Shown here: in pieces, positions 1-40,604 of the stretch
Layout: every line of letters starts with the position of its first letter
Numbering within the stretch: the stretch's first letter is position 1
From: Hyphomonadaceae bacterium
Lineage (GTDB): Bacteria; Pseudomonadota; Alphaproteobacteria; Caulobacterales; Maricaulaceae
DNA length: 40,604 nt
Assembly (NCBI GenBank): GCA_013001295.1
Contig: JABDMW010000056.1
Coordinates: 1-40,604 of the forward strand
Direction of reading: 5' to 3'
Notes under the pieces: model-generated
What the model was told of the DNA's origin: nothing
What the model saw: the letters and a program-made list of their open reading frames with translations, nothing else
The model's database searches: none
Program-made: the position numbers and the translations under genes

Positions 1-248
1 TTGGCGCCGGCGTGCTCAGCATTTTCAGGTGAAACGAGACAAACGCTGGCTTTGCAGTCCGCGAGCACAGCCTTCGCTTTTCTGCCTTCATAATAGCAGA
101 TATCAAAAACACCCGCCTGATCGACGGGTGCTGCATTTTTTATCTCGATATCGCCGAATTGACCTTCAGGTATATCGACGTCGAGACCGTTTAAAAGGTC
201 AACCAATTTGAGCGGGCCGAGATGCTTGTAGAATTTTCTCTCTACCAT
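1..248 (-). CDS. lpxD: LpxD, UDP-3-O-acylglucosamine N-acyltransferase, N-terminal part only
   Basis: The minus-strand frame opens with ATG at 248 and stays open to the window edge, giving 82 N-terminal residues. The sequence begins MVERKFYKHLGPLKLVDLLN, which has the KFYKHLGPLKL-type opening of LpxD's uridine-binding N-terminal domain, followed by a GQFGDIEIKNAAPVDQAGVF segment resembling its 'I-x-x-x-A-P-L-x-x-A' stretch. The left-handed beta-helix catalytic part would lie outside the window. LpxD adds the second acyl chain to UDP-3-O-acylglucosamine in lipid A synthesis in the cytoplasm. It starts 23 bases after the ompH stop, and the order bamA-ompH-lpxD is the standard proteobacterial one, which supports the call. 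The ribosome-binding site is weak (GGGGCGA), so translation may depend on coupling. Confidence 0.85.
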   Translation of the reverse strand, partial: MVERKFYKHLGPLKLVDLLNGLDVDIPEGQFGDIEIKNAAPVDQAGVFDICYYEGRKAKAVLADCKASVCLVSPENAEHAGA

Positions 249-271
249 GTCGGTTCGCCCCGGTCGAATGG

Positions 272-859
272 TTATTGGCCGGCTGCTTTACGCGGCAAAC
301 GTTCGCGAACAACAGTTACTGATTGGATCTTACCGTTCAAACGACTGATCACCGTATCTGTAACGTCAGCTGTTTTTCCGCCGTAAATAACCAGTGAACG
401 ATCAAGGATGATGTCGGCATTGCGTTCTTTCACCAAGGCTTCGAGAATTGCTTCCAATTCTTTGTTGATCTTCATGATCGCTTTTTGCTCGGTAATTTGT
501 AGTTCACGCTGTTTGTAGGCTGCTTCAACCTGCGACTTTTGACCTTTTTCCTGCAAAGATTTTGCTCGTTGTTGAAGGTCTGGACGTGTTTTCAGCGCGT
601 CAACGCTGATGTTTTTCAGCTCGGCGACAAGACGGTCACGTTCACCGGTTAACGGCGTGACCTGCGATTTAATTTCGGTCTCCATCTGTTTCCCAATGGA
701 CTCGATTTGACGTTTTACATGCTTACCAGCAGCAGAATCGCGCAGGACACGGGCTTGATCGACAACCAGTATTGTGGACTGTGCTATTGCAGTTTGAGCC
801 ATTGTGAGGGACGCTGCAGCTACGATAGCCGCAGATTTAAAGAACTTTGACAGTTTCAT
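272..859 (-). CDS. skp: OmpH/Skp family periplasmic chaperone
   Basis: Encodes 195 residues from ATG at 859. The frame is open further upstream to 1009, but that part overlaps bamA. The 859 start is preferred because AAGG precedes it by 7 bases and it gives a clean signal peptide (MKLSKFFKSAAIVAAASLTM, then AQTAIA, cleavage likely after Ala26). The mature part starts with a short beta-strand (STILVVDQARVL) and continues as long charged helices rich in Lys, Glu and Gln. This is the Skp tentacle pattern ending in a short strand (DIILDRSLVIYGG, then a DVTDTVISRLNG helix). Skp trimers hold unfolded outer-membrane proteins in the periplasm for BamA. The gene begins one base after the bamA stop, so the two are almost certainly co-translated. 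Confidence 0.9.
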   Translation of the reverse strand: MKLSKFFKSAAIVAAASLTMAQTAIAQSTILVVDQARVLRDSAAGKHVKRQIESIGKQMETEIKSQVTPLTGERDRLVAELKNISVDALKTRPDLQQRAKSLQEKGQKSQVEAAYKQRELQITEQKAIMKINKELEAILEALVKERNADIILDRSLVIYGGKTADVTDTVISRLNGKIQSVTVVRERLPRKAAGQ

Positions 860-860
860 T

Positions 861-3254
861 TTAGAACCTTGTACTTGTGTTAAACTGGAAGGATTCCGTT
901 TCGTCGAAATCTTCCTTTTTAATCGGCTTGGTAAAGTCAAACCTGATCGGACCAAATGGTGATTCCCAGAATACACTGGCACCAAATACCGACCGAATGG
1001 ATAAATCATCCCGAACGATCAAATTAGGGTCATTAATGACCTTAAATTCATCATCCAGAAGTCCAACCGTACCTGCTTCAATGAATACGCTACCAAGAAG
1101 TGACGGAATGCCAAGCGGAAAACTCACCTCTGCTGATGCAATACCATATGCATTGCCACCAAGCGCATTCAATCTTCGGTTCGTATCGACCTGAACAACC
1201 CTCGGTCCAATTCCGGCATTGTCAAATCCTCGGAAAGTTGATGATCCTTTGAAGAACCGGTCGTTAATCTGTACATTATCGCCGCCCCAACCTGTGATAT
1301 ATCCGCCATTAATTTTCGCAGATGCGATAACATCTTGGAAAATACCGTAATAAGTATTGGCGTTGATTTCAGTGCGCAAATACTTAACGTCGCCTCCGAC
1401 ACCGGCAAAATCTTGCGAGAAGAAGAAGTCAAATCCGCGAGTCGGCGTGATCGGGTCATTTCGACGATCCCAACCAAAAGTATAGCCGAGAATTGAAGAG
1501 AGACGGTTATTTTCCTGCAAACACAGTTGGGGGTTGGTCAAGATAAGAGAATTTGTACAATCCACTGTCTCCTGGCGAAGCGCATAACGCGTTTGCAACG
1601 TTGTAAAGTCGGTAACCCGGAATGCCAGCGTCGCCTGCCCCCCGATCCGCGTCGACCGGAAACCGGCTTCATCAAAGAAGTCATTGGTCACATTAAATAA
1701 TTCGATGCCCGCGGCCAGGTTTCGATTGAGGAATCTAGGCTCTGTAAACCGAAGATCGATTTCCTGACGGTTTGAACTGGCTCTAATAACAAAGCGCAGC
1801 AATTGACCCCGCCCCCGCAAGTTTCTTTGTGTGATCGAGAGATCGACCAGAAACGCGTCCGCGGATGAGAAACCCGCACTGAATGACAGTTCACCTGTGG
1901 GCTGCTCTGTAACCTTTACTTCCACAATCGCGCGGTCCGGTGTCGCACCTTGGACCTCTGTGATTTCAACGTCTTCGAAGAAACGCAACGCTCTGACCCG
2001 GTTACGCGACCGATCCAGCAAAATCCGGTTAAAGGCGTCGCCCTCCACCAATTCCAATTCGCGCCGGATCACATAGTCAAGCGTTGTTGTATTTCCGACA
2101 ATATCAATGCGTTCGATGTAGACCCGCGGGCCTTCCACCAGGTTAAACACCAGATCGACAGTTTTGGTTTCGCGATTACGTTTGATTTCAGGTTGAATAT
2201 CCACAAACGCATATCCCGCAGCACCGGCAGCAAATGTTAGTGTATCAATTGCGTCTTCAACCTCACTTGATTTGTAGATACGTCCCGACTTGATCGGCAC
2301 CAAAGCTTCCAGGATAGACTTATCAAGCGTCTCCAATTCAGTTTCGACAGAGACATCACCCCATGTATATTCTTCACCCTCGTCTACGGTGAATGTGATG
2401 TAGAAGTCTTTTTGATTGGGAACCAATTCCGCAACAGCTGAAACAACCCTAAAGTCGGCAAAGCCTCGGTCGGTGTAGAATGTGCGTACCTGCTCACGGT
2501 CGTATTCCAACCGGTTCGGATCGTAATTGTCATTGGAAGAGAAAAATTTATACCAAACTGATTCTTTCGTCGCCAATTGCTTGCGCAAGCGCCGGTCTGA
2601 GAACTCACTATTTCCGATGAAATTGATACGCTTGACACCTGTTACAGGGCCTTCAGTAATCTCAAAAATCAAATCGACCCGGTTTTGAGGCTGTTGCACA
2701 ACTTTCGGTACGACGGTGGCCGCAAATCGTCCTGATTGGCTGTATAGATCTATCACCCGCTGCACATCAGCCTGAACCCGTGATCGGGTAAATATTGAAC
2801 GCGGAGCAGCTTCGAGCTCGTCCGTAATCTTGTCGTCTTTTAGCGCCTTATTCCCTTCCAGGATAACGCGGTTGATAATCGGGTTTTCAACAACGCGAAT
2901 GATCAAATCACCGCCATTCGGATCGATACGGACATCGGCGAATAGTCCCGTCGCAAACAAGGTTTTAACGGATAGATCGATACGTTCTTCGCTATAGCGA
3001 TCACCGGGGGCAATCAGCAGATATGAACCAACTGTATTGGCTTCCACACGCTGGTTTCCAACGACTCTGATCGACTTAATGACAGTAGGTGGCGGGAGCT
3101 GTACTTGCTCTTCGGGCGCTGCTTCTTGTGCATATGATGGTGTGCTGACGGCAAGCCCGATAAACGAGGCCATACACAATGCCAGGATTGCAAAAGCGTA
3201 GGATCGCATATTCAAATGTGCCGCAACATTGATCATGTTAAACTTTCGATTCAC
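861..3254 (-). CDS. bamA: BamA, outer-membrane protein assembly factor
   Basis: About 797 residues. The N-terminal half holds five POTRA repeats (roughly residues 58-455), each with the pattern I..I.I.GN......I...L....G. The C-terminal half is a 16-strand beta-barrel. The loop-6 motif is present as FRGF (STFRGFDNAG), and the chain ends in Phe, as expected for a Bam substrate. Signal peptide: MRSYAFAILALCMASFIGLA from Met16, with cleavage probably after SYA (residue 42). BamA inserts beta-barrel proteins into the outer membrane. The start is uncertain. GTG at 3254 overlaps the rseP stop by 4 bases, but ATG at 3236 (residue 7) follows GAAAG and gives a more ordinary leader. A Cys pair in one barrel segment (TVDCTNSLILTNPQLC) could form a disulfide. 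Confidence 0.95.
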   Translation of the reverse strand: MNRKFNMINVAAHLNMRSYAFAILALCMASFIGLAVSTPSYAQEAAPEEQVQLPPPTVIKSIRVVGNQRVEANTVGSYLLIAPGDRYSEERIDLSVKTLFATGLFADVRIDPNGGDLIIRVVENPIINRVILEGNKALKDDKITDELEAAPRSIFTRSRVQADVQRVIDLYSQSGRFAATVVPKVVQQPQNRVDLIFEITEGPVTGVKRINFIGNSEFSDRRLRKQLATKESVWYKFFSSNDNYDPNRLEYDREQVRTFYTDRGFADFRVVSAVAELVPNQKDFYITFTVDEGEEYTWGDVSVETELETLDKSILEALVPIKSGRIYKSSEVEDAIDTLTFAAGAAGYAFVDIQPEIKRNRETKTVDLVFNLVEGPRVYIERIDIVGNTTTLDYVIRRELELVEGDAFNRILLDRSRNRVRALRFFEDVEITEVQGATPDRAIVEVKVTEQPTGELSFSAGFSSADAFLVDLSITQRNLRGRGQLLRFVIRASSNRQEIDLRFTEPRFLNRNLAAGIELFNVTNDFFDEAGFRSTRIGGQATLAFRVTDFTTLQTRYALRQETVDCTNSLILTNPQLCLQENNRLSSILGYTFGWDRRNDPITPTRGFDFFFSQDFAGVGGDVKYLRTEINANTYYGIFQDVIASAKINGGYITGWGGDNVQINDRFFKGSSTFRGFDNAGIGPRVVQVDTNRRLNALGGNAYGIASAEVSFPLGIPSLLGSVFIEAGTVGLLDDEFKVINDPNLIVRDDLSIRSVFGASVFWESPFGPIRFDFTKPIKKEDFDETESFQFNTSTRF

Positions 3255-4450
3255 CCGGTTTTATCGAATAAGTCCGGGACATACCCGATATCATTCCAAG
3301 TTAAAACTAAAAACAGCGTAATAAGTGCGGCAAATCCCACTCTAAACCCTATTTCTTGCGCACGCTCGCTTAACGGTCGACGCATGACAGCTTCATAGCC
3401 GTAGTAGACCAAATGTCCACCGTCCAATACAGGAATTGGCATTAAATTTGCGAAACCTAAGCCAACCGATAATGCGGCCGCCAATTCGAGCAGTGTAAGC
3501 ACCATTGCTTGCGCTTTTACGGCTACACTTCCATCAACTGCGGACGCGTCCATACCGGCTTTACCGGTGATTGCAGCGATTTTGACGATCCCGCCCAGCG
3601 CCTTTCCGTCCTCTTTGCCTTTAAATATTCGCCCGATGTACAAAAATGTCGAAGAAATCGAATCAACGACAGTATCCACCCCGAAGCCTGCGGCTTCTGC
3701 GAGGTTGTAATAATCATGCGAGTAGCTGCCGCCCCAAACAATCCCGATTGCGCCGCCATCATACTTGCCACCGACCATATCCGTTTTAGTTGTTCGCTGT
3801 GGAATGACATTCAATTCGACCTGACGTTCTTCCCGGTCAACCATAATGACCAGAGGCTCGCCGGACCGTAACGTGACATATTGCTGAAGATCTCTCCACT
3901 TGTCGATTTTATCGCCATTGATCGATCGGATTTCATCGCCGGTTTGAAAACCTGCGGCTTCTGCAACTGTGCCCGGTTGCACCGCTCCGACAACCGCTGT
4001 TCGCGACGGGATCCCAAGGAACATGGCAAAGCCCATATAAATGAGCGCTGCGAGAATAAAATTCGCCATGGGTCCAGCTAAAACAACCAATGTGCGTTGA
4101 TATAGGGGTTTGAAATGAAAACAGGATTTCCAGGAATCCTGGCCGTGTTTATCATTCATTTCCGCTTTAATTTTTTTGAGCTGTTCCTGATCTGGGTTGC
4201 TGGCAGCGCCCGCATCCCCGAGAAATTTGACATAGCCGCCCAAAGGTATGCGGCAAATCATCCATTGGGTTCCCGATTTCGCAGTCCATTTTGCGAGCGG
4301 CTTGCCAAATCCGATTGAGAACCGTTCAACGGAAACATTAAAGAAGCGCGCGACCGAATAATGACCCATTTCATGAATGAACACGAGTAGTGACAATACG
4401 AATATGAAGCTGAGACCAAAGATCAGCGTACTCACCACCATATCAATCAT
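3251..4450 (-). CDS. rseP: RseP/MmpA site-2 intramembrane zinc metalloprotease
   Basis: Encodes 399 residues. The zinc motif HEMGH lies at residues 26-30 in the first membrane helix, and the second catalytic motif LDG is at 342-344 within NLMPIPVLDGG. One PDZ domain is visible (about 130-200, VQPGTVAEAAGFQTGDEIRS), not the two seen in E. coli RseP. Further membrane segments lie near 105-125 and at the C-terminus. Site-2 proteases cut membrane anchors of anti-sigma factors; the Caulobacter homologue MmpA clears PodJ. The start ATG overlaps the dxr stop (ATGA), and the rseP stop overlaps the possible bamA GTG start. The dxr-rseP-bamA order is conserved in proteobacteria and ties envelope-stress signalling to outer-membrane assembly. 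Confidence 0.93.
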   Translation of the reverse strand: MIDMVVSTLIFGLSFIFVLSLLVFIHEMGHYSVARFFNVSVERFSIGFGKPLAKWTAKSGTQWMICRIPLGGYVKFLGDAGAASNPDQEQLKKIKAEMNDKHGQDSWKSCFHFKPLYQRTLVVLAGPMANFILAALIYMGFAMFLGIPSRTAVVGAVQPGTVAEAAGFQTGDEIRSINGDKIDKWRDLQQYVTLRSGEPLVIMVDREERQVELNVIPQRTTKTDMVGGKYDGGAIGIVWGGSYSHDYYNLAEAAGFGVDTVVDSISSTFLYIGRIFKGKEDGKALGGIVKIAAITGKAGMDASAVDGSVAVKAQAMVLTLLELAAALSVGLGFANLMPIPVLDGGHLVYYGYEAVMRRPLSERAQEIGFRVGFAALITLFLVLTWNDIGYVPDLFDKTG

Positions 4451-5628
4451 AAGCCCGTATTCCCTGCCACAATCTCTTGCGCAACATGTCGCGCTTTTTG
4501 ATCAATGCCGATGACATTCTCTATTGTTTCTAAAGGCTTAGCAAAAGACGCTTCTCGTTTAAAGCGATTCAATACAGTTTCTATGCAATCTGTAATACCC
4601 GGGAAACCCAGTTTTTCCTGCAAGAAAGCTTCGACCGCAATTTCGTTAGCAGCGTTCAAGACGGTTGGCGCGCATCCGCCTGTCTCAAGAGCACTCCTTG
4701 CCAAAGACAAGGCTTGAAATTTTTCGGCGTCAGGATGGTAAAACTCAAGCTTGCCTACCTCGGGCAAACAAAGTGACTTTACCGTCGTGGTCATGCGTTC
4801 CGGCCATGCCAAGGCATAGGCGATCGGGGTGCGCATATCGGGCGACCCCATTTGCGCCAACACGGAACCGTCGACATATTCTACAAGGCTATGAACAATA
4901 GACTGCGGATGGATGACAATATCGATTTTCGCAGACGGTCGCTCAAAAAGATAACTGGCTTCAATCAGTTCGAGCCCTTTGTTCATCAGCGTCGCTGAAT
5001 CAATGGTTATCTTGGCACCCATATCCCATACGGGATGATTTAAAGCCTGTGCTTTTGTTACCTGTTTTATCTGTTTCGCAGTAAATTCCCGAAACGGCCC
5101 GCCGGATGCTGTCAGGATCAGTTTGGACACTTCGTGCGGTCGTTGCTTTTCGAGAACCTGAAAAATCGCATTATGCTCAGAATCTACAGGGAGCAAGACA
5201 GCACCTGATTTTTCGACTGCATCCATGAATAGGGTTCCCGCAGACACCAGACATTCTTTATTGGCAAGGCCAATATGCGTTCCCTGCTTCACGGCTTCCA
5301 ATGTTGGCTCTAGGCCCGCAGCGCCTATGATCGCCGCCATAATAAAATCGGCCGGCAATTGTCCTGCTTCGATCAGGGCTTTACGCCCGATGCCGACCTT
5401 AATACCTGTCCCTGTTAAGCGTTCATTTAAAGCTTCACCGTTCTTGGGATTTGCCAGAACCACGAACTCGGGTCGGAATTCCAGTGCTTGCTCAGCAAGG
5501 AAATCCGCATTGTTGCAAGCGGTCAGACAAACGACGTCGAATTTTTCCGGCCCTGCATCCCTGATCAGACTTAAGGTATTTTCACCGATCGAGCCGGTCG
5601 ATCCAAGGATTGTGATACGGCGGGTCAT
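4447..5628 (-). CDS. dxr: 1-deoxy-D-xylulose-5-phosphate reductoisomerase
   Basis: Encodes 393 residues from ATG at 5628. The frame is open 11 codons further upstream, but the ATG at 5628 overlaps the cdsA stop as ATGA and directly precedes the dinucleotide-binding strand, so it is preferred. The NADPH motif GSTGSIG is at residues 9-15. Catalytic and metal-binding segments are present: DSEHNAIFQ, TASGGPFR, ATLMNKGLELIEA and HPQSIVHSLVEY. The enzyme converts DXP to 2-C-methyl-D-erythritol 4-phosphate, the committed step of the non-mevalonate isoprenoid pathway. Its products ultimately feed the undecaprenyl chain made by UppS, encoded two genes upstream. Confidence 0.96.
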   Translation of the reverse strand: MTRRITILGSTGSIGENTLSLIRDAGPEKFDVVCLTACNNADFLAEQALEFRPEFVVLANPKNGEALNERLTGTGIKVGIGRKALIEAGQLPADFIMAAIIGAAGLEPTLEAVKQGTHIGLANKECLVSAGTLFMDAVEKSGAVLLPVDSEHNAIFQVLEKQRPHEVSKLILTASGGPFREFTAKQIKQVTKAQALNHPVWDMGAKITIDSATLMNKGLELIEASYLFERPSAKIDIVIHPQSIVHSLVEYVDGSVLAQMGSPDMRTPIAYALAWPERMTTTVKSLCLPEVGKLEFYHPDAEKFQALSLARSALETGGCAPTVLNAANEIAVEAFLQEKLGFPGITDCIETVLNRFKREASFAKPLETIENVIGIDQKARHVAQEIVAGNTGL

Positions 5629-6476
5629 CGTGCATTTATCACTGGCCAGATATCCGGCCAAAACATGAGAGCGAATGCAGACACCAAAACAGCGAGCATC
5701 AGCGAGTCCACGCGGTCGAGCAGTCCACCGTGCCCCGGCAACAGATCACCAGCGTCTTTAACATTCAAACGACGTTTAACCGCAGACTCAATTAAATCGC
5801 CAACTACCGAGAACAGCACGACAGGAATAGCAAGGATTACGCCCGTCAAAATGCTGAATCTGGTAAAATAGGCACACAATGCCCCGGTAATGGCGCCAAA
5901 AACCAATCCCGTCATAAATCCGGACCAGGTTTTATTCGGGCTGATTTTCGGCGCAAGTTTAGGGCCTTTCATCATAGACCCGCCAATATATGCCCAAGAA
6001 TCCGCGGCGATGACGATAAGGGCAATAAAGACTATTTTTGCAAATCCAGCTGAATAAATTCCAGCCACATCGCCTCTAATCCATACAATCGCGAGACACG
6101 GGAGAAGTGTGTACAAGCAGCCAAGGGCCGCCCAATGACCTTTCGTGCGTCCGATTTTTTCAACGGCCGTTAAAATCGCGGCGACAATGACGACGATCAT
6201 CGCCATCGGCCATTCACCCATCTGGCCCAATACTAACGAAGCGAACAGGCAAATGATCGGAATAAAAACGGCCAATCGCGTGAAATTTGCGTCAGTCATC
6301 CTGACCCACTCATAGGAAATCCGGGCGCCAAACAAAGCAACGAGGATTGTGAATAGCCACCCTCCAAAATACACGGGAAATCCGCATAAAAACATCAATC
6401 CAAAACCGGTGAGCGCGCGAACGCCCAAGGATTTAAAGCGCTTTTTCGGTGCGCCTGGTGTTTCTATAGCCGCCAT
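5625..6476 (-). CDS. cdsA: CdsA, phosphatidate cytidylyltransferase
   Basis: A 283-residue multi-spanning membrane protein. The CTP-transferase signature is complete at about residues 226-258: SAVKRRLNVKD, then PGHGGLLDRVDS. Roughly eight hydrophobic helices precede and surround it (for example LTGFGLMFLCGFPVYFGGWL and AMIVVIVAAILTAV). It makes CDP-diacylglycerol from phosphatidate and CTP at the inner membrane, the branch point for phosphatidylethanolamine, phosphatidylglycerol and cardiolipin. It starts 2 bases after the uppS stop and overlaps dxr by 4 bases, so it is an internal gene of the envelope operon. Confidence 0.95.
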   Translation of the reverse strand: MAAIETPGAPKKRFKSLGVRALTGFGLMFLCGFPVYFGGWLFTILVALFGARISYEWVRMTDANFTRLAVFIPIICLFASLVLGQMGEWPMAMIVVIVAAILTAVEKIGRTKGHWAALGCLYTLLPCLAIVWIRGDVAGIYSAGFAKIVFIALIVIAADSWAYIGGSMMKGPKLAPKISPNKTWSGFMTGLVFGAITGALCAYFTRFSILTGVILAIPVVLFSVVGDLIESAVKRRLNVKDAGDLLPGHGGLLDRVDSLMLAVLVSAFALMFWPDIWPVINAR

Positions 6477-6478
6477 TC

Positions 6479-7216
6479 TTAAGCGACTTCGGCCGTATTG
6501 AGGTTACCGAACCGTCGCTCGCGGTTTTGAAAACTTTTGATTGCTTCATCCAGGTCTGTTTCAGCAAAGTCCGGCCATAAGACGTCCGTAAAGAAAAATT
6601 CCGCATAAGCCGCTTGCCAGAGCAGAAAATTGCTAACCCGGTGTTCGCCGCTCGTTCGGATGACGAGATCAGGCGTTGGAAGACCGGATGTATCGAGATA
6701 TGTTTCGATGAGATCTTCATCAATATCAGCCGGATCTAATGTTCCGGATTTAACTGCTGTTGCAATCGCTTTTGTTGAGCGGGTCAATTCATCCCGACCG
6801 CCATAATTGAATGCAATGTTGAGAAAGAAAGAAGAATTGTCTTTCGTGGTCGTCTCAACTTTGTCGAGAAGCGCGAGCATATCGTCACTCAGTCCGTCCC
6901 GGGAACCGATGATGCGAATTCGCACATCGCGATTATCCAATGTCTTGAGATCGTCCTGAACATAGCGTCTTAACAAATCAAACAAGGCTGAAATCTCGGA
7001 TTTAGGCCGGTTCCAGTTTTCTGTCGAAAAACTATATAATGTCAGACACTTAACGCCAATTTCTGAAGCATACTCGACAATTTTTCGAACCGTTTTCACG
7101 CCTTCCTGGTGCCCAAATACACGCGGACGGTGGCGTGCTTTCGCCCAACGTCCATTCCCATCCATAATAATGGCAATATGGTCAGGAAATGTCGAAGATT
7201 TGGACGCTGCAGCCAA
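6479..7216 (-). CDS. uppS: Undecaprenyl diphosphate synthase (di-trans,poly-cis type)
   Basis: Encodes 245 residues. The cis-prenyltransferase motif MDGNGRWAKARHRPRVFGH starts at residue 18, with catalytic Asp19. Other conserved segments are present: LTLYSFSTENWNRP, FNYGGRDELTRS, PDLVIRTSGEHRVSNFLLWQ and an aromatic stretch AEFFFTDVLWPDF. It adds isopentenyl diphosphate units to farnesyl diphosphate, giving the C55 carrier for peptidoglycan and O-antigen. It starts 3 bases after the frr stop. The order frr-uppS-cdsA-dxr-rseP-bamA matches the widespread proteobacterial arrangement. Confidence 0.96.
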   Translation of the reverse strand: MAAASKSSTFPDHIAIIMDGNGRWAKARHRPRVFGHQEGVKTVRKIVEYASEIGVKCLTLYSFSTENWNRPKSEISALFDLLRRYVQDDLKTLDNRDVRIRIIGSRDGLSDDMLALLDKVETTTKDNSSFFLNIAFNYGGRDELTRSTKAIATAVKSGTLDPADIDEDLIETYLDTSGLPTPDLVIRTSGEHRVSNFLLWQAAYAEFFFTDVLWPDFAETDLDEAIKSFQNRERRFGNLNTAEVA

Positions 7217-7219
7217 GGT

Positions 7220-7783
7220 TTAGACCTGCATGATTTCTTCGGTTTTTGTCTCAAGCGTTTTATCAATCAACGCGATATGTTCATCCGTCGCCGATTGAAC
7301 ATCATTTTCATGATGTTTTTGTTCGTCTTCACTGATCTCTTTGTCTTTCTCCATACGCTTTAGAGTCTCCATGCCGTCACGACGGACATTTCGAACCGCA
7401 ATTTTTGCATTTTCTGCATATGTGCCCGCGACCTTCGTGAGCTCCTTGCGGCGTTCTTCCGTCAATGGCGGCATGGGAATGCGTAACATTTGTCCGTCAA
7501 CGACAGGATTAATTCCCAGGCTCGACTCACGAAGTGCGCGTTCAACCGCTGCAACCAAGGTCTTATCCCAGACATTGACCGTCAACATGCGAGGTTCCGG
7601 CACATTAATCGCGCCGATCTGATTGAGTGGCGTTTGTGCGCCGTAAGCTTCAACTGTGACATTATCCAATATTGATGTGTGCGCACGACCCGTTCTCAAG
7701 CTTGAAAACTCGGTTTTCAAAGACGAGATAGCGCCGTCCATTCGCCGCTTGATGTCGCTTAAACTAAAATCTGTATCAGCCAT
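7220..7783 (-). CDS. frr: Ribosome recycling factor
   Basis: Encodes 187 residues, the usual RRF length (about 185). The start shows the typical long helix ([20 protein letters not shown]) followed by [18 protein letters not shown], and later [18 protein letters not shown] and [18 protein letters not shown]. The protein splits post-termination ribosomes together with EF-G. A strong AAAGGAG lies 6 bases before the ATG. It is separated from pyrH by 40 bases, which contain no clear terminator. Confidence 0.97.
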
Positions 7784-7823
7784 TTTTTCTCCTTTGTCGT
7801 TCCGAGATGCATAAATATAGGGA

Positions 7824-8543
7824 TTATGTCGCTATTATGGTAGAGACGCCTTCCCCGAGCATAACTCGCTCAAATCTGCCCTTTTCCTGGATAGAAAAGA
7901 CGATAATCGGAATTTTATTTTCACGCATCAGAGTAACCGCTGATGCATCCATGACTTTCAAGTCTTCATTTATCACCGTTAGATACGACAATTTATCGTA
8001 TCTTTTGGCGTCTTTGTTGGTTTTCGGGTCCTTGTCGTAGACCCCGTCGACCATGGTCCCTTTTAACAAGGCATCGCATCCCATTTCGGCTGCGCGCAAT
8101 GCAGCGGCTGTATCTGTTGTGAAAAACGGATTGCCGGTCCCGGCCGCAAATATTACGATCCGCCCCTTCTCCATATGCCGACTGGCGCGACGGCGGATAT
8201 AAGGTTCGCAGACTGTCGTCATAGGGATCGCGGACATCACGCGCGTATCGAGGCCAAGCTTTTCAAGCTCGCTTTGCATGGCAAGCGCATTCATGACAGT
8301 GGCAAGCATACCCATATAATCAGCGGTTGTCCGTTCAATTCCGGCTGCGGACGCTGATAGTCCCCGGAAAATATTCCCCCCGCCAATAACCAGACCAATT
8401 TCCAGGCCTCGTTCTTTCGCAGCCGCGATTTCTTTGGCGATACGGCTGGTTGTTACAACGTCGATTCCGAATGATTGCTCCCCCATCAGGGCCTCACCCG
8501 AAATCTTTAACAGGACACGATTATATTTAAGCTTAGCGCTCAT
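7824..8543 (-). CDS. pyrH: Uridylate (UMP) kinase
   Basis: Encodes 239 residues of the amino-acid-kinase fold. Visible motifs are [12 protein letters not shown] near the N-terminus, [12 protein letters not shown], and [20 protein letters not shown]. The enzyme phosphorylates UMP to UDP for pyrimidine nucleotide and UDP-sugar synthesis. The upstream sequence is odd: a run of five G then six T directly before the ATG (GGGGGTTTTTTATG) in place of a normal Shine-Dalgarno. A candidate promoter lies 60-90 bases upstream, so pyrH may be transcribed from its own start as well as from rpsB-tsf. Confidence 0.97.
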
Positions 8544-8599
8544 AAAAAACCCCCAAATGGTGATCGCAAACCAAGGATGGAGCGCGACTCATTTGAGGG

Positions 8600-8629
8600 A
8601 ATATAACCAAGCTTTGAGCCCGCGTCTAA
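8600..8629 (-). promoter_or_regulatory. Candidate sigma70-type promoter for pyrH-frr-uppS
   Basis: On the minus strand TTAGAC (8629-8624) and TATATT (8605-8600) are 18 bases apart, upstream of pyrH. The -35 half sits inside one arm of the hairpin at 8620-8641. The boxes are recognisable but not strong, and no transcription data are available, so this is a tentative call. Confidence 0.3.
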
Positions 8630-8641
8630 GGTTAGACGCGG
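8620..8641 (-). other. Perfect 10-bp hairpin between tsf and pyrH
   Basis: ccgcgtctaa (8620-8629) and ttagacgcgg (8632-8641) are exact reverse complements around a 2-base loop. A uridine run does not follow on the minus strand, so this is not a standard intrinsic terminator for tsf. It may be a processing or mRNA 3'-end stabilising element, or a partial attenuator between the tsf and pyrH segments. Confidence 0.6.
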
Positions 8642-8672
8642 ACAAAAAGCGGATATTTGTAGAAAGTTGCGC

Positions 8673-9596
8673 TTAAGCGCCACCCAATGCAGCGACTTCC
8701 GCCGCAAAGTCTTCTTCTTTCTTCTCGATGCCTTCGCCCAATTCCATACGAACAAAACCGGTCATCTTGATGTCAGAGCCCAAAGACTTGGCTTCATCTT
8801 CGATAACCTTGGCGATGGTACGCTCACCGTCCATCACGAAAATCTGGTTCAACAGAACAGATTCCTCATAGAATTTGCGAATACGGCCTTCGACCATTTT
8901 CTCGATAATGGCTTCCGGTTTGCCTGACGCGCGTGCTTGATCTGAAAGAACTGTACGCTCACGCTCAACAGCAGCCGGATCCAGATCTTCGACTGTCAAC
9001 GCCAAAGGAGATGTCGCGGCGACATGCATGGCGATCTTTTTGCCAAGCGCTGTCAACGCCTCTGCATCGCCGTCTGATTCCAAACCGACAAGCACGCCGA
9101 TTTTGCCAAGACCGTCCGCAGCAGCACTGTGCATATAGCCTGTGACAGCACCGTTAGAAACATTGACAGCTGATGTTCGGCGCAAAGACATGTTTTCGCC
9201 AATCGTTGCAATCAGTCCCGTCAAAAACTCAGAAACAGTGTTTCCGGCTTTGGTGTTGGCATTTGCCAAAGCTTCAAGATCACCATTGGCTTCAACTGCC
9301 AAACCAGCGATTTCCGTCACAGCACATTGGAACTCGTCGTTACGGGCAACGAAATCGGTTTCAGAATTGACTTCCACCAATGCACCCGTTGTTCCGTTTA
9401 CGGAAAGGCCAATCAGACCCTCTGATGCTACACGACCGGATTTCTTGGTTGCTTTCGCAATACCTTTTTTACGCAGCCAATCGATCGCCGCTTCAATATC
9501 ACCATTGTTTTCGGTGAGAGCTTTTTTGCAATCCATCATGCCTGCAGATGTCTTATCGCGCAGTTCTTTGACGAGCGCAGCAGTAATTTGAGCCAT
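8673..9596 (-). CDS. tsf: Elongation factor Ts
   Basis: Encodes 307 residues from ATG at 9596. An ATG four codons upstream is in frame, but GGAGA sits 6 bases before the 9596 ATG and [13 protein letters not shown] is the normal EF-Ts start. Both family signatures are present: [13 protein letters not shown] (N-terminal UBA-like domain) and [15 protein letters not shown]-Ts reloads EF-Tu with GTP. It follows rpsB by 92 bases, the classic rpsB-tsf pair, with two hairpins in the gap. Confidence 0.97.
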
Positions 9597-9623
9597 TGGG
9601 GTCTCCATATTTTATTAAGTGTT

Positions 9624-9683
9624 GGCGGACCTCATGAAAAGATCCGCCTTTGGTCGTTAAATAGGAACGGCGAGCTGCCGTTC
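9624..9683 (-). other. Two hairpins in the rpsB-tsf intercistronic gap
   Basis: gaacggc-gagct-gccgttc (9665-9683) is a 7-bp stem with a 5-base loop. ggcgga (9624-9629) pairs with tccgcc (9643-9648) across a 13-base loop. Neither is followed by a T run on the minus strand, so they look like partial attenuators or RNase-processing sites that set the S2 to EF-Ts ratio (inference), rather than full terminators. Confidence 0.5.
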
Positions 9684-9688
9684 AAGGG

Positions 9689-10822
9689 CTATGCTTTAGC
9701 AGCTTTTGCCTGATCGACTTTTGCACGTGGGGGCTTGCCGGCCATCAATTCTTTGGCTTGCTCTACCCATTCGCCCGAGACGATCTTGCCTTTAAAATCA
9801 TGCTCTTCATTGAGCTTTTCAACGGCAGCAGCGTCCAGATCAGCGATTTGCTTGAAAGTCGTGATACCTGCAGCTTCGAATTTCTTCTGATAAGCCGGGC
9901 CAACACCATCGATTAAAGAAATATCGTCTGCTTTAGCAGGCGCGTCTTCTTTTTTTGCATCAGCTTTTTCTTTAGCAGGAGCTTTTTCTTCTTTTGCAGG
10001 CGTTTTCGCTTCTTTGGCTGGAGCTTTCTCTTCTTTGGCTGGTGCAGGTGCAACCTCAGCGGCAACTTCTTCCGTAATTGCTGTTTCGACAGGGTTTGCA
10101 GCTGCTCCGATATCAACACCGGAAGCCACAGCGCCCTGGGTCATGCCGTCAAGAACGGCGTCAGCCATCAAATCACAGAACAAAGTAATCGCGCGAACGG
10201 CGTCATCATTCCCCGGAATTGGAAAATCAGCAGCTGCCGGGTCACAATTTGTATCAAGAATAGCAACAACCGGGATACCCAGTTTGCGCGCTTCTTTGAT
10301 CGCGATGCCTTCTTTATTTGTATCAACAACAAACATCAGATCAGGGACTTTGCCCATGTCTTTGATCCCGCCAAGCGCACGATCAAGCTTTTCACGCTCA
10401 CGTGTCAGCTTCAAAAGTTCTTTCTTGGTCAGACCTGTGTTGGCTTCATCTTCGAAAATGCCTTCAAGCTCACGCAGACGAGCAATTGAATGTGAAATTG
10501 TCGACCAGTTAGTCAACATACCACCAAGCCAACGGTGATTGACATAGTACTGCGCACAACGTGACGCAGATTCTTTGATGATGTCAGATGCTTGGCGTTT
10601 TGTGCCGACAAACAGGATCCGCCCGCCTTTTGCAGCTGTTTCACGGACTTGAACCATAGCTTGGTGCAAGAGCGGAACAGTTTGTGACAGATCCATAATA
10701 TGGATATTTGAACGCGCACCAAAGATGTATGGTGCCATTTTTGGATTCCAGCGATGTGTCTGGTGACCAAAGTGAACGCCTGCTTCAAGCAATTGACGCA
10801 TAGAAAATTCGGGTAGTGCCAT
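9689..10822 (-). CDS. rpsB: 30S ribosomal protein S2 with C-terminal helix-hairpin-helix extension
   Basis: Encodes 377 residues, against about 240 for E. coli S2. Residues 1 to about 235 are ordinary S2: [33 protein letters not shown] and [20 protein letters not shown]. Next is an Ala/Pro/Lys/Glu-rich linker (about 247-298) with repeated APAKEEK-type units. The chain ends with a small domain (about 301-358) starting [20 protein letters not shown], a helix-hairpin-helix of the type also found appended to some alphaproteobacterial L21 proteins, and a basic tail. S2 binds the 30S body and helps dock S1. A strong AAGGAG precedes the ATG. The extension may contact rRNA or S1 (inference). Confidence 0.96.
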
Positions 10823-10837
10823 GGGATATATCTCCTT

Positions 10838-10885
10838 TTCCGGTTGGCCATAAGCGGGGTTGGAAGTTCTTACACTTCACCGGAA
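10838..10885 (-). promoter_or_regulatory. Structured rpsB leader RNA, candidate S2 autoregulatory element
   Basis: Read on the minus strand, TTCCGGT (10885-10879) is exactly complementary to ACCGGAA (10844-10838). The latter lies directly beside the AAGGAG ribosome-binding site of rpsB. Inside this outer helix is a 5-bp hairpin, GAAGT/ACTTC (10878-10874 with 10867-10863), which abuts the outer helix without a gap. An outer helix closing next to the Shine-Dalgarno fits translational feedback by S2, as known for rpsB leaders in other bacteria. The match to any described leader family has not been tested. Confidence 0.45.
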
Positions 10886-10944
10886 GCGACATGTTTTGCC
10901 CATTATCGAGCAAATGCCGTAACCCGCTTGCGAATTAAGCGCGG

Positions 10945-10972
10945 TGTATAGCAGTAATTTGGCGTGATACAA
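10945..10972 (-). promoter_or_regulatory. rpsB: Candidate promoter of the rpsB-tsf operon
   Basis: The minus strand has TTGTAT (10972-10967), a 16-base spacer, and TATACA (10950-10945). The element sits between the dnaE stop and rpsB, about 120 bases upstream of the rpsB ATG, leaving room for the structured leader. It is the best -35/-10 pair in the gap. Confidence 0.5.
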
Positions 10973-10994
10973 GCCCTAAATGGCAGTTTTTCGG

Positions 10995-13900
10995 CTAATA
11001 GGTTTTGATTTTCTGCACGCCTGGCAACGCCTTTAATGCGGCTTGAAATTTCCCATCGAGCGAGTATTGGCCAGGGAGTTTCAGATTGATCTCTCTTGCC
11101 TCGCCAATCGGGACAATAATATTCATTTTTCCCTTGGATTGAGCCGGTGCACTTTCCAAGCCTGCGATGCACCGTTTCAAGGCATCCATGGCCGTTTCAT
11201 CTTTGAGATACACTTGTAATCCAGCAAGCACTGGCGCGGTACTTTCGCCCAATGGTTTAATCGATTGGGTCGTCAGTCTGACCTCCCCGTCACGGGAATC
11301 CAGTTTGACCTGCAATTCCAGCATCGTGCCGGGCACCAGATACTCCCGGTATGCGCCCAAGAGCTCTTCGCCGGCGAATGTTTCGTATTCCCCGGTTGGA
11401 TCCGAGAAATTTAAGTAGGCAAAACGCTTTTTCGTGCGCTGCGATAAACGCTCTTGTTTCTTATGCAGTACACCAGCCATGCGCAATACGCGGCTTCCCC
11501 GCGCATACTCAGTGTCGATGTCCTCGCAAAGCTTCGTATTGCGTCGTCGCAAATTATCCATTTGCGGCTCGAGCGGATGGCCGCTGAGATAAAACCCTAT
11601 GGCACCCAGCTCTTCATCAAGCCGTTCGACACCACCCCAATCCGTGACCCCCGGCAGTTCCGGTTCAGCCATTTCTTCTTGGACATCGCCGAATAGGCTG
11701 TTCTGCGATGAATTCCTCTCCTGAGCTGATCGCGCGCCAATGGACTGAAGAATAGCTGAAGACGCATGGGTTTGGGCCCGATTGGGGAGAAGATTGTCAA
11801 ATGCCCCTGCCCGCGCCAAATTCTCATAAGCGCGCTTGTTCACAACCCGCGCATCAACCCGGCGGGCGAAATCGAACACGTCTTTAAACGGTCCGCCCTC
11901 TTCTCGCACCTCAACCACATGACGCATGGCTTCGACACCAACATTTTTAATCGCGCCGAGTGCATACAAAATTTTGCCGTCTTTGACTTCGAAGTCAGCA
12001 AATGTAGTATTTACGCATGGCGGCACAATGCCCAGTCCCATACGTTTGGATTCTTGATGAAAAAGAGCCAGTTTTTCCACATTGGCGATATCTAGGCTCA
12101 TGGAAGCCGCCATAAATTCGACGGCATAATTGGCTTTCAGATAGGCGGTGCGATAGGAGATCATCGCGTAGGCAGCGGCGTGGGATTTGTTAAACCCATA
12201 GCCGGCGAATTCGTTCACCAGATCGAATATACTGGATGATAGCACCTCTTTAATGCCGTTTTTCGCAGCCCCGTCGATAAAGATCGACTTTTGCCGCTGC
12301 ATCTCGTCCTTATCTTTCTTACCCATGGCACGGCGGAGAATGTCCGCGTCTCCAAGAGAATACCCGGACAGGACCTGAGCGATCTGCATCACTTGTTCCT
12401 GGTAGATAATGATCCCGTAGGTTTCCTTGAGAATACCCTCCAGGCTCGCATGAGGGTATTCAATCCGGGACGGGTCAAATTTACGCTCGATATAGCTATC
12501 GATATTCTTCATCGGTCCCGGACGGTAAAGAGAGATCAAAGCGGTCAGCTCTTCTACTGAACTCGGCTGCATCTTGCGCAGTGTATCGCGCATGCCGGAA
12601 CTCTCCAGTTGGAACACGCCTTGTGAAAAGCCTTTGGCCAACAAGGCATAGGACTTTTCATCATCAACTGGTGCGGTATCCAGATCGACTTCAATACCCT
12701 GGGCTTTGAGATATTTGAGCGCACGATCGATGACGGTCAGGGTTTTCAGGCCCAAAAAGTCGAATTTGACGAGACCGGCCTTTTCGACCCATTTCATCGT
12801 GAACTGGGTGGCGGGAATATCGGAACGCGGATCTTTGTAAAGGGCAACCAATTCATTTAAGGGTCGGTCGCCAATCACCACACCGGCAGCATGGGTCGAG
12901 GCGTTTCGGTACAGGCCTTCCAGTTGCAGAGCCACATTTAGAAGTTCGCGCACGGCAGGTTCCTGATCCCGTTCTTTTTTGAGGTCCGGTTCGAGTTGAA
13001 TGGCCTCGGCCAGGGTCACCGGATTGGCGGGGTTGGACGGGACCAATTTGGCTAAACGGTCAACCTGCCCCAAAGGCATTTGCATGACGCGGCCCACATC
13101 GCGCACAACGGCCCGTGCCTGCAGGGTCCCGAATGTGATAATATGGGCGACCTGCTCTTCGCCGTATTTCTCTTGCACATACCGGATCACTTCGCCGCGC
13201 CGCTCCTGACAGAAATCAATATCGAAATCAGGCATGGAAATCCGTTCCGGATTCAAGAACCGCTCAAACAGCAATCCATATCGCAGCGGGTCCAAATCGG
13301 TAATGGTCAAAGCCCAGGCGACGACGGAGCCCGCACCGGACCCCCGCCCCGGCCCGACCGGTATATCATTGGCCTTGGCCCATTTGATAAAATCCGAGAC
13401 GATGAGGAAATAGCCCGGGAATCCCATTTGCTCGATAACATTAAGTTCAAAGTCCAAGCGTTCAAAATATTCCTCGCGTGTCGCAAACAATTCTACTTTG
13501 CTCAAATGGGCTTCGAGACCCTCCCACGCCTGTTGTTTAAGGATATCGGTCTCAGATAAATTCTCATCGCCAAAACCCGGCAGGATCGGCGGCCGCTTCG
13601 GGCTGCGAAACGCGCATCGTTTGGCGATTTCGAGCGTGTTGTCGATGGCTTCCGGAATATCCGAGAAGAGCTCGACCATCTGCTCAGGTGATTTGAAATA
13701 ATTCTCGACGGATACATGACGCCGATCCGGCTCTAAAACATAGCTGCCCTCTGAAATCGCCAGCAAAGCGTCATGGGCTTTATGCATATCTTTATCGAGG
13801 AAATACGGTTCATTGGTCGCGACGATCGGTAGCTCATACTCATACGCCATTTCAATCAGCGCACTTTCCGCCTGTTGTTCGTGAATTTCTCCGTGTCGTT

Positions 13901-14444
13901 GCAACTCGACATAGAGGCGGTTCGGGAACCATTCCGCGAGCTTTTGTAAATACACCTTGGCCGTTTCAACTTGACCCGTGCAGATTTGCTTGTTGAGAAA
14001 GCCATCGCCACCACCCGTTAGCGCAATCAGCCCTTCACTGTGGCTGGCAATTTTCGATATTTTGACATGCGGCAGTTCAGTCGGCCCTGCATCGAGCGTC
14101 GCAGAGCTCGACAGTTTCATCAGATTTTCATAACCTTTTTCGGATTGTGCCAGTAGCACCAGCGTTCCGGCGAACTCTTTGCCGCCGTGGGGATTGAAAG
14201 CCTCATCCCCGGTTTCCAGATCGATCGTGAGCGTACAGCCCATAATCGGCTGAATACCGGCGCCGCTTAGTTTTTCAGAAAACTCCAGTCCTGCGCAAAT
14301 ATTATTGGTGTCGGTCAGACCGACCGCGGCCATGCGCCACTCTCGGGCTCGCTTGGCGAGATCATCAACTTTGATGGCGCCTTCAAGGATTGAATATGGG
14401 GTCCGGCACCGTAACGGAACAAATCTCGAGACCGCTCGCGCCAT
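10995..14444 (-). CDS. dnaE: DNA polymerase III alpha subunit (DnaE1, replicative)
   Basis: Encodes 1149 residues, typical for alphaproteobacterial DnaE1. The N-terminal PHP domain starts FVPLRCRTPYSILEGAIKVD and includes AVGLTDTNNICAGLEF. The polymerase core has VGPGRGSGAGSVVAWAL and the catalytic PDFDIDFCQERR near residues 403-414, with the aspartates in D-x-D spacing. A GYGFNKSHAAAYAMISY stretch and a C-terminal OB-fold/tau-binding region follow. It is the chromosomal replicase catalytic subunit. The start is preceded by a moderate TAGG. Only 45 bases separate it from the small ORF at 14490-14582 and its LexA-type promoter, so some dnaE transcription could respond to DNA damage (inference). 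Confidence 0.97.
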   Translation of the reverse strand: MARAVSRFVPLRCRTPYSILEGAIKVDDLAKRAREWRMAAVGLTDTNNICAGLEFSEKLSGAGIQPIMGCTLTIDLETGDEAFNPHGGKEFAGTLVLLAQSEKGYENLMKLSSSATLDAGPTELPHVKISKIASHSEGLIALTGGGDGFLNKQICTGQVETAKVYLQKLAEWFPNRLYVELQRHGEIHEQQAESALIEMAYEYELPIVATNEPYFLDKDMHKAHDALLAISEGSYVLEPDRRHVSVENYFKSPEQMVELFSDIPEAIDNTLEIAKRCAFRSPKRPPILPGFGDENLSETDILKQQAWEGLEAHLSKVELFATREEYFERLDFELNVIEQMGFPGYFLIVSDFIKWAKANDIPVGPGRGSGAGSVVAWALTITDLDPLRYGLLFERFLNPERISMPDFDIDFCQERRGEVIRYVQEKYGEEQVAHIITFGTLQARAVVRDVGRVMQMPLGQVDRLAKLVPSNPANPVTLAEAIQLEPDLKKERDQEPAVRELLNVALQLEGLYRNASTHAAGVVIGDRPLNELVALYKDPRSDIPATQFTMKWVEKAGLVKFDFLGLKTLTVIDRALKYLKAQGIEVDLDTAPVDDEKSYALLAKGFSQGVFQLESSGMRDTLRKMQPSSVEELTALISLYRPGPMKNIDSYIERKFDPSRIEYPHASLEGILKETYGIIIYQEQVMQIAQVLSGYSLGDADILRRAMGKKDKDEMQRQKSIFIDGAAKNGIKEVLSSSIFDLVNEFAGYGFNKSHAAAYAMISYRTAYLKANYAVEFMAASMSLDIANVEKLALFHQESKRMGLGIVPPCVNTTFADFEVKDGKILYALGAIKNVGVEAMRHVVEVREEGGPFKDVFDFARRVDARVVNKRAYENLARAGAFDNLLPNRAQTHASSAILQSIGARSAQERNSSQNSLFGDVQEEMAEPELPGVTDWGGVERLDEELGAIGFYLSGHPLEPQMDNLRRRNTKLCEDIDTEYARGSRVLRMAGVLHKKQERLSQRTKKRFAYLNFSDPTGEYETFAGEELLGAYREYLVPGTMLELQVKLDSRDGEVRLTTQSIKPLGESTAPVLAGLQVYLKDETAMDALKRCIAGLESAPAQSKGKMNIIVPIGEAREINLKLPGQYSLDGKFQAALKALPGVQKIKTY

Positions 14445-14489
14445 ATAAACCTATCCCATTCACTTTGGTTGTGACGTCTGTGTGTTCCC

Positions 14490-14582
14490 TTATCCGCCGA
14501 GAATCATCATCCAAACTGTCATCATGATTACGAATCCACCTAAAACCATTCCGCTCGAAATATCCATAACTAATTGCTTCAT
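14490..14582 (-). CDS. 30-residue single-span membrane peptide, SidA-like SOS peptide candidate
   Basis: ATG at 14582, TAA at 14492-14490, with GGAG placed 7 bases before the start. The peptide begins MKQLVMDISSGMV and ends in WMMILGG. It has seven Met (1, 6, 12, 20, 21, 25, 26), one Trp (24), only two charged residues (Lys2, Asp7), and one hydrophobic stretch over about residues 11-28. It is thus a short cytoplasmic N-terminus plus one membrane helix. Its promoter carries a perfect alphaproteobacterial LexA box. Known biology: Caulobacter SidA is a 29-residue single-span peptide, induced in the SOS response, that blocks division through the FtsW/FtsN divisome. Length, topology, LexA control and (as I recall) position beside dnaE agree. 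Sequence homology is untested, so no symbol is given. Alternatively it is a leader or oxidase-associated small peptide. Confidence 0.65.
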   Translation of the reverse strand: MKQLVMDISSGMVLGGFVIMMTVWMMILGG

Positions 14583-14616
14583 TTTCGGTCTCCGTTTTCC
14601 CTTATATGTGTACGTT

Positions 14617-14631
14617 GTTCTTGTTTTGTTC
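14617..14631 (-). promoter_or_regulatory. LexA (SOS) operator, GTTC-N7-GTTC
   Basis: The plus strand reads gttcttgttttgttc: two GTTC half-sites in direct repeat with a 7-base AT-rich spacer, i.e. GAAC-N7-GAAC on the transcribed minus strand. This is the LexA box established for alphaproteobacteria, distinct from the E. coli CTGT-N8-ACAG palindrome. It overlaps the last base of the putative -10 box and lies 34 bases before the small ORF's ATG, the right place for LexA to block RNA polymerase. Confidence 0.8.
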
Positions 14632-14659
14632 TTTTATGGAATGAAAACGAGAACGTCAA
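14631..14659 (-). promoter_or_regulatory. Promoter of the SOS small ORF
   Basis: The minus strand shows TTGACG (14659-14654), a 17-base spacer, and TAAAAG (14636-14631). The -35 is near consensus and the spacing is ideal; the -10 is weaker. The LexA box begins at the last -10 base. The only genes directly downstream are the 30-codon ORF and then dnaE. Confidence 0.6.
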
Positions 14660-14687
14660 GTGGAAAATAATAATTGGAGATCGGAAG

Positions 14688-15392
14688 CTAGACCGTCCGC
14701 TTCCCATTATACGGCACAACGTGACCATCCTTCACCGTGAAGACCCGGTCCATATAGGCGGTCAGGGCCATATTGTGGGTGGCGACGAGGGCTGAAACGC
14801 CTTCGAGGCGCGTCGAGTCAAACAGGCTCTGGAACACATTGCCCGAGGTATTTGGATCGAGATTACCAGTGGGCTCATCAGCCAACAGGATTTTCGGTTT
14901 ATTGGCAATGGCGCGGGCAATAGCCACACGCTGTTGTTCCCCGCCGGACATTTGTGACGGTTGATGATGGGTACGCTCTGACAGCCCCATAATCCCGAGC
15001 AATCGATTTGCCTCTGCGCGTGCTTCACTTTGGGATTTTCCGGCAATCATTTGTGGTAAGGCGACATTGTCGAGGGCAGTAAATTCGCGCAGCAAATGAT
15101 GGAATTGATAAACGACACCAATAGAATTGCGCCGGATGGCTGTGCGTTCATTATCTGACAAAGACAGGCATTCCCGCCCGCCGATCCAGACTTCGCCGGC
15201 ATTGGGTTTTTCGAGCAAGCCTGCTGCATGCAGTAAGGTTGATTTACCACTGCCGGACGGGCCGACAAGCCCGACCATTTCGCCGGGATAAATATCGATA
15301 TTGGCCCCAACCAGGACGTCCAATACGGTATCGCCGGACTTGAACGAGCGATGGATATTGCGGGCCGACAGGATGGGTGTGCGATCATTCAT
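14688..15392 (-). CDS. lolD: LolD, ATPase of the lipoprotein-releasing ABC transporter
   Basis: Encodes 234 residues. Walker A GPSGSGKS is at 44-51, the ABC signature MSGGEQQRVAIARA starts at 148, and Walker B ILLADEPTGNLD starts at 168, followed by an ATHN switch His. LolD powers extraction of mature lipoproteins from the inner membrane for delivery to LolA. The gene overlaps the end of lolC by 8 bases. A small imperfect hairpin (14683-14704) spans its stop codon and could weakly end transcription before the SOS promoter. Confidence 0.95.
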   Translation of the reverse strand: MNDRTPILSARNIHRSFKSGDTVLDVLVGANIDIYPGEMVGLVGPSGSGKSTLLHAAGLLEKPNAGEVWIGGRECLSLSDNERTAIRRNSIGVVYQFHHLLREFTALDNVALPQMIAGKSQSEARAEANRLLGIMGLSERTHHQPSQMSGGEQQRVAIARAIANKPKILLADEPTGNLDPNTSGNVFQSLFDSTRLEGVSALVATHNMALTAYMDRVFTVKDGHVVPYNGKRTV

Positions 15393-16683
15393 AACGCAGC
15401 GCCTCCACCGGATCGGTCTTGGATGCGGTCCAGGCCGGGAAGAAGGTTGCCAAAGCCGACACGAGAAAGCCCCAGAACGCCACTTGTGCTACTTCCATTG
15501 GCACGATTTTTACCGGCAGCTGATTGAGGCCATAGACTTCCGGCGGGAACAATTCCGCGCCGGTAATCGCCTCGATAATTGATTGGATAAAGCCGATATT
15601 CCAGCAAAACAAAAGCCCGAGAATAACCCCGGCCAATGTTCCCAACATGCCAATGGCCGCACCGGACATCAGGAATGTACGCAAAATGGATCCGCTGGTT
15701 GCGCCAATCGTGCGCAGAATTGCAATATCCTTGCCCTTGTTTTTGACCAGCATGATCATGGCAGCAAGGATCGGAAACACTGAAATTACCACAACGATCA
15801 TAAAGATAAACCGCATGGCAATCTGTTCGGTACGCAGGGCTGTGGCCGTGCTCAAATTCTTGTCTTCCCAGGTTTCGATGAAGACGGGCTGGCCGGCGAC
15901 ATCTCTGATTTTCGGTTTTGTGGCATGGATTTGATCGGGATTATCCAGCCTGATCTGGATATCAGAGGCTGGCTTCCCGCGTTCAAAAAACAAGGAGGCC
16001 TGATCAATCGGCATATACACATAGCCGGAATCGGCCGTGAATAGCCCGACCTCGAAGATGGCCCCGATTTGATAGTTTTTCGTTCTGGGTGTGCCCGGAC
16101 CAAATGCCGTTGGCGTGCGGACCGGTGAAATCAGAGTGAGCCCGTCCCCGACCGTTTTTCCAAGCCGGTTGGCCATTTGAATACCAATAGCAATCTGGTT
16201 GCCGCCATTTTTGCCGCGTCCAAATGCTTCAAGATCACCGACAACGATATTGTCACTGATCATTTTCAAGGCGCTTAAATCTTCCTTGCCGATCCCGGTC
16301 ACAATCCCCGGTGTGAACGGTTCTGAAACAATGCCCGTCACCGTTTGGTTGAACAAAAATGCGTTCTCGACACCGTCAATATTGGCGATCTTAAGGCGCA
16401 GGTTTTCCATATCCTGCGGTGTCGGGTTTGCGGATGCTGACCCCACATACATATGGCCATCTGCACCGAGGGTCAGCTCGACCATTTTCTCGCGAAACCC
16501 GTTCATGATTGACATGATGGTGATCATCGCAAAGATGGCGAGCGTGATGCAGAGGAAAGACAGGACAGCGATCAAGCCAACCCCGCCTTCGCTTTTACGC
16601 GCGCCCAAATAGCGCGCAGCGATTTTACGCTCAAACCGGCCAAAGGGCGGCGCCCCTTTTAAATTGTCCGAGCTGGCCTCCAT
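15385..16683 (-). CDS. lolC: LolC/LolE-type lipoprotein-releasing permease
   Basis: Encodes 432 residues with the FtsX/MacB-permease layout. There is an N-terminal helix (about 35-60: GLIAVLSFLCITLAIFAMIT), a large periplasmic domain, then three C-terminal helices (about 290-310, 335-365, 395-415). The family hallmark near the start is IAARYLGARKSEGGVGLIAV, followed by SIMNGFREKMVELTLGADGH. Only one permease gene accompanies lolD here, so LolCDE may use a homodimer or hybrid permease, as in many alphaproteobacteria (inference). The start codon overlaps the proS stop (TAATG). Confidence 0.92.
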   Translation of the reverse strand: MEASSDNLKGAPPFGRFERKIAARYLGARKSEGGVGLIAVLSFLCITLAIFAMITIMSIMNGFREKMVELTLGADGHMYVGSASANPTPQDMENLRLKIANIDGVENAFLFNQTVTGIVSEPFTPGIVTGIGKEDLSALKMISDNIVVGDLEAFGRGKNGGNQIAIGIQMANRLGKTVGDGLTLISPVRTPTAFGPGTPRTKNYQIGAIFEVGLFTADSGYVYMPIDQASLFFERGKPASDIQIRLDNPDQIHATKPKIRDVAGQPVFIETWEDKNLSTATALRTEQIAMRFIFMIVVVISVFPILAAMIMLVKNKGKDIAILRTIGATSGSILRTFLMSGAAIGMLGTLAGVILGLLFCWNIGFIQSIIEAITGAELFPPEVYGLNQLPVKIVPMEVAQVAFWGFLVSALATFFPAWTASKTDPVEALRYE

Positions 16684-18023
16684 TAAGGGTTTACGTCCTT
16701 GTAAGCGAAGATAATCATATTGATTGCCGCGCCCGGTGACAGGTTTTGCTTTTCGCCCGTCTTGCGGTCTTTGACCTCGACAACGCCGTCTTTCAGGCCA
16801 CGCGGACCAACAACGAGCTGGTATGGCAATCCGATCAGATCCATACGCGAAAATTTTACACCACCACGGTCATTTTTGTCGTCATAAAGCGGGTCAATGC
16901 CTGCCGTGCTCAGCTTGCTATATAAATCCTCACAAGCCGCATCCGCCTCCGCGTCACCGACTTTCAGATTGATAATGCCGGCGCCAAATGGCGTCACGGA
17001 TTTAGGCCATATAATCCCATTTTCATCATGGCTCGCCTCGATAATCCCGCCAACCAATCGCGATACGCCGACGCCGTATGAACCCATTTGGGCGACATGT
17101 TCCTTGCCGTCCGAACCCATGACTTTAGCGCCCAATGGCTTGGAATATTTGTCGCCAAAACAAAAGATATGTCCCACTTCAATACCCCGTGCCGACAGGC
17201 GTTTATCTGCGGGTACTTGCGCTTCAAATGCGGCTTGATCATGCATTTCGTCTGTGGCCGCGTACAAGGCTGTGCGTTGATCGACTATCGGCTGCAAATC
17301 GCTATCAAAATCGATGTCTGTACCGGGTACAACCATATCGACAAGATCTTTGTGGCAGAAAACCTCGCTTTCGCCAGTATCAGCCAAAATCAGGAATTCA
17401 TGGGAGAGATCGCCGCCAATTGGACCGGTATCCGCACGCATTGGAACGGCCTTTAGGCCCATTCGGGCAAATGTGTTGAGATAGGCCACAAACATCTTGT
17501 TGTAGGAACGCACCGCTTCTTCCATGGAAATATCAAAAGAATACGCATCTTTCATCAGAAACTCGCGACATCGCATGATACCAAATCGCGGCCGGACTTC
17601 ATCACGGAATTTCCACTGAATATGATAAAGATTTATCGGTAAGTCTTTGTAACTTCTGACAAAAGACCGGAAGATATCTGTGATCACTTCTTCATTGGTT
17701 GGTCCATAGAGAAGATCGCGATCGCTGCGGTCTTTAATCCGGAGCATTTCCTGGCCGTAATCATCATACCGGCCGGATTCCCGCCATAGATCAGCGCCCT
17801 GTATGGTCGGCATCAACATCTCGACGGCCCCTGCCCGGTTTTGCTCCTCGCGGGTGATCTGTTCGATCCGTTTCATCACTTTGAAGCCAAGCGGCAGCCA
17901 GGAATACAGGCCGGCGCTTTGTTGTTTGATCATTCCGGCGCGCAGCATATAGCGGTGGGACGCTATGCTCGCTTCAGAAGGTGTTTCTTTTAAGACGGGG
18001 AGAAAATATCGCGAAAGTCGCAT
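16683..18023 (-). CDS. proS: Prolyl-tRNA synthetase, short form without editing insert
   Basis: Encodes 446 residues, much shorter than the roughly 570 of E. coli ProRS. Class II motifs are present: [20 protein letters not shown] (motif 1), [20 protein letters not shown] (motif 2) and [17 protein letters not shown] (motif 3). A C-terminal anticodon-binding domain carries [20 protein letters not shown]. Between motifs 2 and 3 the chain is too short for the INS editing domain, the usual alphaproteobacterial state. Clearance of Ala-tRNA-Pro would then need a free-standing trans-editing protein (known for the family, not visible here). An AGGA lies 6 bases before the ATG. Confidence 0.96.
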
Positions 18024-18047
18024 CGTGTATCCTGTTGTTCCTGTTTA

Positions 18048-18076
18048 TGCATAAAGAATCGCCTGCACAGCGGCAA
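18048..18076 (-). promoter_or_regulatory. Possible promoter of proS-lolC-lolD
   Basis: TTGCCG (18076-18071), a 17-base spacer and TATGCA (18053-18048) lie on the minus strand in the 104-base gap between DUF1467 and proS. This gap is one of the longest in this part of the window, so a promoter is reasonable, but the boxes are poor. Confidence 0.3.
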
Positions 18077-18127
18077 GGTACAATCAATTGATCTGGATTA
18101 ACAAAGCTTTAGATTGGGTTGAGCTGA

Positions 18128-18406
18128 TTAACTCATATCGGGCGTGAAATCCGGAATGAACGGAATATTGTTGAGATCGATCAGTTTGAATTCAATGATC
18201 ACAAAAATTATCGCCCATATAATGGCGGTTAGAACCGTCGTTTGAATGATCTTGCGCTTAATAAATGGCTTTGACGGCGCACCGGGCTCCGTTCCACGCA
18301 CCACATTGCCATCCTCGTGCTGACCCTCGATATCGAGGGGGAGGATGATGAAAATCACCAACCACCACAGGACGAAAAATACAGCAATTCCAGTGACTAA
18401 CGGCAT
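18128..18406 (-). CDS. DUF1467 family small membrane protein
   Basis: A 92-residue protein with two hydrophobic helices (about 5-25, GIAVFFVLWWLVIFIILPLD, and about 55-75, TTVLTAIIWAIIFVIIEFKL). These are separated by a polar loop containing RGTEPGAPSKPFIKRK. This layout (WW in helix 1, GT.PGAP loop, two helices) is that of the alphaproteobacterial DUF1467 family, which has no known function. It lies 7 bases after the epimerase gene and upstream of proS; the mce-DUF1467-proS order is common in alphaproteobacteria as I recall. Confidence 0.85.
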   Translation of the reverse strand: MPLVTGIAVFFVLWWLVIFIILPLDIEGQHEDGNVVRGTEPGAPSKPFIKRKIIQTTVLTAIIWAIIFVIIEFKLIDLNNIPFIPDFTPDMS

Positions 18407-18413
18407 TGTCTTC

Positions 18414-18896
18414 CTAGTGTTTCGGGGTTTCCATCAGTTCGATCAAGGTCCCGGTGAAGTTCTTGGGATGGATGAAAATCACCAGCGTGCCATGGGCGCC
18501 AATACGCGGTTCATTGAGCACCGTTGCACCATTGGCCTCAACAAATGCTTTCGCTTCATGAATGTCCTCAACTTCGAAGCAGACATGATGCTGCGCCCCT
18601 TTCGGGTTCTTTTGCAAAAATTTGTGGATCGGTGAGCTTTCTCCATAGGGTTCGATCAATTCCACCTGCCCGGTCGGGAGATTGACGAAGGCATAGCTGA
18701 CGCCTTGCGCCGGCAAGGCTTTGGGTTCGGTGATATCGGTAATCCCGAATATCTCTTGATACGGCTTGATGGCTTCGACAATTGAAGGAACGGCGATGCC
18801 CACATGGTTCATCGGACCAATGATGTTTTTGGATGCTGTCATGGTTTCTGCCTTAAATATTTTGCCCAGAGCCTGTTTTAAACTCGTCATAAACAT
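18414..18896 (-). CDS. mce: Methylmalonyl-CoA epimerase (VOC family)
   Basis: Up to 160 residues. The glyoxalase/VOC fold begins at MNHVGIAVPSIVEAIKPYQE. The metal ligands look present: His in MNHVGIAVP, His in QHHVCFEVEDI and Glu in GTLIELME near the end. It interconverts R- and S-methylmalonyl-CoA in propionyl-CoA breakdown. The start is uncertain. ATG at 18896 lies 3 bases after the rnj stop with AAAGG 8 bases upstream, while ATG at 18842 (residue 19) has an equally placed AAGG and removes an unusual leader (MTSLKQALGKIFKAE). The family normally starts close to the MNHVGIAVP strand. Confidence 0.88.
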   Translation of the reverse strand: MFMTSLKQALGKIFKAETMTASKNIIGPMNHVGIAVPSIVEAIKPYQEIFGITDITEPKALPAQGVSYAFVNLPTGQVELIEPYGESSPIHKFLQKNPKGAQHHVCFEVEDIHEAKAFVEANGATVLNEPRIGAHGTLVIFIHPKNFTGTLIELMETPKH

Positions 18897-18899
18897 GAT

Positions 18900-20579
18900 T
18901 TAGACCTTTATAGCCGTAACCTCGACAATTGTCCTCTTGTCTGTGTGATCGCGGATAAAACGCCGCACTTTGGAGCGGATAATGTTCTCAATCTCGTCTT
19001 CATCTTTGCGCGCATTGGGCTTTAGGCTTTTAAATGCCCGTTCAGCTTCGCTCTCAACCCGATCAAGAAGATAATCGAGTAGTTCGCCGTTCGGGCCGTG
19101 TGGGAAGCCTGATGCCCGTGGATCCGGCCCGCCAATCAACTGCCCCTTACTGTTCACAACAACAGATATGGATATATGCCCGGAATATGCCATTTTGCGG
19201 CGTTCACGCAGGGATAAATCATCAGCGCTGATAATAACGCCGCAATCCTGATGCAGGCGGCCATTCGGCACCAAATCGATGATTTTTGCCCCCTGCTTGC
19301 TCAAGCGGATCATTTCACCGTTATGCGGCGCAATCTGGTGTTTCACACCCCAAGACTTCGCGAGCTTGGCATGTTCCATCAAATGACGCCGTTCGCCGTG
19401 AACCGGAATGGAGATATGCGGTCGTGCCCACTCATACATTTCCTTCAATTCATCACGACACGGGTGGCCGGAAACATGGATCGGGCGATCTTTTTCCGTA
19501 ATAATTTCAACACCTTGATCGGCCAAGCTACTCTGCATTGCAAAGATCGATTTCTCATTCCCCGGGATGATTTTGGAGGAAAAAATGATCACATCGCCCT
19601 TGCCCAATTTAACGGACCGATGTTCCCCTCTGGCGATACGGGACAGCGCAGCGCGCGGTTCGCCCTGGCTGCCAGTGCACAGATACAGCACATGATCGGC
19701 CGCAATCTGATTGGCTTCTTCTTCGTCGATTATATTGCGAACATCTTTCAACAGACCAACGGACTTGGCCGCACCCGTCATGCGGTGCATTGAACGACCG
19801 ATCAGGCAAACGCTGCGGTGATTGGCCTGTGCCGCTAACATGATGGTCTCAAGACGGGCGACATTAGAGGCAAAGGACGCAACCGCGATCCCATACCCAT
19901 CGTATTCTCCAATAAGGCGTTCCAGCTCTTCGCGCACGTCAGCTTCGGACCCGGCGACACCGGGACTAAACACATTTGTGGAATCGCATACGATGGCGAG
20001 AATACCCTCATCTCCCAATGATTTCAGCGCTTTATCATCAAATCCTTCACCAATTTGCGGGTTGTCATCAAATTTCCAGTCCCCGGTATGCAGGATAATT
20101 CCCTCGGGTGTTCTTATCGCCAATGCGTTCGGTTCCGGGATGGAATGGGTGAGCGTGATCAGCTCGATATCGAACGGGCCCAACTTGATATGCCCTTTGA
20201 GCGGCACTTCGTGCAGTGTCACGCTTGACCGTAGTTCCGCCTCTTCCAAGCGGTCTTCAACCAGATATCGCGTAAACGGCGTCGCATAGACCGGACATTT
20301 GATGCGTGGCCACAGGCGCGCCAGCGCGCCCATATGATCTTCATGCGCGTGAGTCAGGATAATTGCCAGGATATCCTTACGGATTTCTTCGATAAATTCG
20401 ATATCCGGCATGATGATCTCGATGCCCGGCGTATCAGCCCCACCAAAGGTCACACCGATATCGACAATGATCCATTTACGGGCATGCTTAGGGCCATACC
20501 CATACAAATTCAAATTCATTCCGATTTCACCGCAGCCCCCAAGGGGCAGAAAAACCAGCTCGTCTTTTTGTTTAGCCAT
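18900..20579 (-). CDS. rnj: Ribonuclease J
   Basis: Encodes 559 residues. The metallo-beta-lactamase zinc motif HAHEDH is at residues 77-82, with further ligands in TLTHSIPEPNALAIRTPEG and ILHTGDWKFD. The beta-CASP insert has CDSTNVFSPGVAGSE and ends with HVSGHPCRDELKEMYEWARP and PVHGERRHLMEHAKLA. RNase J is a 5'-3' exo/endonuclease for mRNA decay and rRNA maturation. It begins 8 bases after the coaX stop and is followed 3 bases later by the epimerase gene. Confidence 0.95.
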   Translation of the reverse strand: MAKQKDELVFLPLGGCGEIGMNLNLYGYGPKHARKWIIVDIGVTFGGADTPGIEIIMPDIEFIEEIRKDILAIILTHAHEDHMGALARLWPRIKCPVYATPFTRYLVEDRLEEAELRSSVTLHEVPLKGHIKLGPFDIELITLTHSIPEPNALAIRTPEGIILHTGDWKFDDNPQIGEGFDDKALKSLGDEGILAIVCDSTNVFSPGVAGSEADVREELERLIGEYDGYGIAVASFASNVARLETIMLAAQANHRSVCLIGRSMHRMTGAAKSVGLLKDVRNIIDEEEANQIAADHVLYLCTGSQGEPRAALSRIARGEHRSVKLGKGDVIIFSSKIIPGNEKSIFAMQSSLADQGVEIITEKDRPIHVSGHPCRDELKEMYEWARPHISIPVHGERRHLMEHAKLAKSWGVKHQIAPHNGEMIRLSKQGAKIIDLVPNGRLHQDCGVIISADDLSLRERRKMAYSGHISISVVVNSKGQLIGGPDPRASGFPHGPNGELLDYLLDRVESEAERAFKSLKPNARKDEDEIENIIRSKVRRFIRDHTDKRTIVEVTAIKV

Positions 20580-20587
20580 GGTGTCCT

Positions 20588-21355
20588 TTAGCGGTTTCTT
20601 CGCCAGATTTCGTACAATCCGTTGATGGTGAGTTGAGAGTCGAAAATATCGATACGCTCTGAAGCCCCCTCAAAAAGCGACGCGACACCGCCCGTTCCGA
20701 TGACCGTGAAATCCCGGTCATCCTCCTCACGGATTTTATCAATCAGCCCGTCAATCAGGCCAATATAGCCCCAAAAGATACCGGACTGCATAGCTTCCAC
20801 CGTACCGCGACCAATGACCTTCTCAGGCTTGGTAATAGCGATCCGGGGCAATTTAGCAGCAGCGTCGTGCAAGGCCCGCAAAGATAGGTTGATGCCGGGC
20901 GCGATGATACCGCCTTCAAAATCCCCGTCCTTGGATATGACGTCAAACGTCGTTGCTGTTCCAGAATCGACCAGGATTAAAGCACCGGGGTACTTGGCAT
21001 GTGCCCCGACCGCATTAACCAGCCGGTCCGCCCCCACTTCTTTGGGATTGGCAAGCGTGACTTTCGCCCCTAAATCAACGCCGTTAACGCCAACGACCAT
21101 CGGTTCAATCTTCAAGTGCCGCTTTGACAGATTTGTCATATGGAACAAGGATTGCGGCACAACTGTCGAAATTATGCAATCGGTGAGATCCGAGAACTGT
21201 ATGCCCTGCATATTCATCAATTGGTACAGCCAAACGGCATATTCGTCCGCTGTTCGAGCAGGATTGGTCTCAATCCGCCATTCCACGCTCCACTCTTTGC
21301 CGTCGTGCACGGCGAACAGCGTGTTGGTATTGCCACTATCAATTGCCAGTAACAT
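20588..21355 (-). CDS. coaX: Type III pantothenate kinase (CoaX)
   Basis: Encodes 255 residues of the ASKHA fold. Phosphate-binding motif 1 is [15 protein letters not shown] from residue 6. The substrate motif is [17 protein letters not shown], followed by [16 protein letters not shown] and [15 protein letters not shown]. It performs the first step of CoA synthesis, and type III enzymes are not inhibited by CoA. It lies 24 bases after birA. The birA-coaX-rnj string directly after nuoN is an arrangement seen in many alphaproteobacteria. Confidence 0.95.
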
Positions 21356-21379
21356 ATTCAGTCCTTCTTTGGATTGACC

Positions 21380-22135
21380 TTATAAGTGGAATTCGGGAAA
21401 GAAAACATCCCCTGCGTGGATTTTCACGATACAACCATCTTTGGTTTGAACGCACAAGGCACCGGTTTCGTCGAGTTCTAATGCGATACCTTCAATTGTC
21501 TTATCAGATAATCGAGCTTTAACAGGCTCACCGATACCTTTGGCGCGCGCCGTCCACGCCTGTTGGATAGGTTCAAAACCATTTTCGAGATAGAGGCTGC
21601 GCCAATGATCAAAGCGGGCCGCATATGTGGCGAGCACCGGCTCTTTGGCCGCAAATAGAGGTTCCGGCCCTTGGAGTTTTTCAGGATCAATGTGGGCCAG
21701 CAAATGCGTCGCAGGCGTCTCCGTGTTTTCAGGATGGTTGACGAGGTTTATGCCCGTACCAACCGCCACCCATGTCTGATCGTTTTCGGTCCCGCTTTCG
21801 AGCAAAATGCCCGATATTTTTTGACCGGCGACCAGCACATCATTTGGCCATTTTATACGAATGAGGGCTGGATCGATATATTGTTCCAAACTGTCAGCGA
21901 CGGCCAATGCCGCGACAAAGCTCAGCTTGGCGGCGGATGCCAGGTCGCCATCATAAGGATATAGACCGGTACAATATAGATTGCCGGATTTAGACACCCA
22001 CTCCCGACCCCTTCGACCTTTCCCCAGGGTTTGTACATCAGACGAAATCCATAGGGGCCCGAAGTCACCAACTTCAGCCCGGCGACGGGCTTCCGCATTA
22101 GTCGAGTCGATCTCGGAAATATGAATAAACCGCAA
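21380..22135 (-). CDS. birA: Biotin-[acetyl-CoA-carboxylase] ligase, no DNA-binding domain
   Basis: Encodes 251 residues. The biotin/ATP loop GKGRRGREW lies at residues 38-46, with IRIKWPNDVLVAGQKISGIL and VGTGINLVNHPE following, and a short C-terminal SH3-like domain (VKARLSDKTIEGIALELDET). There is no N-terminal winged helix, so it is a group I ligase that should not repress transcription. It biotinylates carboxylase carrier domains. The gene starts 8 bases after nuoN. Confidence 0.93.
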   Translation of the reverse strand: MRFIHISEIDSTNAEARRRAEVGDFGPLWISSDVQTLGKGRRGREWVSKSGNLYCTGLYPYDGDLASAAKLSFVAALAVADSLEQYIDPALIRIKWPNDVLVAGQKISGILLESGTENDQTWVAVGTGINLVNHPENTETPATHLLAHIDPEKLQGPEPLFAAKEPVLATYAARFDHWRSLYLENGFEPIQQAWTARAKGIGEPVKARLSDKTIEGIALELDETGALCVQTKDGCIVKIHAGDVFFPEFHL

Positions 22136-22143
22136 AGCGGGCT

Positions 22144-23577
22144 CTAGAACAAGCTGGACGCGGCGGCTTCAATGACGTTGCGGGCTGGCGCGGCAACAAA
22201 CGGCAGAAGCAAGATCGGGAAGATCAGCAAACCGGCTGCGGATGATAGAAATGACAACGACACGGGCGCTTTCACAAAGCTTTGTGCCTGTTCATCAAAC
22301 CAGATCGTTTTAATAATCCGAAGATAATAAAACGCGCCAACAACTGACGCGATCAAGGCGATCACGACCAGCCATGCCAGACCGGAATTGAAGGCCGGCG
22401 CGAATGCATACCATTTACCGAAGAAGCCCATAAAGAAAGGGATCCCGGCAAGGGAGAACATCATCATGGTGATGAATGATGCCAATGGCATGTTGGAATG
22501 AGACAGGCCTCCAAGATCGCTAATTTGCTCGACCATGCCGTCACGTGTCCGCATTTGCAAAATACAGGCGAATGCGCCAATCACGGTAATCAGATAGATC
22601 GACATAAAGATCAACATACCGGTTACGCCTCCCGCTCCGCCGGCAGCCAAAGCAACCAGTGCATAGCCCATATTGGCGATCGAAGAATACGCCATCAGAC
22701 GTTTGATATTGGTTTGCGTCAACGCACCGACCGCGCCAATGACCATGGAGAGCACGGCAAGGACGATAATGACTTGCTGCCAGGCCGCTTCCATGCCTTC
22801 GAATGGGCCCATGATCACACGGGTAATCAAGGCCAATGCCGCGAGTTTAGGCGCACCGGCAAAAAATCCAGTGACCGGTGTTGGTGAGCCTTCATAGACG
22901 TCCGGTGTCCACATGTGGAACGGTGCCGCAGATATTTTAAATGCCAGTCCACTGAGCAGGAAGACCAATCCTGCAATAATGCCTGCACCCGGATTGCCCG
23001 TTTGTTCAAGATGCATGGCTATTTCAGCAAAATCCAAAGTCCCGGTGAAACCGTAGATCAACGATGTGCCGTAAAGCAGCATGCCGGACGACAGTGCACC
23101 CAGGACGAAATATTTGAGGCCAGCTTCTGAAGCCCGCAAGCTATCACGGTTAAATGCAGCCATCACATAAAGGGCTAGGCTCTGCATTTCGATACCGATA
23201 TACAAGGTCAGCAGATTACCTGCCGACACCATGACGCCCATTCCAAGGACAGCGAACAACATCAGGATAGAATATTCGAACTGATCCAAGCGTTCGCGCT
23301 TAAAGTAGTCGCGTGAGAACCAAAGTGCGCTGGCCGCAGCTATGCCAATCAGAGCCTTCACATAATGGCTAAATTTGTCAGACAAAAACGCGCCATCAAA
23401 GGAACTGCCCTGTGCGTTGAGAAACACACCGGCAAATCCAAAGATCAACAGCGCAACAATGCTCGCATAGCGAATAAAAGACGTGGACTTTGACCCGCCG
23501 AACGCACCTACCATGAGCAGCACTAAAGCGCTGACTGCGAGTACGATTTCACCAAATAGAAAAGTAAACTGTCCCAT
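22144..23577 (-). CDS. nuoN: NADH-quinone oxidoreductase subunit N
   Basis: Encodes 477 residues with about 14 hydrophobic helices and the antiporter-like core (LLTLYIGIEMQSLALYVMAA, AAPFHMWTPDVYEGSPTPVT, NIKRLMAYSSIANMGYALVA). NuoN is one of the three proton-pumping antiporter-like subunits of complex I, adjacent to the NuoA/J/K region. It is the last nuo gene, 9 bases after nuoM, and runs closely into birA. Confidence 0.97.
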   Translation of the reverse strand: MGQFTFLFGEIVLAVSALVLLMVGAFGGSKSTSFIRYASIVALLIFGFAGVFLNAQGSSFDGAFLSDKFSHYVKALIGIAAASALWFSRDYFKRERLDQFEYSILMLFAVLGMGVMVSAGNLLTLYIGIEMQSLALYVMAAFNRDSLRASEAGLKYFVLGALSSGMLLYGTSLIYGFTGTLDFAEIAMHLEQTGNPGAGIIAGLVFLLSGLAFKISAAPFHMWTPDVYEGSPTPVTGFFAGAPKLAALALITRVIMGPFEGMEAAWQQVIIVLAVLSMVIGAVGALTQTNIKRLMAYSSIANMGYALVALAAGGAGGVTGMLIFMSIYLITVIGAFACILQMRTRDGMVEQISDLGGLSHSNMPLASFITMMMFSLAGIPFFMGFFGKWYAFAPAFNSGLAWLVVIALIASVVGAFYYLRIIKTIWFDEQAQSFVKAPVSLSFLSSAAGLLIFPILLLPFVAAPARNVIEAAASSLF

Positions 23578-23586
23578 GATCTTATC

Positions 23587-25125
23587 CTACTGCCCAACAC
23601 TCATGTCGAGTTTTTGTGTCACGTCCGCCAGCAAGGCATCAACTGAAGCACCGGTGATATCTGTGACCAACGACGGATAAACGCCGAGTAATATGGTCAT
23701 AATAACGAGGGGTGCCATAATTATAATTTCGCGCATGTTCATATCGGGGATGCCAATGAGTTTCTCATTGGTCACTTCGCCGAATATAACTTCGCGGTAC
23801 AGGTGCAGCGCATAAACCGCCGACAAAATCATGCCGAAGGCCGCGCCGAAAGCAATCCACGGATTAACCTGATAGGCGCCGACCATGGTCAGGATTTCAC
23901 CGATAAACCCGCTGGTTCCCGGCAAGCCGACATTGGCCATCGTAAACAGCATGAACACGGCCGCAAATATCGGCATGGTTTTGACGATACCGCCGTAAAA
24001 TGCGATTTCCCTTGTGTGCATCCGGTCGTAAATTACGCCCACAGCGAAGAAAAGCGCGCCGGAGACAATACCGTGTGAGATCATCTGGAAGATCGATCCC
24101 TGCAGACCTTGTACGTTCAGGGCAAAAATACCCATGGTCACAAAACCCATATGCGCGACAGACGAGTAGGCAATCAGCTTCTTCATATCGGTTTGGCGAT
24201 AGGCCACCAAAGATGTGTAGATGATCGCGATGACGCTGAGCCAGAATACGAGCGGCCCAAACTGAACACTGGCATGTGGGAACATCGGAATAGAGAACCG
24301 CAGCAATCCATAGCCGCCAAGCTTCAGCAAAATACCGGCCAGGATAACAGACCCTGCCGTCGGCGCTTGAACGTGAGCATCAGGCAGCCAAGTATGTACC
24401 GGCCACATTGGCATTTTAACAGCAAATGACGCAAAGAAGGCGAGCCATAACCATGTCTGCGCACCTAATGGAATGTTCAGTTGGCTCAGCTGACGGATAT
24501 CCGTTGTTGCGTTTCCTTCGCCCAAAACCTGCCCGGAGTAATAGTAGAGCCACAGCATGGCAGCCAACATCAGCACCGAACCCAGCAAAGTATAAAGGAA
24601 GAACTTGTAGGCGGCATAGACCCGGTCCTTGCCGCCCCAGACACCAATAATGATGAACATGGGAATGAGGACAGCCTCAAAAAAGACGTAGAACAAGACC
24701 ATATCAAGCGCGCAGAATGTGCCAATCATCAAGGTCTCGAGCACAAGGAACGCCACCATATATTCAAGCATGCGTGTCTTTATCGATGCTTGGCTGGCAA
24801 TGATACACAGCGGGGTCAGGAACGCCGTCAGAAGGACAAAGAGAACCGAAATCCCGTCAACGCCCATGCGGTATTTAATACCGGCGCCGAGCCAGGCGAA
24901 TTCTTCCGTAAACTGAAAACCCGCCTCAGCATTGTCGAAATTGATCACGAGGATCAGCGACAGGATAAACACTGCTATTGTTGTGATCAAAGCCACACGC
25001 GGTGCATTTTGCTCAATCTGGCTTTTACCGTCCGAACGCGATAAGCGCGACATCAGCATCAAAAATGCCGCCGCCAAAAGCGGGATAAATGTAATGATCG
25101 AAAGTATGGGAACACCGTTAAACAT
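23587..25125 (-). CDS. nuoM: NADH-quinone oxidoreductase subunit M
   Basis: Encodes 512 residues, about 14 helices. Conserved segments include [20 protein letters not shown] (with the key Glu of helix 5), [39 protein letters not shown] and [20 protein letters not shown]. It is a proton-translocating subunit in the middle of the membrane arm. It lies 3 bases after nuoL and 9 bases before nuoN. Confidence 0.97.
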
Positions 25126-25128
25126 GAT

Positions 25129-27174
25129 CTACCCCTGCGCTTTCGTGATCGCCCAGGCGATTAAGCCCGCAAGACCGATGAGCATGACAAACGCATATTG
25201 AAATACATAACCGCTTTGGAATTTGGACAAACGCTTGCCACCAGCCATTGCAAGCTTGGCAAAGCCGTTTGGCCCCCAACCGTCGATGATTTTGATGTCA
25301 CCGATTTTGTAGAACAGATCACCCAGTTTACGCGTTCCGCGAACAATGGTGGCATCGTACAACTCGTCAATATACCATTTGTTCAAGAAGAATTTGTACA
25401 GCGGGCCGCCTTCAGCATCGATGCGTTTTTGGGTTCCGTCTCTCCACAAATACATCACGACAGCAACGACAAATCCAAACAGGGTAACTATGAATGGCGC
25501 CCATAAGACCCATTTCGGGAAATCGTGATGGCCGCCACCATGATCACCGCCGTGATCGTCGACTTTCTCAGCGCCATGGGTATCGACTGCCCCATGGCCG
25601 TCTGCCATAGCACTCACCGCACCGTGTGCACCCTCTCCGCCCGGCAACGCCCCGGCCCAGAATGCACCCATATCAACGCCCATAAATTTCGAATAAAAGA
25701 CGACACCTGCGATAACCGCCCCCAATGCCAATAAGAAGAGCGGGATCAGCATGTTCAACGGCGATTCATGTGCATGTTTAAGGACATCGGGCTCGCCGCG
25801 GTAGCGACCGTGGAACGTCATAAAGATCAGCCGCCAGGAATAGAAACTTGTCATAGCCGCTGCGATCAAACCGACCCAGAAGGCGAATACGGCCGAAGCA
25901 TTATGACCGCCTTCACCGGCCGCATAGGCGGCTTCGATAATTGCGTCTTTCGAGAAGAAGCCAGCGAATCCGATTTTCGTTTCCGGGATACCGACACCGG
26001 TCAGCGCCAATGTACCGATAATCATCAAGAAATAAGTGATCGGGATTAGCTTATATGTGCCGCCCATTTTACGCATATCCTGCTCGTGATGTAGGGCATG
26101 GATCACTGAACCTGCGCACAAGAACAGCAAGGCTTTAAAGAAAGCGTGAGTGAACAGGTGGAACATGGCCGCGTTATAGGCGCCAACACCGGCCGCAAAG
26201 AACATATAGCCAAGCTGCGAACATGTTGAATAGGCAATGACCCGTTTGATGTCATTTTGGACCAGGCCGACAGTCGCCGCGAACAAGGCCGTGAATGCGC
26301 CAACAACCGTAATTAATGCCGATACCGTTGGTGCCGCCTCATAAATCGGGAAAGCGCGGCATACAAGGAAGACACCCGCCGTTACCATAGTCGCTGCATG
26401 GATCAAAGCTGAGACAGGTGTCGGGCCTTCCATCGCGTCCGGCAACCAGACGTGCAGAACGAACTGGGCTGATTTACCCATCGCGCCAATGAACAAGAGG
26501 AAGGCGATTAATTCGATGGCGTTAAATTCAAACCCAAGGAATGGCAGAACCAGATCTTGCTTGTCATGCACATGCGCGAATACTTCGTCAAAATTGACAC
26601 TGCCGAACACCAGGAAGATTGTCATGATGCCCAATGCAAGGCCGACATCGCCGACCCGGTTGGTCACAAAAGCTTTGATGGCTGCTGCATTGGCGGACGG
26701 TTTTTTGTACCAAAATCCGATCAATAAGTAGGAAGCAACCCCCACACCTTCCCACCCGAAGAACAGTTGGATGAAGTTGTTTGACGTAACCAAGACCAAC
26801 ATGGCGAAAGTAAAGTAAGATAGATATGAGAAAAACCGTGCTTTGCCGGGGTCTTCGCTCATATATCCCCATGAATAGACGTGCACGAGCGCCGAAACCG
26901 ACGTCACAACAACCAGCATAACGGCTGTTAGTGTGTCGATTTTTACGGCCCAATTGGCTTTAAAATCGCCGACATCCATCCATCGGAACAGATTGACCTC
27001 GGTCGCTTCATGGCCAAAACCGACCTTGTAAAGTGCAAACCAGGACAGGACAGCAGACAGCAGTAGCAATCCGGTGGTAACAATCATGGATGATTTGTGC
27101 CCGATTTTCGAGCCCAGCAATCCTGCGATCAACGCGCCGATCAGGGGCGCGAATAGAATGGTTTGGTAAAGCAT
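25129..27174 (-). CDS. nuoL: NADH-quinone oxidoreductase subunit L, with a His-rich loop
   Basis: Encodes 681 residues: distal antiporter-like subunit with the extra C-terminal lateral helix. Core motifs are FFGWEGVGVASYLLIGFWY, HVWLPDAMEGPTPVSALIHA, NDIKRVIAYSTCSQLGYMFF and the HxxxHAFFKALLFLCAG region. Between about residues 510 and 552 there is a Gly/His/Asp-rich loop (GHGAVDTHGAEKVDDHGGDH) just before a late transmembrane helix. Such loops vary widely between species and could bind metal or be merely flexible. It is 3 bases after nuoK. Confidence 0.97.
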   Translation of the reverse strand: MLYQTILFAPLIGALIAGLLGSKIGHKSSMIVTTGLLLLSAVLSWFALYKVGFGHEATEVNLFRWMDVGDFKANWAVKIDTLTAVMLVVVTSVSALVHVYSWGYMSEDPGKARFFSYLSYFTFAMLVLVTSNNFIQLFFGWEGVGVASYLLIGFWYKKPSANAAAIKAFVTNRVGDVGLALGIMTIFLVFGSVNFDEVFAHVHDKQDLVLPFLGFEFNAIELIAFLLFIGAMGKSAQFVLHVWLPDAMEGPTPVSALIHAATMVTAGVFLVCRAFPIYEAAPTVSALITVVGAFTALFAATVGLVQNDIKRVIAYSTCSQLGYMFFAAGVGAYNAAMFHLFTHAFFKALLFLCAGSVIHALHHEQDMRKMGGTYKLIPITYFLMIIGTLALTGVGIPETKIGFAGFFSKDAIIEAAYAAGEGGHNASAVFAFWVGLIAAAMTSFYSWRLIFMTFHGRYRGEPDVLKHAHESPLNMLIPLFLLALGAVIAGVVFYSKFMGVDMGAFWAGALPGGEGAHGAVSAMADGHGAVDTHGAEKVDDHGGDHGGGHHDFPKWVLWAPFIVTLFGFVVAVVMYLWRDGTQKRIDAEGGPLYKFFLNKWYIDELYDATIVRGTRKLGDLFYKIGDIKIIDGWGPNGFAKLAMAGGKRLSKFQSGYVFQYAFVMLIGLAGLIAWAITKAQG

Positions 27175-27177
27175 CCC

Positions 27178-27486
27178 CTAGCCCTTCATCAAATTGACGT
27201 CTTCGACAGCGATATCGCCGCGGTTTCTGAAATACACGACCAAAATGGCCAGCCCGACAGCGGCTTCTGCGGCCGCAACAGTGAGAATAAACAACGCAAA
27301 TACCTGTCCGGCCAAGTCGCCCATATGGGTCGCGAAGGCCACGAAGTTGATGTTTACAGAAAGCAAAATCAATTCCAGACACATAAGGATGATAATGACG
27401 TTTTTCCGGTTAAGGAAAATGCCAAGCACGCCGATCGTAAACAGGATCGCTGCGACGACCAGATAGTGTGAAAGACCGATAACCAT
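27178..27486 (-). CDS. nuoK: NADH-quinone oxidoreductase subunit K
   Basis: Encodes 102 residues with three helices. It shows the conserved [20 protein letters not shown] stretch with the membrane-embedded Glu, and [13 protein letters not shown]. NuoK couples quinone-site changes to the pumping arm. Its start codon shares a base with the nuoJ stop (TAATG). Confidence 0.97.
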
Positions 27487-28085
27487 TAGCCAATTCCTTG
27501 ATTTGGTTCGACGTCGACAAGCTCAACACCGTCTTCACGGGTCCTTGCTATTTGGTCGGAAATATTTTGTCGTTTAACACCGTCGCGTGAGCGCAATGTC
27601 AGGACAATCGCGCCGATCATGGCGACCAACAAAATCAAGCCGACAGCTTCAAAGAAGAACGCGTATTCTGTGTATAAGACGTCACCAAGAGCGCGGATAT
27701 TCGACACGCCTTCTGCAGCAGGTTGTACAGATGTTGCTTCACCGCTCAACGACGCAGCGCCAACGAGGATCATCTCGGTGAGGAGGATCACAGCGACAAT
27801 GGCGCCGACAGGCAGATTTTGAAGAAAGCCCTTTTTCATCTCGGCAAAGTCGACATCCAGCATCATCACGACGAACAGGAATAAAACAGCGACAGCGCCA
27901 ACATAAACCATGACCAGAAGCAGCGCTAAGAACTCAGCGCCCATCAAGATAAACAGGCCTGCGGCCGAAAAGAAGGTCGTGATCAGGAACATAACTGAAT
28001 GAACCGGATTGCGCGCAGCGATCACCATAAAGGCGGCTGCGATGGCAACGGCCGAGAGTGCGTAAAATGCGAGTGCTGGTAACAT
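27486..28085 (-). CDS. nuoJ: NADH-quinone oxidoreductase subunit J
   Basis: Encodes 199 residues with five hydrophobic helices, including the signature [20 protein letters not shown] (the pi-bulge helix TM3) and [20 protein letters not shown]. The C-terminal polar tail is typical of the family. A strong GGGAGGGGAG ribosome-binding site lies in the 18-base gap after nuoI. It overlaps nuoK by one base. Confidence 0.97.
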
Positions 28086-28103
28086 ATCTCCCCTCCCAAA
28101 CCG

Positions 28104-28592
28104 CTAGCGGTAAGGTGCATCCTTTTTTAAGTTCATGGCAATTTCGCGCTCCCACCGGTCACCATTGGCGAGCAGGCGTTCTTTGTCATAGTATAATTCT
28201 TCGCGTGTCTCCGTCGCGAACTCAAAATTCGGGCCTTCAACAATCGCATCAACCGGACAGGCTTCCTGACACAGGCCGCAATAAATACATTTGACCATAT
28301 CGATATCGTATCGGGTCGTTCGCCGTGAGCCGTCCTCACGCGGTTCAGCTTCGATAATAATCGCTTGGGCCGGGCATATGGCTTCACAAAGCTTACAGGC
28401 AATGCAGCGTTCCTCGCCATTCGGATAACGGCGCAAAGCGTGCTCGCCACGGAAACGTGGGCTTAGCGGGCCTTTTTCAAATGGGTAATTGACCGTCGCT
28501 TTCTTGCGGAAGAAATATTTGAGCGCCAACCAGTAGGCCTTGATGAAATCAAGGAAGAGTGCGCCTTTTAAGAACTGTTTGATGCGGGTCAT
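28104..28592 (-). CDS. nuoI: NADH-quinone oxidoreductase subunit I
   Basis: Encodes 162 residues, the usual length in alphaproteobacteria. Two ferredoxin-type 4Fe-4S motifs are complete: [12 protein letters not shown] and [20 protein letters not shown], binding clusters N6a and N6b, which pass electrons to NuoB. The N-terminal amphipathic helix ([20 protein letters not shown]) anchors it at the membrane. It overlaps the end of nuoH by 4 bases. Confidence 0.97.
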
Positions 28593-29665
28593 GACCCTGC
28601 TCCTACGAGATTAACTGCCGGACGTCCCCAGAAGACTACGTATGAAGATACAAATACAATAGCCGCCAATGAAACCGGCAGGAAGACTTTCCAACCCAAC
28701 CGCATCAATTGGTCATAACGGTAACGCGGCACAATCGCCTTCACCATTGCGAACATAAAGAACATGAATACGACTTTGATGGCGAACCAGAAGAATGGGG
28801 GCAATATCTGGAAGCTCGTATCGATAGGCGCATGCCACCCGCCCAGGAATAAAAGGGCCGACAAAGAACACATGAGAACGATATTTAGATACTCGCCGAC
28901 CATGAACAGCAAATATGCAGTTGACGAATATTCGACCTGATACCCGGCAACAAGCTCTGACTCCGCTTCCGGCAGATCAAATGGTGGGCGGTTGGTTTCG
29001 GCCAACGCGGAAATAAAGAACAGAATGAACATGTACAGCATAATCGGGAATAAAATCAGCGACTTAGGGTCGCTGAAATCAAGCATAAATGCGTGCCAAT
29101 TCCAGAAACCGCCGGCTTGCGCATTGACGATATCGGTCATGTTCAGGGATCCGACCAGCAACAAAACCGTGATCAGGATGAACCCGATTGAAACTTCATA
29201 CGACACCATTTGAGCCGTTGAACGCAGCGCGCCCAAGAAAGGATATTTGGAGTTTGATGCCCACCCGCCGATGATAATGCCGTACACGCCCAGCGATGAA
29301 ATCGCCAAAACGTACAAAATACCGAGATTGATATTTGAAATCACCCACCCTGGCGCGACCGGGATCACCGCCCAGGCCCCGAACGCGGTAACAAGCGTGA
29401 TAATTGGGGCCAGAATAAACAGGATTTTGTCTGATCCCGCAGGGATGATCATTTCTTTGAATACGAATTTCAGGAAGTCGGCAAAGGATTGCAACAGCCC
29501 GAATGCACCCACGACATTGGGGCCGCGGCGCATTTGCACAGCCGCCCAGACTTTACGGTCCATCAGCAATAAGAACGCCAAAGAAATCAACAATACCACC
29601 ACGAAGAGCAGCATTTGAATGATCTTAACAGCGAGCCAGCTGAGTTCTATGCCGAAAACTTCCAT
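28589..29665 (-). CDS. nuoH: NADH-quinone oxidoreductase subunit H
   Basis: Encodes 358 residues, eight or nine helices. It has [20 protein letters not shown] near the N-terminus and the quinone-chamber loop [20 protein letters not shown]. NuoH forms the quinone entry tunnel between peripheral and membrane arms. It overlaps nuoG by one base and nuoI by 4. Confidence 0.97.
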
Positions 29666-31767
29666 TATTCCGCTGCCTCACTCAGTGTCTCATCACCAAC
29701 TGCTGAACAATCGGCCATGACTTGGCTGGCCCGCGCAATTGGATTGGTAAAATAGAAGTCGTCAATGGCCAGACCAAAGGCGTCCGCTTTCACTTTTCCG
29801 GCCTTTCCGAGTTTGGACGGATCGAATTTATCTGCCCCTTCTGCTCCCGGTGCATGTCCAAGGCCGGCAAAAGTCGGGTGATCTGCAAATAGTTTGGCCC
29901 TCAGCTCATCGAGGCTGTCATATGGCAACGTACGTCCACATTTCTCTGATAATGCCCGCAGGATCGCCCAATCAAACTTGGCCTCACCTTTCGGCGGTAC
30001 CGCCATGAAGCCCATTTGGACGCGCCCCTCAGTATTGACCCACAACGCGTCTTTTTCAGTATATGCGGCACCTGGCAGGACGAGGTCAGCGCGATGCGCG
30101 CCCTGATCGCCGTGGCTACCTTGATAAATCACGAAGGCTTTGCCGAAATCAACTTCCGCGATTTCATCCGCGCCAAGCGAAAAAATCGTTTTGATGTCGC
30201 CTTTTTGGGCTGCTTTCAAAATAGCATTTGTATCTTTTCCACCTTTACCCGGCAAAAAGCCCATATCGAGCCCGGCAACACGGCTTGCCGCCGTCTGTAA
30301 CACATTATAGCCGTTCCAGTCGGCACGAACCATTTTGAATTTTTTGGCGATTGCACCGCACAGATTTTGGATTTGCGCGCTGTCAGCACGTGTAAATACA
30401 TTTGCGCCAATCAGGATCATCGGATTTTTGGCTCCCTTAAGTACCTTAGCGAAGCCACTGTTAGATTTAGCTAATTTTTCAAGATCAGAAGCCGTTGCAC
30501 CAATATGATCGACATCATAGGTCAAATCACAGGCTTCACCGATCAGGCCGATCTTTAAATCGCCTTCAATCCAGGTTTTGCGGATCCGTGTATTGACCAA
30601 TGGCGCTTCCATTCGCGGATTTGCACCGACGATCAATAAAGCGTCTGCCCGCTCAATACCGGCAATGGTCGTGTTCATCAGATATTCCTGGCGCGGCCCC
30701 GTACCGAGGCTCGACCCATCCTGGCGACAATCGAGATTTTTGACACCGAGACCATCCATAAGGTCTTTCAGCGCTTTCATCGACTCCGTATCGGCAAGGT
30801 CACCGGCCAAAGCAGCGATCCCTTCAGGGTCACCTTTCAACTTAGACGCAGCCAAATCCAAGGCTTCATCCCAGCTCGCGGCTGTTAGCTTGCCGTTTTT
30901 GCGAATATACGGCTTATCCAGACGTTGACGCCCGAGACCATCCCAAACAAAACGGGTTTTATCGGAAATCCACTCTTCATTGATGTCTTCGTTTATAATC
31001 GGCAGTATCCGCAAGACGCGACCGCCGCGGCTATCTACACGGATATTCGACCCGACAGCATCCATAACATCGATGGATTCCGTTGGTTCCAACTCCCAGG
31101 GGCGTGCATTAAACGCGTATGGTTTCGACGTGAGCGCGCCAACCGGGCATAAATCAATCACATTGCCGGACATTTCCGATGTAAGAGACTTCTCTAAATA
31201 TGTTGTAATTTCAGCATCTTCACCACGTGAAGCTAATCCGATTTCAGAAACACCAGCGACCTCAGTGATAAAGCGGACGCAACGCGTGCATTGGATACAA
31301 CGGGTCATAATGGTTTTCACCAAGGGACCCATAAATTTATCATCAACCGCGCGTTTGTTTTCCTGGAAACGGCTTGCGTCACGGCCATAGGCCATGGCTT
31401 GGTCCTGCAAATCGCATTCACCGCCCTGATCGCAAATCGGGCAATCCAGAGGGTGATTGATAAGTAGGAATTCCATCACGCCTTCACGGGCTTTTTTGAC
31501 AGTCTCTGAATTCGTACGGATATTTGCTGGTGTGCCATCGCGATTTGGACGTAGGTCTTTAACTTGCAACGCGCAAGACGCCTGTGGCTTTGGGGCCCCG
31601 ACCCATTCAACCAGACACATGCGGCAGTTGCCGGCGATCGACAGGCGTTCATGATAACAAAAGCGCGGAATTTCAGCGCCAGCCTCTTCACACGCCTGCA
31701 TCAGCGTATAATCGGCTGGAACCTCAATTTCTTCACCGTCAATATTGACTTTACGTAGATCGCTCAT
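29665..31767 (-). CDS. nuoG: NADH-quinone oxidoreductase subunit G
   Basis: Encodes 700 residues from ATG at 31767. The frame extends 19 codons further upstream into nuoF, but GGAG lies 7 bases before the 31767 ATG and [17 protein letters not shown] is the normal start. Clusters: 2Fe-2S N1b ([19 protein letters not shown]), the His-Cys3 4Fe-4S N5 ([19 protein letters not shown]), and N4 ([10 protein letters not shown] with a distant CPVGAL). A molybdopterin-oxidoreductase-like domain without cofactor follows. The extra N7 cluster of E. coli NuoG is not apparent. It begins 4 bases after the nuoF stop. Confidence 0.97.
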
Positions 31768-31771
31768 CGCC

Positions 31772-33082
31772 CTACTCCGCTGCCGCCGCGACAAATACCG
31801 GCTTGCCTGCTCGGTAATTATCAATGCGTTCTTCTATTTCGTGGCGGAAATGCCGGATCAGACCTTGAATAGGCCAAGCCGCCGCATCGCCGAGCGCGCA
31901 AATGGTATGTCCCTCGACCTGCTTGGTCACACCCAACAACATATCGATCTCGGAGGTTTCTGCTTCACCGCGGACCATGCGCTCCATGACACGCCACATC
32001 CAGCCGGTACCTTCCCGGCACGGCGTACATTGCCCGCAACTTTCGTGCTTATAAAAATATGATAGACGCGCGATCGCTGCCACAACATCGGTCGACTTAT
32101 CCATAACGATCATGCCGGCCGTACCCAATCCGGATGTCACTTCACGCAAAGCGTCAAAATCCATCAAAACAGTATCGCAAATTTCTTTCGGTAAGAGCGG
32201 TACAGATGCTCCGCCCGGGATTACAGCTTTGAGATTGTCCCAGCCGCCACGCACACCGCCTGCATATTCCTCGATCAAGGTTTTCATTGGGATCGACATG
32301 GCTTCTTCGACATTGCACGGCTTGTTGACGTGACCGGAAATACAAAAAACCTTGGTTCCGGTGTTATTTTCGCGACCAAACGATTTAAACCAGTCGGCAC
32401 CGCGACGAAGGATTGTTGGACAAACAGCAATCGATTCGACGTTATTCACGGTTGTGGGGCATCCATACAGACCAGCATTGGCCGGGAACGGAGGTTTGAG
32501 GCGTGGTTGGCCCTTCTTGCCTTCGAGGCTCTCCAGCAAGGCTGTTTCTTCGCCGCAAATATAAGCGCCCGCACCATGGTGCATGTAAATATCGAAATCC
32601 CACCCGGATCCGCAAGCGTTCTTGCCAACGAGGCCGGCTTTGTAGGCTTCTTTGATCGCAGCGTCCAAACGCTCGCGTTCCTGAACATATTCGCCGCGCA
32701 AATAAATATAGCAAGCATGCGCCTGCATGGCGAAACTGGCCACGAGACAGCCTTCGATCAACAAATGCGGATCGTGCCGCAGCATTTCGCGATCTTTACA
32801 TGTTCCTGGCTCAGATTCGTCAGCATTGACAACGAGGTAATGCGGACGGGTTGTGACTTCCTTGGGCATAAAAGACCATTTAAGTCCGGTCGGGAAGCCT
32901 GCACCACCACGGCCACGAAGACCTGAAGACTTGATATTATCGATAATCCAGTCGCGTCCCTGCTCAAGGATTTCTTTCGTGCCGAGCCATGCGCCACGCT
33001 TCCTGGCAGCTTCCAGGCGCCAGTCCTCGAACCCGTAAAGGTTGGTAAAAATCCGGTCTTTGTCTTGGAGCAACTCAACCAT
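31772..33082 (-). CDS. nuoF: NADH-quinone oxidoreductase subunit F
   Basis: Encodes 436 residues. The NADH/FMN loop [10 protein letters not shown] lies at residues 57-66, followed by [19 protein letters not shown] and [20 protein letters not shown]. The C-terminal 4Fe-4S N3 ligands are [15 protein letters not shown] plus the Cys in [10 protein letters not shown]. This subunit oxidises NADH and starts the electron chain. It shares one base with the nuoE stop (TAATG). Confidence 0.97.
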
Positions 33083-33855
33083 TACGATTTAACCTTCTTC
33101 TTGGCCGCTGTCTTTTTAGCTGTGGGCTTTTTAGGCGCAGCTTTCTTTTTCGCGGCAGGCTTTTTAGCCGCTGCTTTCTTTGTTGGCTTTTTGCGTGCTT
33201 TTTTCACGGCATTCGGCAAAGCTTTCTTCGTCACTTTTGAATACAGCCCCTTAGAGATCAGCGTATTTGCGCCGCCCTCAGGCTCTGACGTAAAACGGCC
33301 ATTCTTGGGGCCTTGTTCAGGCTTTTTACCTGCAACCAAATCATCAAGCAGTTTACCGAAACTTTCCGGGGTCAAATCTTCATAATAATGATCGCTATCG
33401 GCATTGCTGATCTGCACCATCGGTGCATTCGCGCAGGCACCAAGACATTCAACTTCGATCCAGCTCAGCTGACCGTCGTGACTTGTTGACCCTTTAGGAC
33501 CGATTTTGTCTTCACAGACCTTTTTCAGATCCCCTGCTCCACGCAACCAACACGGCGTCGTTCCGCACAGCTGAACATGATGGGTACCGACAGGCTCCAA
33601 ATTAAACATGGTATAGAAGGTCGCAACTTCGTAAACGCGGATATACGGCATATCCAGGAGATCGCCGAGCGCCCGTAAGGCGGCTTCAGGCAACCAGCCG
33701 CCCGCGTCCTTTTGCGTGATCCACAACGCCGGAATAAGCGCGCTTTTTTGACGCCCTTCAGGGTATTTTTGCACCCAGATATCGATTTCTTTGAGCGCAG
33801 CCTTCGAAATCTCGAAATTCGCTGGCTGTTCCTTGGCGAGACGACGCAAACTCAT
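33082..33855 (-). CDS. nuoE: NADH-quinone oxidoreductase subunit E with lysine-rich C-terminal tail
   Basis: Encodes 257 residues, against 166 in E. coli. The thioredoxin-like 2Fe-2S (N1a) domain is intact, with ligands in [14 protein letters not shown] and [15 protein letters not shown]. Residues 210-257 form a low-complexity tail of Lys, Ala, Pro and Thr (21 of 48 residues are Lys; [18 protein letters not shown]). It resembles histone H1-type tails and is unlikely to be folded. Ala/Lys tails on NuoE occur in other alphaproteobacteria, but their purpose is not established. The start codon overlaps the nuoD stop (ATGA). Confidence 0.96.
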
Positions 33856-35039
33856 CGGTCAATCTCCCCGAATACGATATCAAGTGACCCCAAAATCGCC
33901 GAAACATCGGCGAGCATGTGGCCACGATTGAGATAATCCATAGCCGCCAAATGCGGGAAGCCCGGCGCGCGGACTTTACAGCGGTACGGCTTATTGGTGC
34001 CATCAGCGACAAGATACACACCGAACTCGCCTTTCGGCGCCTCAACAGCGGCATAGCATTCGCCTTCAGGGACATGAAAGCCCTCTGTGTAGAGTTTGAA
34101 GTGATGAATAAGCGCTTCCATGCTTTGTTTCATCTCTTCGCGGCGTGGCGGCACGACTTTATTATCTTCAGTTAAAACAGGGCCTTCCGGCATCATCTTC
34201 AGGCATTGCTGCATAATTTTGACGCTTTCATACATCTCTTCGACGCGGCACAAATATCGGTCATAATTGTCGCCGTTTTTACCCAATGGTATCTTGAACT
34301 CAAGTTCGTCATAAACCTCATATGGCTGCGAGCGGCGCAGATCCCATGGCATGCCGGATCCGCGCACCATGACACCCGAGAACCCCCATTCGAGGGCATC
34401 TTGCTTGCTGACAACGCCAATATCGACATTGCGCTGTTTGAAAATGCGGTTCCCCGTGAGCAAAGTCTCGATATCTTTGACTTTTTGCGGGAATTGATCG
34501 CACCAATCAATCAAGTCCGAGACCAAGTCCGGCGGCAAATCCTGGCGTACGCCGCCAACCCGGAAATAGGCTGCATGCATACGTGAACCCGATGCGCGCT
34601 CATAGAACACCATCAGTTTTTCGCGTTCTTCAAACCCCCAAACCGGCGGGGTCAACGCGCCAACATCCATGGCCTGCGTGGTAATATTGAGCAAATGGCT
34701 AAGAATTCGACCAATTTCAGAGTAGATAACGCGAATAAACTGGGCCCGGCGCGGTACTTCGATGTCCATCAATTTCTCGACGGCCATGCAGAAGGCGTGT
34801 TCCTGGTTCATCGGTGCCACATAGTCCAGACGATCAAAATACGGAATCGCCTGCATATAGGTTTTGTGTTCGATCAGCTTCTCGGTACCGCGGTGCAGCA
34901 AGCCAATATGCGGATCGACACGCTCGACAACCTCACCTTCAAGCTCAAGCACCAGGCGCAAAACACCATGGGCCGCCGGATGTTGCGGGCCGAAATTGAT
35001 CGTAAACTTGCGATCATCGATTTGGGTCATATCGGTCAT
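33852..35039 (-). CDS. nuoD: NADH-quinone oxidoreductase subunit D
   Basis: Encodes 395 residues. Conserved quinone-site segments are present: [40 protein letters not shown] and [20 protein letters not shown]. The chain ends IVFGEIDR, as in the family. It is the 49-kDa homologue, a relic of NiFe-hydrogenase large subunits without metal-binding cysteines. NuoC is a separate gene here, not fused as in E. coli. It overlaps nuoC by one base. Confidence 0.97.
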
Positions 35040-35632
35040 TATGTCCCCTCACCTTTTTCTTCCGCATCTTGTACATATTTCGCGCCTTCCCACGGCGACA
35101 TGAAATCGAAATCACGGAATTCCTGCGGCAATGTCACAGGCTCGTAGATTACTTCTTTGCGTTCTTCGTCGTAACGGACTTCAACAAATCCGGTCAGCGG
35201 GAAATCTTTGCGAAGCGGATAGCCTTCGAAATTGTAATCTGTCAATAAACGCCGCAAATCCGGATGCTCATCGAAGATAATGCCATACATATCAAAGGCT
35301 TCACGCTCATACCAATTGGCGTTCGGAAACAGCCCACTCAGGGTTGGGACCGCCGTATCCTCATCCGTTGATATCTTAATTCGCACGCGATGATTTAAGT
35401 GCATCGACAGCATGTGATAAACGACTTCAAATCTTTGCTCACGCTCAGGATAGTCTGATCCACACAAATCAATTAGCGTCGTGAACCGGCAAATCGGGTC
35501 ATCGCGCAAAAACGTAATCGTTTTGACGATCTCTTCGCGACGCGCCTGAATTGTCAGCTCGCCAAACGCAATTTCAGCGCCGTTTACCGCAGCGCCAAGC
35601 CCGTCCAGAATATGTTGTTTTAAATCTTCCAA
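35039..35632 (-). CDS. nuoC: NADH-quinone oxidoreductase subunit C
   Basis: Encodes 197 residues. Family motifs are [40 protein letters not shown] and [20 protein letters not shown]. This is the 30-kDa scaffold subunit next to NuoD. It lies 15 bases after nuoB and ends at the nuoD start (TAATG). Confidence 0.97.
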
Positions 35633-35647
35633 ACTATCCTCTGTGCC

Positions 35648-36190
35648 TTAACGCTCAATATTGCCTTCGCGGCGGATTTTCTTTTGAAGTTGCAAAATAC
35701 CGTACACCAAGGCTTCCGCAGTTGGTGGGCACCCGGGAACATATATATCGACAGGTACAATCCGGTCGCAACCGCGAACCACGGCGTATGAATAATGATA
35801 ATACCCGCCCCCATTAGCGCACGATCCCATGGAGATCACATACCGTGGAGCCGGCATTTGATCATAAACTTTGCGAAGCGCCGGCGCCATCTTGTTGGTC
35901 AGGGTTCCGGCAACGATCATAACGTCGCTTTGGCGCGGGCTGGCGCGGGGTGCAAACCCGAAACGCTCGACATCATAGCGCGGCATAGAGGCTTGCATCA
36001 TTTCAACTGCGCAACAGGCAAGACCAAACGTCATCCACATCAGCGATCCGGTCCGCGCCCAGGTAATCAAATCATCTGCCGGTGCGACCAAAAAGCCTTT
36101 ATCGGCCAACTGATCAGACAAACCATCGAAAAACGGGTCATGTTTCTTAGGATCGTAAGTTGGGGTTTGGTTTACAAGAATCTGAGACAT
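35648..36190 (-). CDS. nuoB: NADH-quinone oxidoreductase subunit B
   Basis: Encodes 180 residues. The N2 4Fe-4S ligands are all visible: the tandem pair in [11 protein letters not shown], the Cys in [19 protein letters not shown], and the Cys in [12 protein letters not shown]. NuoB hands electrons to quinone together with NuoD. It starts 3 bases after the nuoA stop. Confidence 0.97.
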
Positions 36191-36193
36191 GGT

Positions 36194-36586
36194 CTACTCC
36201 CAATCAAGGGCCCCTTTCTTCCAAGCGTAGGCGAGCCCGATCGCCAGCTCAGCCAAGAAAATCATGACGACCGTCCAACCATAGACACCGATTTTCTCTA
36301 GTGAAACTGCCCATGGGAACAAGAATGCAACCTCAAGGTCGAATATGATGAACAGAATTGCGACAAGATAGAACCGCACGTCAAATTTCATGCGCGAATC
36401 GTCGAAAGCATTAAACCCGCACTCATATGTGGAAATTTTCTCAGCGTCAGGGCTCGAAGGCGCAAATAATTTGGCCAACCCCAAAAATGCCAGACTGATA
36501 ATCAGGCCAATTCCTAAGAGAAATACAATGGGAAGATATTCGAGGAGAAAGGCAGACATTTCCGAAGTTTGGGCGGCGTCAGGCAT
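36194..36586 (-). CDS. nuoA: NADH-quinone oxidoreductase subunit A
   Basis: Encodes 130 residues with three helices. It has [20 protein letters not shown] and the signature [20 protein letters not shown]. This is the first gene of the complex I operon. The ATG at 36586 has GGAAAG 9 bases upstream; an inner ATG at residue 10 ([10 protein letters not shown]) is possible but has no good ribosome-binding site. Confidence 0.96.
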
Positions 36587-36613
36587 TGACTTTGCTTTCC
36601 ATCAATTTGGGGC

Positions 36614-36632
36614 CGGGAGATTCGAATTCTCC
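36614..36632 (-). other. Hairpin in the nuoA 5' leader
   Basis: gggaga (36614-36619) and tctccc (36627-36632) form a 6-bp stem around a 7-base loop, some 27 bases upstream of the nuoA ATG. It would sit in the untranslated leader of the nuo transcript if transcription starts near 36645. Function unknown; it could affect translation or mRNA stability. Confidence 0.35.
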
Positions 36633-36650
36633 CTGTTTGAATTCGAGCGA

Positions 36651-36679
36651 AAACTAGTGCGAACATTGCGTAAAAGCAA
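36651..36679 (-). promoter_or_regulatory. Possible promoter of the nuo operon
   Basis: The minus strand has TTGCTT (36679-36674), 17 bases, then TAGTTT (36656-36651), placed between the tRNA-Asp terminator and nuoA. A promoter is required here because the terminator at 36719-36744 separates nuoA from upstream genes. This pair is only a fair match to consensus. A weak 6-bp inverted repeat (cattgc/gcaatg) overlaps its -35 end. Confidence 0.35.
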
Positions 36680-36718
36680 TGCGTAATTTTTGACAGATGC
36701 AGGTTTTTATCAGCCAAG

Positions 36719-36744
36719 AAAAAAGCGCCCTTAAAAGGGCGCTT
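36719..36744 (-). terminator. Intrinsic terminator of tRNA-Asp
   Basis: aagcgccctt (36723-36732) and aagggcgctt (36735-36744) are perfect 10-bp complements around a 2-base loop. On the minus strand the stem leads into six T (36724-36719). It ends 13 bases past the tRNA CCA end, which is the expected position. Confidence 0.9.
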
Positions 36745-36757
36745 ATTCTACCAATAA

Positions 36758-36834
36758 TGGCGCGAGTGACGGGACTCGAACCCGCGGCCTCTGGCGTGAC
36801 AGGCCAGCGCTCTAACCAACTGAGCTACACCCGC
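36758..36834 (-). tRNA. tRNA-Asp (anticodon GTC), CCA encoded
   Basis: 77 nt. The acceptor arm GCGGGTG pairs with CACTCGC (one G-T pair), with discriminator G and encoded CCA. The D-arm region is TAGCTCAGTTGGTTAGAGC. The anticodon stem CTGGC/GCCAG surrounds loop CTGTCAC, placing GTC at positions 34-36. The T-loop is GGTTCGAGTCC. It has its own promoter and terminator, and sits between the DUF1501 gene and the nuo operon. Confidence 0.97.
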
Positions 36835-36862
36835 TGAACATTAATGCTCTTGCGAGGCGCGT

Positions 36863-36891
36863 TTACTACCCTGCCGACTCGCACCCGTCAA
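36863..36891 (-). promoter_or_regulatory. Promoter of tRNA-Asp
   Basis: TTGACG (36891-36886), a 17-base spacer and TAGTAA (36868-36863) on the minus strand, 28 bases before the mature tRNA 5' end. The -35 is near consensus and the spacing ideal. This is the strongest promoter-like element in the 132-base gap after the DUF1501 stop. Confidence 0.65.
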
Positions 36892-36966
36892 CGCATATTG
36901 TTGCGCAAATGCAGTTTTTTTAAAAAGAGCTGAACAACGTCTATTTTGGCCTATTTAATGCGGTCG

Positions 36967-38409
36967 TCAGACAGTTCCATTTGCCATAAACCCGAGATCT
37001 CTCGTGGTGAAGTTTGAAAGCGCAGGGAGGGCTGACAGGAGTTCTGGGTCGGATAATCCAAACCATTTTCCGAGCGTTGCCGCATATTGTTCAACCGAAG
37101 TTGTCGGAATCAATCGTCCCTTGCCTGCATCGGTCTCGGTATCGACATTATATTCCGGCATTTCACCGTATATTGCGTTTCCTTGTACACCGCCGCCGAC
37201 AATAAAATGATGGGCGCCCCATCCGTGGTCTGTACCATCGCCATTGTCGATTAATGTCCGACCAAAATCTGAAGCTGTAAATAGTGTAACATCGTTCTGA
37301 ATACCCATTTCAACCGTAGCGGCATGGAATGCCGCAATGGCTTCGGCATATTGCGTGTGTCGGTTCGCCAAGTTAGTCGCTTGATTGTCATGTGTGTCAA
37401 ACCCTCCCATTGTTGCGAAAAAAACTTGTCTGCTCATGCCTAAAGCATCCTTCACATTGATCGAACTTGCGACATCTCTCAATTGACGTCCAAGTGAATT
37501 ATTTGGAAACTCTGTCGTCAACTCAGTCGCTGATTCTAATGCAGACCGATACTGATTGTTTGATGTAAATGCCTTGTCCGAAATAGATGCAATATCACGT
37601 TCAAAAAGATTGGGTCTTTGCGCCCCAGATGCACGATAATGATCTTCAAGCATCTGAATAGCTTTATCATTTTCGGAACCTGTTCCCAGTAAAGCACTTC
37701 TACGATTTTTCAATCCGTTAACTTGAACAGGTCCGCCGCTGCTCAAAGCATAAGGTTGAGTGAACTGACCTGAAAGAAACGTTGACCTACCGCTGGCTGA
37801 AACTGCCGAAAACGCGGGATTTACATTGGCATTCGACGCATTAATCGCATCAGCTAATTTACCACCCCAACCTATCGTTTCCCCCTCAGTGGAAGAACTG
37901 ACCCAAGTCGATTGTTGATCATTATGTGAAAACAAACGATTTGGCCTTGGTTTTGATTTCGATTGATATTCTTCGCGACTTATCGGCTCAATCAATGGGC
38001 CGACATTTCCTAATATCGCCGCATCACCACTATCAAAAAGATTTTTCAGAGGACTTAAAGCCTCGGGTAACGCAAATTGACGACTCCCCAAATCTGCTGC
38101 ATTGGTTGGATTGAGCGCTAGCAGCCGACTTCTGTCACGTGACGATCCGCCGTTTTGTCCAGCATAATTGGAAAATAGCCCAGGCCTTAATTGCGAAAAA
38201 GTATCATATGATGTTTGATCGTAGGGCAAAACAGTATCGAAACTGTCTTGTCCACCCCGGAAAAACAAACACACCAAGGCTTTGTAACCGCCTACATCAG
38301 CCGCGTATGCATTTGCATTTCCCAAAGCCGACAATATACCTGTGCCCGCAGCAAATGAAACTGCGCCACTTGCGCCAATATTTTTCAAAAAGTGTCTTCT
38401 GTTTAACAT
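36967..38409 (-). CDS. DUF1501 family protein, Tat-exported
   Basis: Encodes 480 residues. A twin-arginine signal is clear: RRHFLK at residues 4-9, a hydrophobic stretch (GAVSFAAGTGILSALGNANA) and an AYAA cleavage region. The domain then reads GYKALVCLFFRGGQDSFDTV, with later motifs MGGFDTHDNQ, ASDFGRTLIDNGDGTDHGWG and AHHFIVGG. These are the Asp/His positions of the DUF1501 family, which is remotely related to alkaline phosphatases and sulfatases. No function is established. A strong AAGGAG lies 7 bases before the ATG, only 11 bases after the DUF1800 gene, so the pair is one operon. An upstream paralogue is partly visible at the right edge. Confidence 0.9.
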   Translation of the reverse strand: MLNRRHFLKNIGASGAVSFAAGTGILSALGNANAYAADVGGYKALVCLFFRGGQDSFDTVLPYDQTSYDTFSQLRPGLFSNYAGQNGGSSRDRSRLLALNPTNAADLGSRQFALPEALSPLKNLFDSGDAAILGNVGPLIEPISREEYQSKSKPRPNRLFSHNDQQSTWVSSSTEGETIGWGGKLADAINASNANVNPAFSAVSASGRSTFLSGQFTQPYALSSGGPVQVNGLKNRRSALLGTGSENDKAIQMLEDHYRASGAQRPNLFERDIASISDKAFTSNNQYRSALESATELTTEFPNNSLGRQLRDVASSINVKDALGMSRQVFFATMGGFDTHDNQATNLANRHTQYAEAIAAFHAATVEMGIQNDVTLFTASDFGRTLIDNGDGTDHGWGAHHFIVGGGVQGNAIYGEMPEYNVDTETDAGKGRLIPTTSVEQYAATLGKWFGLSDPELLSALPALSNFTTRDLGFMANGTV

Positions 38410-38420
38410 TTGATATCTCC

Positions 38421-40199
38421 TTAGCGCTGAACAATGTAACCTGGGTCGGTCATCGTCATGGATACGGCGAGATGAACACGTGAAAGTTTATCCTCGTTTG
38501 CCGCTTCCGTTGAGATTGGAATCTCTTTGAGTAAATTGACCATATTCGTTTTGGACTCGTTGGAAAGACTGCTGCCTGTTAACAACATGTCTAGTTCATC
38601 AACCAGCGCTTGCTCATCGTCCGCAATTTCCAACAAGCTTGAGTAATCTGCATTGACTCCTCCATCGGGGTCATCAGAATATGTGCTTGAAAAGTTATAA
38701 ATGAATTCGTTGATAAAATTTATGTACCCGATAGCGCTGCTTTCATTTATGATTTGAAGTTCTGGCGCTGTTAGACCTGCCTCACCGGTCGCCGTTCCGG
38801 GGGCCACATAACCTGGCCGATAAAAGTTGAATACGGACTTAGAACTGAATGGAAATTGTCCAATCAAATTTCCATTTTTCAGTAAGCGTTCATCTCCGGC
38901 ATCCGGTGTGGTTTCACCAAATATTCGCGCCCAATGCACGAACCGTAAAATTGGTTCTCTGATTTTCCCGAATTCAGCTGGCGCGTTATCTGCGTCTTGC
39001 AAGGCTTCATCATCAAGTAGAACAGCCGCCAACGTTGCTTTTAAATCACCCCGCCGTCCGTCGCCAACGGTCTGGCCGTCCGGCAAAGTAAAAGTCCCTG
39101 CTTCGAATGCGGCGCTCACGCGCTGTACATAGGATGGGTTGGGATTCGACGATACAAATCGCTGGATCAACTGACGCGAGAAAAATGGCGCCATATTCGG
39201 ATGATTGAAGATAATATCCAAGGCTTGATCTATGCTATCATCTCCGCTGGTTCCCGCCGGGATAGTTGTCCCTAAAAATGTCTTTTCCAATTCCGAATGG
39301 TAGTTGGGAAACATAACCAAAGGATTGTATATCCCTGTTGGGTCCTCATTGATGCTCCAAAAATCCGACCCTTGCGTACTTAACCCGGTAAAGACTTTGG
39401 AAAGCCCGACAATATCATCATTGGTATAAGTCTCGATTTGGTTGCCAGATCCATCAAGTCTAGGCGTTCCGTCGAGATTGAGCTCGACCACGCCAATGGT
39501 AAACAATTGCATCAATTCGCGAGCATAATTTTCATCAGGCACCCTACCCTTCTCTGGATTACCTTTACGGTTTCTCAGATATGTCAGGTAAATAGCCATT
39601 GCAGGTGAATAAGTGACGTCTTCTAATAACTCTCGATAGTTTCCAAAGGCATTGGTGGATAGAACATCCATATAGTGCGCCATCGTCGCAGGTTTGTTAC
39701 TCAAGCTGCCCTCTATCGACGTCACCAATATTTCAGACAATGCAAAAACCATACGGGTTCGCAATTGATCATCACCGGCAATCGCATGATCAAGAAAGAC
39801 GTCGGGAATGCGTCGAATATGCAATCTCTCGCCGTCAGGAAGGGCTTCAATTTCTTGTAAAATCTCAGGTAAAAATTCGTGAGCCGGTTTCGCGAACTCG
39901 CTGACAATCCAATCAGACACCTCAGTATCTGCCAAGGTAGCGACTTGCGTCTCAGTGCCGCCAAATGTCGCCTTTCCCAAAAACACTGAAGTTGTTTCAG
40001 GCGTCGAAAAAGCTTTCGAAACGGGTGGAGGTGGTGGGGGACCAGCTGTCGGCGGTGCGCTTGACGAAGACCCTCCGCCTCCGCAAGCACTAAGCGCGAT
40101 ACTCGACGCGAAAAGCAACGCATTTAATTGTGTTCGGACATTTGATTTGTACAATTTCGAAACGTTTGCCACAGATCCCTCCCATAAATAGCGATACAT
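38421..40199 (-). CDS. DUF1800 family lipoprotein
   Basis: Up to 592 residues. A lipobox LSAC puts the lipidated Cys at residue 39, followed by a GGGGSSSS and PPPPPP linker (to about residue 59) before the domain. DUF1800 hallmarks include FLGKATFGGTETQVATLADT, DENYARELMQLFTIGVVELN, YTNDDIVGLSKVFTGLS, FFSRQLIQRFVSSNPNPSYV and SVFNFYRPGYVAPGT. The family is found beside DUF1501 genes in many phyla; its role is unknown. The start is ambiguous. ATG at 40199 has GAGG 6 bases upstream, but GTG at 40172 has GGGAGG 5 bases upstream and gives a shorter n-region, better for a lipoprotein signal. Confidence 0.9.
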   Translation of the reverse strand: MYRYLWEGSVANVSKLYKSNVRTQLNALLFASSIALSACGGGGSSSSAPPTAGPPPPPPVSKAFSTPETTSVFLGKATFGGTETQVATLADTEVSDWIVSEFAKPAHEFLPEILQEIEALPDGERLHIRRIPDVFLDHAIAGDDQLRTRMVFALSEILVTSIEGSLSNKPATMAHYMDVLSTNAFGNYRELLEDVTYSPAMAIYLTYLRNRKGNPEKGRVPDENYARELMQLFTIGVVELNLDGTPRLDGSGNQIETYTNDDIVGLSKVFTGLSTQGSDFWSINEDPTGIYNPLVMFPNYHSELEKTFLGTTIPAGTSGDDSIDQALDIIFNHPNMAPFFSRQLIQRFVSSNPNPSYVQRVSAAFEAGTFTLPDGQTVGDGRRGDLKATLAAVLLDDEALQDADNAPAEFGKIREPILRFVHWARIFGETTPDAGDERLLKNGNLIGQFPFSSKSVFNFYRPGYVAPGTATGEAGLTAPELQIINESSAIGYINFINEFIYNFSSTYSDDPDGGVNADYSSLLEIADDEQALVDELDMLLTGSSLSNESKTNMVNLLKEIPISTEAANEDKLSRVHLAVSMTMTDPGYIVQR

Positions 40200-40333
40200 T
40201 GATCACCTCATCGGGAATCGGATACTGTCCTGCCCCCTCAATTTGACCTGAGAACCAAACTGATAAGAATTGTGACAAAACTGTGGCTTCGTATTGATGA
40301 ACTGGTTTTACGGTTACCGAAATGTTTACAGCA

Positions 40334-40603
40334 TCAAACTGACGGGGAATTAAGGAAGCCCAGGTCGGTTGTTGAGAAATTCGCAAGGGCCGGAAGCGCC
40401 GATAGAAGTTCTGCATCAGATAATCCGAACCATTTTCCAAGCGTCGCCGCATATTGCTCAACAGATACTTGTGGGATAAGGCGCCCGTTTCCGGCGTCAA
40501 ATTCATGACCAACATCGTATGGCGGAATGTCGCCATAGATCGTATTGCCGTTGACGCCGCCACCGACGACGAAATGATGGGCACCCCAACCATGATCCGT
40601 GCC
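40334..40603 (-). CDS. Second DUF1501 protein, C-terminal 89 residues only
   Basis: The frame enters from the right edge and stops at TGA (40336-40334). It opens GTDHGWGAHHFVVGGGVNGN, includes GRLIPQVSVEQYAATLGKWF, and ends DLGFLNSPSV. Aligned without gaps to the C-terminus of the DUF1501 protein at 36967-38409, 67 of 89 residues are identical by hand count. It is therefore a close paralogue sharing the DHGWG motif. It lies 134 bases upstream of the DUF1800 gene. The rest of the gene is outside the window. Confidence 0.88.
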   Translation of the reverse strand, partial: GTDHGWGAHHFVVGGGVNGNTIYGDIPPYDVGHEFDAGNGRLIPQVSVEQYAATLGKWFGLSDAELLSALPALANFSTTDLGFLNSPSV

Positions 40604-40604
40604 G

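Follow-up and report, generated by a model that had tools for sequence, protein, structure and literature searches.

The window analysed here, a 40,604-nucleotide stretch of DNA from a Hyphomonadaceae bacterium, carries on its minus strand lolD, a 30-codon ORF and dnaE, in that order. The ORF (14490..14582, minus) comprises 30 codons and a stop, starts with ATG and has the sequence MKQLVMDISSGMVLGGFVIMMTVWMMILGG. In its product a short N-terminal segment, MKQLVMD, precedes a single predicted transmembrane helix, with hydropathy marking the peptide as hydrophobic from about residue 11, and the C-terminus is Gly-Gly; there are seven Met residues, and the only charged residues are Lys2 and Asp7. 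In its size and its single predicted span the peptide agrees with SidA. A Shine-Dalgarno sequence, GGAG (14590..14593, read as 14593-14590 on the minus strand), was recognized by eye 7 nt before the ATG, and a purine-rich 4-mer, any of eight being accepted in this loose test, precedes the start in 71 of 72 candidate ORFs of relatives. An earlier note on this DNA had described a short ORF with a Shine-Dalgarno sequence on the coding strand of the lolD–dnaE interval, with 30 codons, one hydrophobic helix, seven Met and charge only at Lys2 and Asp7; our reading of the ORF bears out this description throughout.

Downstream, dnaE (10995..14444, minus), encoding the DNA polymerase III alpha subunit, is identified by the equivalog model NF004226 at 1407 bits against a cut-off of 1002. 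The upstream gene, lolD (14688..15392, minus), takes its name from the best-scoring model, TIGR02211, at 250 bits, which is below the curated cut-off of 308. The fixed downstream neighbour of the ORF is dnaE; on the upstream side, only some of the relatives share lolD with this genome. Because the gap between the ORF stop codon and the dnaE ATG (14445..14489, minus) is only 45 nt long and holds no terminator-like site, the ORF and dnaE may lie on a shared transcript. A consensus scanner found no consensus sigma-70 promoter and no terminator at the locus.

A candidate LexA operator

At 14617..14631 (minus), 34 nt upstream of the ATG, lies a LexA-type box that reads GTTCTTGTTTTGTTC on the plus strand and GAACAAAACAAGAAC on the minus strand, an exact GTTC-N7-GTTC in the plus-strand reading. 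This motif is described as the Caulobacter LexA operator (PMC12700426, PMC9578287). The earlier note had claimed a perfect alphaproteobacterial LexA operator in the promoter, and the exact box was indeed found, at the matching place, in all nine aligned genomes of the genus; as far as sequence can tell, the ORF promoter thus has the candidate LexA-type operator expected of a sidA gene. A likely −35 element, TTGACG (14654..14659, minus), is represented by CTTGAC in eight of the nine genus sequences and by CTTGC in the ninth; given that −35, the box would cover the −10/+1 region.

The credibility of the box derives from its conservation, since the core by itself occurs at chance frequency in this genome: there are 80 exact sites in 3.49 Mb, no more than the 93 for a reversed control pattern, and box frequency was accordingly rejected as evidence. 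When the surroundings of 20 site-bearing stretches of this genome, mostly chosen for AT-rich cores, were inspected, exact boxes were also seen 116 nt upstream of recA and in the interval from ssb to uvrA. Another box preceded a gene that matches ImuA weakly (44.9 bits against a cut-off of 150), and the remaining inspected boxes lay within genes or ahead of genes that have no known part in the SOS response. A separate observation concerns an exact AT-rich LexA-type box (L006, 1501-1515; G000:C9:38943-38957) that lies 24 nt upstream of the gene for a SMODS/CBASS-type nucleotidyltransferase, in which SMODS scores above its Pfam cut-off; this defence system is possibly under SOS control.

Conservation of the ORF upstream of dnaE

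The genus comprises 14 genomes including that of the window, of which nine were read at dnaE; G005, G008, G009 and G010 fall outside that set, and the stretch fetched for G004 does not contain dnaE. All nine genomes have the ORF with an identical start, and frame and helix are kept as well, so that the peptide withstands the conservation check in close relatives that the earlier note had proposed. At the level of the genus, pN is 0.13 and pS 0.57. All 36 genus pairs have pN below pS, as do all pairs in nine other groups. Judged by these substitutions, the ORF peptide is under strong purifying selection.

Beyond the genus, 80 upstream regions of relatives were compared, 50 from the window's family (f1), 13 from f3, nine from f5 and eight from f4; 78 of these were placed by dnaE and two f3 regions (L118, L119) by a SidA hit. 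When up to one mismatch is allowed in the box, its combination with a hydrophobic ORF of 26-36 aa occurs in 72 of the 80 regions in the sense orientation versus seven in antisense, and in 60 versus two when the box has to be exact. This combination exceeds chance. By family, the sense counts are 50/50 in f1, 13/13 in f3, 9/9 in f5 and 0/8 in f4.

In many relatives a second box, often GAACAAAA-N3-GAAT, is found approximately 15-26 nt before the nearer box upstream of dnaE, giving tandem LexA-type sites (for example, in L099-L106 and L112-L117). The motif GAACAAAA-N3-GAAT, starting 43-95 nt before dnaE, is also present in six of 20 f4 genomes that have no peptide before dnaE (G224, G084, G152, G238, G055 and G210; L094-L097, L266, L330), with 0/20 in antisense; the corresponding counts are 0/15 sense and one antisense in f2, and 50 sense and one antisense in the 72 peptide-bearing regions. 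The motif points to a possible LexA-like control of dnaE itself.

The choice of dnaE as the anchor for these comparisons was made because many genomes of the genus have lolD and dnaE at separate places. In a lolD-anchored survey dnaE was next to lolD in 14 of 30 loci, the window's own included, and the peptide was present in 11 of those 14, the other three being f2 loci; looking downstream of lolD only was dropped.

A model built from family peptides matches 88 of 91 sampled f1 genomes at one place each, a count that includes 34 peptides matching by construction, as they were built into the model; the f1 genomes without a match to it are G345, G367 and G370. In 85 of the 86 matched f1 genomes with a dnaE coordinate the match lies immediately before dnaE and in the same orientation, at a distance of 14-236 nt (median 74 nt, match edge to match edge), the sole exception being G391, where it lies 1.3 kb upstream; G329 and G139 were matched and have no dnaE coordinate. 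The other families differ. No peptide was found before dnaE in 15/15 f2 genomes read, where dnaE follows 25-107 nt behind lolD, nor in 20 of the 30 f4 genomes read, while the f4 genera g9, g11 and g57 carry one; absence here refers to the region before dnaE only.

Relationship to Caulobacter SidA

SidA is represented in NCBIfam by the model NF033228 (div_inhib_SidA), with a cut-off of 35 bits. The window peptide does not pass this cut-off and gives no match to the model even at E 10 (hmmscan), nor does it match anything else in NCBIfam or Pfam; none of 34 family peptides matches NF033228 at E 1. A whole-genome search with the same model returned one weak match in this genome, at E 0.228, for which no position was given.

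Comparison of profiles gave a different picture. Alignment of the 34 family peptides with 15 Caulobacteraceae peptides by hhalign gave 93.4% (E 2.6e-7, score 28.2), with Met1 placed on Met1. None of 300 column shuffles reached that score (best 17.2), and reversal gave 0.3%. Shuffling the helix only likewise failed to reach it in 300 trials, with a best score of 25.3 at 90% probability; that this came so near indicates that much of the profile match comes from the N-terminal residues. With the family model, 15/15 Caulobacteraceae peptides exceeded the 99% level set by shuffled decoys; in the reverse search, the Caulobacteraceae model placed 4/56 family peptides and 0/9 genus peptides above the 99% decoy level. 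A genus-only profile aligned with SidA at 10% and out of register, and was rejected as too shallow an alignment. Homology by profile is therefore found at the level of the family alignment. The family model reaches two of nine f5 and two of three f4 peptides, and it is place, size and box that underlie the presumed homology of the f5 and the f4 g9 and g11 peptides.

The second line of evidence is position. Among 398 genomes of the order, NF033228 scores above cut-off in 42, all of them f3, and among 14 named control genomes in one, C. vibrioides being one of seven with any match. In each of the 25 of the 42 genomes whose dnaE start was placed, SidA lies directly before dnaE. A scan of named genomes yielded 38 loci: a box and a peptide before dnaE were found in 24 of 26 Caulobacteraceae-type loci, the upstream sequence of the two others being 42 and 137 nt long, and in none of 12 loci from more distant bacteria (Dongia, Cypionkella, Pseudorhodobacter and others). 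The 24 include C. vibrioides DSM 9893 (L159), with a 29-residue peptide, above the SidA cut-off, before dnaE and lolD no more than 2 kb upstream. Since SidA in Caulobacteraceae is adjacent to dnaE, the window ORF and SidA occupy one and the same place, as the earlier note had guessed in proposing a SidA-like locus.

Scores against NF033228 vary widely among such peptides. That of G132 (C11) reaches 69.9 bits, above the SidA cut-off, whereas a syntenic Caulobacteraceae peptide (L028) reaches 23.5 bits, so that the model misses members even there. We also observed that four f3 g55 genomes (G271, G396, G399 and G402; L321-L324) carry before dnaE a peptide, such as MVSALHNMLSFAAVTGFVFLMCHVVSLAA, that scores below the SidA cut-off.

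On the strength of the profile relation and the shared place before dnaE, the ORF may be regarded as a diverged sidA ortholog, and orthology is well supported at this level. Of the two alternatives put forward in the earlier note, we prefer the diverged SidA; an analogous new checkpoint peptide is not needed.

Convergence would mean that, in the window's family, the position before dnaE was taken up by an SOS membrane peptide of separate origin that came to work like SidA. The window peptide has no single-sequence similarity to the SidA model, and short helices converge easily; nevertheless, place, size and kind of box are shared by f1, f3, f5 and part of f4, intermediates such as MRRVVQDVSAATAVLGFAWMIAMWGSVLGAA exist, and the profile match is in register and beyond the reach of column shuffles, which together make convergence improbable. 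We consider it equally unlikely that the ORF encodes a membrane-damaging SOS peptide, which would lower the membrane potential and bring about dormancy without binding FtsW. TisB of Escherichia coli is an SOS-controlled single-span peptide, and both TisB and DinQ act on the membrane. DinQ is described as an SOS-regulated toxic single-span inner-membrane peptide of E. coli (PMC3567139). The size, predicted single span and presumed SOS control of the window peptide fit such a toxin as well as they fit SidA; the orthologous place and the profile relation to SidA speak against it. Least probable of all is a leader ORF or translated promoter element that tunes dnaE by its translation, its peptide having no role: the ORF lies close before dnaE in 85 of 86 genomes of the family, with no terminator-like site between them in the window, but the peptide is under strong purifying selection with its helix kept, and a needed leader would hardly allow the absence of the peptide before dnaE in every f2 genome read.

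Residue 145 of FtsW

The FtsW changes F145L and A246T are reported as suppressors of SidA in Caulobacter (PMC4211646). FtsW was numbered from a start at MASNATHA, which gives Phe145 and Ala246 in G132, and loci L196-L227, L229-L258 and L289-L316 were used; L317 and L318 (G250, G297) were omitted as more RodA-like. The FtsW of the window's genome has Phe145 and Ala246, as in C. vibrioides.

In a set of 90 genomes, the peptide was present in 52, as judged from the region before dnaE in 49 and from a SidA hit above cut-off in G040, G127 and G237. Of these, 36 have Phe145 and 16 another residue (Leu in 14, Met in one, Val in one), the latter being 11 f5 genomes and five of f4 g11. Where no peptide was found before dnaE (35 genomes), residue 145 is Leu in 34 and Phe in one, G248 (f4 g52), an incomplete genome with a partial FtsW; the remaining three genomes were left unassigned. 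Thr246 occurs in three f5 genomes (G022, G026 and G231) and in G172 of f4. The four f3 g55 genomes mentioned above all have Phe145.

Position 145 is the only one of 390 that fully separates 31 rows with the peptide (f1, most of f3, f4 g9) from 32 without it (f2 and six f4 genera, including G157, whose dnaE region was unseen). This comparison omits f5, f4 g11, f3 g55 and g58, and f4 g32, g42, g44, g52 and g54, among which f5, g11 and g52 (G248) break the simple rule. On an FtsW tree made by a quick method, the distribution needs only three changes of the peptide and four of the residue, and we therefore treat the pattern at residue 145 as a lead rather than a result. At most three to four independent pairs can be drawn on the tree, one of them on well-supported branches, which is not significant; covariation with FtsW was rejected as proof because independent changes are too few. 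Because all 16 peptide-bearing genomes of f5 and f4 g11 lack Phe145, a contact at this residue would not be universal.

Discussion

The data lead us to regard the ORF, with considerable confidence, as a diverged SidA ortholog that is induced by DNA damage via LexA and acts on FtsW, a function inferred from the relationships set out above. After DNA damage RecA would make LexA cleave itself, thereby freeing the box. The peptide would then be made and would insert as a single inner-membrane span, where it is predicted to bind FtsW in the late FtsW/FtsI/FtsN complex and to hold the complex inactive, so that septation stops. SidA holding FtsW/FtsI/FtsN inactive is the model given in PMC4211646. 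Induction may extend to dnaE: with 45 nt and no terminator-like site separating it from the ORF stop codon, its transcription may likewise increase after damage.

A bolder proposal, which we advance tentatively and would not at present favour, is that SidA is an ancient, order-wide part of a LexA-controlled sidA–dnaE unit that has co-evolved with FtsW. Where the peptide has gone from before dnaE, FtsW would have taken on a natural Leu145, the change that confers SidA resistance in Caulobacter, and the f5 lineages that keep the peptide with Leu, Met or Val at 145, and in part with Thr246, would have to use another contact.

SidA, a much-studied SOS inhibitor, halts division in Caulobacter during the repair of damaged DNA; NF033228 passes its cut-off in one family of this sample, and not in all of that family. 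If the assignment is true, the SidA checkpoint operates in almost all of the window's family, and probably also in parts of two other families. Such genes are missed because they are so short; a box and a helix of 28-31 codons before dnaE provide a rule for finding them. Natural pairs of peptide and FtsW, including those lineages without the peptide, would allow the SidA contact on FtsW to be mapped directly. A literature search, which did not extend to the original SidA paper (Modell 2011), returned no paper whose title concerns SidA outside Caulobacter, the adjacency of sidA and dnaE, or naturally occurring residues at FtsW 145.

Among known systems, SidA of C. crescentus/vibrioides resembles the window peptide in its length of 29-31 residues, its single span with a hydrophobic helix, its acidic residue near position 7, its LexA-type box and the place of its gene directly before dnaE. 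The window peptide differs from SidA in lying below the reach of NF033228, in lacking the Caulobacteraceae FVWM core, in being Met-rich with a C-terminal LGG, and in that its function is inferred. YneA of Bacillus subtilis and SosA of Staphylococcus aureus share the membrane location, differ from the window peptide in length and phylum, and are taken as analogous. Both are described as SOS-induced division inhibitors, and YneA as interacting with FtsW (PMC13396833, PMC6851548). DidA of C. crescentus is likewise presented as a small single-span division inhibitor that works on the same FtsW/FtsI/FtsN complex, and differs in being the 71-residue product of another gene, described as SOS-independent (PMC4211646).
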